DNA of 45,364 nt, taken from assembly GCA_902801475.1 (NCBI GenBank), contig CADCIO010000020.1:1-45364 (forward strand), in the 5' to 3' direction. The notes below the pieces were generated by a model. It had not been told where the DNA came from and searched no databases. It saw nothing but the letters and a program-made list of their open reading frames with translations. Origin of the DNA: an uncultured Bacteroidales bacterium (GTDB lineage: Bacteria > Bacteroidota > Bacteroidia > Bacteroidales > Bacteroidaceae). A program made the translations under genes and the position numbers. Positions 1 to 45,364 of this stretch are shown piece after piece; position 1 is the first letter of the stretch, and the number at the start of each line of letters is the position of its first letter.

Positions 1-13
1 AGTTAGGGGTAAC

Positions 14-21
14 CAAAGGTA
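14..21 (-). promoter_or_regulatory. Possible -7 box facing left out of the window
   Basis: Read on the minus strand this is TACCTTTG, a full match to the Bacteroidetes TAnnTTTG box. It would drive a gene left of the window edge. I see no TTTG box at the expected distance upstream, so it is only a candidate. Confidence 0.3.
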
Positions 22-142
22 GTGATTTTATCTTAGCTATCTTTCTTATTATTCATTTATTTGTTGATTAACTATGCATTTGTCGGATGAACCAAATATA
101 AACGTGTTGTCTGTGAGAAATATAAAAAAAGTTGGGGGAGGA

Positions 143-174
143 TTTGCGGTGGTGAGATTTTTTGTGTACCTTTG
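143..174 (+). promoter_or_regulatory. Bacteroidetes-type promoter for the lipocalin-like lipoprotein
   Basis: TTTG at 143-146 and TACCTTTG at 167-174 are separated by 20 nt, the ideal spacing. Transcription should start near 180, giving a leader of about 48 nt to the ATG at 228. Confidence 0.8.
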
Positions 175-227
175 CCAGCGAAACTTAAATCGACAACATA
201 ATATTAACAATCTAAAACTAACGACAA

Positions 228-1775
228 ATGAAAAGACAATTCTTTTGGATGATGGCCGCCATCCTCACCATCTGCGGCTCGGTGATGTTCACCTCATGTA
301 GCAAAGACGACAGTTCCTCAACGACCGACCTCAACCTCGCCGAGAAGATCATCGGCAAATGGATGAAGGTCGAGCAGAACGGCCTGCCTCTACCCACCGA
401 CGGAAAGATGGTCTATACGTTCGTCTCTCCCACCAAAGCTTACATGAGTGCTTCCATCGACGCCAGCGCCGAAGTGGGCACGCACTGGGTGAGCCAGCTG
501 GAGACCGAGATGAGCATCAGCGGCAACAAGGTGTCGCTGACCAGCTACTCCGAAGAAGGCGCGACAATGGTGGTGGACTACCTCATCACCGACATCAACG
601 ACAAGGAGTTCACAGCCAACCACAAGGTGACCATCACGCTTGGTGGCTCCGTGGTGTACGTCGTTGAAGATGTCCTCCGCTTCGAGAAGGTCACCAAGAA
701 CTACGCCCCAGCCATCATCGGCATGTGGGAGTGTGAGGGAATCAAGGGTGGTGAGACCTATAACGACCCCAACGCACGCCTCGAGTTCAAGGACGACGGC
801 ACCTACAACTTCTACCGCCGTAACGACGCTGGTGAGTGGAAGGCAGTCACTACGCGCGAGTACCAGGACTACTTCGTGGACGGCTACCTCCTGAACACCC
901 GCTGGAAGGACATTGACAAGACGGAACAGCGCGAGTGGTGGGAAATCGACGAGATCGGCGACGACGAGATGCAATGGACTGCCCTGCGCAAGAATGACGA
1001 CGGCACCACGTTCGAGCAGAAGACGAAGTGGAAGAAGGTGGAAGGCGTCGAAGTTATCGACGCTCTCGCCGAGAAGATCTTGGGCAAGTGGATCGAGGTC
1101 GAAATCGATGGACAGCCTGCGCCAAACACCGGCAATTCAGCCACCACCTTCGTCTCAGCCACCAAGGCCTACCTCAGCTCATCAAGACCCGACTACACCG
1201 AGACGCAGCTCAAATGGAGCGCCCATCGCGAGTACGATGTCAAGATTACGGGTAACCAGATCTCTCTCACCGGTCATCCTGAGAGCGAGCCCGAACTGAC
1301 GCTGCAGGAGAACTACCTCATCACCTCCATCTCAGCCACCGAAATCGTTGCCAAATATAGTCACACCACCATCCGCGAGGGTGAGATCAGCCGTAAACCC
1401 GTCGAGAAGAACGTCCGACTGGTGAAGACCGACATCGACTACCGCTATGATGTCATTGGCACTTGGGAAGGTCAGACATCCTCGGGGCTGAACGTCCGCT
1501 GGGAGATCAAGCCTGACGGCACCTACGTCTATTCCCGTCAGGAAGGTGATGGCGACTGGGAGACCATGGTCGATTACTTCAACGAGTACTTTGCCGACGG
1601 CTACCTCTTCTGTGCTCGTTGGAAGAACATCGCTTCCGGCCTGCCCGAGCAGCGCCAGTGGTGGGAGATTGAGTCCATCCACGACGACGTGATGAAGTGG
1701 AAGGGGTTGAACACCGACCCCGACGGCCCCACCTATGCCGAAACTGCCGAGCTGAGAAGGGTGGAGGGAGAGTAG
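228..1775 (+). CDS. Lipoprotein with duplicated lipocalin-like modules
   Basis: A 515-residue predicted lipoprotein. The N-terminus is a signal peptide ending in a lipobox (FTSC, Cys24), so it should be anchored in the outer or inner membrane. The mature protein has an A-B-A'-B' layout. Module A starts with LAEKIIGKW near residue 37, and its copy A' with LAEKILGKW near 279. Module B contains GMWECEG and a WWEIDEIGDDEMQW stretch, and B' contains GTWEGQ and WWEIESIHDDVMKW. The period is about 243 residues. The GxW start followed by alternating beta-strands is typical of Bacteroidetes lipocalin-like domains (DUF4923/DUF5004 type). No ligand or enzymatic function can be read. It is a single-gene unit with its own promoter and terminator. 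Confidence 0.85.
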   Translation: MKRQFFWMMAAILTICGSVMFTSCSKDDSSSTTDLNLAEKIIGKWMKVEQNGLPLPTDGKMVYTFVSPTKAYMSASIDASAEVGTHWVSQLETEMSISGNKVSLTSYSEEGATMVVDYLITDINDKEFTANHKVTITLGGSVVYVVEDVLRFEKVTKNYAPAIIGMWECEGIKGGETYNDPNARLEFKDDGTYNFYRRNDAGEWKAVTTREYQDYFVDGYLLNTRWKDIDKTEQREWWEIDEIGDDEMQWTALRKNDDGTTFEQKTKWKKVEGVEVIDALAEKILGKWIEVEIDGQPAPNTGNSATTFVSATKAYLSSSRPDYTETQLKWSAHREYDVKITGNQISLTGHPESEPELTLQENYLITSISATEIVAKYSHTTIREGEISRKPVEKNVRLVKTDIDYRYDVIGTWEGQTSSGLNVRWEIKPDGTYVYSRQEGDGDWETMVDYFNEYFADGYLFCARWKNIASGLPEQRQWWEIESIHDDVMKWKGLNTDPDGPTYAETAELRRVEGE

Positions 1776-1788
1776 GAAGTTGAAGGTT

Positions 1789-1812
1789 GAACCTTTAGCT
1801 CGGCGAAGCCAA
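1789..1812 (+). repeat. Interspersed 24-bp repeat, copy 1
   Basis: One of three copies of a 24-bp element with the core agctcggcg(t/a)agccaa, preceded by gaacctt. It lies just after the lipoprotein stop. The element contains a short GGC...GCC inverted repeat. Copies at 1935-1958 (same orientation) and 2017-2040 (inverted) differ at only a few positions. Confidence 0.6.
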
Positions 1813-1822
1813 AATTGAAAAG

Positions 1823-1856
1823 TCTTCCGTGTTCTTGTGAATGCGGAAGATTTTTT
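1823..1856 (+). terminator. Rho-independent terminator after the lipoprotein gene
   Basis: A 7-bp stem (TCTTCCG at 1823-1829, CGGAAGA at 1844-1850) is followed directly by six T residues. It sits 47 bp past the stop codon. Confidence 0.7.
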
Positions 1857-1934
1857 AGGTCACACGGAAAGATAATTTTTAGTTCACACGGAAATCACAG
1901 AAAGGACAGAAATTAATTAAAAGAAAACGAACAC

Positions 1935-1958
1935 GAACCTTCAGCTCGGCGTAGCCAA
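1935..1958 (+). repeat. Interspersed 24-bp repeat, copy 2
   Basis: Direct copy of the element at 1789-1812, with t>c and a>t changes (tcagctcggcgtagccaa). Confidence 0.6.
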
Positions 1959-2016
1959 TTTCACGAATAAAAAGATTAGTGAGATTAGTGAGATTCGTGT
2001 TCAAAAAAATATATAT

Positions 2017-2040
2017 TTGACTACGTCGAGCTAAAGGTTC
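2017..2040 (-). repeat. Interspersed 24-bp repeat, copy 3 (inverted)
   Basis: The reverse complement matches copies 1 and 2 apart from two G>A-type changes (agctcgacgtagtcaa). Together with copy 2 it forms a potential large hairpin over 1935-2040. Confidence 0.6.
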
Positions 2041-2160
2041 TGTGCTTTCTGTGTGAAATATAAATCTGCTTTTTGTGTGAAATAAAGATTTCTGTGAGAA
2101 ATAAAAGACAAGGGGGGGCGGTAGGATGCGCCTCAACAATAAAAATAAAAACGTTTTTAT

Positions 2161-2191
2161 TTTGTATTGTGTTCGGCTTTCACTACCTTTG
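2161..2191 (+). promoter_or_regulatory. Promoter of the DPP IV-like peptidase gene
   Basis: TTTG at 2161-2164 and TACCTTTG at 2184-2191 are 19 nt apart. The leader to the ATG at 2221 would be about 24 nt. Confidence 0.8.
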
Positions 2192-2220
2192 CAACGATTT
2201 ATCACTAAGAACGAAAGCCA

Positions 2221-4503
2221 ATGAAGAGTTTATTGAATTTATCCAAGGTGATTCTGCTTCTTTCTATCCTTTTCTTCTGTGGGGAGGAGGCCTTTGGTCA
2301 GCAAAAAACTGACCCAGCGGAAATCTTAAAGTTGAGAAGGTTGGGGCCCATTGTGTATCCCAACTATGGCATGCATATCGAATGGATGCCTGATGGGGAA
2401 CATTACATCCATATGGAATGGAATTGTGAAAAAGACAGAAACAATTGCATACCGGAAGTGGTGGCATACTCAGCCAAGGATGAGAGCCAGACGGTGCTGA
2501 TTCCATCGGAACAACTTTTGGTGGATAAAGAAAGTGGCACGTATTTCTATAAACAGAAGCCCGTGGATGATTTGATATTCAGTGAGAATCAGGAGAAGGT
2601 GTTGCTGTTTACCGACACGAAGAAGGTGTGGAGATATAACACGCGGGGTGCGTATTGGGTGCTGAACCGCCAAACTGGAGAACTGCATCAGTTGGGAAAG
2701 GGATTGCCCGAGAGCAGCTTGATGTTCGCGAAGTTCTCGCCCGATGCCAGCAAGGTGGCGTATGTGAGCAAGAACAACATCTATGTGGAGGATTTGGCGA
2801 CGAAGACCTATAAGGCCATCACGACGGATGGCAACGACACGATTGTAAACGGAACGTTCGACTGGGTGTATGAGGAGGAATTTGATTGTCGAGACGGTTT
2901 CCGATGGAGTGGAGACGGAAAATATATCGCTTATTGGCAGAGCAACACCAGCGGAACGGGATGGTTCGACATCATCAACAATGTGGATAGCATCTACCCC
3001 ACCATCCAGCACTTCCCCTACCCCAAGGCTGGCACGACGAACAGTGCGGTGAAGATTGGGTATGTGAGTGCAGAAGGTGGTGAGACTACTTGGCTGCCCA
3101 TCCCAGGCGATGAACGCAACAACTATCTGCCGAGGATGGAGTTTGTGCCTGGCACCAATCGGTTGTTCATCCAGCAGATGGACCGTCCGCAGCACACCAA
3201 CAAAGTGTGGACGGCAACAATTGGGCAGGATGACCTGAAGAACATCTTCGAGGACAGCGATGTGGCTTGGGTGGAGACTAACAACAAGGTCCAGTGGCTA
3301 AAGGGCAACAAGTACTTCACTTGGATGAGTGAACGTGACGGATGGAGACACCTGTATCGGGTGAGTGCCGACGGCAAGCAGATGAGCCTCATCACCAAAG
3401 GGAATTTTGATGTGATCAGGCAAGTGGGCTTGAACGAGAAGAGCGGTTATGTGTATTTCATTGCCTCGCCAGACAATGCCACGCAAAGGTATCTGTACAG
3501 AGCCAAACTCTTCGGCAACGGACAATGCGAGCTGGTGAGCGACATCAACCAGAAGGGACAGCATAGTTATAATATGTCGCCCACCTGCACTTGGGCTGTT
3601 CACACCTTCAGCAATGCCCGGACAGTGCCACAGGTTGAGATGCAATCCTTCCCCTCGGGCACGACGGTGAGAAAGATGGTGGACAACAGCGCTTCCCAGA
3701 AGGAATTTGACGAGTTGGGGGTGCATCCCAAGGAGTTTGTGAAGGTGAAGTCGGGCGAACTGATGCTCGATGCCTGGATGATCAAGCCTTACAACTTCGA
3801 TGCCAGCAAGAAATATCCAGTCATTATCGAGGTGTATGGAGAACCTGCCAGCTCGACAGTGCAGGATGTGTGGTCGAGCAGCACGTGGTATCAGTATATG
3901 GCCAGCCTTGGCTACATCATCGTGAGCATAGACAATCGTGGTGCTGCGGCTCCTCGTGGCAGAGAATGGAGGAAGTGCATCTATGGCGAGGTGGGTACAT
4001 TCGCCAGCGAAGACCAGGCGAACGGCATCCTCGATTTGGCTCGCCAGTTCCCCTTCATCGATACGGAGCGCATCGGCATCACTGGTTGGAGCGGTGGTGG
4101 CAGCCAGACACTCAACTGCATGTTCCGCTATCCTAAGATATTCAAGACGGGCATTGCCATCGCCTTCGTGGCTGACCAGCGGCTCTACGACACCATCTAT
4201 CAGGAACGCTACATGAATACGCCACAGAACAACCCTGAAGGTTACGAGAAAGGGTCGCCCATCAGCTATGCAGAAAAATTGGAGGGCAACCTGCTCCTGA
4301 TTCATGGCACAGGCGACGACAACGTACACTACCAGAACTGCGAGATGCTGGTCAACAAGCTCATCGAGGAGGAAAAGATATTTTACCAGGTGTCCTACCC
4401 TATGCGAACCCACAGCATCAGCGAGAGGGAAGGTACGGATGTACATCTGTGGAAGACCATTGAAAACTTCTGGTTGAAATTCTTACCCGCAGGAGGAAAA
4501 TAA
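2221..4503 (+). CDS. Exported S9 family peptidase, dipeptidyl peptidase IV type
   Basis: A 760-residue serine exopeptidase of the prolyl oligopeptidase family, predicted to remove Xaa-Pro or Xaa-Ala dipeptides from peptide N-termini in the periplasm. A signal peptide ends near residue 26 (EAFGQQ). The N-terminal beta-propeller contains DWVYEEEF at 214-221. In DPP IV this glutamate pair binds the free amino terminus of the substrate. The C-terminal alpha/beta hydrolase has the nucleophile in GWSGGG (Ser624), the acid in GTGDDNVH (Asp700) and the histidine in MRTHSI (His731). Length and triad order fit DPP IV of Bacteroidetes, where it supports growth on peptides. It has its own promoter, and the next gene is a fragment, so it is probably monocistronic. 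Confidence 0.92.
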   Translation: MKSLLNLSKVILLLSILFFCGEEAFGQQKTDPAEILKLRRLGPIVYPNYGMHIEWMPDGEHYIHMEWNCEKDRNNCIPEVVAYSAKDESQTVLIPSEQLLVDKESGTYFYKQKPVDDLIFSENQEKVLLFTDTKKVWRYNTRGAYWVLNRQTGELHQLGKGLPESSLMFAKFSPDASKVAYVSKNNIYVEDLATKTYKAITTDGNDTIVNGTFDWVYEEEFDCRDGFRWSGDGKYIAYWQSNTSGTGWFDIINNVDSIYPTIQHFPYPKAGTTNSAVKIGYVSAEGGETTWLPIPGDERNNYLPRMEFVPGTNRLFIQQMDRPQHTNKVWTATIGQDDLKNIFEDSDVAWVETNNKVQWLKGNKYFTWMSERDGWRHLYRVSADGKQMSLITKGNFDVIRQVGLNEKSGYVYFIASPDNATQRYLYRAKLFGNGQCELVSDINQKGQHSYNMSPTCTWAVHTFSNARTVPQVEMQSFPSGTTVRKMVDNSASQKEFDELGVHPKEFVKVKSGELMLDAWMIKPYNFDASKKYPVIIEVYGEPASSTVQDVWSSSTWYQYMASLGYIIVSIDNRGAAAPRGREWRKCIYGEVGTFASEDQANGILDLARQFPFIDTERIGITGWSGGGSQTLNCMFRYPKIFKTGIAIAFVADQRLYDTIYQERYMNTPQNNPEGYEKGSPISYAEKLEGNLLLIHGTGDDNVHYQNCEMLVNKLIEEEKIFYQVSYPMRTHSISEREGTDVHLWKTIENFWLKFLPAGGK

Positions 4504-4570
4504 CAAAACCTGTATGGGAAGAAGTAAAATGAAAGAAGAGCAACACAAATAACCATATAATGCCTCAGTT

Positions 4571-4807
4571 ATGATTGACCAAATTATTAACTACAACAAG
4601 ACTTTCGTGGAACAAAAGGGCTACGAGAAGTATATCACAGACAAGTATCCTGACAAGAAGTTGGCTGTGCTTTCGTGTATGGACACCAGACTGACAGAGC
4701 TGCTTCCTGCGGCACTCGGTCTGAAGAATGGTGACGCTAAGATTATCAAGAACGCTGGTGGCTTGGTTATCTCTGCTTTCGACTCTGCCATGCGTAGGAA
4801 GAAATAA
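4571..4807 (+). pseudogene. 3'-truncated beta-carbonic anhydrase remnant
   Basis: The 78 codons match the N-terminal part of a beta-class carbonic anhydrase: helical start, KLAVLSCMDTRLTELLP with the CxDxR motif (first zinc Cys and its Asp/Arg dyad), then the KNAGG loop. Family members continue for about 100 more residues with a further His and Cys zinc ligand. Here the frame ends in RRKK and a stop. The 62 bp before the next gene cannot encode the missing part in any frame. Without two of three zinc ligands the product cannot be an active enzyme. A short stable peptide cannot be excluded, but a deletion remnant is more likely. Confidence 0.75.
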
Positions 4808-4825
4808 GATGAAGTGCATTGCCTT

Positions 4826-4833
4826 TACATTTG
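4826..4833 (+). promoter_or_regulatory. Candidate -7 box for the aminotransferase gene
   Basis: TACATTTG fits TAnnTTTG and lies 36 bp before the ATG at 4870. No clear TTTG box is visible about 20 nt upstream. Confidence 0.45.
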
Positions 4834-4869
4834 TATTTGTAGCCTAACAATAAAACTATTGACTGTTGT

Positions 4870-6042
4870 ATGAGACCACTATCCACACGCACAGCGGGTT
4901 TCACGGATTCCATCATCCGGCGCATGACCCGCATCAGTAACCGTTACGAGGCCATCAACCTCTCGCAGGGATTCCCTGACTTTGACCCGCCACGGGAAAT
5001 TACTGATAGGCTGGCAGAAATTGCACCACATGGTCCTCATCAGTATGCAATCACTTGGGGCGCGCAGAACTTCCGCGAGGCACTGGCCAGGAAGCAGAGC
5101 CGCTGGACGGGTCTGCCGATAGATGCCAACAAGAACATCGTGGTGACGTGCGGTTCGACGGAGGCGATGATGGCGGCGATGATGACCGTAGTGAACCCGG
5201 GCGACAAGGTGGTCGTCTTCTCACCGTTCTACGAGAACTATACTGCTGATACGATTCTTACGGGGGCTGAGCCTGTGTATATCCCGTTGGTGCCGCCGAC
5301 GTTTTCGTTCGATGCCAACCTGATTGAGGATGCTTTCAGGCAGGGAGCCAAAGCGCTGGTGCTGTGCAACCCGTCGAACCCCTGCGGCAAGGTGTTTACC
5401 CGCGAGGAGTTGCAGCAGATAGCTGACATCGTGATCCGCTACGACGGCTATGTCATCACTGATGAGGTTTACGAGCATATTGTCTATGCCCCTCACCAGC
5501 ATGTCTATATTTCCACGTTGCCCGGCATGTGGGAGCGCACCATTTCGTGCAGCTCACTCTCGAAGACCTACAGCATCACGGGCTGGCGCTTGGGCTATGT
5601 CATCGCACCAGAACGTATCATCGACCGTGTGAAGAAGGTGCATGACTTCCTGACCGTTGGCGCAGCGGCTCCACTGATGGAGGCTGCCACCGTCGGACTG
5701 TGCTTCCCTGACAGCTACTACGATGAGCTTCAGGCACACTACACCCACATGAAGCAACTCTTCTGCGACGGTCTGCGCCAGTTCGGACTGACGTTCACCG
5801 ACCCGCAAGGAGCCTATTACGTGCTGCTCGACGTTTCCAAGTACGGTGTGAAGGACGACCTGCACTTCTGCGAATGGTTGGCCGAGCATGTCGGAGTCGG
5901 AGCCGTACCTGGCAGTTGCTTCTTCAGGGAGGATGTGAATCACCTGATCCGTTTCCACTTCGCCAAGCGTGACGAGACCCTTCTCGCTGCCCTCGACCGT
6001 CTGTCGGAAATGGATACAAAAGCTCTGAAGTGTTATCGTTAA
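4870..6042 (+). CDS. Fold-type I PLP aminotransferase (methionine/kynurenine aminotransferase-like)
   Basis: A 390-residue cytosolic class I/II aminotransferase. The N-terminal NLSQGFPDFDPP and QYAITWGAQNFREALA segments and the cofactor lysine in SSLSKTYSITGWRLGY (Lys232) are typical of the YbdL/kynurenine aminotransferase branch. These enzymes transfer amino groups from methionine or aromatic amino acids to 2-oxoacids. The NPSNPCGKV and DEVYEH motifs (cofactor ring contacts) are present, and the length is normal for the family. The exact substrate cannot be read from sequence; methionine salvage is the usual role of the nearest family. The gene appears monocistronic, because a strong promoter for the next operon starts 48 bp downstream. 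Confidence 0.88.
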   Translation: MRPLSTRTAGFTDSIIRRMTRISNRYEAINLSQGFPDFDPPREITDRLAEIAPHGPHQYAITWGAQNFREALARKQSRWTGLPIDANKNIVVTCGSTEAMMAAMMTVVNPGDKVVVFSPFYENYTADTILTGAEPVYIPLVPPTFSFDANLIEDAFRQGAKALVLCNPSNPCGKVFTREELQQIADIVIRYDGYVITDEVYEHIVYAPHQHVYISTLPGMWERTISCSSLSKTYSITGWRLGYVIAPERIIDRVKKVHDFLTVGAAAPLMEAATVGLCFPDSYYDELQAHYTHMKQLFCDGLRQFGLTFTDPQGAYYVLLDVSKYGVKDDLHFCEWLAEHVGVGAVPGSCFFREDVNHLIRFHFAKRDETLLAALDRLSEMDTKALKCYR

Positions 6043-6089
6043 AAGGGGCGTAGATCATTTCTTTGTGCAAAGGGAAAGAATGGGAAATG

Positions 6090-6121
6090 TTTGGTGGTGT
6101 GGGGAGAATGTCGTACCTTTG
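6090..6121 (+). promoter_or_regulatory. Promoter of the tlpA-like/MATE/DUF3737/patB operon
   Basis: TTTG at 6090-6093 and TACCTTTG at 6114-6121 have a 20-nt spacer, and the leader is about 30 nt. It is the only clear promoter before 10507, so all four genes probably depend on it. Confidence 0.8.
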
Positions 6122-6157
6122 CAAGAAATTATTTGACAACTAATAAAAACAAAGAAA

Positions 6158-6925
6158 ATGAAAAGGATTTTTATGGTGGTTGCGGCCTTGATGATAATGG
6201 CTGCGACGAGTATTGCGCAGGATGCAGTTCCTGCAACGAAAGTGAATGGGAAGGGCGATTTGGAGACGCTGCTGAAGCCTCTGACGGAGAAGCTGAAGGA
6301 TGTGGCTGATGACGATGATCAGAAGGCGGCGAAGATCATATTCGACTTTGCAAAGGAGAATGCCAACGAGGCGGGAGTGTACGTCATCACCAACCTGCTG
6401 GCCTATATGACGAAGACCGAAGACCTCATCGAACTGGTCGATGGGAACGAATATTTCCGCAGCAATGAGGCGATTCAGCAAGCCAAGAAGGAGTGGTTGC
6501 TCCAGCTGGAGACGGGTGAGGGCAAGATGTTCAAGGACTTCGAGGCTGAGTATCAGGGTAAGGTGACGAAGCTGTCGGACTATGTGGGCAAGGGCAAGTA
6601 TGTGCTCGTGGATTTCTGGGCAAGCTGGTGCGGGCCTTGCAGGGCTGAGATTCCGAACCTGATCAAGGTGTATAATCAGTATAAGGGCGACAAGTTTGAG
6701 GTGCTTGGCGTGGCTACTTGGGACGAGCCGAAGGATACGGAGAAGGCCATCAAGGAACTGAAGATTCCTTATCCTCAGATGATGAACGCCCAGAAGGCTG
6801 GAAGCGATGCTTACGGCATCACTGGCATTCCACAGATCATTCTCTTTGGTCCTGACGGAAAGATTGTGAAGAGGAACTTGAGAGGCGCTGGCATAGAGAG
6901 TACGGTGGCCGAGGTGCTGAAGTAA
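6158..6925 (+). CDS. Exported TlpA-like thioredoxin
   Basis: A 255-residue protein with a signal peptide (cleavage near ATSIAQD), a helical region of about 100 residues and a C-terminal thioredoxin fold. The redox motif WCGPC is intact (Cys158 and Cys161) after LVDFWAS, and the cis-proline loop is GIPQI. It should act as a periplasmic disulfide oxidoreductase of the TlpA/ResA type common in Bacteroidetes. It opens an operon whose next gene, a MATE exporter, starts 14 bp after its stop. The partner protein is not evident. Confidence 0.88.
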   Translation: MKRIFMVVAALMIMAATSIAQDAVPATKVNGKGDLETLLKPLTEKLKDVADDDDQKAAKIIFDFAKENANEAGVYVITNLLAYMTKTEDLIELVDGNEYFRSNEAIQQAKKEWLLQLETGEGKMFKDFEAEYQGKVTKLSDYVGKGKYVLVDFWASWCGPCRAEIPNLIKVYNQYKGDKFEVLGVATWDEPKDTEKAIKELKIPYPQMMNAQKAGSDAYGITGIPQIILFGPDGKIVKRNLRGAGIESTVAEVLK

Positions 6926-6939
6926 GGGGAGCCAAACAC

Positions 6940-8460
6940 ATGAGTCTATCGAAGGACGAGCTGTTGGCGCTGGTCAGGAAAGGCGCACGGAATATGTCGT
7001 GGCAGGAGAAGCTGCGGCTGACTGTTTTATTGAGTCTTCCGGCCATGGTAGCGCAGGTCTCTTCGGTAGCTATGCAGATCATCGATGCGGCGATGCTGGG
7101 ACACTTGGGCACGAGGGAGAGCGCTACGGTGGGTCTGGTTTCGACGACCATCTGGCTCTTTGGAGGGTTGTGTTCTGCGTTCGCTGCGGGCTTCTCGGTA
7201 CAGGTGGCTCATCGTGTTGGGGCAGAAGACCTTGAGGGGGCAAGAAGGGTCATCCGGCAGGGGTTATTTGCCGGACTTGCATTCAGTCTCGTACTGGGTT
7301 TGATCGGGGTGCTGATTGCACCATCTCTGCCCATCTGGCTGGGTGCGGACGAGGAGATACATGCAGGTGCAACGGAGTATTTCACGATCGTAGCCCTGGC
7401 GCTTCCCGTGCTGGAGATCAACATGCTGGCTGCAGGAAGTCTGCGATGCAGTGGGAACATAAAGGTGCCGAGTTTGCTCAATGCGATGATGTGCTTGCTG
7501 GACGTCATCTTCAACTATATCTTCATCTTCGAGTGCCATCTGGGTACGGCCGGAGCGGCCTACGGCACCTTCCTTGGATATGCCATCACCATGGTGCTGA
7601 TGCTCTATTTCATGGCAGTGAGAGACAGACAGTTGCGTTTCTCGCTCGACCAGCCCACGCGCTGGGCGGATGCCAATTCCACAAGTCTTGTACGACATTG
7701 GGATTTACATCGCTACATTCCCACCCGCATGACGCTTCGGAAGGCTCTCGTCATTGGCTCTCCGATTAGTCTTGAACGCGGTGTCATGTGTGGTGCACAG
7801 ATTGCCATCACCGGCATCATTGCGCCATTAGGGTCTGTTGCCATTGCCGCCAACACATTTGGCATCAACATCGAAAGCCTCTGTTATATGCCTGGTTATG
7901 GCATTTCCGAAGCAGCAACCACACTGGTGGGGCAAAGCCTCGGAGCAAGACGAAAAGACCTCATGCGCAGTTTTGCATGGATGTCAGTAGGTTTGGGAAT
8001 GGCCATCATGGCATTGATGGGCTTACTCATGGGCGTTTTTGCTCCCGAACTGATGCAGATGATCACCACTGATGGCAATGTGGTGAAGCTGGGTGCTGAG
8101 ATTCTCCGCATCGAGGCATGGGCAGAGCCAATGTTTGCTGCGAGCATCGTGGCATACGGGGTTTTCGTAGGCTCAGGAAAGACCCTCATTCCAAGCATCA
8201 TGAACCTGGGCAGCATCTGGGTGGTGCGCCTCACGCTTGCTCTGGTGTTAGTGCCAACAATGGGCTTGACAGGCGTATGGATTGCCATGTGCATCGAACT
8301 CGGTTGGCGTGGTGCTGCATTCCTTTTCCGACTGCGTGGAAGGAGTTGGAGCAATATTGCCTCTTTGGAGCACAGACCACAGTCCACTGACAGCAGACAG
8401 CGGACAGATGAAATAAGAGCAGAGGAATTGATCAGAACAGACACAATTTATGAACTATGA
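6940..8460 (+). CDS. MATE family multidrug/metabolite exporter
   Basis: A 506-residue polytopic inner-membrane protein with about 12 hydrophobic segments in two related halves. LPAMVAQVSSVAMQIIDAAMLGHLG opens the first half and the second half starts near the SPISLERGV segment, as in MATE transporters, which export organic cations or metabolites using Na+ or H+ gradients. Residues 1-25 are a hydrophilic extension, and the last ~35 residues are a charged, apparently disordered tail. The gene overlaps the next one by 4 bp (ATGA), indicating translational coupling. Substrate unknown. Confidence 0.9.
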   Translation: MSLSKDELLALVRKGARNMSWQEKLRLTVLLSLPAMVAQVSSVAMQIIDAAMLGHLGTRESATVGLVSTTIWLFGGLCSAFAAGFSVQVAHRVGAEDLEGARRVIRQGLFAGLAFSLVLGLIGVLIAPSLPIWLGADEEIHAGATEYFTIVALALPVLEINMLAAGSLRCSGNIKVPSLLNAMMCLLDVIFNYIFIFECHLGTAGAAYGTFLGYAITMVLMLYFMAVRDRQLRFSLDQPTRWADANSTSLVRHWDLHRYIPTRMTLRKALVIGSPISLERGVMCGAQIAITGIIAPLGSVAIAANTFGINIESLCYMPGYGISEAATTLVGQSLGARRKDLMRSFAWMSVGLGMAIMALMGLLMGVFAPELMQMITTDGNVVKLGAEILRIEAWAEPMFAASIVAYGVFVGSGKTLIPSIMNLGSIWVVRLTLALVLVPTMGLTGVWIAMCIELGWRGAAFLFRLRGRSWSNIASLEHRPQSTDSRQRTDEIRAEELIRTDTIYEL

Positions 8461-9311
8461 GAGTTATTAGAGACCAAGAATTTGGAGGCGAGCGCCCTCT
8501 CTATGCTTCTCACGACCTACGTTTAGAGAACGTAACCATACACATTGGCGAGTCATCCATCAAAGAAAGCAGTAACATCGAAGCGGAGAATTGCCGTTTC
8601 GAGGGGAAATATGTTTTCTGGGAAACGGATGGATGCAAAGTAAACAATTGCTACTTTGCTGAAAGTGCGAGAAGCAGTCTGTGGTACTCACGCAATTGCC
8701 GTATGACCAACTGCAAAGTGGATGCGCCCAAACTGTTCAGAAGGATGGATGGCATCTATGTGGAAAACACCAACTTTCCCAATGGCGAGCAATATCTGTG
8801 GGATTGCAAGAACATTGAGTTGAAGAACGTGCGCATTGACAATTGCGACTATGCCTTTATGCACTGCGAGAATATCAAGATCTCCCACTATCATCAAGAG
8901 GGGAACTATGCTTTCCAATATGCCAAGAACGTAGAAATACACGATGCCGTCATCAACTCGAAAGACTCCTTCTGGGAGTCGGAGAACGTGACCATCTACG
9001 ATTCTGAGGTGGATGGAGAGTACCTCGCATGGTATGGTAAAAACATTCGTCTCGTACGTTGTCATCTGACGGGCGAACAACTGCTGTGCTATGTGGATGG
9101 TTTGATTCTGGAAGACTGCACCTTTGGTGAAGACGCCAATCTTATCCTTGAATACTCTACAGTGAATGGTACCATCAAGGGTAATGTACACAGCATCAAA
9201 AATCCAACCAGCGGCACTGTCATTGTGGAAGGCAAGGTGGGTGAACTCATCTGGGATGAGAACCAAAAGGCACCAGCCGATGCCAAAGTCATTATCCAAA
9301 ACTCCCCATGA
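8457..9311 (+). CDS. DUF3737 family protein, predicted right-handed beta-helix
   Basis: A 284-residue cytosolic protein without a signal peptide. Short repeating units of roughly 20 residues with N/C/F ladders (CRFEGKYVFWETDGCKVNNC, NCKVDAPKLFRRMDGIYVEN) predict a parallel beta-helix. The family is annotated DUF3737 and has no established biochemical role. It overlaps the MATE gene before it and the PatB-like gene after it by 4 bp each, so the three proteins are made together. A role in an export or resistance pathway is inference from this context only. Confidence 0.85.
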   Translation: MRVIRDQEFGGERPLYASHDLRLENVTIHIGESSIKESSNIEAENCRFEGKYVFWETDGCKVNNCYFAESARSSLWYSRNCRMTNCKVDAPKLFRRMDGIYVENTNFPNGEQYLWDCKNIELKNVRIDNCDYAFMHCENIKISHYHQEGNYAFQYAKNVEIHDAVINSKDSFWESENVTIYDSEVDGEYLAWYGKNIRLVRCHLTGEQLLCYVDGLILEDCTFGEDANLILEYSTVNGTIKGNVHSIKNPTSGTVIVEGKVGELIWDENQKAPADAKVIIQNSP

Positions 9312-10507
9312 ACTGCATAAAAGCCAATAAGAGACCTATGACCTACGACTTTGACAAAATCATCAATAGAAGAGGTTCCAACTGCGTAAAGTGGGACGAG
9401 GTAGAAGACCCTGATGTCATCCCCATGTGGGTGGCTGACATGGATTTCGAGACAGCATCCTGCATTCAGCAAGCCCTGATGGAAAGGATGAAGCATGGCT
9501 GTTTCGGTTACACCCACGTGCCTGAAAGCTACTACGATGCTACCATCAATTGGTTTCAGCGTCGACACGGATGGAGCATCGAGAGGTCTTCCTTCATCTA
9601 CACCAGCGGGGTTGTGCCAGCTATCTCCGCCATCATCAAGGCGACTACCAGTCCACGCGACAAAGTTCTTGTACAGACACCTGTCTATAACTGCTTCTTC
9701 TCCAGCATCAGGAACAACGATTGCATGCTCGCAGAAAGCCCACTCCGTATAGTGAATGGACGCTATGAAGTGGATTGGGATTCTTTCGAGCAACAATGTG
9801 CTGACCCTGCCGTCAAAGTCTTCTTGCTTTGCAATCCTCATAATCCTACAGGACGCGTATGGACGAAAGAAGAGTTGACACGCATAGGGAATATCTGCCG
9901 TCAGCATGATGTTTTCGTCATTAGCGACGAGATTCATTGCGAGTTCACAATGTCAGGACACACCTACACTCCCTTCGCCTCCATTTCCGAAGATTTTTCC
10001 AAGAACTGCGCTGTGTGCCTTTCTCCTTCCAAAGCCTTCAACATCGCAGGATTGCAAATTGCCAACATCATTGTAAAAGATGCTGACATCAGAAAAAAAG
10101 TGGATAAAGCCATTAACATCAATGAGGTGTGCGATGTCAATCCTTTCGGCGTTCTTGCCCTGCAAGAGGCTTACACTCTTGAAGGCGAGGCATGGCTCAA
10201 CGAACTTTGCCATTACATTGAGGGCAACTATCAGTTAGCCAAACAAATGTTGGAAGAGGCACTTCCCCACTGCCCTGTCACGACGCTCGAAGGCACTTAC
10301 CTTCTGTGGCTCGACATCCGTGCTACAGGCAAGACTTCACTACAAGTGGCAGACCATTTGATGCAACGCCACAAAGTCTATGTCAACCCTGGCACCCTAT
10401 ATGGTCAACTGGCAGGCGAAGGATATATTCGCATCAATCTCGCCACCCGACGAAGTCTTGTCAAAGAAGGAATTCAACGCGTCATCAATGGAGTCAGCAG
10501 TTGCTGA
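9308..10507 (+). CDS. PatB/MalY-type PLP-dependent cystathionine beta-lyase
   Basis: A 399-residue fold-type I PLP enzyme. NCVKWD near the start, IPMWVADMDF, and the cofactor lysine in LSPSKAFNIAGLQ (Lys242) are hallmarks of the MalY/PatB subgroup. That subgroup cleaves C-S bonds of cystathionine and cysteine conjugates to pyruvate, ammonia and a thiol. NPHNPTGRVW and SDEIHCEF contact the cofactor. The listed start overlaps the DUF3737 gene by 4 bp. A second in-frame ATG at 9341 is closer to typical family starts and cannot be excluded. Pairing with an exporter suggests export of a thiol or of a lyase substrate. Confidence 0.9.
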   Translation: MNCIKANKRPMTYDFDKIINRRGSNCVKWDEVEDPDVIPMWVADMDFETASCIQQALMERMKHGCFGYTHVPESYYDATINWFQRRHGWSIERSSFIYTSGVVPAISAIIKATTSPRDKVLVQTPVYNCFFSSIRNNDCMLAESPLRIVNGRYEVDWDSFEQQCADPAVKVFLLCNPHNPTGRVWTKEELTRIGNICRQHDVFVISDEIHCEFTMSGHTYTPFASISEDFSKNCAVCLSPSKAFNIAGLQIANIIVKDADIRKKVDKAININEVCDVNPFGVLALQEAYTLEGEAWLNELCHYIEGNYQLAKQMLEEALPHCPVTTLEGTYLLWLDIRATGKTSLQVADHLMQRHKVYVNPGTLYGQLAGEGYIRINLATRRSLVKEGIQRVINGVSSC

Positions 10508-10546
10508 TTCAACTTTTTTAACCACAGATCACATAGACTACAACAA

Positions 10547-10578
10547 GAAAGAAGGCACCCAAACGGATGCCTTCTTTC
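10547..10578 (+). terminator. Terminator at the end of the MATE/patB operon
   Basis: An 11-bp stem, GAAAGAAGGCA at 10547-10557 with TGCCTTCTTTC at 10568-10578, has a short loop. The pyrimidine-rich descending arm supplies the U-rich tract. It could also stop pnp transcription coming from the right. Confidence 0.7.
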
Positions 10579-10623
10579 CTATATATAAATAATGTATATG
10601 ACTCAACAAATCATCTCATGTGA

Positions 10624-12933
10624 CTATTTCAGCAAATCATCGAGGGCTGACTTGAAGTCGCCACCCTCCTGCGCTGGAGCCTCATTGCGTGGCTCGTTGT
10701 GACGGGGACGATCGTTGCGCTCTGGGCGCTGACGACGGTCGCCTCTCTCGCCTCTCTCTGGACGGGGACGGCGCTCACGCTGTGGACGCTCCTGGTAGTC
10801 AGCTGGCTTCTCGATGAGGACACGGCGTGAGAGCTTGTACTTGCCAGTCTTCTGATCGATGTCTATCAACTTCACGTCGATTTCGTCATCTTCCTTGATG
10901 CCCGCCTCCTCGACAGTGTCAAGGCGCTTCCAGTCAATCTCTGAGATGTGGAGCAGACCGTCCTTGCCAGGAAGGAACTCGACAAAGCATCCGTAAGGCA
11001 TGACTGAGCGCACCGTTCCGTGGTAAACCTGACCGACCTCGGGAATGGCCACAATCGCCTTGATCTTGGCCATGGCGGCCTCGATGGCGGCGCGGTCTGG
11101 AGCAGAGATCTGCACCTTGCCCACACCATCCTCTTCGTCGATGGTGATGACCGTCTGAGTGTCCTCCTGCATCTGCTGGATCACCTTACCACCAGGACCG
11201 ATGACAGCACCGATGAACTCCTTAGGAATGATGATCTGCTCAATGCGTGGTACGTGTGGCTTGAGCTCAGGACGTGGTTCAGAGATGGTCTTCATCATCT
11301 CACCCATGATGTGCTCACGACCAGCCTTAGCCTGCATGAGCGCTCTTTCGAGAATCTCGTATGAAAGGCCGTCGCACTTGATATCCATCTGAGTGGCAGT
11401 CAGACCGTTCTTCGTACCCGTGGTCTTGAAGTCCATATCGCCGAGGTGGTCCTCATCACCAAGAATATCTGAAAGGATAGCGTACTTGTCCTCACCTGGG
11501 TTCTTGATCAGACCCATAGCGATACCAGCTACAGGGTTCTTGATAGGTACACCAGCATCCATCAGCGCCAAAGTACCAGCACAAGTGGTAGCCATTGAAG
11601 AAGAACCATTAGACTCGAGCACGTCAGAAACCACACGGATAGTATATGGATAATCCTCAGGGAGCTGACCCTTGATACCACGCCATGCAAGGTGACCGTG
11701 ACCAATCTCACGACGTCCCACACCACGCTGTGCCTTTGCCTCACCAGTAGAGAATGGAGGGAAGTTGTAGTGGAGAAGGAACTTCTGGTAGTAACGCTCC
11801 AAAGCACCGTCCACGAGCTTCTCATCCAACTTCGTGCCGAGTGTGACAGAAGCCAGAGCCTGTGTCTCACCACGAGTGAAGATAGACGAACCGTGAGGAC
11901 CAGGCAGTGGAGAAACCTCGCACCAAATAGGACGGATGTCAGTAGTCTTACGACCATCCAGACGGATGCCCTCATCGAGGATGCAACGACGCATGGCATC
12001 ACGCTCCACATCGTGGTAGTAGCGGTCAACCAATGTGTACTTCTCCTCCAACTCCTCCTCGCTCAAGTCAGTGTGAGCGGCAGCATATGCCTCCTTATAG
12101 TCTTCGCGAATCTTCTCGAACGCCTCAGCACGCTCCTGCTTCTCCAGTCCCTGCTTCGTCACATCGTAAGCAGGCTGGTAGCACTTCGCCTGGATGTCAG
12201 CCTTCAGGTCATCGTCATTCACCTCGTGGCAGTACTCGCGCTTCACATCCTTGCCCAACTCCTTCATCAGCTCCTTCTGCAACTGGCACTGTGGCTTGAT
12301 AGCTGCATGCGCAGCCTTGAGCGCCTCAAGGAGGTCTTTCTCCTGCACTTCCTTCATCTCACCTTCCACCATCATGATGTTCTCTTCAGTGGCACCTACC
12401 ATCAAATCCATGTCAGCCTCCTTCAACTGCTCGAAAGTTGGGTTGATCACGAACTCGCCATTGATGCGTGCAACACGCACCTCAGAGATAGGGCCCTCGA
12501 AAGGAATGTCCGAGCATGCCAGCGCTGCAGAAGCAGCAAAACCAGCCAATGCGTCCGGCATATCTTTGCCATCGGCTGAGAAGACGATGACATTCACATA
12601 AACCTCTGCGTGATAGTTCGATGGGAACAGAGGGCGGAGGGCACGGTCAACGAGACGGCAAGTGAGAATTTCCTCATCGCTTGCCTTACCTTCACGCTTG
12701 GTGAAACCTCCAGGAAAACGGCCATTAGCCGAATACTTCTCGCGATACTCTACCTGGAGTGGCATAAAATCTGTTCCCGGTACTGCATCTTTCGCTGCAC
12801 AAACAGTGGCGAGGAGCATGGTGTCACCCATACGGAGCATCACCGCTCCATCCGCTTGCTTTGCCAGCTTTCCTGTTTCGATGCTGATTTCTCTTCCATC
12901 AGGCAACGAAACCTTCTTTGTAATTACGTTCAT
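10624..12933 (-). CDS. pnp: Polynucleotide phosphorylase
   Basis: A 769-residue phosphorolytic 3'-to-5' exoribonuclease of RNA turnover. Two RNase PH-like domains are separated by the helical linker (about 1-230 and 320-550). A KH domain with the IGPGGKVI loop and an S1 domain ([33 protein letters not shown]) follow. The C-terminus adds about 50 residues rich in Arg, Pro, Glu and Gly, ending in [11 protein letters not shown]. This tail resembles RNA-binding disordered tails, and the terminal helix may dock a partner. I chose the ATG at 12933 ([10 protein letters not shown]) because the 16 upstream codons do not resemble the family start. The minus-strand leader contains a stem-loop. Confidence 0.97.
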
Positions 12934-12968
12934 CTTGTTTGTTGAAAAATATATAAAAACATCTATTG

Positions 12969-12988
12969 TCGTGCCACGCACGGCACGA
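12969..12988 (-). promoter_or_regulatory. Stem-loop in the pnp leader
   Basis: TCGTGCC at 12969-12975 pairs perfectly with GGCACGA at 12982-12988 around a 6-nt loop, in the untranslated leader between the pnp promoter and start codon. On the plus strand it is followed by a T-run, so a terminator in that direction is an alternative. Confidence 0.45.
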
Positions 12989-13020
12989 ACCTTTTTAGTT
13001 TGCTATCTTCAAAAATCGGA

Positions 13021-13028
13021 CAAAGGTA
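13021..13028 (-). promoter_or_regulatory. Candidate pnp promoter (-7 box)
   Basis: The minus strand reads TACCTTTG. Transcription would begin near 13014, about 80 nt upstream of the pnp start at 12933. No matching upstream TTTG box is visible. Confidence 0.55.
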
Positions 13029-13139
13029 GCCTTTTCTTTGCAGATAAGGACTATCTTTGCCCGAAAATCTTCCTTTTCTTATGCTTTTTAGCAGATTATG
13101 AGGGGTTTTGACCTCAAACTTCCCTTCAGTCATCCGATT

Positions 13140-13988
13140 TTACTGCATGACAATGAGATAAGGGGATGTCTCCCAGAATTCCTCCGAATTGGTGATTTTC
13201 AAGGTGGTTGTACCGTCATTGTTCTTCGTCATCGTATAGCTCGATGCCGGTTTTTCAGTCAGCAGTTTGGGTGATTTCGAATCAATCACCAAGGTGCTGA
13301 AACTACGTGCATCCACCTCATGGAATTGACTATTATTGATGTTGGAATAGTTGGCACGCTTCTTGCTCAATGCATTACCCGACAGCAGACCCAGGTTTTT
13401 CAGTTCATTCTTCGTTCCCACGATGTAGAAAACCTGGTTCAGACGCTTCTCCTGCTCATCGTTTTTGGCTTTCAAATTGTCCGATTCGACCGTCAGCACA
13501 TCCACCGCACCACGAAGTTCTGCAATCTTGGCTTCCCTTTTCTTCACAGCTTCCTCAAACTTGGCGATGTTGGCGCTCTTCTCCTCCAGTTGCAGACTCA
13601 GGAACTCCATCACCCTCTTCAAATCGGCAATGGCGCCCTTGTCTGAAATGCTATCTGCTGTCAGATTGTCTATTTCCACCTTCTTTCTATCCAACATCTC
13701 CTTATAAGTTTCCAATTGTGCAAGAATCACCTCTTTCGGAGTGGAATCATCGAATTGGTTCAACAAAAACTCCTGCTCCTGAATAGAATCGAGGCTCAAG
13801 GCCACAGATTGCAGCATCAGACTCATTTGTTCAGCTTCTTCTGGCGGGATGGTTGCATCCAGCAGTTCTTGATCAACACCCAACATTCGACTGGTCAGAT
13901 TCGAGATATTGTCACAAGCCGCCAATGCTGTGAGCATCAACCCGGCAATAAGGATTTTAACCGCCTTCATCATTCGGATGATATTCAT
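13140..13988 (-). CDS. Coiled-coil lipoprotein of unknown function
   Basis: A 282-residue predicted lipoprotein. The signal peptide ends in LTALAAC (lipobox Cys). Residues from about 45 to 185 are heptad-rich and charged (KEMLDRKKVEIDNL, LQLEEKSANIAKFEEAV, LKAKNDEQEKRLNQ), predicting a long coiled coil. The C-terminal part, about 190-282, is a small beta-rich domain containing FYIVGTKNELKNLGLL and ending in WETSPYLIVMQ. I know similar Bacteroidetes proteins only as hypothetical; a periplasmic spacer or scaffold role is inference. Downstream starts at Met6 or Met7 are possible. Confidence 0.75.
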   Translation of the reverse strand: MNIIRMMKAVKILIAGLMLTALAACDNISNLTSRMLGVDQELLDATIPPEEAEQMSLMLQSVALSLDSIQEQEFLLNQFDDSTPKEVILAQLETYKEMLDRKKVEIDNLTADSISDKGAIADLKRVMEFLSLQLEEKSANIAKFEEAVKKREAKIAELRGAVDVLTVESDNLKAKNDEQEKRLNQVFYIVGTKNELKNLGLLSGNALSKKRANYSNINNSQFHEVDARSFSTLVIDSKSPKLLTEKPASSYTMTKNNDGTTTLKITNSEEFWETSPYLIVMQ

Positions 13989-14027
13989 TTTGCTTGATTA
14001 TTTTTTAATGAAAATAGAAATATATTG

Positions 14028-14058
14028 CAAATGTAGATATTTTCTTCTTTTCCACAAA
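14028..14058 (-). promoter_or_regulatory. Promoter of the coiled-coil lipoprotein gene
   Basis: On the minus strand TTTG (14058-14055) and TACATTTG (14035-14028) are separated by 19 nt. The leader to 13988 would be about 34 nt. Confidence 0.7.
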
Positions 14059-14079
14059 AGAAAACCAACAAAAAAATCG

Positions 14080-14087
14080 TACCTTTG
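14080..14087 (+). promoter_or_regulatory. -7 box of the CxxC-less thioredoxin-like gene
   Basis: TACCTTTG lies 20 bp before the ATG at 14107. It is divergent from, and partly upstream of, the promoter of the coiled-coil lipoprotein. Confidence 0.6.
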
Positions 14088-14106
14088 CATAAGAAATTGG
14101 AAAGAC

Positions 14107-15261
14107 ATGAAAAAAATACTGACTCTCATAGTGACTGGCGCCATGATGCTGGCTGCCTGCGACAAGGCTCCGAAGTTCCAAGTGGAGGGAACGATTGAGG
14201 GAGCCAAGGATTCGATGCTGTATCTGACCCTGAACGGATTAGAAGGAGCACAACGGTTGGACTCGGTGAAGCTGAAAGAGGATGGAACATTCTCCTTCAA
14301 AGTGACCGCACCGACAGAGTCCCCTGAGTTCTATGCGTTGCAGATTGGAGGGCATGTAATCAACTTTGCGGTAGATAGCACGGAGAACATCACCGTCACA
14401 GCCCAACTGCCAACGATGGAAAGGGACTACACCATCGAGGGCAATGAGAGCAGCCAAAAAATCAAGGAAATCAGTCGGATGCAGCAGGAAGTGCAGACAA
14501 AGATTGTAGCGTTTGAAAAGAATATGGACATGTTGCCTGGCGACCAACGTGACAGCATCGAACATGTCCTGACAACCTACAAGGAACAGATGAAGATCAA
14601 TTATATCTTTGCCGACCCGACCTCTGCAGCAGCTTACTATGCAGTATGCCAGAGCATCACGGACTTGGGAGGCACATTCATGCTGTTCAACCCTCTCACC
14701 GACCGTACCGACGTGAAGTGCTATGCGACGGTAGCGAATGCATGGGACAATGCTTATCACGATGCACCCCGTACACAGCAACTCTGCAACATGGCCATCA
14801 AGGGAATGGACAACACAGCAGCGCCTCAGCAGAAAGTGCTCGATGTAGATGAGAGCAAGGTGTCCGAAACTGGCATCATCGACATCAACCTGCCCGACAT
14901 CAATAGCAAGATGCGCAGCATCAAGGACTTGAAGGGTAAAGTAGTGCTACTTGACTTTGCCATCTATGCTGCTAATGGTTCCTCCGAGCGCACCCGTCTG
15001 TTGCGTTCACTCTACGAGAAATACCATGCACAAGGTTTTGAGATTTACCAAGTATCCATCGACCAAGACATGCACTTCTGGAAGTTCTCATGCGAAAACC
15101 TTCCTTGGGTGTGTGTACACGAGACCGATGGCACCGTCATCAGTATATATAATGTGACCGACATCCCCACCTTCTTTCTCGTGAACAGAGACAATGAAAT
15201 TGTCCTCCGCAGCGACTTCATGGAAGGCACCTTGGAGGACAATATCCAAAAACTTCTCTAA
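14107..15261 (+). CDS. DUF4369/thioredoxin-like lipoprotein lacking the CxxC motif
   Basis: A 384-residue lipoprotein. The lipobox is MLAAC (Cys18). An N-terminal DUF4369 domain (about 22-110, VEGTIEGAKDSMLYL) precedes a helical linker and a C-terminal thioredoxin fold (about 258-384). In TlpA/ResA proteins the strand GKVVLLDF is followed by WCxxC. Here it reads AIYAANGSSER, with no cysteine at about 288-291, while the cis-proline loop DIPTFFL (Pro354) is kept. The protein therefore cannot do dithiol exchange in the usual way and may act as a binding or chaperone module. The ATG at 14107 is chosen because it follows the promoter and starts a signal peptide. Confidence 0.85.
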   Translation: MKKILTLIVTGAMMLAACDKAPKFQVEGTIEGAKDSMLYLTLNGLEGAQRLDSVKLKEDGTFSFKVTAPTESPEFYALQIGGHVINFAVDSTENITVTAQLPTMERDYTIEGNESSQKIKEISRMQQEVQTKIVAFEKNMDMLPGDQRDSIEHVLTTYKEQMKINYIFADPTSAAAYYAVCQSITDLGGTFMLFNPLTDRTDVKCYATVANAWDNAYHDAPRTQQLCNMAIKGMDNTAAPQQKVLDVDESKVSETGIIDINLPDINSKMRSIKDLKGKVVLLDFAIYAANGSSERTRLLRSLYEKYHAQGFEIYQVSIDQDMHFWKFSCENLPWVCVHETDGTVISIYNVTDIPTFFLVNRDNEIVLRSDFMEGTLEDNIQKLL

Positions 15262-15281
15262 CCCCTCTACAACTTATAACT

Positions 15282-16376
15282 TCACACAAATTCCTCTCCC
15301 AAGTTCAACTGGGCATCGTTCACAAACTTGCGGATGTTCTTCTGGTCACCCTTCTTGCAGATGACCAGCACATTGCCTTCTTCCACCACGACATAATCTT
15401 CGAGACCCTGTACCACCGCCACATGTCCGTCAGGTAACTTGATGATGCAGTCCTTGCAATCGTATAGGAGAGATTTAGAGTCGATGACCACATTGCCCAT
15501 ATCTGACTGAGGCAGTGCTTCATGCACAGCTGCCCACGTACCGAGGTCTGCCCATCCGAAGTGGCAGAGCATCACATCCACGTTGTCAGACTTCTCGAGC
15601 ACACTCTGTTCGAGACTCATGTTCGGGCACTTAGCGAACAATTCCATCAGAAGGTCTGGAATATATTCCCCTGAACGATAGCGCTCCACCACATTCTCCA
15701 CAATACCAGCAAACTCTTCGCTGGCACCCTTCAACGCATTCAGGAAAGTATCTGCACCCCACATGAAAAGACCCGTGTTCCACAAGAATTCACCACTCTC
15801 GAAGAAAATCTTGGCAAACTCATTGGCAGGCTTCTCCGTGAAACTCCTAACCTTATAAATATGTGCATAATTCTCCAACTCATCTGCCATCTGGATGTAA
15901 CCATAGGAAACTTCCGGACGACTGGGTTTAGCACCCATCGTCAGTTGCACATCATTCTTGCCCACAAACTCCAGTCCCCGTAGCACATCCTCCTGAAAGG
16001 CATCGTAGTCGGTGATGTTCTGGTCAGAAGGGCTCACAATGAACCTGCCTTCTGGACAGCGACGTTTCACCTCCATAGCAGCCCATGTTACTGCCGGCAC
16101 CGTATTTCTGCGCATCGGCTCCATCAGGATGTTCTCATACTTGATGCCAGGAATCTGCTCCGTCACCCATTGTCGGTAAGTTTCGTTTGTCACGATGATG
16201 ATGTTGTCTGTGTCAATAAACCCCGCAAATCTATCGTATGTCATCTGGAGCAGGGTCTTTCCCGTTCCCAGTACATCGATGAACTGCTTAGGCTTCTTCT
16301 CACGGCTCATAGGCCACAGGCGAGAACCCAGTCCGCCCGCCAATATCACGCAATAATTTCGTTTGTCCATGTTCAC
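15282..16376 (-). CDS. Mannose-1-phosphate guanylyltransferase
   Basis: A 364-residue cytosolic nucleotidyltransferase making GDP-mannose from mannose-1-phosphate and GTP, a precursor for mannose, fucose and perosamine in surface glycans. The N-terminal ILAGGLGSRLWPMSREKKPKQF holds the GTP-binding loop and catalytic Arg/Lys. SPSDQNITDYDAF and FTEKP(A)NEFA follow. It has only the transferase and short beta-helix part, without the isomerase domain of bifunctional ManC/AlgA, so the length is normal for the short form. It sits 56 bp downstream of the HMA-like gene and may share its promoter. Starts at 16376 or 16370 are both plausible. Confidence 0.93.
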   Translation of the reverse strand: MNMDKRNYCVILAGGLGSRLWPMSREKKPKQFIDVLGTGKTLLQMTYDRFAGFIDTDNIIIVTNETYRQWVTEQIPGIKYENILMEPMRRNTVPAVTWAAMEVKRRCPEGRFIVSPSDQNITDYDAFQEDVLRGLEFVGKNDVQLTMGAKPSRPEVSYGYIQMADELENYAHIYKVRSFTEKPANEFAKIFFESGEFLWNTGLFMWGADTFLNALKGASEEFAGIVENVVERYRSGEYIPDLLMELFAKCPNMSLEQSVLEKSDNVDVMLCHFGWADLGTWAAVHEALPQSDMGNVVIDSKSLLYDCKDCIIKLPDGHVAVVQGLEDYVVVEEGNVLVICKKGDQKNIRKFVNDAQLNLGEEFV

Positions 16377-16432
16377 CTTATCGTTTTAGTTGGTATATTA
16401 GGTTAGTTCGTTAGTTTATTGGTTTGTAAGTA

Positions 16433-16786
16433 TTATTTCTTCTGTTGTGACGCACCCGAAGTGGCATCCACAGGCACCTTTTTCTTCTCCGACGGTGCAC
16501 CATCGCTCACCACCGAAGCCTCATAACCGCCTTTCTTCAGCGCAGCCACTATCTTCTTCGCATTGGTCTTATCAGCATCATAGGTCACCATCACCTGTTG
16601 AGCCGAAAAATCCGCCTCAACCTTCTTCACTCCAGCTGTCAGTCGCAACTGATCCTTCACTTTCGTCTGTGCCTCCACATTCTGCACCGCCGGCGATGTT
16701 TTCACCACCAGCATTTTCAATTCCTTTGCCATAGTAGTAGCACCCATCATCAGTGCCACAGCCATCAATGTCAATGTCCTCTTCAT
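16433..16786 (-). CDS. Exported HMA-like protein lacking metal-binding cysteines
   Basis: A 117-residue protein with a signal peptide (cleavage near TTMAKE). Its betaalphabeta-betaalphabeta pattern matches heavy-metal-associated domains (LRLTAGVKKVEADFSAQQVMVTYDADKT..KIVAALKKGGYEA). The canonical metal loop MxCxxC between strand 1 and helix 1 is replaced by TSPAVQNVEA, and there is no cysteine in the protein. It is therefore unlikely to bind copper or mercury as the family does. The C-terminal 25 residues are lysine-rich and disordered. Function unknown. Confidence 0.8.
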   Translation of the reverse strand: MKRTLTLMAVALMMGATTMAKELKMLVVKTSPAVQNVEAQTKVKDQLRLTAGVKKVEADFSAQQVMVTYDADKTNAKKIVAALKKGGYEASVVSDGAPSEKKKVPVDATSGASQQKK

Positions 16787-16820
16787 ATAGTTTTGGTCTG
16801 TTAAAATTCAAATTCAATCG

Positions 16821-16828
16821 CAAAGATA
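16821..16828 (-). promoter_or_regulatory. -7 box of the HMA-like gene
   Basis: The minus strand reads TATCTTTG, giving a start site near 16814 and a leader of about 28 nt. No clear upstream TTTG box is visible. Confidence 0.5.
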
Positions 16829-16913
16829 CACATTTTCCGTTATCTATTCTCACTCTAATTGGTTCAAATCCTTTTTTTCCATTTTTTTAACTCTTTATTC
16901 TATAAATTATCCG

Positions 16914-16921
16914 TAACTTTG
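16914..16921 (+). promoter_or_regulatory. -7 box directly abutting the ABC ATPase start
   Basis: TAACTTTG ends 8 bp before the ATG at 16930. With the usual 6-7 nt distance the transcript would start within 1-3 nt of the start codon, so the mRNA may be nearly leaderless. Confidence 0.6.
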
Positions 16922-16929
16922 CACCCATT

Positions 16930-18006
16930 ATGAGCATATCGATTGAATTGAAGAACCTGACGACAGGTTATAAGGTGAAGGGCGGTGAGAAGGTCATTGC
17001 CCAAGGTTTGACTGCATCACTGAACAGTAGTGAGATGATTTGTCTGCTAGGTCCTAACGGAGCAGGTAAATCAACGTTGTTGCGCACATTGGCAGCTTTT
17101 CAGCCTGCATTGGGCGGTACGGTGGAGGTGATGGGGCAGAACATCAAGAAGTATCAGAGTAAGGACTTGGCAAGGTTGATGAGTGTGGTACTGACGGATA
17201 ATTCGGACATCAAGAACATGACTGCCGAGGAAGTGGTGGCGATGGGACGCAGTCCCTACACTGGTTTCTGGGGCAAGTTGCGGGAGAAGGATAAGTTGGT
17301 GGTGAAGAAGAGCCTGGGATGGGTTGGCATTGAAGAATTAGCACCCAGAAAGATGCAGACACTCTCTGACGGTGAAAGGCAGAAGGTGATGATTGCCAAA
17401 GCCATTGCACAGGAAACACCCATTATTCTGTTGGACGAACCGACGGCCTATCTGGATTATCCCAGTAAGATTGCCATGATGCTCCTGTTGCACCGTTTGG
17501 CAAAGGCGTTGAAGAAGACCATCTTCATGAGTACACACGATTTGGAACATGCTTTGCAGGTGGCAGACCAAGTGTGGTTGATTGACCATGAGAAAGGACT
17601 GACCACAGGTATGCCCGAAGACCTGAGCATTGATGGCAGCATCGAGCGGTATTTTGCCAAGGAGAATATGATGTTTGACCGTGAGTCGTGCACCTTCTCC
17701 ATCGAATATGAGACAGCCAGAGACATCATTGTGGAGGGCAAGGAGGACACACTTGAATACAGACTTTGTTGCAAGGCATTGTTGAGGAACGGCATGAAGC
17801 CTGTGTCAAAGACAGAAGAGTCCAACGCCAGCACCGATGTGACCCTCAAGATACCAGGCGACGGAACCTATCGTCTGATTGAGAAAGGCAGGGAGACCGT
17901 GAAGGTGGAGAAGATGGCACATCTGTTGCACATGATTGTGCCAGCCATCACCAAGTACCATATATCAGCCATCAGAGAGGCTGCTGAAATGAATCAATAT
18001 GAATAG
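16930..18006 (+). CDS. FecE/BtuD-type ABC transporter ATP-binding protein with C-terminal extension
   Basis: A 358-residue ATPase of the iron-siderophore, heme and cobalamin importer class. Walker A GPNGAGKST (41-49), signature LSDGE (145-149), Walker B ILLDE (166-170) and the H-loop His203 (STHD) are intact. The first ~225 residues form the nucleotide-binding domain. The remaining ~130 residues are an extra domain not found in E. coli BtuD/FecE. No permease or binding protein is encoded nearby, so it must pair with components elsewhere. It overlaps the CbiK-like gene by 8 bp, which supports a tetrapyrrole or cobalt/iron context. Confidence 0.88.
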   Translation: MSISIELKNLTTGYKVKGGEKVIAQGLTASLNSSEMICLLGPNGAGKSTLLRTLAAFQPALGGTVEVMGQNIKKYQSKDLARLMSVVLTDNSDIKNMTAEEVVAMGRSPYTGFWGKLREKDKLVVKKSLGWVGIEELAPRKMQTLSDGERQKVMIAKAIAQETPIILLDEPTAYLDYPSKIAMMLLLHRLAKALKKTIFMSTHDLEHALQVADQVWLIDHEKGLTTGMPEDLSIDGSIERYFAKENMMFDRESCTFSIEYETARDIIVEGKEDTLEYRLCCKALLRNGMKPVSKTEESNASTDVTLKIPGDGTYRLIEKGRETVKVEKMAHLLHMIVPAITKYHISAIREAAEMNQYE

Positions 18007-18862
18007 ACTCTTCGTATTAATATTGGCGATGCTGTGTGCCAGTGTATCCTTATGGGCACAGGAGACGATGGAGCAGGACATGTTTGAGTCGATGAAAGAC
18101 GATGACAAGGCTGTGGTAGTGGCCGTGCATAAAGACACCAACAGCGGCATGGGTCAGGCAGGCATTGACCGTCTCACCTTGCGCTTGCGCGAATGCTATC
18201 CCAAATACGATTATTGCGAGGCATGCACCACACCAGGAGCGATGGAAGAGACACCCAACCTTGATGCCCTGTTCACCCAACTGTATAAGGACGGCTACAC
18301 TCATGTGCTGGTACAGTCATCCTGCATCACAAATGACATAGACATGCAGTATCTGCGTCATTTGGTGGAGACAGCCCAAGGGAAATTCAAACAGATGCGA
18401 TTGGGAGAGCCACTGCTGAGTGACTGGGCAGATTATCAGGAGGTAGCAAACCTTGCCATCAGCACCAACAGTATGCCCAAGGAGGTGAATGTGCTCGTGT
18501 GTCAAGGTACAGGAACGGAGATGGATGCCACTTACACCTTGCTTGATTATGCCTTGCGCGACAAAGCACAAGATTGGATGCTCGCCACCATTGACGGCAT
18601 TCCTACGATGGACCACCTCATCCAGCAATTGAAGAAGCAGAAAATCAAGAAAGTGCATCTCGTACCCTTCGATGCTGAAGTAAATGGTAAGATACATGGT
18701 GAGTGGGTGAAGAAGCTGCAACAAGCAGGATACAAGGTGACAGCAGAGCCACACAGTCTGTGTGAGCAGGAAGAAATCATCCGTCTTTTCGAGCAACATG
18801 CCCGTCATGCCGAACAGTTCCGTAGGTTGACTGCCAATGAACAGAAAATCATCATTCGATAA
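17999..18862 (+). CDS. Exported CbiK-like (anaerobic cobaltochelatase family) protein with altered ligands
   Basis: A 287-residue protein with an N-terminal signal peptide (cleavage near SLWAQE), so periplasmic. The fold pattern matches CbiK: an N-terminal AVVVAVHKDTNSG strand-loop, TLRLRECYPKYDY, LVQSSCI, a central VCQGTGTEMDATYTLLDYAL, IDGIPTMDHLI and VHLVPFDAEVNGKIHGEW. In CbiK the metal is held by two histidines and a glutamate (Salmonella His145, Glu175, His207). Here the central segment has no histidine, the glutamate position reads Asp, and only the last histidine may survive, shifted by one. Chelatase activity is doubtful. An exported CbiK is known in Desulfovibrio vulgaris, where it also binds heme; a heme-binding or dechelation role here is inference. 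Confidence 0.7.
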   Translation: MNRLFVLILAMLCASVSLWAQETMEQDMFESMKDDDKAVVVAVHKDTNSGMGQAGIDRLTLRLRECYPKYDYCEACTTPGAMEETPNLDALFTQLYKDGYTHVLVQSSCITNDIDMQYLRHLVETAQGKFKQMRLGEPLLSDWADYQEVANLAISTNSMPKEVNVLVCQGTGTEMDATYTLLDYALRDKAQDWMLATIDGIPTMDHLIQQLKKQKIKKVHLVPFDAEVNGKIHGEWVKKLQQAGYKVTAEPHSLCEQEEIIRLFEQHARHAEQFRRLTANEQKIIIR

Positions 18863-18868
18863 GTTTCC

Positions 18869-20629
18869 ATGCCAAGCCCCTATCTCGAAATCAAAGGACT
18901 GACCAAACGCATCGGACACCGTGTGCTGTTTGAGGACATCTCGTTCACGATCAACGAACGTGAACACATTGGACTCATTGCCAAGAACGGAACGGGCAAA
19001 TCGACCCTGCTCAGTATCATTGCAGGGAAGGAAGGTGACGATGGGGGTACGATGATTTTCCGCAACGACCTCAAAGTGGGTTATCTGGAACAGACACCTA
19101 GCATCGAGGCACAAGAGTTGGAGGGAAAGAATGATGAATACTTGCAACGGTACAAGCGATTCCTAACGCTGATGAAAATCACGGAAGAAGAAGCTGCACG
19201 ACCTGAAGCACAATTGAGCGGTGGACAAATCAAACGTATCGCTTTAGCAAGAGTGTTGGCAGGCGAACCCGACCTGCTCATCCTTGACGAGCCCACCAAC
19301 CATCTTGACTTGGAGATGATTGAATGGCTCGAAAATATGCTGGGCCGTTCGACGATGGCGATGCTGATGGTGACCCACGACCGTTACTTCCTCGACCGCA
19401 TTTGTTCAAGCATCATCGAGATGGACAACTCGCGCATTTATACTTATAAAGGGAACTACTCCTACTATTTAGAGAAGCGTCAAGAACGTATCGATAACAT
19501 GAATGCAGAGATTGCACGCGCGAACAACTTATATAGAACTGAGCTGGAGTGGATGCGTAGTACCCCTTGTGCCAGGACATCGAAGGCACGCTACAGGATT
19601 GCATCCTTCTACGAACTGGAGAAGCGTGCCAAGCAGCGCATTGAAGAACGGAATGTGCGGTTGGAAATGGGGGGCACGTATATCGGCAACAAAATCTTTG
19701 AGGCGAGAAACGTATACAAAGCTTTTGGTGAACACATTATTCTCAAGGATTTCAACTACAACTTTGCACGCTACGAGAAGTTAGGCATTGTCGGAAATAA
19801 CGGTACAGGTAAATCGACATTCGTGAAGATGCTTTTGGGCATTGAACCCCTTGACAGTGGTCGCTTTGATATCGGCAAAACCGTTCGTTTCGGCTACTAT
19901 TCCCAACAGGGAATGGCGTTCAAGGATGAACAGAAGGTGATTGATGCCGTTAGAGACATTGCAGAGTATGTGGATATGGGCAATGGGGAGAAGCTGTCCA
20001 CCAGTCAGTTCCTGCAACACTTCCTCTTTTCACCTGAAGAGCAGCACAGCTACATCTATAAGTTGAGTGGTGGAGAAAGACGCAGGCTCTATCTCTGTAC
20101 GGTGTTGATGAAAGCACCCAACTTCCTCATCCTTGACGAGCCCACCAATGACCTTGACATCGTGACGTTACAGATTCTGGAAGACTATCTCAAAAACTTC
20201 CGAGGTTGCCTTATCATCGTGAGTCACGACCGCTACTTCATGGATAGAGTGGTTGACCACACGTTGGTCTTCCACGGAAATGGTGACGTGCAGGACTTCC
20301 CTGGCAGTTACAGTCAGTATCGTGACTGGAAAGAGCAGAACGCAAAGCAAGTGTCAGCAGAGAAGGCGCCAGAGAAAGAAGAGAAGAAGCCCGACGGCAG
20401 GAACCAGAACCGTGCCAGACGACTCACCTTCAAGGAACGTCAGGAGTTCAATCAACTGGAAAAAGACATCGCTACCCTCGAAGCAGAAAAGAAACAGATA
20501 GAAGCTGCCCTCTGCGGAGGCACCACCTCGGTGGATGAAATCACAACCATGAGCAAGCGTCTGCCCATTCTGACAGAAGAATTGGAAGAAAAGGAGATGC
20601 GCTGGCTCGAACTCTCAGAATTTGCATAA
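18869..20629 (+). CDS. ABC-F family ATPase, Uup type
   Basis: A 586-residue soluble protein with two ABC domains and no membrane segments. Each half has a Walker A (AKNGTGKST and GNNGTGKST), a signature (LSGGQIKRIALAR and LSGGERRRLYLC) and a Walker B followed by TNHLDLE or TNDLDIV. A linker (about 205-270) joins the halves, and a charged coiled-coil tail of about 85 residues (LTFKERQEFNQLEKDIATLE) is typical of Uup. ABC-F proteins act on ribosomes, tuning translation or relieving stalling. It starts 6 bp after the CbiK-like gene, in the same operon. Confidence 0.93.
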   Translation: MPSPYLEIKGLTKRIGHRVLFEDISFTINEREHIGLIAKNGTGKSTLLSIIAGKEGDDGGTMIFRNDLKVGYLEQTPSIEAQELEGKNDEYLQRYKRFLTLMKITEEEAARPEAQLSGGQIKRIALARVLAGEPDLLILDEPTNHLDLEMIEWLENMLGRSTMAMLMVTHDRYFLDRICSSIIEMDNSRIYTYKGNYSYYLEKRQERIDNMNAEIARANNLYRTELEWMRSTPCARTSKARYRIASFYELEKRAKQRIEERNVRLEMGGTYIGNKIFEARNVYKAFGEHIILKDFNYNFARYEKLGIVGNNGTGKSTFVKMLLGIEPLDSGRFDIGKTVRFGYYSQQGMAFKDEQKVIDAVRDIAEYVDMGNGEKLSTSQFLQHFLFSPEEQHSYIYKLSGGERRRLYLCTVLMKAPNFLILDEPTNDLDIVTLQILEDYLKNFRGCLIIVSHDRYFMDRVVDHTLVFHGNGDVQDFPGSYSQYRDWKEQNAKQVSAEKAPEKEEKKPDGRNQNRARRLTFKERQEFNQLEKDIATLEAEKKQIEAALCGGTTSVDEITTMSKRLPILTEELEEKEMRWLELSEFA

Positions 20630-20631
20630 CA

Positions 20632-21228
20632 ATGAACATCACATCAGCCACTTACATCGGTTCTAAGTCCAACCACACCCAATGCCCCAACGACGGACGT
20701 CCTGAATATGCGTTCATTGGACGAAGCAACGTGGGCAAGTCATCGCTCATCAATGCCCTCACTGGCAGGAAAAACCTTGCCCTCACCTCCTCCACCCCAG
20801 GCAAGACCATGTGCATCAACCACTTCCTCATCAATGAGCAATGGTACATCGTCGATTTGCCAGGTTACGGTTATGCACAGCGTGGAAAGAAAGAAGTGGA
20901 GAAGCTGAAGACGATGATCAGCAGTTATGTGTTGGAACGTGAACAGCTGACCTGTCTGTTCGTGCTCATTGACATCAGGCACGACCCCCAAAAGGTGGAT
21001 CTCGCTTTCCTGCATTTTTTGGGCAGCAATGGAGTTCCCTTTGCCATCGTATTCACCAAGGCAGACAAACTCACCCTTTCGAAAGTGAAGCCTGCAGCAG
21101 AGAAATACCTTCAGGTGTTGAAGGAGGAGTGGGAAGAGTTGCCTCCATATTTCATTACGAGTGCCAGCAGTAAATTGGGGAAGGAGGAGTTGTTGAAGTA
21201 TATTGAGGAGGTGAATAAAGGGTTATAG
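20632..21228 (+). CDS. engB: Ribosome biogenesis GTPase EngB (YsxC/YihA)
   Basis: A 198-residue TRAFAC-class GTPase needed for assembly of the large ribosomal subunit. G1 is GRSNVGKSS, G3 is DLPGYGYA, G4 is TKADK and G5 is SASS, all in order. The length is normal. It begins 2 bp after the uup-like stop, so the two translation-related genes are coupled. Confidence 0.95.
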   Translation: MNITSATYIGSKSNHTQCPNDGRPEYAFIGRSNVGKSSLINALTGRKNLALTSSTPGKTMCINHFLINEQWYIVDLPGYGYAQRGKKEVEKLKTMISSYVLEREQLTCLFVLIDIRHDPQKVDLAFLHFLGSNGVPFAIVFTKADKLTLSKVKPAAEKYLQVLKEEWEELPPYFITSASSKLGKEELLKYIEEVNKGL

Positions 21229-21245
21229 ATTAGAGGTTAGTGGTT

Positions 21246-21272
21246 AAAAATGACAGGGGACAGTTCTGTCAT
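21246..21272 (-). terminator. Terminator of the glycosyltransferase operon
   Basis: A 7-bp stem (ATGACAG at 21250-21256, CTGTCAT at 21266-21272) is followed on the minus strand by a short T-run. It lies 111 bp past the stop of the GT2 gene. Confidence 0.55.
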
Positions 21273-21417
21273 ATTAGAAAAGAAAGACAGACTAGATGCA
21301 TACTTGGAAAAGATATTTGAAGAAGTGTATATTCCAAAAGCACAAAACATCAAAACGAAAGTCAACAAATTGTTTCTTTTCTTCATGACTCCTTGTCAAT
21401 ATTTACTTCATCCATGA
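21250..21417 (+). CDS. Possible 55-residue small ORF or gene remnant
   Basis: An open frame of 55 codons starts at an ATG 21 bp after the engB stop and ends antisense to the 3' end of the glycosyltransferase gene. The residues (VILEKKDRLDAYLEKIFEEV) have an amphipathic, protein-like composition. However, the start codon lies inside a terminator hairpin and no ribosome-binding site is evident. It may be the 5' end of a decayed gene. I do not recognise it. Confidence 0.25.
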   Translation: MTGDSSVILEKKDRLDAYLEKIFEEVYIPKAQNIKTKVNKLFLFFMTPCQYLLHP

Positions 21418-22318
21418 CTACGTATAGTGGGCGGCCTTTCACTTGATCAAAGACTTTGCCGATGTAGATGCCAACGATCCCGATCTGCATCATGATCATT
21501 CCGCCGACGAACCAGATGGAGAATACGGTGGTGGTGAATCCTGGAACTTCTATCATGTGGCAAAAATAGGCGATCACATTGTAGAAGGCCATCATCATTG
21601 ACAGGAATGACAAGATGAAGCCCAATGCTACCATCAACCGCATGGGCTTATTGGTGTTTGATATGATAATTCCCGAAGCATACTTCAATAACGTCTTCAG
21701 TGTATAGGATGAACCACCTTCTTGTCTTTGTCCATGAGTGACAGGTATGTGCGTTGTTTTAAATCCCACATAACTCACCTGAACGGGGAATGATCTGTCA
21801 CGTTCTGGCATGTTCCTGACAGTTCGAATGACAGATTGCTTGTATATTCCGAAATTAGCCACTTGATTGTCAAATTTGACGCCGCTAAGGAACCTGAAGA
21901 CAGAATAGAAAATGGTGGAAGACATCCTTTTCAATAAGTTGTCCTTTCGTTCCACTCTTTGTGCGAAAACAACATCATATCCTTCTAAGGCCTTTTTATA
22001 TAGAGTCGAAATTTCCTCTGGCTTATCTTGAAGGTCACAATCCATGACTATCACCCAATCGCCTTTAGCATATTGTAAGCCTGAAAGGATGGCTCGGTGT
22101 TGTCCAAAATTCCGACTCAGGTTGATGCCCTTGATGCGATGATCTATAGAACATTCTTGCAAGATGGCTTGCCAAGAATTGTCTGGTGAAGCATCATTGA
22201 CAAGAATTATTTCATAGTCTTCAGTAAATCCAGAAACATTTTTCTGAATTCTACAAACCAATTCATGAACCATTTTTTCTCCTCTATAAACGGGAGAGAC
22301 AATCGATATAACAGGCAT
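21383..22318 (-). CDS. Family 2 glycosyltransferase with two C-terminal membrane helices
   Basis: A 311-residue GT-A enzyme related to dolichyl/undecaprenyl-phosphate sugar transferases (DPM1/ArnC/GtrB group). The N-terminal VSPVYRGE strand, NDASPDNSW (Asp42) and the DxD-like MDCDLQD (93-98) bind the nucleotide sugar and metal. Two hydrophobic hairpin segments (about 230-257 and 268-292) anchor it in the inner membrane. Such enzymes usually load a sugar on a polyprenyl phosphate at the cytosolic face. It starts 2 bp after the stop of the ATP-grasp/aminotransferase fusion gene, so both belong to one surface-glycan pathway. Confidence 0.88.
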   Translation of the reverse strand: MPVISIVSPVYRGEKMVHELVCRIQKNVSGFTEDYEIILVNDASPDNSWQAILQECSIDHRIKGINLSRNFGQHRAILSGLQYAKGDWVIVMDCDLQDKPEEISTLYKKALEGYDVVFAQRVERKDNLLKRMSSTIFYSVFRFLSGVKFDNQVANFGIYKQSVIRTVRNMPERDRSFPVQVSYVGFKTTHIPVTHGQRQEGGSSYTLKTLLKYASGIIISNTNKPMRLMVALGFILSFLSMMMAFYNVIAYFCHMIEVPGFTTTVFSIWFVGGMIMMQIGIVGIYIGKVFDQVKGRPLYVVMDEVNIDKES

Positions 22319-22320
22319 GG

Positions 22321-24591
22321 CTATCTTGACGAATAGAATGAGTAAATATTATCTATTATATAAGAAACTTCATCATCCTTTAATTCATAAAACATAGGTA
22401 ATCTCACTAAGCAATCAGCATAATGGTCACAATTGGGCAATTCACGTCCATCGTGCTTATCCATATAATAAGGGCTGGAGTGTAGGCTCAGATAATGGAA
22501 AACGGCACTTATACCATCTTCTTTGAGCTTTGCTATCAGCGCTGTACGTTCCTCCAAGCTATTACATAGCAAATAAAATATGTGCGCATTGTTGGTGGCA
22601 TTATCTGGCATGTCGGGTAGACGGAAGTAGCCTTTGTCAGCAAGGGGTTTCAACTGCTCGTAATAAGTCTCCCAGAGCTGCTTTCGTTTGCTCTGAATCT
22701 CGTCAAGACTCTCCAGCTGTGCCCAGAGGAAGGCCGAATTGATTTCAGCAGGAAGGAAAGAAGAACCTGTATCTATCCAACGATACTTGTCCACTTCACC
22801 ACGGAAGAACTCTGCACGATTAGTTCCCTTTTCCCAAATGATTTCAGCCCTACGGATGAATCGTTCATCATTGACTGTCAGTAAGCCACCTTCACCACCT
22901 GCGGTAACGTTCTTTGTCTCATAGAAAGAGAAGCATCCGAAGTGGCCGATGCCACCAAGAGGTTTTCCTTTATAATAGGAATCTATAGCTTGTGCAGTAT
23001 CCTCCACTACAAAAAGGTGGTGGCGATTGGCAATGTCCATGATCTTGTCCATATCACAAGCAACACCTGCATAATGGACTGGCACAATCACCTTGGTCTT
23101 ATCGGTAATCAATGCTTCAATCTTGTCGGCATCGATATTCGGATTATTATCACGACTATCAGCGAATACAATCTTTGCTCCTTGACGGACAAATGCCAAG
23201 GCAGTTGATACGAACGTATAGGAGGGTACGATCACTTCATCACCGGGCTGCACATCACAAAGAATGGCCGCCATCTCCAGGGCATCTGTGCCAGAGGTGG
23301 TCATCAGGGCCTTTTTAAAACCATACTTCTCCTCGAAGAACTGCTGACACTTCTTGGTGAACACACCATTTCCAGACAATTTACCGGTATAAACTGCCTG
23401 ATACATATAATGAGTTTCCTTACCTGTAAGAAAAAGTTTGTTAAATGGAATTGGCATGTTGTTCTTAAAAAACTGTCTAGAATCAGACTTATACATCAAA
23501 TATCCACTACGATCTCCACTGCACTCAATTCGATGCAATTGTTGGTCTGTTATTTTAGCTTCTATTATTTCTGGTAAATCTTTCCATTTTTCAATAATCG
23601 GCTTGAGTCGCTTGGTCTCTTCGGAAAGGAAATAGACACCGGAATGGTTGTGTTCGGTGAGCTGCGGCTCATGAAATTTGCCTATAGCCACCTCGACAAC
23701 ACCTTGCAGGAAGTCGTAGCCTGTGGATAATTGCACTAAATTGGAACCTATGAAATCACCACCCATGCGAGCACCTATCTCTATCACCTTGATGTCATCA
23801 TTCTCAGTTATCTTCAACTCTGAATGAGCAGCACCATATTGTATGTGAAGTGCATCGAGTGCATGTAGTACAATCTCCTTCACACGTTTCTGAATGTTTT
23901 CAGGGAGTGATGAGGGTTGATGATGCTCCAACTCCACAAAATAGGGCGCACCTGTTGTTACTTTGTCTGTCATCTGGAGGATATAATGTTTTCCTTCGAA
24001 CGATATAGACTCTACACTAATCTCTCTGCCTGTAACAAATTCCTCAATGATGGCTTCCTTCCTGAAGGAGACATCTTGTGCGCGTTGGATAGCAGCATCA
24101 AGTTGCACCGGGTCGAGCACCTTTTCGACGCCTTTGCTGCCTGAACGATCCGTGGGTTTGACAATCAGCGGAAATTCAAAGCCTCTGATATGATAGCTTC
24201 CATTGGAATCAACCAATGTGAACTTGGGCGAAGGGATGTCATTCTCCAAGAAACAACGATGCATCATGTGTTTATTGGTCGTTGTTTGAGAGTATTCGTC
24301 AGAATTGGAAATCAGCCCCATTCTGGAGGCGACATAATTGATGGTGGGCACAGGTAGGTCTGCTGCAATGGTGGTGATACCATTGATACCAACACGTTGG
24401 CAAACCTCCAAGATTTCTTCTTTCTTCTTTACGTCGATGGGATAGAAATAGTCTGCTACATCTTTACAGACTGCCCCATCTTCCCATGCAAAGCAGTGAA
24501 CCTCTAAGCCCATTTCTTGGGCTTTCCTCACCAAGGGTAGCTGTAGATAGCTTGCACCAATCACTGCCAGTTTTTTCTTCTGAGTCATCAT
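22321..24591 (-). CDS. Fusion of ATP-grasp ligase and WecE-type nucleotide-sugar aminotransferase
   Basis: A 756-residue single chain. Residues 1-375 are an ATP-grasp enzyme: a Rossmann-like preATP domain (LAVIGASYLQLPLVRKAQ), the ATP loop IVKPTDRSGSKGV (143-155) and the Mg site SELKI...VIEIGARMGGD (about 257-279). Residues from Met379 onward (MPIPFNK) align closely from their first residue with WecE/RffA, the dTDP-4-amino-4,6-dideoxygalactose transaminase. They include SGTDALEMAA, VPVHYAGVACDMD and the PLP lysine in FSFYETKN (Lys560). WecE aminates dTDP-4-keto-6-deoxyglucose. The ligase half probably makes an amide or peptide-like bond with a carboxylate, perhaps acylating the new amine; this is inference. 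It has a long leader with predicted RNA structure. Confidence 0.88.
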   Translation of the reverse strand: MMTQKKKLAVIGASYLQLPLVRKAQEMGLEVHCFAWEDGAVCKDVADYFYPIDVKKKEEILEVCQRVGINGITTIAADLPVPTINYVASRMGLISNSDEYSQTTTNKHMMHRCFLENDIPSPKFTLVDSNGSYHIRGFEFPLIVKPTDRSGSKGVEKVLDPVQLDAAIQRAQDVSFRKEAIIEEFVTGREISVESISFEGKHYILQMTDKVTTGAPYFVELEHHQPSSLPENIQKRVKEIVLHALDALHIQYGAAHSELKITENDDIKVIEIGARMGGDFIGSNLVQLSTGYDFLQGVVEVAIGKFHEPQLTEHNHSGVYFLSEETKRLKPIIEKWKDLPEIIEAKITDQQLHRIECSGDRSGYLMYKSDSRQFFKNNMPIPFNKLFLTGKETHYMYQAVYTGKLSGNGVFTKKCQQFFEEKYGFKKALMTTSGTDALEMAAILCDVQPGDEVIVPSYTFVSTALAFVRQGAKIVFADSRDNNPNIDADKIEALITDKTKVIVPVHYAGVACDMDKIMDIANRHHLFVVEDTAQAIDSYYKGKPLGGIGHFGCFSFYETKNVTAGGEGGLLTVNDERFIRRAEIIWEKGTNRAEFFRGEVDKYRWIDTGSSFLPAEINSAFLWAQLESLDEIQSKRKQLWETYYEQLKPLADKGYFRLPDMPDNATNNAHIFYLLCNSLEERTALIAKLKEDGISAVFHYLSLHSSPYYMDKHDGRELPNCDHYADCLVRLPMFYELKDDEVSYIIDNIYSFYSSR

Positions 24592-24621
24592 GTCGTTGTT
24601 TTACGGTGGCGGTTCTGTTTA

Positions 24622-24710
24622 CCCACTAACCTTCATCCGTGCTTTTGCTCCGAGGTGTTTGCTCGCCTGTCGCCTGGCACTAGTGCTGACGAACTGACGG
24701 AGGTAGGGGG
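24622..24710 (-). ncRNA. Candidate structured RNA element in the leader
   Basis: The two ends pair: CCC-CT-ACCT-CCGT complements at 24622-24640 and 24697-24710 form an outer helix with small bulges. It encloses two hairpins, CGAG/CTCG at 24651-24654 and 24662-24665, and GCAC/GTGC at 24677-24680 and 24683-24686. The layout resembles a three-way junction of a cis-regulatory RNA ending about 30 nt before the start codon. I cannot match it to a known riboswitch. Confidence 0.4.
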
Positions 24711-24969
24711 CGGTGGAGAGGAGAACGAACCAGAAAGAGTTTGTCAAATTGAAAATTAAAAGTTTATTACATTGATAATTGAAATTGTTTGAGGGGTTGA
24801 GGAGAGACGTCCCAGGCATCGTGAGATGTTTGGGCTATCCGATTCATTGATAGGTGGTTAGAATGCATATTGATTATAAATCACGTGACCGAAATTCGAG
24901 AATGGTTGCGTCCATCTTTTCGGTTGCAACTAACCTGTCTGTCCCGGATCCGTGTGATACGGAGGAGGG

Positions 24970-25002
24970 AATGTGCCATTTTGTGCCGACAAATGGAACA
25001 TT
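24970..25002 (-). promoter_or_regulatory. Inverted repeat at the predicted 5' end of the leader
   Basis: AATGT-g-CCATTT at 24970-24981 is complementary to AAATGG-a-ACATT at 24991-25002, giving 11 bp with one mismatch. It begins at or next to the predicted transcription start. It may be a 5'-terminal mRNA hairpin or an operator. Confidence 0.45.
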
Positions 25003-25010
25003 TGGAATTG

Positions 25011-25018
25011 CAAAGGTA
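25011..25018 (-). promoter_or_regulatory. -7 box for the fusion/glycosyltransferase operon
   Basis: The minus strand reads TACCTTTG. The upstream box is weak, which would fit regulated or low-level expression. Confidence 0.55.
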
Positions 25019-25238
25019 CAAAAAAATATTTTCATAAATGTAAAAAGATGAGAAATTTGTACGATTGGGAAAAAGAACACAAAGAAGGGAAATTTTTTGG
25101 GGGGGAGTAGAAAGGGAAGTAGAAGAGGATGATACTCAACCAACAGCTTAACATTCGTCCTGCAAGAAGTGCTTAACTCCCAATTTGAGTCCCATTTTAA
25201 CTCCCCAAATTTTCAATTTAATAAATTTTCTCTAAAAA

Positions 25239-25270
25239 TTTGGCGGTTTCAAAAATTATCACTACATTTG
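25239..25270 (+). promoter_or_regulatory. Promoter of rho
   Basis: TTTG at 25239-25242 and TACATTTG at 25263-25270 are 20 nt apart. The leader to 25401 is about 125 nt, long enough for Rho-dependent autoregulation as seen for rho in other bacteria. About 220 bp between this and the divergent fusion-operon promoter hold no gene that I can support. Confidence 0.8.
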
Positions 25271-25400
25271 CAGCATATTTTTGGGACAAACGAAAGACAT
25301 TTCAATGATAGCATTGTCTCAAAACCTATCTCAAACATCATTCTAAACTATTTATACGGTCTTGCAGTTAAGAACTGCAACCCCGACAAATCAATAATTT

Positions 25401-27356
25401 ATGTACAATTTAGAAGAACTTAACCGCAAGGAAAAGGAGGAATTGCTCAACATCGCGAACGAGTTGGGCATCAAGAATGCTGAGAAGATGGACGACGTCA
25501 CTTTGCGTCTGACCATCATTGATGAGCAAGCCACCACTTTTGCTTCCAATGCGGCAGCCACTGAGAAGAGCGGACGTAAGCGTTCACGTGTCAGCATCAA
25601 GAGTGTTGACCGCGTATATACCGCCAATCAAGACAAGGCCAAGAAGATTGACAAGACCATGAAGGTGACCAAGGATGAATCCATGTTCGCTGCCCTGTCT
25701 GATGACGAGAAAGCTATGCTCACCACTGCTCCTGTGGCGGAAGCACCTGTAGCAGAAGTGGCAGCAGAGCCGAAGAAGCGTGGTCGCAAGACCAAGGCAA
25801 AGGAAGAGACAGAAGTGGTGAAAGTGGAGGAAGCCAATGTGCCAGAAGCTGCAGCAGAAGAAGCTCCAGCACCCAAGAAGCGTGGTCGTAAGCCAAAGGC
25901 AAAGGAAGAGGCCGAAGAAGTGAAGGTGGAAGAAGTGAAAGAGGCAGTGGTAGAAGCCATCGTGCCCGAGGAAGCATACACCCCATCGGAGAGCCGTCCA
26001 AAGACCATCTTCTCCACAGCAGAAGAGACAGCCAAGGCAGCTGCCGATTCCGACTTCATCATCCTGCAAGACGTACCTGCAGATAATTCATACATCCCAG
26101 CTGTGAGTGTGTTTGACCGTTTTGACAACAGACAAGCAGCCATGGACAGGCAACCCGTCTATGAAGCACCTTACGATGACTTCATGTCTACGGCACAACC
26201 CATTCGGAAGGAGAAGCCTCTGAAGGAAAAGCCATACGAGTTCGACAACATCATCCGTGTGAGCGGTGTGCTGGAGACAGTGGACAACTACGGATTCTTG
26301 CGCAGCAGTGATTACAACTACCTGCCATCACCCGATGACGTGTATGTGAATCTACAACAGATCAAGCACTACGGTTTGAAGACCGGTGATGTGGTGGATG
26401 GTTTCGTGCGTCCTCCCAAGGAAGGAGAGCGTTTCTTCCCACTTGTCAGTGTGGAGAAAATCAATGGTTGTGATCCTGCCCGTGTACGTGACCGTGTAGG
26501 ATTTGAGTTCCTCACCCCACTCTTCCCAGATGAGAAATTCAAACTCTGCAAGGGTTACGATGACAGCAAGTCATCTCGTGTGGTAGATCTCTTCTCCCCT
26601 ATCGGTAAGGGACAGCGTGCGCTGATCGTGGCACAGCCCAAGACCGGTAAGACCATGTTGATGAAGGATATTGCCAACTCCATTGCAGCCAACCATCCAG
26701 AGGCCTACCTTATGATGTTGCTCATTGACGAGCGTCCAGAGGAAGTCACTGATATGGCGCGTACGGTCAATGCCGAAGTGATTGCAAGTACCTTCGATGC
26801 TCCTGCAGAGAATCACGTGAAGATTGCCGGCATCGTTCTCGAAAAGGCAAAGCGTATGGTGGAAAGTGGACATGATGTGGTCATCTTCCTAGACTCCATC
26901 ACGCGTTTGGCTCGTGCCTACAACACCGTATCTCCTGCATCAGGTAAGGTGCTCTCAGGTGGTGTTGATGCCAACGCCCTCCACAAGCCCAAGCGTTTCT
27001 TCGGTGCTGCACGAAACATTGAAAACGGTGGTTCCCTGACCATCATCGCTACAGCCCTGATTGACACGGGTTCCAAGATGGATGAAGTCATCTTCGAGGA
27101 ATTCAAGGGTACGGGTAACATGGAATTGCAGCTTGACCGCAGCCTTGCCAACAAGCGCGTCTTCCCAGCAGTCAACCTCACGGCATCTTCTACTCGTCGT
27201 GACGACCTGCTGCAAGACCAGACCACCCTTAACCGCATGTGGGTGCTCCGCAACCATATCGCCGATATGACCTCGATGGAAGCAATGGACTTCGTGATGA
27301 AACAAATCGAACGCACGAAGAACAACGAAGAATTCCTAATCAGTATGAATGGATAA
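25401..27356 (+). CDS. rho: Transcription termination factor Rho with large disordered insert
   Basis: A 651-residue Rho, against 419 in E. coli. Residues 1-45 are the N-terminal helical domain. Residues 50-280 are an inserted low-complexity region rich in Ala, Glu, Lys and Pro with two AT-hook-like KKRGRK motifs (125-130 and 159-164) in imperfect tandem repeats. The cold-shock RNA-binding domain is near 285-350 and the ATPase has Walker A AQPKTGKT. The hexamer translocates on RNA and ends transcription. Bacteroides Rho carries a comparable disordered region reported to drive phase separation and gut fitness. A strong terminator follows 4 bp after the stop codon. Confidence 0.97.
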
Positions 27357-27360
27357 TAAA

Positions 27361-27393
27361 AATAGCCGCTCAAATTGAGCGGCTATTTTTATT
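27361..27393. terminator. Bidirectional terminator between rho and the DUF4369 gene
   Basis: A near-perfect 13-bp inverted repeat (AATAGCCGCTCAA / TTGAGCGGCTATT, 27361-27387) has T-runs on the plus side and matching A-runs on the other. It serves both converging genes. It overlaps the last codon region of neither frame essentially, though the minus gene stop lies at its edge. Confidence 0.85.
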
Positions 27394-28090
27394 TACCTTC
27401 ACACAGCATCATATACTGTTTTACATCTTTATTATTTCGGAAAGTCTCTGGGGCACGTCCATAAATCTCGTCAATTTGTGGTGTAGTGGTCGGGAACCCA
27501 AATTGGTTGTAGGCATTGTCGCACAGCACCAGGAAGTAAGTCAAACCTAACACATTGTCGAAATTGGCTGTCACGAAGTCTGTCTCCAGCTTATCAATCG
27601 CCATACGGAGACCACCCTCCTCTTCGCCCAACTGACGCAGAATCTCATCGTGGTCATAACCCTCCAATATCATCTTGCTCTCCTTACGAGGAAGTTCCTG
27701 CAAAAGGAACATCAGTGAATCACGCTCAGACATGAACGCATAAAACCTATCATTCAGGGGCGTACCCTCCACTTTCATGGCATTGTTCAGGTCTATCACC
27801 TTGATATTGCCCTCTTCCAAAATGATGGGGATATTGTCGCCACTATTGCCGAAGAACATTCTCACACACATCACCGAATCCACTGGACCAGTCATGGTGA
27901 AGGTGCCATGCAGAATCTTGCACGAATCCACTGCCCTCGAATCCTCACCACCAATGGGACGCAGATACACCATGTCGCCGTCGTAGAACGACTGCAACGA
28001 AGTGCCTGTGATGTTGTAATTGGTCGAGCAAGCAGCCAGTACCATCAAAGGCACCAACACACCCAATCCTGTACGTAGAATACGTTTCAT
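27389..28090 (-). CDS. DUF4369 lipoprotein
   Basis: A 233-residue lipoprotein with a signal peptide ending in LMVLAAC. The DUF4369 domain (YNITGTSLQSFYDGDMVYLRP, then VDSCKILHGTFTMTGPVDS) spans about 25-120. The rest is helical (LQELPRKESKMILEGYDHDEILRQL) and lacks the thioredoxin domain that usually follows, so this is the short form. I place the start at 28090, because the promoter predicts transcription from about 28113 and this leaves a 23-nt leader; the ATG at 28105 is possible. Longer versions would begin upstream of the promoter. Function unknown. Confidence 0.8.
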   Translation of the reverse strand: MKRILRTGLGVLVPLMVLAACSTNYNITGTSLQSFYDGDMVYLRPIGGEDSRAVDSCKILHGTFTMTGPVDSVMCVRMFFGNSGDNIPIILEEGNIKVIDLNNAMKVEGTPLNDRFYAFMSERDSLMFLLQELPRKESKMILEGYDHDEILRQLGEEEGGLRMAIDKLETDFVTANFDNVLGLTYFLVLCDNAYNQFGFPTTTPQIDEIYGRAPETFRNNKDVKQYMMLCEGK

Positions 28091-28118
28091 CTCCGTCTTT
28101 TTCATTGATATACGTGTG

Positions 28119-28150
28119 CAAAAGTACAAATCCTTTCCCACCCACACAAA
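28119..28150 (-). promoter_or_regulatory. Promoter of the DUF4369 lipoprotein gene
   Basis: On the minus strand TTTG (28150-28147) and TACTTTTG (28126-28119) are 20 nt apart. It settles the start codon of the downstream gene. Confidence 0.75.
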
Positions 28151-28201
28151 CCATTTAGCATTTCTTAATACTGCATTAATCTTTTTTAATGATTTCAGAC
28201 G

Positions 28202-28238
28202 AAAGAGGCACAAAGTCCGCTTGACTTTGTGCCTCTTT
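28202..28238 (-). terminator. Terminator of asnS
   Basis: A perfect 16-bp stem (28202-28217 with 28223-28238) has a 5-nt loop, 25 bp past the asnS stop. The descending arm ends in CTCTTTC on the minus strand. Confidence 0.8.
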
Positions 28239-28263
28239 AATCTATTATATATGTGTGTAATCG

Positions 28264-29685
28264 TTAGAACTCAGCAGTCTTTGGTGTACGTGGGAATGGG
28301 ATGACATCGCGGATGTTCTGCATACCCGTCACGAAGAGGATGAGACGTTCGAAACCAAGACCGAAACCTGCATGAGGGCAAGAGCCGAACTTGCGGGTGT
28401 CGAGATACCACCACATGTCCTTCATTGGGATGTTGCGTTCCTCGATCTCTCCCATGAGTTTGCCATAGTCTTCCTCACGAACAGAACCACCAATGATTTC
28501 ACCAATCTGTGGGAAGAGCACGTCAGTACCCTGTACGGTCTGTGCCATTTCCTGACCATCGAGCACAGGATTCTTTTCGTCTATCTTCATGTAGAAGGCT
28601 TTGATTGCCTTGGGGTAGTGGGTCATGATGACTGGCTTCTTGAAGTATTCCTCCACGAGGTAGCGTTCATGTTCAGAAGCAAGGTCATCGCCCCAATTGC
28701 AAGGGAACTCAAACTTGCGACCGTCCTTGATAGCCTGCTGAAGGATACGGATACCCTCTGTGTAGTCGAGACGTACGAAATCCTCACGAAGCACACCTTC
28801 GAGGCGTTCGATGAGTCCCTTATCAATCATCTTGTTGAGAAACTCAAGGTCGTCCTTACAGTTATCGAGTGCCCAACGCACACAATACTTGATGAAGTCC
28901 TCTTCCAAGTCCATGAGATCATCGAGATCCATGAAAGCAATCTCTGGCTCAATCATCCAGAACTCTGCCAAGTGGCGAGGGGTGTTGGAATTCTCTGCAC
29001 GGAAAGTAGGACCAAAGGTGTAGATGGCACCCAATGCTGTAGCACCAAGCTCACCTTCCAGCTGACCAGATACGGTGAGTGAAGTCTGCTTGCCGAAGAA
29101 GTCGTCATCGTAGATGATGGAACCATTCTCGTCCTTCTTCAAGTCGTAGAGGTTCTTCGTCGTCACCTGGAACATCTGACCTGCACCCTCACAGTCGGAA
29201 GCTGTGATGATGGGGGTATGGAAATAGAAGTAACCATGCTGATGGAAATAGGTGTGAATCGCCATTGCCATGTTGTGACGGATACGCATCACAGCACCAA
29301 AGGTGTTGGTACGCAGACGCATGTGGGCATACTGACGCATATACTCAAACGACTGTCCCTTCTTCTGCATAGGGTAGTCGGCAGGACATTCGCCAAACAC
29401 CTTGATGTCGGTTGCCTGCACTTCCACAGCCTGACCTGAACCGATAGATTCCACCATCGTACCTGTCACAGAAAGACAAGCACCAGTGGTGATCAGTTTC
29501 ATCATCTCAGGGTCGAACTTCTCCACATCAGCAACAATCTGCACGTTCTTGATGGTGGAGCCATCGTTGAGTGCGATGAAGTTGACAGCCTTGCTGCCGC
29601 GCTTGGTGCGCACCCAACCCATGACGGTGACCTCAGCACCAAAGTCGGTGCGTTGCAAGAGGTCGATTATCTTAACTCGTTTCAT
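28264..29685 (-). CDS. asnS: Asparaginyl-tRNA synthetase
   Basis: A 473-residue class IIb synthetase charging tRNA-Asn. The N-terminal OB-fold anticodon-binding domain ([24 protein letters not shown]) is followed by the catalytic domain with motif 2 ([21 protein letters not shown]) and motif 3 ([27 protein letters not shown]). The ending [10 protein letters not shown] is characteristic of AsnRS. The length matches E. coli (466). It starts 11 bp after the pseudouridine synthase gene and is probably the last gene of a purB-led operon. Confidence 0.97.
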
Positions 29686-29696
29686 CTTTTTATTTC

Positions 29697-31127
29697 TTAT
29701 TCATAATGTCCTGTGTGCAACATAGCCACCTCCTGTTCAGTGAGGAAGCGCCAGTCTCCACGCTTAATTCCTTTCTTGGTAAGACCTGCAAACATCACGC
29801 GGTCAAGTTTGCAAACACGGTAACCAAGGCTCTCGAAGATACGACGCACGATGCGGTTCTTACCAGAGTGGATCTCGATGCCCACCTGCTTGCGGTCAGT
29901 CTCGGAAGCGTAGCTGATAGCATCCGCCTTGATTTCACCATCTTCAAGCATGATACCCTCTGCTATCTGCTTCATGTCGGCAGCTGTGAGGTTCTTGTCG
30001 AGATGCACGTGATAGATCTTCTTCTTCAAGAACTTAGGATGTGTGAGTTTGGAAGCCAAGTCACCATCGTTGGTGAAGAGGAGCACACCAGTTGTGTTGC
30101 GGTCGAGACGACCTACAGGGTAGATGCGTTCACGGCAGCAGTTCTTCACGAGATCCATCACCGTCTTGCGCTGCTGTGGATCATCAGAAGTGGTCACATA
30201 ATCCTTTGGTTTGTTGAGGATGACATACACCTTCTTCTCGATGCTCACGAGCTGGTCGTGGAAGTGCACCTCATCTGTGCGCTGCACCTTCGTACCCAAC
30301 TCCGTCACCACCTGTCCATTGACAGACACCACACCAGCCTGGATGAACTGGTCAGCCTCACGACGAGAGCATACACCAGCATTGGCCAAGAACTTATTCA
30401 AGCGGATTGGTGCATTAGGATCCTCAAGGTACTCCTTGTACTCAATCTGCTTCTTCATGCTGTACTTAGCATTGGGGTTGTAGCCGCCACGATTGTTGTA
30501 GCCACCACGACCACCCTGCTGATAGCCACCACGATTGTTGTAGCCACCACCACGCTGCTGATAGCCACCACGGCCACCTTGCTGATAGCCGCCACGCTGG
30601 TTGTAGCCACCACCACGCTGCTGATAGCCACCACGCTGCTGGTAACCGCTCTGACGTGGCTGGTAACCACCCTGCTGTTCGAAGCCGCCCTCCTGTTCAC
30701 CATTCTGCTGCTGATAACCACGATTGTAGCCACCACCACGCTGCTGATAGCCACCACGCTGATTGTAGCCACCACCACGCTGCTGATAGCCACCACGCTG
30801 GTACCCACCATTATTGTTATATGAACGCTGCTGGTAACCACCCTGACGAGACTGATAGCCACCCTCTTCCTCTGAAGAAGAGGAACCACCAAAACCAGCA
30901 GGACGGAAACCACGCTCATTCTGTACTCCATTTGAACTGTATGCAGCACGCTCATTACGGTTGAAACGAGGGCGCTGTGGACGGTCGCCACGACTATACT
31001 GTGGACGACTTCCAAAATGACTTTCACGGTTGTAAGATGATGGACGGAAGCCCTCACGGTCACCGCCATTTTCAGACTTTTCTTCTGATGCAGGCGCATT
31101 GCCCTGCCATTCTTCTAATTCGGACAT
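29697..31127 (-). CDS. RsuA/RluB-family pseudouridine synthase with GYQQR-repeat N-terminal tail
   Basis: A 476-residue rRNA pseudouridine synthase. The C-terminal 250 residues are a standard family member: an S4 domain ([19 protein letters not shown], about 241-300), then the catalytic domain with the nucleophile Asp342 in GRLDRNTTG. The first 225 residues are low complexity. Residues 88-218 are built from [13 protein letters not shown] and GGYQQGGR units, with no hydrophobic core. Such Gly/Arg/Tyr/Gln tracts bind RNA and favour condensates in other proteins; that role here is inference. The DNA at 30470-30860 is repetitive as a result. Confidence 0.93.
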
Positions 31128-31199
31128 AATTTTAATTTACGATTTAACGATTTACTATTTATTTTGCGATTGTATCATTTAGGTTTTAACAATCTTTTT

Positions 31200-32546
31200 T
31201 TACATTCCAGTATAAGAGTGAGGGGTGATAGCTCTCAGTTCCTCCTTCACGCTCTCTGACACCTCCAGACCATCAATGAAAGTGCTGATGCTCTCAGCTG
31301 TGATGGCGGCGTTGGTGCGGGTGAGTGCCTTGAGTGCCTCATAAGGATGAGGATAAGCCTCACGGCGAAGGATAGTCTGAATGCCTTCTGCACAGACAGC
31401 CCAGCAGTTGTCGAGATCGCGGTTGATGGCATCCTGATTGAGCAGGAGCTTGCGCAGACCCTTCAACGTGGATTGGATAGAGATGACCATATGACCCATC
31501 GGTACACCCACATTGCGGAGCACGGTAGAGTCGGTCAAGTCACGCTGCAGACGGCTCACAGGAAGCTTCTGACTGAGGAAGGCAAGAATAGCGTTTGCCA
31601 TGCCAAGATTACCCTCTGAGTTTTCAAAGTCGATAGGATTGACCTTGTGAGGCATAGCTGAAGAACCCACCTCGCCAGCCTTGATCTTCTGCTTGAAGTA
31701 TTCCATAGACACATACATCCAGAAGTCACGGTCGAGGTCGATAATGATGGTGTTGATGCGCTTCATGGCATCAAAGATGGCACCCAGATTGTCGTAGTTG
31801 CTAATCTGCGTGGTCCACTGTTCACGCTCCAGACCGAGTTTCTCGCTCACGAACTTGTTGCCAAATGCTTTCCAGTCATATTCTGGATAAGCGATGTGGT
31901 GAGCATTGTAGTTACCTGTAGCACCACCAAACTTGGCAGTCATCTTGCAAGCCTTCAGCTGGTTCAGCTGCTCAGTCAAACGATAGACATAGACCATCAC
32001 CTCCTTACCCAAACGTGTGGGTGATGCAGGCTGTCCATGAGTCTTTGCCAACATGGGGATGTCCTTCCACTCGTCTGCATATGATTGAAGCTGAGCGATG
32101 AGTTCCTCCACCTGTGGGTAGTACACCTCGTTGAGTGCATCCTTGATGCTGAGGGGCACAGATGTATTGTTGATGTCCTGGCTGGTCAAGCCAAAATGAA
32201 CAAATTCCTTGTAGTCTTCGAAGTTACCAATCTTGTCCAGTTCCTCCTTGATGAAGTACTCCACAGCCTTCACGTCGTGGTTGGTCACCTTCTCGATGTC
32301 CTTCACACGTTGTGCATCTGCCTCAGAGAAATTGCGGTAGATGTCACGCAGACGTTCGAAGAGGTTGTGGTCAAAGCCCTTCAACTGAGGAAGAGGCAAC
32401 TCGCAAAGCGTGATGAAATACTCGATTTCAACACGTACACGATACTTAATCAATGCGTATTCTGAAAAGTATGAAGCTAAGTCCTGTGTCTTGCTTCTGT
32501 AACGGCCATCAATAGGCGAGACTGCCGTAAGTGCATTCAGTTCCAT
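31200..32546 (-). CDS. purB: Adenylosuccinate lyase
   Basis: A 448-residue homotetrameric lyase of the fumarase/aspartase superfamily. It acts twice in purine synthesis, on SAICAR and on adenylosuccinate, releasing fumarate. The signature loop GSSAMPHKVNPIDFENSEGN with the catalytic serine is intact, as are TSQDINNTS and KTHGQPASPT. The N-terminus ALTAVSPIDGRY matches E. coli-type PurB. It has its own -7 box and leads into the pseudouridine synthase gene 72 bp downstream. Confidence 0.97.
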   Translation of the reverse strand: MELNALTAVSPIDGRYRSKTQDLASYFSEYALIKYRVRVEIEYFITLCELPLPQLKGFDHNLFERLRDIYRNFSEADAQRVKDIEKVTNHDVKAVEYFIKEELDKIGNFEDYKEFVHFGLTSQDINNTSVPLSIKDALNEVYYPQVEELIAQLQSYADEWKDIPMLAKTHGQPASPTRLGKEVMVYVYRLTEQLNQLKACKMTAKFGGATGNYNAHHIAYPEYDWKAFGNKFVSEKLGLEREQWTTQISNYDNLGAIFDAMKRINTIIIDLDRDFWMYVSMEYFKQKIKAGEVGSSAMPHKVNPIDFENSEGNLGMANAILAFLSQKLPVSRLQRDLTDSTVLRNVGVPMGHMVISIQSTLKGLRKLLLNQDAINRDLDNCWAVCAEGIQTILRREAYPHPYEALKALTRTNAAITAESISTFIDGLEVSESVKEELRAITPHSYTGM

Positions 32547-32648
32547 ATCCGTTTACTTTCTACTATGTTAGTTGAAAATGCGTCACCGAGACGCCAATCA
32601 CAATCTTCTTATCTAATATGATCTGTAATATCAATTGCTTTTACGTTG

Positions 32649-32656
32649 CAAAGGTA
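32649..32656 (-). promoter_or_regulatory. -7 box of purB
   Basis: The minus strand reads TACCTTTG, with a leader of about 95 nt to the ATG at 32546. No upstream TTTG box is evident. Confidence 0.55.
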
Positions 32657-32726
32657 CGGATTTTTAATTGATATTTGATGATTGATAATTGATAATTTTG
32701 CTATCCGACCCCTCTTTTTTGCATTT

Positions 32727-33131
32727 TTAACCCTTTTCGACCGCTGAAATACGAAAAACAGTATATACTTCCACCACCACAAAGAACACAAAAGGTATCA
32801 GCCATGAGGTTTTTCCCACATACATCCCTGCATAGAATCCAACAGGCAACCACATTAGCACGGTGGACAGAATCAGAGCAACGATGCCAAACACCCGTTG
32901 ATGATACAAACGGCGCATCGTCAGTTCACGCGGGTCAGTCATCGGATACTTCAGATAGAAAGGTGTCTGCAAGAATCTGCCAAAGACCAATGCCACAGTG
33001 CCCACAGCCATCCCGATGGATGCCATCAAGCGCGTGTTGTCTTGGGGAAGCACCCACAGGGCTGCCGCCAATACTACCAGCGTCAGACCCACCACCTCTA
33101 TGATACCTAATATTTTAGCCTTATTCGTCAT
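32727..33131 (-). CDS. Four-helix membrane protein of unknown function
   Basis: A 134-residue inner-membrane protein with four hydrophobic segments: ILGIIEVVGLTLVVLAAALWVL, MASIGMAVGTVALVFGRFL, VFGIVALILSTVLMWLPVGFY and WLIPFVFFVVVEVYTVFRI. The loop between helices 2 and 3 (FYLKYPMTDPRELTMRRLYHQR) is basic. The ATG at 33131 overlaps the end of the DivIC/FtsB-like gene by 11 bp; a start 10 codons further upstream is possible. Bacteroidetes often place such a gene next to the septum-formation gene, but its role is unknown. Confidence 0.75.
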   Translation of the reverse strand: MTNKAKILGIIEVVGLTLVVLAAALWVLPQDNTRLMASIGMAVGTVALVFGRFLQTPFYLKYPMTDPRELTMRRLYHQRVFGIVALILSTVLMWLPVGFYAGMYVGKTSWLIPFVFFVVVEVYTVFRISAVEKG

Positions 33132-33423
33132 CTTCGTCCTCCACAATAAAGATATCCTCATTATCCGTCTTCATGAAATAACGACTACGAGCCACCTCAC
33201 GGATGGCTTCAGGGTCATTCTTCAACGCATGGAGCCTCTTCTTATCCTGTTCGAACTTGCGGTTATAATCGTCAATCTCCCCCTTCAATCTGGATATCTC
33301 CTGCTGTTGACCGAGGCGGTTCACGATACTGCTTTCGCCCACAAAACCAATGGCGATGATGAATACGGCAAAAGCGATCACATACTTCAACTTGAAAAAC
33401 CAATGTTTGATACTACTTCTCAT
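33121..33423 (-). CDS. DivIC/FtsB-type septum formation initiator
   Basis: A 100-residue bitopic membrane protein: a short cytosolic N-terminus, one membrane helix (YVIAFAVFIIAIGFVG), then a periplasmic coiled coil (RLGQQQEISRLKGEIDDYNRKFEQDKKRL) and the family tail DPEAIREVARSRYFMKTDNEDIFIVED. FtsB/DivIC links FtsL and FtsQ in the divisome. I chose the ATG at 33423 because the upstream ATG at 33444 lies inside the promoter -7 box. The acidic C-terminus overlaps the next gene. Confidence 0.85.
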   Translation of the reverse strand: MRSSIKHWFFKLKYVIAFAVFIIAIGFVGESSIVNRLGQQQEISRLKGEIDDYNRKFEQDKKRLHALKNDPEAIREVARSRYFMKTDNEDIFIVEDEDDE

Positions 33424-33441
33424 ATAATTCTCACTTTTTTG

Positions 33442-33449
33442 CAAAGTTA
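33442..33449 (-). promoter_or_regulatory. -7 box of the DivIC/FtsB-like gene
   Basis: The minus strand reads TAACTTTG. Transcription from about 33435 leaves a 12-nt leader before 33423. Confidence 0.6.
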
Positions 33450-33514
33450 GCGATTAAAAAAGACTCATCACATAAAAAGCACCGATAAAAGTTGTTAAAT
33501 TGGCAAATTAACCC

Positions 33515-33522
33515 TAACTTTG
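33515..33522 (+). promoter_or_regulatory. -7 box of the DUF4923 gene
   Basis: TAACTTTG, with a 3-of-4 match to the upstream box (GTTG at 33491-33494) 20 nt before it. Confidence 0.55.
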
Positions 33523-33587
33523 GGGCGTTTTTTCAAAACAATCACTATTTTCTACTTTTTTATTAACAACTTATCAAAAACAAAGCA

Positions 33588-34214
33588 ATGAAAAAAAACA
33601 TTCTGAAGATGGCAGTGGTGGCACTGGCAGTGTTCGCTATGCCTACCATGATGCACGCACAGCTTGGTAACCTGGCAAGAAAGGCCAAGTCTGCTGCTCA
33701 AACTGCAAAGACACTCACCACCAACGAGAACCTGATTGGTACCGAAGAAATCAAGGTGGCACAATTGGCAGCCACATGGTCTTACACTGAAGCTGGCGTT
33801 TCATTCGCTGCAGGCAACGCTGCCGAGAAGGCTGCTGGCAATGCTCTTGCACAAGAGGTGGAACCAGATCTCAGAAACGCGCTCTCTGTTATTCGTCCAG
33901 GCATGCTGAAGTTCAAGTTTAACGAGGACAAGACTTGCCAGCTTTTAGCACAGAACAAACCCATTGACGGCACTTACACCATCAGCGGTCCTGACATCAC
34001 TGTCAACCTCTCTAATCCAGCCACTACCCTCAAGTTCAACGGCAGACTTGACGGCAATCGCATTCAACTCTCCATGACTCCCGACGAGTTGACCAGCTTC
34101 ATCAAGGCTGCTCTCCCAGAGTCTGCTGACAGTTATGCATCTAAGATTGGCACTGTAACTTCTGCACTTGAAAAGGCCAAGAACCTCTACCTCGCTCTCT
34201 GGTTCTTCAAATAA
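33588..34214 (+). CDS. Exported DUF4923 (lipocalin-like) protein
   Basis: A 208-residue exported protein with a signal peptide ending at MMHAQ. A helical stretch (LARKAKSAAQTAKTL) is followed by a beta-barrel-like domain: ATWSYTEAGVSF, LKFKFNEDKTCQLLAQ, DGTYTISGPDITVNL, LKFNGRLDGNRIQLSM. This is the DUF4923 pattern of Bacteroidetes. It ends in LYLALWFFK. Function unknown; it appears to be a single-gene unit converging on the DUF4861 gene. Confidence 0.8.
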   Translation: MKKNILKMAVVALAVFAMPTMMHAQLGNLARKAKSAAQTAKTLTTNENLIGTEEIKVAQLAATWSYTEAGVSFAAGNAAEKAAGNALAQEVEPDLRNALSVIRPGMLKFKFNEDKTCQLLAQNKPIDGTYTISGPDITVNLSNPATTLKFNGRLDGNRIQLSMTPDELTSFIKAALPESADSYASKIGTVTSALEKAKNLYLALWFFK

Positions 34215-34240
34215 GACAAGTCGCTCAGCGCATAGACTGG

Positions 34241-35512
34241 TTATTCCACTTTCACCGTCACTGGATGGTTCACCTGGTCTTTCCAGTCATCGAGGGAGGC
34301 AAACCAATCCTTAGCTGTGTGGTAGCCCTCATCTTCCTTGTCGGCACAGAAACTGACATGGTAGCGTAAGCAATGTTTCTTGTCGGGCTGCACCACGAAA
34401 AGGTAGTTGAGTTTGTCCTCTTTCGTATCGCTGATATATTCCTTGGGCACATAGACAGCCAAACCTACGGCTTCTGGTGCCCATTGTTGTTTCTTGCCCA
34501 TGTCGGGATAGTCGCAACCCCATGAGGCAGCAAGCCCCTCCTTCTTCACAAAACCCTGGGACTTGTGTCCCTTGCGAGTAGCCTCATCAGCCGTTTCACC
34601 CACCTTCTGAACACCTGTGCAGAAAAACTTCTTCTCAAAAGGCTTCTTACCTGACGAAGGAGTGAACTGCACCTCTACCTGCATATCGCGATGACCGGCA
34701 TATAAGGTGTAATACTGGTGCATGTCGTAGAGCAGATCATCCTCTTCCTTCACCCCAAGGTCATACACCTCCACTATGGTACGCAACGGACCCGTAGTCA
34801 CCACTCGCTGTCCTCTCACACCCACTTCCGTCCAGTTCTCAGGTTGTCCCTTCTTCCAATCCTTGAACGAGCCACAACCAATGGCATCACCTGCCCAAAG
34901 CACATCCACACCATAACCTTCTGCCAGTTGCTCCTCAGAAGTATAGAACTGAGTGACAGGCAATTCGATGCGACGATGTTTCTTGCCATAGAGGTCGATG
35001 TTCTGGCGATGGTCGAAGTAGATGCGATAGCCCACCACATCCGACTCGAGCGTGATGCCATGCATGTAGATGTCGTTGAAGATGTTGCTCTTGCCTGGTG
35101 CCTCCACACGCAGCACATCAGGATGCTTGTCCTGCTTGTCGCGCAGTTGCAAGGCAGTATAAATCCTGTCCTCTTGCTCCTTGCCCTTTGCCCCCTGCTC
35201 CTTTGCAGAGAGTTTCACCTCAAACGTCTTGGTGTCCTTATCCTTGATGTCGGCAAGGAAGAACACCTCATCAGGACGCCCATTACCATCCATATCATCG
35301 AGTTGGCAAGGCACATCCTTTCCCTTGCACTTGACAGTGACACTCTTCACCTCGAAGTTCACCTTCTTCATGTCCGAGAACTTCACCACCACCGGTTCGT
35401 TGGTCTTGTCCTCCTTCCAGTCATTGGTAACGGTCACCTTCACCGTCATGCTCTGTGCTGATGCCACTACACAACAAAGCAGCATCATCCACATCGAAAC
35501 TGTTCTTTTCAT
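34241..35512 (-). CDS. Exported DUF4861 family protein
   Basis: A 423-residue exported protein with a signal peptide (cleavage near VVASAQS). The beta-rich body contains VKVTVTNDWKEDKTNEPVVVKF, a DxDGNGRPDEVFFLADI segment, and RGQRVVTTGPLRTIVEVYDLGV. These match DUF4861, a family with a galactose mutarotase-like beta-sandwich often found near carbohydrate-degradation genes. No catalytic site can be assigned by eye. It has its own promoter just upstream. Confidence 0.8.
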   Translation of the reverse strand: MKRTVSMWMMLLCCVVASAQSMTVKVTVTNDWKEDKTNEPVVVKFSDMKKVNFEVKSVTVKCKGKDVPCQLDDMDGNGRPDEVFFLADIKDKDTKTFEVKLSAKEQGAKGKEQEDRIYTALQLRDKQDKHPDVLRVEAPGKSNIFNDIYMHGITLESDVVGYRIYFDHRQNIDLYGKKHRRIELPVTQFYTSEEQLAEGYGVDVLWAGDAIGCGSFKDWKKGQPENWTEVGVRGQRVVTTGPLRTIVEVYDLGVKEEDDLLYDMHQYYTLYAGHRDMQVEVQFTPSSGKKPFEKKFFCTGVQKVGETADEATRKGHKSQGFVKKEGLAASWGCDYPDMGKKQQWAPEAVGLAVYVPKEYISDTKEDKLNYLFVVQPDKKHCLRYHVSFCADKEDEGYHTAKDWFASLDDWKDQVNHPVTVKVE

Positions 35513-35534
35513 CCGTTCGTTGTTTTTGATGCTG

Positions 35535-35542
35535 CAAAGGTA
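35535..35542 (-). promoter_or_regulatory. -7 box of the DUF4861 gene
   Basis: The minus strand reads TACCTTTG, 23 bp before the ATG at 35512. It lies just past the end of the sigma/DUF4252 operon. Confidence 0.6.
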
Positions 35543-35567
35543 GCGATTTTTTCTGACAACCGCCTTC

Positions 35568-36035
35568 TTATTTCGTCATTTTCATCACATCGTCAAGCGT
35601 GAAGGTGCCTGAGAAGACAATCACATTCACCTCGTCATCCTCTTCCACCAACATCACAACAGCCGAATTCCGCTTGTCCACATGATAGTAGATATCCACT
35701 TTATCGCCGTCTTCTTTCACCTGCATCAACAAGGTATATTTGTCTCGTGCGATGATGGAAGACACGTCGTTCTTCAGTTTTGTACGTGCTGCCTTCTCAT
35801 CCGAATTGATGAGTTGAATACCGGTCAACTTGTTGGTCAGACTTTTCATGTTCACATTGGGCACAGAAGGAGCAGCATTCTTGCCTGCCATCGAGAACAT
35901 ATATTTAGAGATGTACACATAGGACACATTCTTCATGTCGGCATACTTTTCAAAAGCTTTCACTTGAGCATTGGCTTGAAGGCTGGTCACCACCATCGCC
36001 ACGACCAATAATATTCTGATTGCTATTGTTTTCAT
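35568..36035 (-). CDS. Exported DUF4252 protein, last gene of the sigma operon
   Basis: A 155-residue exported protein with a signal peptide (cleavage near LQANAQV). KAFEKYADMKNVSYVYISKYMFSMAG and YTLLMQVKEDGDKVDIYYHVD...VVMLVEEDDEVNVIVFSG(T) are typical of DUF4252. It starts 1 bp after the anti-sigma stop, so its production is coupled to the sigma/anti-sigma pair. Biochemical role unknown. Confidence 0.85.
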   Translation of the reverse strand: MKTIAIRILLVVAMVVTSLQANAQVKAFEKYADMKNVSYVYISKYMFSMAGKNAAPSVPNVNMKSLTNKLTGIQLINSDEKAARTKLKNDVSSIIARDKYTLLMQVKEDGDKVDIYYHVDKRNSAVVMLVEEDDEVNVIVFSGTFTLDDVMKMTK

Positions 36036-36036
36036 A

Positions 36037-36432
36037 TCATTTCAAGATATTTAGTTGTTTATTCAATGTCGTTTCCGTTCTATCGCTGATGGCTTTCGCC
36101 TTTTCCAGTTGTCCCATGCCCTTGTTCAGGTTGTACGCCAAGAGATTCAGCGCCTTTTCGGCCTCTCGCTGTGCAACAACAGGGTCTTGGTAGGTGTCCT
36201 GCTCGGCAAGGTTGACAGGATCTTTCTGACTGAGGAAGTAATACCCCACTCCAAAGACAAGGGCGATGCAGGCAGCAATGGCAGCATAGCGCATCGGCTT
36301 TGGGAACATCAGACGCTTTGCCTTCTTCTGTTCTTCGGCACGTTCCCACTCGTCTATTTTCGCCGAAAGCCTTTCCTCCAATCCTTCAGGGATGGGGATT
36401 TGTTCGAGTTCCTTCCAATTCAGCTTGTCCAT
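36037..36432 (-). CDS. Putative anti-sigma factor, single-pass membrane protein
   Basis: A 131-residue protein with a cytosolic N-terminal helical part (LNWKELEQIPIPEGLEERLSAKIDEWERAE), one membrane helix (YAAIAACIALVFGVGYYFL, about 48-66) and a periplasmic helical tail. Topology and a 13-bp overlap with the upstream ECF sigma gene indicate an anti-sigma factor. It has no zinc-finger HxxxCxxC motif, so it is not a ZAS-type anti-sigma. The periplasmic tail could sense the DUF4252 proteins, but this is inference. Confidence 0.7.
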   Translation of the reverse strand: MDKLNWKELEQIPIPEGLEERLSAKIDEWERAEEQKKAKRLMFPKPMRYAAIAACIALVFGVGYYFLSQKDPVNLAEQDTYQDPVVAQREAEKALNLLAYNLNKGMGQLEKAKAISDRTETTLNKQLNILK

Positions 36433-36932
36433 GTCTTTGTGAGTTTTAAGTATTGTTGTTTCAGTTTCTGTTTTGTTCGCATCATGATGATGCGGAGGTT
36501 GCCTTGCGAGAGTCCCGTGTCTTGTTCCATCTCTTCGTAGGACTTGTCTTCCACCAGATGCATTCGGAGGATGCTGCTGTCCCGTTCGGGCAATCCGTCC
36601 ATCAGGACTTTCATCTGCTGAGCCTCATCTTTCGCCTCTAAGGTTTCAGAGAGGCTGCGTTCATCTGGCGGGTCAGCGTGGTCTTCGATGTCCTCTGAAG
36701 TGTCAATGCGTTTCAGTCGCCGTTGGTCTCTGAACAAGTTTTGCATCAGCGTCACGAGATAAGCCTCCGTCATAGCCTCCTCCCTCAGGTCATCACGCTT
36801 CTGCCAGAGCTTCAGATATGTGTCCTGAAGCAGGTCTTCGGCATCTTGCGCATTACCCGTCAGATGGTAGCCCACCCGATAGAGCCGCCTGTGGAAAGGC
36901 ATAAACCGCTGCTTAAATTCCCGTGCGTCCAT
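36420..36932 (-). CDS. ECF-type RNA polymerase sigma factor
   Basis: A 170-residue sigma-70 family factor with only regions 2 and 4. Region 2 contains LTGNAQDAEDLLQDTYLKLWQ, and region 4 contains MHLVEDKSYEEMEQDTGLSQGNLRIIMMRTKQKL with its helix-turn-helix. It should redirect RNA polymerase to a small regulon, probably including its own operon. The gene overlaps the anti-sigma gene by 13 bp and follows the upstream DUF4252-like gene by 9 bp. Confidence 0.92.
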   Translation of the reverse strand: MDAREFKQRFMPFHRRLYRVGYHLTGNAQDAEDLLQDTYLKLWQKRDDLREEAMTEAYLVTLMQNLFRDQRRLKRIDTSEDIEDHADPPDERSLSETLEAKDEAQQMKVLMDGLPERDSSILRMHLVEDKSYEEMEQDTGLSQGNLRIIMMRTKQKLKQQYLKLTKTWTS

Positions 36933-36941
36933 TCGTCACCT

Positions 36942-37736
36942 CTACTTCTTCTCTTCTCGTGTAAATTCAATCACCACTTTCTTGTCCGTATGAGGGTACT
37001 TCTCCTTCACGGCTCCACCAACGACCCACGTTTCATGGTTCCAACTGATATCCTGTGCCCTCATCCATTCGTCAGCTTCCTTCGTTGAATGGAGGTCTGG
37101 ATACTCCTGACCGTTGATGACGATGAGCACATTACCGGCCTCCACCTCTTTCACCATCTCCTTCATGTCCACCGCATCATCGTCTCGGTCAAACTTAACT
37201 ACGTCATCAGAGAAGACCTTCTCCAAACTTACCTTCTTGATTTTGCAATCGAGATGAGCCAGCACCACCTTATTCCAGATGTCCCAACGCACCAGCACAT
37301 CTTCCACCACATCCTTCTTCTCCTTTCCGTAAACACTCAACTTACTCTGGGGGGTCATCACCTGACTCATCAGCTGCTGAAAGATATTGTCTTCCTCATC
37401 AGGAGCATTGTTCTCGTTCAGCACCATCAGCAGTTCATATCCCTTCAACGACTGTATGTCCTTGTCCAGCGTTTCCATCAGAACAGAATCCGCCTCCATC
37501 GTCACCTGCTCCGTCCCTTTGAAATTCTTCCTGATGAAGGCAATCTCCTCCTCGCTCAGTCCATTCGCAGCCATCTCCCCATCACTCACCATTCCGATAG
37601 AATCCCCAGTCACCTCCGTATTCTCATACTGAACACCCGGCATCGCCTTCCATTTGGCAATCAGCTTCTCTGCTGTCTGCCCCAGCATACTGCCCACACA
37701 GAGCAGCATCGCCATTGATAACAATAACTTCTTCAT
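36942..37736 (-). CDS. Exported DUF4252-like protein with C-terminal plug-like module
   Basis: A 264-residue exported protein with a signal peptide ending near MLGQT. The N-terminal 190 residues are DUF4252-like (KLIAKWKAMPGVQYENTEV, YELLMVLNENNAP). The last ~65 residues (NVLIVINGQEYPDLHSTKEADEW...KVVIEFTRE) resemble the same region of the neighbouring upstream protein and, more distantly, the LIVIDGKE...IEVL plug-like modules of TonB receptors. I chose the ATG at 37736 because it starts a good signal peptide and lies 7 bp after the preceding gene. Confidence 0.75.
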   Translation of the reverse strand: MKKLLLSMAMLLCVGSMLGQTAEKLIAKWKAMPGVQYENTEVTGDSIGMVSDGEMAANGLSEEEIAFIRKNFKGTEQVTMEADSVLMETLDKDIQSLKGYELLMVLNENNAPDEEDNIFQQLMSQVMTPQSKLSVYGKEKKDVVEDVLVRWDIWNKVVLAHLDCKIKKVSLEKVFSDDVVKFDRDDDAVDMKEMVKEVEAGNVLIVINGQEYPDLHSTKEADEWMRAQDISWNHETWVVGGAVKEKYPHTDKKVVIEFTREEKK

Positions 37737-37743
37737 ATCGTTC

Positions 37744-38508
37744 TTAACCTTTAGATGTTGTATATTCAAATGCCATTTTCTTCTTCGAGTCCGGGTACTT
37801 CTTCTTCACATCCTTTCCCTCCAGCACATTCATGTCTTTGGGACTTCCGCTCCAACCCATATTGTGGTCGAACATATACCGTACAGCCTCATCCTGCGTA
37901 TGGAGGTCTGGATAAACCTTTCCATCAATCACAATCAGGCAATCCCTGTACTTACGAGGTTCCTGCTCATCCTCGTCATCATCCTCCCACTGATTCGTCT
38001 TCACAGAGAGCGACATCTTCTGGGCCTCCGAGTCCTTTTCTTCCGCCATCAGCTTCGCAAAATCTAACTTGCCATCAATGACAATCAGAGCCGACTCATC
38101 ATCTTCTTCTGTATAAATGACAAGGGTGGAGTTCTTTCCCTTTCGGAGCTGATAGATTTTCATCTTCTCGCCATCATCGCCATTTGCATTAACGAGCGGT
38201 TCCCAGCCACGACCACCCAAGATACGTTTCACTTGCGTGCTCAAATTCTCTGCAGCCTCCTTTGCCTCGCAATGATAAATACTAAGACTTTCCATTTTCT
38301 TGAGTATATCGCCTGACATACCACCGACAGAGAGATTCTCACCAAAATCTAAATCGCCCCCACTCTTGGCTACCATGTCAAGCATTGATTTATTGATACT
38401 GACATGCTCCACACCCTCAATCTTTGCCAGTTGCTTAAAGGCATCTTTCTGTCCGAAGGCAACACTCACCATGAGTGCCATTGCCACGCATAAGATTGTT
38501 CTTTTCAT
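37744..38508 (-). CDS. Exported DUF4252 protein with C-terminal plug-like module, first gene of the sigma operon
   Basis: A 254-residue exported protein with a signal peptide ending near VAFGQK. The DUF4252 region (KIEGVEHVSINKSMLDMVAK, IYQLRKGKNSTLVIYTEEDDESALIVIDGKLDFAKLM) spans about 20-165. A tail of about 65 residues (CLIVIDGKVYPDLHTQDEAV...KKMAFEYTTSKG) is paralogous to that of the next gene. It opens the five-gene operon behind a clear promoter, so the secreted proteins are made before the sigma factor. Confidence 0.82.
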   Translation of the reverse strand: MKRTILCVAMALMVSVAFGQKDAFKQLAKIEGVEHVSINKSMLDMVAKSGGDLDFGENLSVGGMSGDILKKMESLSIYHCEAKEAAENLSTQVKRILGGRGWEPLVNANGDDGEKMKIYQLRKGKNSTLVIYTEEDDESALIVIDGKLDFAKLMAEEKDSEAQKMSLSVKTNQWEDDDEDEQEPRKYRDCLIVIDGKVYPDLHTQDEAVRYMFDHNMGWSGSPKDMNVLEGKDVKKKYPDSKKKMAFEYTTSKG

Positions 38509-38613
38509 ATTCTTCTATTATTATTTAAATTGTTAATACTATTTCAAGAGCCCTTCTATCTGTACAAACGAGACTTTTCACCCCCTTGTTACACAAAAAG
38601 CAACATTTTTTTG

Positions 38614-38644
38614 CAAAGATACGATTAAGCGAGTACAATACAAA
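38614..38644 (-). promoter_or_regulatory. Promoter of the DUF4252/ECF sigma operon
   Basis: On the minus strand TTTG (38644-38641) and TATCTTTG (38621-38614) are 19 nt apart. This is the housekeeping-type promoter; I could not recognise a separate ECF promoter. Confidence 0.7.
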
Positions 38645-38681
38645 GGAAAAAGAGATTTTTTACTTTCATTGTCGAGCGTGA

Positions 38682-38706
38682 GTAACTTCGGCGTAGCCAA
38701 CGTTAC
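38682..38706. repeat. Hairpin repeat sharing the cggcgtagcc core
   Basis: GTAAC (38682-38686) and GTTAC (38702-38706) enclose ttcGGCgtaGCCaac. The inner 14 bp match the 24-bp repeats near 1.8-2.0 kb at 13 positions. It lies in the gene-free region between the amidoligase and sigma operons. Confidence 0.5.
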
Positions 38707-38773
38707 GATCTGCCTCCAAGCCGATGATTTTATGGATTGGAAGCGGATTGGTATGGGAAAGTGGAATGTAGAG

Positions 38774-38806
38774 GTTGCAAAGTGGGAGGACCTCCCACTT
38801 TGCAAC
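38774..38806. repeat. Perfect 33-nt palindrome downstream of the amidotransferase gene
   Basis: Two perfectly complementary 16-nt arms (38774-38789 and 38791-38806) flank a single A. It begins 7 bp past the stop of the last gene of the ATP-grasp operon. Neither side has a T-run, so it is not a classic terminator, though it may still block exonucleases or end transcription with Rho. Confidence 0.7.
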
Positions 38807-38812
38807 TGGACA

Positions 38813-39535
38813 CTATTCGAGATGGTAAAAATGGATGATGAATTGTGCGATTACAGTACCTTGATGTCTCAAGTTCTTAATGGACAATACCGCCTCCTTC
38901 TTGACTTCTTCATCTTCGTGCTGAGCATGATTGTTGAGCAAATACAGTTCGTATTCAGGTGTGTATTCAGGATGACCCTGAAAAGTCAGGATGTAATTCC
39001 CTATTCGGAACCCTTCGTATTGACAAAATGAGCTTTGGGCTATGATGACGGCATCAGCAGGAAGCTTGGATACTTGATCATGATGGTTATACAAGAGGCG
39101 GAGATAACCGTCAGAAAAATAGGGGCGCATGACTCCATCTAGAATGAAGGATTCCCGAATGCCAACACCCCATCCTCCCGCATATCGCTGTACATTGCCG
39201 CCTAATGCCTGTGCTATGGCTTGATGACCGAAACATATGCCGACCAGCTTGATGTGAAGCGTCGCTGCATTCCTAATCCACTGTAGCAACTCAAGAATCC
39301 AAGGTTCTTTGTCGTAAACAGAACTGTTGCTTCCCGTTATCAGGTATAGTTCCTCCTGGTTCAATTTAGGAGGGAAGACACCTTTCATGACAGGAAAGAC
39401 TTCAAATACAACAGATTCGCTGACAGAATGGAACAAATCCCCGAACATGGATGCATACGAGGGAATGTTTGGCGGCAATTGCCCTGGGAATGTGTCGCAT
39501 AAGAGAAGATTTATCTTTGGCTGTTCGTTCATCAT
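38813..39535 (-). CDS. Class I glutamine amidotransferase-like protein
   Basis: A 240-residue stand-alone GATase with the complete triad: Cys101 in VGICFGHQAIA, His188 and Glu190 in FQGHPEYTPEY. Such domains hydrolyse glutamine to feed ammonia to a partner, or cleave gamma-glutamyl amides. It carries no synthetase domain. It is the last gene of the ATP-grasp operon and overlaps the preceding AstE-like gene by 4 bp. An ammonia-supplying or gamma-glutamyl-cleaving role for that pathway is inference. Confidence 0.88.
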   Translation of the reverse strand: MMNEQPKINLLLCDTFPGQLPPNIPSYASMFGDLFHSVSESVVFEVFPVMKGVFPPKLNQEELYLITGSNSSVYDKEPWILELLQWIRNAATLHIKLVGICFGHQAIAQALGGNVQRYAGGWGVGIRESFILDGVMRPYFSDGYLRLLYNHHDQVSKLPADAVIIAQSSFCQYEGFRIGNYILTFQGHPEYTPEYELYLLNNHAQHEDEEVKKEAVLSIKNLRHQGTVIAQFIIHFYHLE

Positions 39536-40461
39536 ATCACATGTATCATGAAAAGCAAGGCGTTTTGGAACACCACAGGACGGTGGTGGGCAAAGAACAC
39601 TGTGCCTTCGGCTGTTGCCTTGATGTCGCTGAGGATTTGACCGTTGTACGGGTCGATAATGTGGGCAAGCGATTCACCTGAAGCAACGCGGCTGCCTGCA
39701 TCCACCAGACGATAGAAGATGCCCGCATGACGTGCCTTGATATGCTGGAGACTTGCCTCGTCGATGCAAATGGATTCATAGGCAGCACCAAGAGAGCCGT
39801 AATTGATGATGCCCGTCCGCGTCATCATGCGGAAGATGGCGTCGATGGTCTCGCCGCTGGTGTTCAGATCAATCCTATCGGTCTGTCCAGCATAGACGGA
39901 GAACGCCTTGGTGCTCCATAATTGCCAGTTATAATTGAGCAGAGTGGTGTCGAAGGGACGCGGTTGGTAGGTTGTGACGTATTTCATGCCGAAAAGGCGC
40001 GCGGTCTCTACATCCTCATAGCCTGTTTGCAGCATCCGCACATGGGGGATGAAGTCGCCAGGCACATAGTAGCTGGCCAACTGTATGCCGTACTCGAAGC
40101 CGTTGAGGGCCGAAAAAACTGCGGAGGCAATACGCTGTGTCGTCTCACCTTGGTCGTAACCAGGGAACATGCGATTGATGTCGGTGTTGTCCATTGCCCA
40201 GAAACGCCGATTGACGTTCATCGAGAACGGGTTGCACGAAGGGATGATCAGAATGCTTTTCCCTTCGGCTATGCCTCCACGCTGTTCAAGCATCGTCAGA
40301 CGATTCACCAACTGCGAGCAGATATATTGTTGCTGCACCTCATCACCTCGCATGGCACCCACGATAGCCAATGTCTTTTCGCCCTCTCCAAAGCGGTAAC
40401 CCTTGACGCGGAAATTGTCACGGCAGGGCGATGTCATCTCAAATATTGTCTCTTTTCTCAT
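39532..40461 (-). CDS. AstE/AspA-family pseudoenzyme (zinc ligands replaced)
   Basis: A 309-residue paralogue of the neighbouring 40458-41393 product, alignable over its whole length. In the active family the zinc motif is HGxE; here it reads MRGDE, with Arg38 at the histidine position and Glu41 kept. The second zinc histidine (DIHS in the partner) is replaced in QLAS (Ala129). The catalytic glutamate (VVEMG) is replaced in SVYAG (Tyr190). The fold-typical DINRMFPG and IPHVRM segments are retained. It is therefore predicted to be inactive and possibly a regulatory or structural partner. It overlaps both neighbours by 4 bp. Confidence 0.85.
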   Translation of the reverse strand: MRKETIFEMTSPCRDNFRVKGYRFGEGEKTLAIVGAMRGDEVQQQYICSQLVNRLTMLEQRGGIAEGKSILIIPSCNPFSMNVNRRFWAMDNTDINRMFPGYDQGETTQRIASAVFSALNGFEYGIQLASYYVPGDFIPHVRMLQTGYEDVETARLFGMKYVTTYQPRPFDTTLLNYNWQLWSTKAFSVYAGQTDRIDLNTSGETIDAIFRMMTRTGIINYGSLGAAYESICIDEASLQHIKARHAGIFYRLVDAGSRVASGESLAHIIDPYNGQILSDIKATAEGTVFFAHHRPVVFQNALLFMIHVI

Positions 40462-41393
40462 GCTTCTTCCGTGTTAAAGATTCGTGCCATCAGCGACCCT
40501 TCGTAAACGATGGGATAGGCACGTATGGTGAACAAATAGCCATCAACGGGCGAACTGACCGTACTGAGCACACGACCTCGAAGCGGATCAACAATCTGGC
40601 CGATGGTTTGTCCTCGGCTGACATTGATGCCACATTTCAATTCTGTCAGGAAGACACCAGAGGTCTCGGCATTGAGGAATGTCACACGATCACCTTCACA
40701 AACAAGCGGTTGGGGCAATCTGTCCTTAGGACTTTCCTTCCACATTCCCATCGTCTGCATCAGATGCAGAATGCCCTCCACGAGCCGTCGGCACATCTTG
40801 TGGTTGATGCGCTGACCGACCCCCATCTCCACCACCAGACAGGGAGTGCCAGTAGCATTGAGTGAGTGAGCCAGCGTAGCCTCCAGCACTGTGGCAGCAC
40901 CATGCACCCATACAAAGTCCATGCCCAGCCGTTCTGCAAAGGGAACCAGCCACTTGGAGTCCTGCACATTGATGCGCACCTGCGGCGTCTCACGCAAATA
41001 GAGATTGCTGGAGTGAATGTCAATCACCATATCTGCCCCCTTGATGTCCTCAATAATGGCATGCGCCGTCTGTTCCGCCATTGTACCCTGCGGATCACCA
41101 GGGAAGATACGGTTCATGTCGAGGTCGAAATTGGGAATGCCACGCTGAATGGTGTCGATGCCCAGTGGATTGAGGGCTGGATAGATCTCGAGAGTGCCAT
41201 CCAAAGAACTGATACGTTCCGAGACGATGTGAGCCAGTTCATAACACACCATCTGACCCTCCAGTTCGTCACCGTGTGTACCTGTCACCACACAGAAGCG
41301 CAGACCGTCATTCCGTCCGTTCTGAATGACATTCTTGCGAATGCGGAACTGCTCGTCAATGGGAAGTTCCGTAGATACTATTGTCTTCATCAT
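40458..41393 (-). CDS. AstE/AspA-family zinc acylase or carboxypeptidase
   Basis: A 311-residue enzyme of the succinylglutamate desuccinylase/aspartoacylase family (M14-like). The zinc site is complete: His40 and Glu43 in GTHGDE, His127 in IDIHSSN. The catalytic glutamate is Glu189 in VVEMG. DLDMNRIFPGDP and PQVRIN complete the family pattern. A C-terminal beta-rich domain of about 90 residues follows. Members remove acyl groups from amino acids or cut C-terminal residues. Its substrate is unknown, but the context points to a product of the ATP-grasp ligase. It overlaps the transglutaminase gene by 4 bp. Confidence 0.9.
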   Translation of the reverse strand: MMKTIVSTELPIDEQFRIRKNVIQNGRNDGLRFCVVTGTHGDELEGQMVCYELAHIVSERISSLDGTLEIYPALNPLGIDTIQRGIPNFDLDMNRIFPGDPQGTMAEQTAHAIIEDIKGADMVIDIHSSNLYLRETPQVRINVQDSKWLVPFAERLGMDFVWVHGAATVLEATLAHSLNATGTPCLVVEMGVGQRINHKMCRRLVEGILHLMQTMGMWKESPKDRLPQPLVCEGDRVTFLNAETSGVFLTELKCGINVSRGQTIGQIVDPLRGRVLSTVSSPVDGYLFTIRAYPIVYEGSLMARIFNTEEA

Positions 41394-42145
41394 ATTTCTT
41401 GCAGTGTAACGTGAATCGTGGTTTGCTGGGCGGCTTGCCCTGTGTAGAGCCCGCGGCTGACAGAACAGTCGCGAACATCTCGACCATGCGCCAACTTAAC
41501 GTAGCCATCGCTGATGCATCGGCCGTGGGTAGGGTCGAACCCCAACCAATTGTAGCCGTCAAATATCTCCACCCAGGCATGGGTCTCGCCCTCCCCCGTC
41601 AGGAATCCATTGACGTAGCGGGCTGGTATGCCTCGCTGGCGACAGAGGGCAATCATGAGATGGGCGAAGTCTTGACATACACCCTTCCTCCGTTCCAGCA
41701 CCTCGGCAGCTGTGGTCTCAACGGTGGTGCACAAAGGCTGATAAACGATGTTTTCAAACAGCCAGTTGCAAATAGCGTAGGCTGCATCTATGACATTGCC
41801 AGGTGTCGTTAGCACCGCTTCCTTGACCGTGGTCAGTGCTGTAGGCTGCTTGAATAGGAACAAGTTTTCGCCGCGATACTTGATGAGATAAGTATCTGTC
41901 GCCACAATGCCCGTGCTTACATAAGCGAAAGTCTTATGCGGTTCAGTGGCACCACCGAAAAGGATGCGGTTGTAGAACGCATCGTGCCCTGCCTGTAGCC
42001 AGTAGTCAGTGGACACCACCAAGTGCTCCTGCTCCACCGTCTGACAGGCATTGCTGACAGGCTGACAGCGCAGCATCACCGCATGGATGGGCACAGCTTC
42101 CGAGAACTCGACAATGGTTTGGTAGTTATACAGATATCGTTTCAC
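41390..42145 (-). CDS. Transglutaminase-like cysteine peptidase
   Basis: A 251-residue cytosolic protein. The N-terminal beta domain (about 1-120, starting YLYNYQTIVEFSEAV) is that of bacterial transglutaminase-like proteins. The catalytic triad is Cys157 (RKGVCQDFAHL), His189 (THAWVEI) and Asp204 (GFDPTHGR). These proteins usually hydrolyse rather than crosslink, acting on amide or peptide bonds. Together with alpha-E and circularly permuted ATP-grasp genes it forms a long-recognised conserved gene trio. It overlaps both neighbours by 4 bp. Confidence 0.92.
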   Translation of the reverse strand: MKRYLYNYQTIVEFSEAVPIHAVMLRCQPVSNACQTVEQEHLVVSTDYWLQAGHDAFYNRILFGGATEPHKTFAYVSTGIVATDTYLIKYRGENLFLFKQPTALTTVKEAVLTTPGNVIDAAYAICNWLFENIVYQPLCTTVETTAAEVLERRKGVCQDFAHLMIALCRQRGIPARYVNGFLTGEGETHAWVEIFDGYNWLGFDPTHGRCISDGYVKLAHGRDVRDCSVSRGLYTGQAAQQTTIHVTLQEI

Positions 42146-42840
42146 ACCCTCACCAATTGGTTGATAAATTTCAGTAACTTGTTCTTGTATTCCACATCCT
42201 TGAGATTGAATCGTTCCCGAGTGATGAGCCGGTTGAGTTCTTCCTCAATGTGGTCATCGACAATACTGGGCATGTGACGGAAGTAGTGCTTCACAGAATC
42301 GTATGCCAAGGCCACCCGTTCGAAGTCGTAGTCAAAACGCAGCAGCATATCCAGATTCTCGATGTTGCGACCAATCATCATGATGTAGAGTGCCTTATGG
42401 TTCTTCAGCCGTTGCTCAGCTGAACCCCAAAAGGCCAGCGACCAGTCAATGACGGGTTGCAGGCAAATGATATTCTTTTCCTGCTTGTTGCGGCATTCTT
42501 TCAGCAGCGCCAGACTCATTTCCAGATAACTGAGCGTTTCCGACAGGATGTCCTCACGGAGAAGAATGGCATTGTCCATTGCTCTCATCTGAGAAGACAT
42601 CACAGTGCCAGGATTGATATCGTCATACATGATGCCGAGTATAAACTCCTCGTTGGTTTGATAGACGCCCGCCGTGTCCAAATTCTGCCAGATGGGCCAA
42701 TAGTCTTCTAACTCACCATCAATCATCTTGTCATGACACTTCCGTAACAAATGCAGGGTAATATAAACCCGCTCCTCGTATCTCCCCAGCCAGTAGAGGC
42801 TGTTGGCCTTCTTAGCCGATATGATTGTATGTTTAACCAT
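42142..42840 (-). CDS. Alpha-E domain protein
   Basis: A 232-residue all-helical protein with the alpha-E signature near the N-terminus (AKKANSLYWLGRYEERVYITLHLLRK). Typical members have around 300 residues, so this one is a short form. Alpha-E proteins nearly always accompany the circularly permuted ATP-grasp and transglutaminase genes, and their role is unproven; some substrate-binding or carrier function has been proposed. It starts 29 bp after the ATP-grasp stop and overlaps the transglutaminase gene by 4 bp. Confidence 0.88.
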   Translation of the reverse strand: MVKHTIISAKKANSLYWLGRYEERVYITLHLLRKCHDKMIDGELEDYWPIWQNLDTAGVYQTNEEFILGIMYDDINPGTVMSSQMRAMDNAILLREDILSETLSYLEMSLALLKECRNKQEKNIICLQPVIDWSLAFWGSAEQRLKNHKALYIMMIGRNIENLDMLLRFDYDFERVALAYDSVKHYFRHMPSIVDDHIEEELNRLITRERFNLKDVEYKNKLLKFINQLVRV

Positions 42841-42868
42841 AGCTCAAAATCCTTTTAACCTTTAACTT

Positions 42869-44203
42869 TTAACCATTTTCCTCCAACACCCAGGTGTCCT
42901 TAAATCCACCTCCCTGTGAAGAGTTCACCACGAATGAATCAGGATTTCGTGAGAACCGCGTCAGTCCACTCGCCCATACCTTGGTCTCTTTTCCGCTAAC
43001 CACGAAGGCTCGAAGATCTGCCTTGCGTTCCACAGGCTTATCATCCTCCAGTATCTCAAGATCCTTGAAGTCGATGACCTCCTGAGCGATCCAACGTCGT
43101 GGCTGGTCGATGATCAATTCCTTCAATTCTTTAAGCTTCTCTTTCGACAAATCCTTGCCGAACACCACTCCATAACCACCAGCCTCGCTAACATCCTTGA
43201 TGACCAGACGCTGGATGTTCGCCAGCACATAGTCATAGTCTTTCTTGAAATACGGCAGATAGGTTGGGGCATTCTGCAGGATAGGCTGCTCTCCAAGATA
43301 ATATTCCACCATCTTGGGAACGAAGTAATAAATCCCCTTGTCGTCAGCTACACCATTGCCGATAGCATTAAGAAGTGCCACATTGCCAGCCTTGTATGCC
43401 TGCATCACATTCGGAATGCCCAACAAGGAAGAAGCCTCAAAAATCAATGGGTCCATGTATTCATCACTCACACGACGGTAGATGCAGCCCACTCGGGTCT
43501 TTTCCTTGTAAATGCCCGCATAGTAAACCTTATTGTCCTCTACAAAGAGGTCGCCAGGATATGCCAACGTGGCACCAGTCTTCTCTGCAAAATAGCTGTG
43601 CTCAAAGTAAGCAGAGTTGTAGCGACCTGGAGTCAGAATGACAGAGATACCCCTGCCGTTGTTCATCTCATCCATCATCGTGGAGAGCAATTTGGAATAG
43701 TTGCGATTTTCAGCCACAGCATTCTGGGTGAAGGTCTGAGGCGACACCTTACGGGTAATCTCTCGGGCAATCATCGGATAGCTGGCACCAGAGGGAATGC
43801 GCAAATTGTCCTCCAGCACATACCATTGGCCGTCCTTTCCTTCCACAAGGTCGATCCCGGCAATGTGGGCATACACCTCCCCTGTTGGGCTAATTCCTTC
43901 ACATTCTGGCATATAACCTTTTGAGGAGTACACAAACTCTTCAGGAACAATGCCATCCTTGATGATGCGCTTGTCGTGATACACATCCCAAAGGAACTTG
44001 TTTAATGCTGTCACACGCTGCCTGAGACCATTCTCCAGATAAGCCCAATCACTACCTGAGATGATTCGGGGGATGGAGTCAAAGGGGAAAAGTTGCTCAT
44101 TGAAAACCCCGTGCTTATACACTCCGAATCTCACGCCATATCTTTCCATCCATTTATTGACAGTGTCTCGGCTGTCAATCAGCTCATTAATCCTGATATT
44201 CAT
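42869..44203 (-). CDS. Circularly permuted ATP-grasp type 2 ligase
   Basis: A 444-residue predicted carboxylate-amine ligase. Diagnostic segments are VLEDNLRIPSGASYPM, ILTPGRYNSAYFEH, CIYRRVSDEYMDPLIF, GNGVADDKGIYYFVPKM, EAGGYGVVFGKDL, and the C-terminal RAFVVSG...VWASGLTRFS. The family is predicted to form amide or peptide bonds in small metabolites or on protein ends. It leads an operon of six genes with its own promoter. I chose the ATG at 44203 (MNIRINELID), because the 18 upstream codons do not look conserved; the start at 44257 lies within the transcript too. Confidence 0.92.
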   Translation of the reverse strand: MNIRINELIDSRDTVNKWMERYGVRFGVYKHGVFNEQLFPFDSIPRIISGSDWAYLENGLRQRVTALNKFLWDVYHDKRIIKDGIVPEEFVYSSKGYMPECEGISPTGEVYAHIAGIDLVEGKDGQWYVLEDNLRIPSGASYPMIAREITRKVSPQTFTQNAVAENRNYSKLLSTMMDEMNNGRGISVILTPGRYNSAYFEHSYFAEKTGATLAYPGDLFVEDNKVYYAGIYKEKTRVGCIYRRVSDEYMDPLIFEASSLLGIPNVMQAYKAGNVALLNAIGNGVADDKGIYYFVPKMVEYYLGEQPILQNAPTYLPYFKKDYDYVLANIQRLVIKDVSEAGGYGVVFGKDLSKEKLKELKELIIDQPRRWIAQEVIDFKDLEILEDDKPVERKADLRAFVVSGKETKVWASGLTRFSRNPDSFVVNSSQGGGFKDTWVLEENG

Positions 44204-44308
44204 ATTTATCCTGTGTTGTGTTATAAGTTTGTGTTTGTGTCTCAAAGCTAATAACAATTATACTCCTTATTAATTCTCACATTGGCAACTTTATTCTCTT
44301 TCACAGTG

Positions 44309-44339
44309 CAAAGGTACATCATTTTGAATAACTGCCAAA
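44309..44339 (-). promoter_or_regulatory. Promoter of the ATP-grasp/alpha-E/transglutaminase operon
   Basis: On the minus strand TTTG (44339-44336) and TACCTTTG (44316-44309) are 19 nt apart. It gives a leader of about 100 nt to the ATG at 44203. Confidence 0.75.
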
Positions 44340-44770
44340 ACAAACAAGAAGAAAATTATCAATAATGATACTATTTTAACACAAAACAATGCTTTTTGAA
44401 ACATTTTATGCGAAATACATTTCAAATTGAAAGCATTTAAAAGTATTTACTTTCTATTTGAAATCATCAAAGAATTCTTCATCTTGCATCAAAGCGCTAC
44501 CTCATTCCTACACAAAAATCCACCTCAAATGCCTTTTTTTGCAAAGATACAAAAAAATCTCCCGTATTCCATCAGAACACGGGAAACTTTTCATTTATCA
44601 TTTTTCATTTATCATTTAGCGCAGCGCTTCTCTTTGCTCTTTTGTGCATTACAAACAAAAGGAACGCAAAACAAAATATACAATAAGACACGTTTCATAT
44701 ATCTTTTATTCTTTTCTTAAAATGCCCCACGATTCTCACGAACAGCGAGGTGAACCTACATATTAAAAGG
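44340..44770. other. AT-rich gene-free region
   Basis: No convincing gene. It contains A/T tracts, a tandem catttatcattttt-type repeat near 44589-44618, an isolated minus-strand TATCTTTG at 44542-44549, and a CCCGT/ACGGG hairpin at 44561-44583 followed by a T-run on the minus strand. Confidence 0.55.
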
Positions 44771-44785
44771 CTCCACGAGGTGGAG
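44771..44785 (-). terminator. Possible terminator of the small lipoprotein gene
   Basis: CTCCAC/GTGGAG with a 3-nt loop, followed on the minus strand by CCTTTTAATAT. It lies 35 bp past the stop at 44820. Confidence 0.5.
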
Positions 44786-44819
44786 TTGTTGCTTTAGTCG
44801 GCCAACTATCTACGACCTC

Positions 44820-45206
44820 TCAGGGAGAGGGATCACCATATTTGTTCGATTTGTGAGATTCGTGTTCGACCATATCAAACGAAATCACCTTTTCTCCTGC
44901 CCATTCATCTTCAATTTTTATGGTGATTCGCAAGGTCGCCAAGCGAATATTCTCTTGAATTCGTGTGTAAAGTGGGTCATTTTTAGCCGATGGAGTGCAA
45001 TTTGCGAAGGTTTTCACCTTCTCTGAAAAGCATCGAATACTGTCGTTGGATACCTGTTTTAAGCCTTGGGACTCGTAAAAATAGTCCTCCAAGATGCTGT
45101 GAGAGGGGTCTTCAAGGTGCTCACAACTGGTGAAAAAGAGTGAAAAGGCACACAGGCATAGACATAAAAAAGCCCTGCCACGATGAGCAAAACTCATGCG
45201 TGACAA
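44820..45206 (-). CDS. Small lipoprotein of unknown function
   Basis: A 128-residue predicted lipoprotein. The signal peptide carries an unusual cysteine-rich core (FLCLCLCAFSLFFTSC) with the lipobox at FTSC. The mature part is short and mixed (HSILEDYFYESQGLKQVSNDSIRCFSEKV, RITIKIEDEWAGEKVISFDMVEHES). The last ~15 codons coincide with a sequence also found at 1988-2002, outside any gene, so the C-terminus may derive from an interspersed repeat. I do not recognise the family. The start could also be the ATG three codons downstream. Confidence 0.6.
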   Translation of the reverse strand: MSRMSFAHRGRAFLCLCLCAFSLFFTSCEHLEDPSHSILEDYFYESQGLKQVSNDSIRCFSEKVKTFANCTPSAKNDPLYTRIQENIRLATLRITIKIEDEWAGEKVISFDMVEHESHKSNKYGDPSP

Positions 45207-45244
45207 GGCAAGGATGTTATGAACAGGGATTCCTTTTCTTATAT

Positions 45245-45322
45245 CACATGACGTAATAGGGGAGATAATAACTCCCTCGTAATCAAGTATTTACAATTCA
45301 CATCGGTTGCTTGTGTCATGTG
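45245..45322 (-). promoter_or_regulatory. Structured leader of the small lipoprotein gene
   Basis: CACATGAC (45245-45252) and GTCATGTG (45315-45322) can pair over 8 bp. They enclose a second hairpin, GGGAG/CTCCC at 45260-45264 and 45272-45276. Both lie in the predicted 130-nt untranslated leader. Confidence 0.4.
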
Positions 45323-45341
45323 CGTAAAGGATTAGTTATTG

Positions 45342-45349
45342 CAAAGATA
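45342..45349 (-). promoter_or_regulatory. -7 box of the small lipoprotein gene
   Basis: The minus strand reads TATCTTTG. The expected upstream TTTG box would fall outside the window. Confidence 0.5.
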
Positions 45350-45364
45350 AAGGATTTAATTTAC

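Follow-up and report, generated by a model that had tools for sequence, protein, structure and literature searches.

A five-gene Bacteroidales operon encoding a predicted ATP-dependent amide ligase and likely amide-splitting enzymes, with a probable role in nitrogen storage or salvage

What might a bacterium gain from encoding, within one operon, an enzyme predicted to make an amide bond together with enzymes likely to split one? This question is raised by a 45,364-nucleotide stretch of DNA (the window; contig CADCIO010000020.1) from an uncultured Bacteroidales bacterium, in which six open reading frames, all on the minus strand, span positions 38813 to 44203 (Table 1). Each of the six products matches a Pfam family in profile searches; the first two genes are separated by 28 bp, and the genes that follow are joined by four 4-bp start/stop overlaps (42142-42145, 41390-41393, 40458-40461 and 39532-39535), an arrangement that lies exactly where the original prediction had placed it. 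We give a probability of roughly one half to the reading that this Bacteroidales operon, of five genes generally and six here, brings together a ligase predicted to form amides at the expense of ATP and enzymes likely to cleave them, its probable role being to store or salvage nitrogen when ammonium runs short.

Table 1. Features of the operon and its upstream region (positions in the window)
Feature	Position	Strand	Basis
Terminator-like hairpin, possibly of upstream unit	44552..44592	-	hairpin scan
Bacteroidetes-type promoter, TTG near -33, TACCTTTG near -7	44309..44339	-	sequence inspection, comparison with relatives
Circularly permuted ATP-grasp ligase, predicted (PF14403/PF04174)	42869..44203	-	Pfam, solved relative 3n6x, kept residues
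Alpha-E protein, short form, 232 aa	42142..42840	-	Pfam, AlphaFold, ER motif
Transglutaminase-like protein with Bact_transglu_N, GTG start inside 4-bp overlap	41390..42145	-	Pfam, triad
AstE1, zinc acylase/isopeptidase-like	40458..41393	-	Pfam, solved relatives, kept residues
AstE2, AstE1 fold, zinc site lost	39532..40461	-	Pfam, residue comparison
Class I GATase-type protein, lineage-specific sixth gene	38813..39535	-	Pfam, nearest solved relative, triad

Conservation of the locus was surveyed in the 80 best-matching of 217 loci found, each gene being counted over those loci whose contig has room for it. Among these, alpha-E, transglutaminase, AstE1 and AstE2 follow ATP-grasp in unchanged order in 79/79, 77/77, 76/76 and 71/72 loci, respectively, a linkage far above chance. 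Relatives from the same order at 67% identity or more, a survey that shares loci L121 and L127 with the first, carry AstE1 in 11/11 cases and AstE2 in 9/11, the remaining two contigs ending before AstE2. Cultured strains that carry the operon include Prevotella sp. P6B1 and P5-92, Bacteroides ilei and Bacteroides mediterraneensis. The expectation that neighbourhood surveys would find all six genes linked is thus upheld for its AstE half but fails for the GATase, which directly follows AstE2 in only 8/64 of the best 80 loci, is displaced by 2.9-4.0 kb in three more, and is found in none of the nine order relatives whose contig runs beyond AstE2. Because the GATase is adjacent in so few loci, the conserved unit is one of five genes, six in the present genome; a constant six-gene unit is ruled out, the GATase being missing from most loci. 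Pairwise distance matrices of the five core proteins correlate at r 0.84-0.94 (55 complete loci and the window), as shared species history alone would also make them do.

The first three genes encode a circularly permuted ATP-grasp, alpha-E and transglutaminase trio that was expected from the original reading and is present with its motifs intact. The open reading frame of the ATP-grasp protein opens at TTG 44257; the ATG at 44203 proposed earlier is a reasonable start, since the resulting 444 aa come close to the family median (442) and the alignments of many relatives start at residue 18-26 of that longer frame, those of the nearest relatives starting slightly further upstream. The product scores 457 bits in CP_ATPgrasp_2 (PF14403; cut-off 32), indicating a circularly permuted domain, and has one solved relative (3n6x, E 3e-115), annotated as a putative glutathionylspermidine synthase. 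What we take to be its ATP-grasp motif residues are nearly invariant: K354, R416 and N445 in 72/72 rows, and R411 in 71/72 (numbering from 44257). The adjacent alpha-E protein scores 67.8 bits (PF04168) over model positions 3-164 of 294 only, has a helical AlphaFold model (mean pLDDT 89.9), and keeps E23 and R24 of its ER motif in 74/79 and 79/79 rows. The transglutaminase (Transglut_core, 90 bits) has an intact Cys157-His189-Asp204 triad, present in 75/75 rows.

The same three families lie side by side in the Anbu-type operon of Pseudomonas putida (PP_2685-PP_2688), and a nitrogen-linked context is common to both; the present locus differs by its short alpha-E, the added AstE1/AstE2 pair and the lack of Anbu. 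As anticipated, no proteasome-family gene (PF00227) was detected at E <= 10 in the genome, which is 98.7% complete, the same search being positive in 11/14 control genomes. The Anbu-type operon was originally predicted by Iyer et al. (2009), as described in papers citing that work. According to an excerpt of a Yersinia study, the ATP-grasp protein releases phosphate from ATP, while neither peptidase activity of Anbu nor specific contacts between the operon's proteins were detected (PMC6376114). The trio is widespread, yet no substrate or product of this ATP-grasp family was found in the literature, nor was any paper on an operon combining it with AstE in a search by title and abstract opening that covered mostly non-subscription sources. 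Excerpts of further papers, not drawn on as evidence, mention a predicted RpoN site at a CP_ATPgrasp gene (PMC13207237), a COG2308 gene close to a nodule-competition marker (PMC8407117) and a DUF403 gene with one transposon site (PMC6414703).

Both AstE proteins match AstE_AspA_cat in Pfam (91 bits for AstE1, 46 for AstE2). In AstE1, H40, E43, H127 and, at the catalytic-base position, E189 are all present in 71/71 rows, and the HxxE...H zinc site and catalytic Glu recur in 14/14 generic Bacteroidota AstE proteins; judged by these residues, AstE1 looks active, in keeping with its earlier description as a zinc acylase-like enzyme. AstE2, described there as an inactive paralogue, has the AstE/AspA fold but lacks this site, its two His residues giving way to Arg (R38, 68/69 rows) and Ala (A129, 68/69) and its catalytic Glu to Tyr (Y190, 69/69), while E41 and the N96-R97 (Asn-Arg) pair are kept; the exceptional rows are one with His (L122, an apparent AstE1/AstE2 chimera) and one with Ser (L128). 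AstE2 is predicted to be a non-catalytic partner of AstE1. A recent duplication was considered and found no clear support: in an unrooted tree of 38 rows, which included the 14 generic proteins, AstE1, AstE2 and generic AstE form three separate starred groups on long branches.

Among solved relatives, a reaction is named for the N-acetyl-diaminobutyrate deacetylase DoeB and for the cyanophycin dipeptide hydrolase CphZ, each of which hydrolyses amides of nitrogen-rich compounds. DoeB/EutE (6twl, 6twm) scores best among such enzymes for both AstE proteins, though AstE1 falls far below the corresponding NCBIfam cut-off (55.8 vs 402.7 bits). AstE1 scores 66 bits to 3cdx, a structure without a proven reaction, compared with 49 for DoeB and 26 for CphZ (8ein, 8eip), so its sequence does not favour an isopeptide over an N-acyl substrate. 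CphZ acts downstream of cyanophycin synthetase. The presence of CphZ among the AstE relatives raised the possibility of cyanophycin metabolism, which was rejected: no synthetase exceeds the family cut-off in the genome (best 130 bits vs 850), and AstE1 is not specially near CphZ. The enzyme is named once in an excerpt of PMC12661447.

These features bear on the function first proposed for the trio, protein tagging, in which ATP-grasp and transglutaminase would join a peptide or amino acid onto proteins, with AstE1 taking it off again. Against such a role, which we regard as rather unlikely, stand the small-molecule substrates of those closest AstE relatives whose reaction is named, the lack of a recurrent protease or unfoldase in the 25 most frequent neighbour families given for each side, and a genome without a proteasome-family match. 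An ATP-grasp ligase and a protease also share one operon in RimK/RimB and RloC/RloA, with the same make-and-break logic; there, according to an excerpt of PMC12239564, the ATP-grasp family differs and an aspartic peptidase takes the place of AstE.

A nitrogen link, new here and missing from the earlier reading, emerges from the flanking genes. AmtB is the commonest neighbour family (16/230 scanned neighbours in the best 80 of 217 loci), mostly upstream (14/121, the next family having 4) and seldom downstream (2/109, where POR_N leads with 5). It lies in the examined flanks of 17/80 loci, in 10 of these upstream at a distance of no more than about 80 bp and in the same orientation. A role in storing or recovering nitrogen for rumen and gut Bacteroidales is likely because roughly one in four of the relatives examined has ammonium-uptake or nitrogen-assimilation genes nearby: AmtB, GltB, GltD, AsnB or a GSIII-type glutamine synthetase occurs in the examined flanks of 22/80 loci. 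The window genome's own amtB is on a different contig, and the three nearest relatives (L055-L057) lack it, although in two of these gltB lies some 1.2 kb beyond AstE2. Mapped onto the ATP-grasp tree, the amtB label requires six changes, at least five of them forced, and its adjacency comes partly from a single clade (8 of 14 labelled rows). Other recurring neighbours, largely confined to clades, are CarB (6 of 80 loci), NAD synthase (5) and 2-oxoacid:ferredoxin oxidoreductase (5).

The region upstream of ATP-grasp adds to this picture. The promoter predicted there fits what we take as the Bacteroidetes consensus (TTG, then TAnnTTTG, the latter at 44316-44309), and its assignment gains from comparison: TTG-N18-23-TAnnTTTG occurs within 250 bp upstream in 28/67 relatives against 1.35 expected from mononucleotide shuffling. 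A sigma-70 scan gave no site there, and its 11 promoter-like sites in the window are no excess over shuffles (12.4). Where amtB lies directly upstream, the Bacteroidetes form precedes ATP-grasp in 0/9 loci, compared with 28/58 others (Fisher p 0.008, kinship of loci ignored), and this difference points to co-transcription of amtB and the operon. The neighbourhood agrees with the nitrogen or NtrC control published for the trio in Pseudomonas and Burkholderia, as far as the excerpted sources go: in P. putida, nitrogen limitation raises PP_2686-2688 by 11-37 fold and PP_2685 (Anbu) by only 1.1-4.8 fold (PMC7801951), PP_2685 and PP_2688 rise about 16-22 fold on nitrate versus ammonium (PMC8050072), and B. 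cenocepacia I35_5080-83 fall within the NtrC set (PMC5491218). Co-variation with urea domains is reported from marine metagenomes in an excerpt of PMC3597751.

If the amtB neighbours were incidental, the operon could instead make a small-molecule or peptide natural product outside nitrogen economy. ATP-grasp and hydrolase sets are known from biosynthetic clusters, and in 58/80 loci the examined flanks contain no gene of the five nitrogen-assimilation types; yet AmtB stands out among the neighbours with its repeated label changes on the tree, and no exporter or other flanking gene is constant among ORFs of at least 60 aa (a shorter precursor gene would escape), leaving this explanation improbable.

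The lineage-specific GATase (Pfam GATase, 50 bits) has a Cys101-His188-Glu190 triad in 10/10 rows. Its nearest solved relative is gamma-glutamyl peptidase 1 (9k7i, E 2.9e-20), presumably a plant enzyme, whose match spans residues 27-196 of the GATase and brings the Cys and His-x-Glu motifs into register; this likeness is the sole basis for supposing that a gamma-glutamyl group may be involved. The PRK05665 model, which we take to be linked to polyamine gamma-glutamyl hydrolysis, a link not found in the literature search, scores 172 bits, under its cut-off of 309. In bacterial polyamine breakdown, gamma-glutamylation activates the substrate. By analogy, the operon might serve purely catabolic salvage of imported amides or N-acyl amino acids, hydrolysed by AstE1, transglutaminase and GATase, with ATP-grasp only activating the substrate. 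The nitrogen-limitation setting and these GATase similarities would suit such a pathway, which nevertheless seems unlikely given that most loci lack the GATase and that, AmtB apart, the neighbours include no constant importer, and no constant oxidase, dehydrogenase or aminotransferase either.

For the storage or salvage reading, what can be read from the sequences directly is the fixed gene order, the intact ligase and hydrolase motifs, the lastingly altered zinc site of AstE2 and the repeated adjacency to amtB and other nitrogen genes. The domain mix also fits the make-and-break cycle put forward originally. In such a cycle the ATP-grasp enzyme, with alpha-E as a helical partner, would activate a carboxylate as an acyl phosphate and then link it with an amine to form an isopeptide or amide conjugate; the transglutaminase-like protein could move or release an acyl group through a Cys thioester; AstE1 would split the isopeptide or amide bond in a zinc-dependent manner, the co-inherited AstE2 binding substrate or setting specificity as a non-catalytic subunit; and the GATase, where present, might take off a gamma-glutamyl group or one like it. 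No signal peptide was seen by eye in any of the six proteins, so the cycle is presumably cytoplasmic. A bolder version, possible if doubtful, is an undescribed nitrogen reserve of rumen and gut Bacteroidales: a small amide or isopeptide distinct from cyanophycin, produced by ATP-grasp and alpha-E, remobilised by a zinc hydrolase paired with its zinc-less paralogue, and switched on as a whole cycle with the ammonium transporter. This compact, Anbu-less five-gene version includes a zinc amide hydrolase from a family of known chemistry, narrowing the product to something an AstE-type enzyme can split; metabolomics of ammonium-limited cells is therefore a direct test. In rumen Prevotella and their kin, ammonium economy bears on livestock nitrogen use.

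No AstE gene was found at 25 more distant Bacteroidota loci, whose ATP-grasp is only 40-47% identical to the present one, and none is annotated in the four annotated stretches (gene table incomplete) among five plasmid-borne ATP-grasp relatives, two of which have a putative zinc-binding metallopeptidase annotated instead. Across 392 genomes of the phylum, the window's own holds the only AstE2 orthologue, the other matches listed being at most 32% identical; 18 plasmid records contain a relative, 15 of them among the matches listed, at 29% identity or less. Upstream, the hairpin could mark the end of the preceding unit, though terminator-like hairpins are no more frequent in the window than in shuffles (7 vs 5.9). 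Lastly, in the three loci with a displaced GATase (L059, L064 and L074), apparent housekeeping genes are inserted between AstE2 and the GATase, encoding 2-oxoacid:ferredoxin oxidoreductase subunits (Pfam) and a phosphofructokinase-like protein (in L059 and L064; named by eye).

While the trio comprising circularly permuted (CP) ATP-grasp, alpha-E and transglutaminase (TG) proteins is already known, as is its nitrogen control in other bacteria, the five-gene Bacteroidales form described here is new: as originally predicted, Anbu is absent and in its place stands a pair of AstE proteins, one apparently active and one zinc-less; the chemistry of this form is inferred. Also new are the status of the GATase as an optional extra and the linkage of the operon to amtB.

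A contig scan located 217 places coding for an ATP-grasp relative, the best 80 of which were studied; these are titled as Bacteroidales lineages (one Marinilabiliaceae), and many are rumen or gut MAGs. Among these best 80 of 217 loci, counting only those with enough contig, ATP-grasp is followed by alpha-E (79/79) and TG (77/77), and the AstE genes proved to be constant companions of the trio, as had been proposed (AstE1 in 76/76, AstE2 in 71/72). The GATase, in contrast, did not hold up as a constant sixth member, being directly adjacent in only 8 of 64 loci and lying 2.9-4.0 kb beyond in 3 more. Additionally, 4-bp overlaps recur across 55 complete loci (alpha-E/TG in 25, TG/AstE1 in 43, AstE1/AstE2 in 20), and distance matrices of the five proteins correlate at 0.84-0.94, values that shared species history alone gives too. 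The sole AstE2 exception, locus L122, encodes one AstE protein whose first half is nearer AstE1 and whose second half is nearer AstE2; judged from sequence, it looks like an AstE1/AstE2 chimera, with assembly error possible on this one MAG contig.

In loci L059, L064 and L074, the five-gene core is separated from the GATase by 2-oxoacid:ferredoxin oxidoreductase genes, accompanied in L059 and L064 by a phosphofructokinase-like gene, and a methylglyoxal synthase-like gene comes after the GATase (the latter two named by eye). P0112, an AstE2 relative of 477 aa (47% identity), contains a repeated stretch of ~160 residues.

Within the window, the six genes, their four 4-bp overlaps and a promoter ahead of the operon, of Bacteroidetes type, were all confirmed on the sequence at the predicted positions. 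Pfam identifies a CP ATP-grasp, a short alpha-E, a transglutaminase-like, two AstE/AspA-family and a class I GATase-type protein.

Coordinates of features in the window and in relatives' loci
Feature	Location	Strand	Content
Preferred start of ATP-grasp gene	window, 44203	minus	ATG
Genes downstream of operon	window, 36420-38508	minus	DUF4252 protein; protein without clear family; ECF sigma factor (passes NCBIfam model sigma_PG0214, 137.7 vs 130 bits)
Fused gene and lone AstE	L122, 11360-13651		alpha-E/TG fusion, single ORF, 466 aa, then lone AstE
Nitrogen genes leading directly into ATP-grasp gene	L126, 6069-9998	same as ATP-grasp gene	GSIII-type glutamine synthetase; asparagine synthase B

Of 392 phylum genomes, 144 encode CP-ATP-grasp proteins; that of the window is a low scorer among full-length ones (458 bits vs 500-569 for most single-domain ones). 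Since matches were found in 20 of 393 genomes of the order sample (12 at >=67% identity, the window's own included) and in none of five other genomes of the same family, the distribution is patchy. All 11 order relatives at >=67% identity carry AstE1 and nine carry AstE2, the remaining two contigs ending before it; a GATase was found in none of these nine. Two of the 11 are apparently the L121 and L127 records, such that the order survey overlaps the 80-locus survey. In a distant-type set of 25 loci (20 of them phylum-sample loci, the other 5 from the order; ATP-grasp identity 40-47%), TG was detected in 20 and an AstE gene in none at E <= 1e-3, with 8-19 kb examined per locus. At loci L200 and L201, on Caballeronia and Hymenobacter plasmids, a gene next to those for ATP-grasp and alpha-E is annotated as a putative zinc-binding metallopeptidase and may represent a further hydrolase that the trio has recruited.

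Published studies list P. putida PP_2686-2688 under NtrB/NtrC, with strong induction on nitrogen limitation, while PP_2685 (Anbu) changes little in the nitrogen-limitation study and is up on nitrate in the other (PMC7801951, PMC8050072). Other publications place B. cenocepacia cluster I35_5080-83 in the sigma54-NtrC set (PMC5491218), show that across marine metagenomes the trio domains co-vary with urea domains (PMC3597751), and report phosphate release by the Yersinia ATP-grasp protein, with both Anbu activity and specific contacts among the operon proteins undetected (PMC6376114). In P. ruminicola 23, glnN and gltBD have a PII-amtB-asnB cluster in their vicinity that is described as ammonium-responsive, the direction being reported inconsistently (PMC5552732). 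For Bacteroidota that carry cyanophycin synthetase, the isoaspartyl dipeptidases were still undiscovered as of 2023 (PMC10206079); because the synthetase is missing from the present genome, we make no claim that the operon fills this gap.

Among 230 neighbouring proteins (121 upstream and 109 downstream, taken as the closest two ORFs of >=110 aa per side, some rows left out), ammonium transporters form the commonest family (16), leading upstream with 14 vs 4 for the runner-up; downstream, POR_N is first with 5 and ammonium transporters number 2. The names GltB and AsnB come from NCBIfam, while glutamine synthetase was identified from the Pfam tally and by eye, and GltD by eye. BLAST placed AmtB in 17 of the 80 loci, in four layouts (same strand directly upstream, divergent, further upstream, downstream); the flanks of 22 loci contain AmtB, GltB, GltD, AsnB or GSIII-type glutamine synthetase. 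By our own arithmetic, assuming 1-2 amtB per ~3 Mb genome, fewer than one AmtB match would be expected by chance in the 882 kb of flank searched. The single amtB of the window's genome lies on another contig, and thus this genome is linked to nitrogen only through its relatives. Mapped onto the ATP-grasp tree, the amtB label requires 6 changes, of which starred branches force at least 5, and a Bacteroidetes-type promoter precedes the ATP-grasp gene in 0 of 9 loci with amtB directly upstream vs 28 of 58 others.
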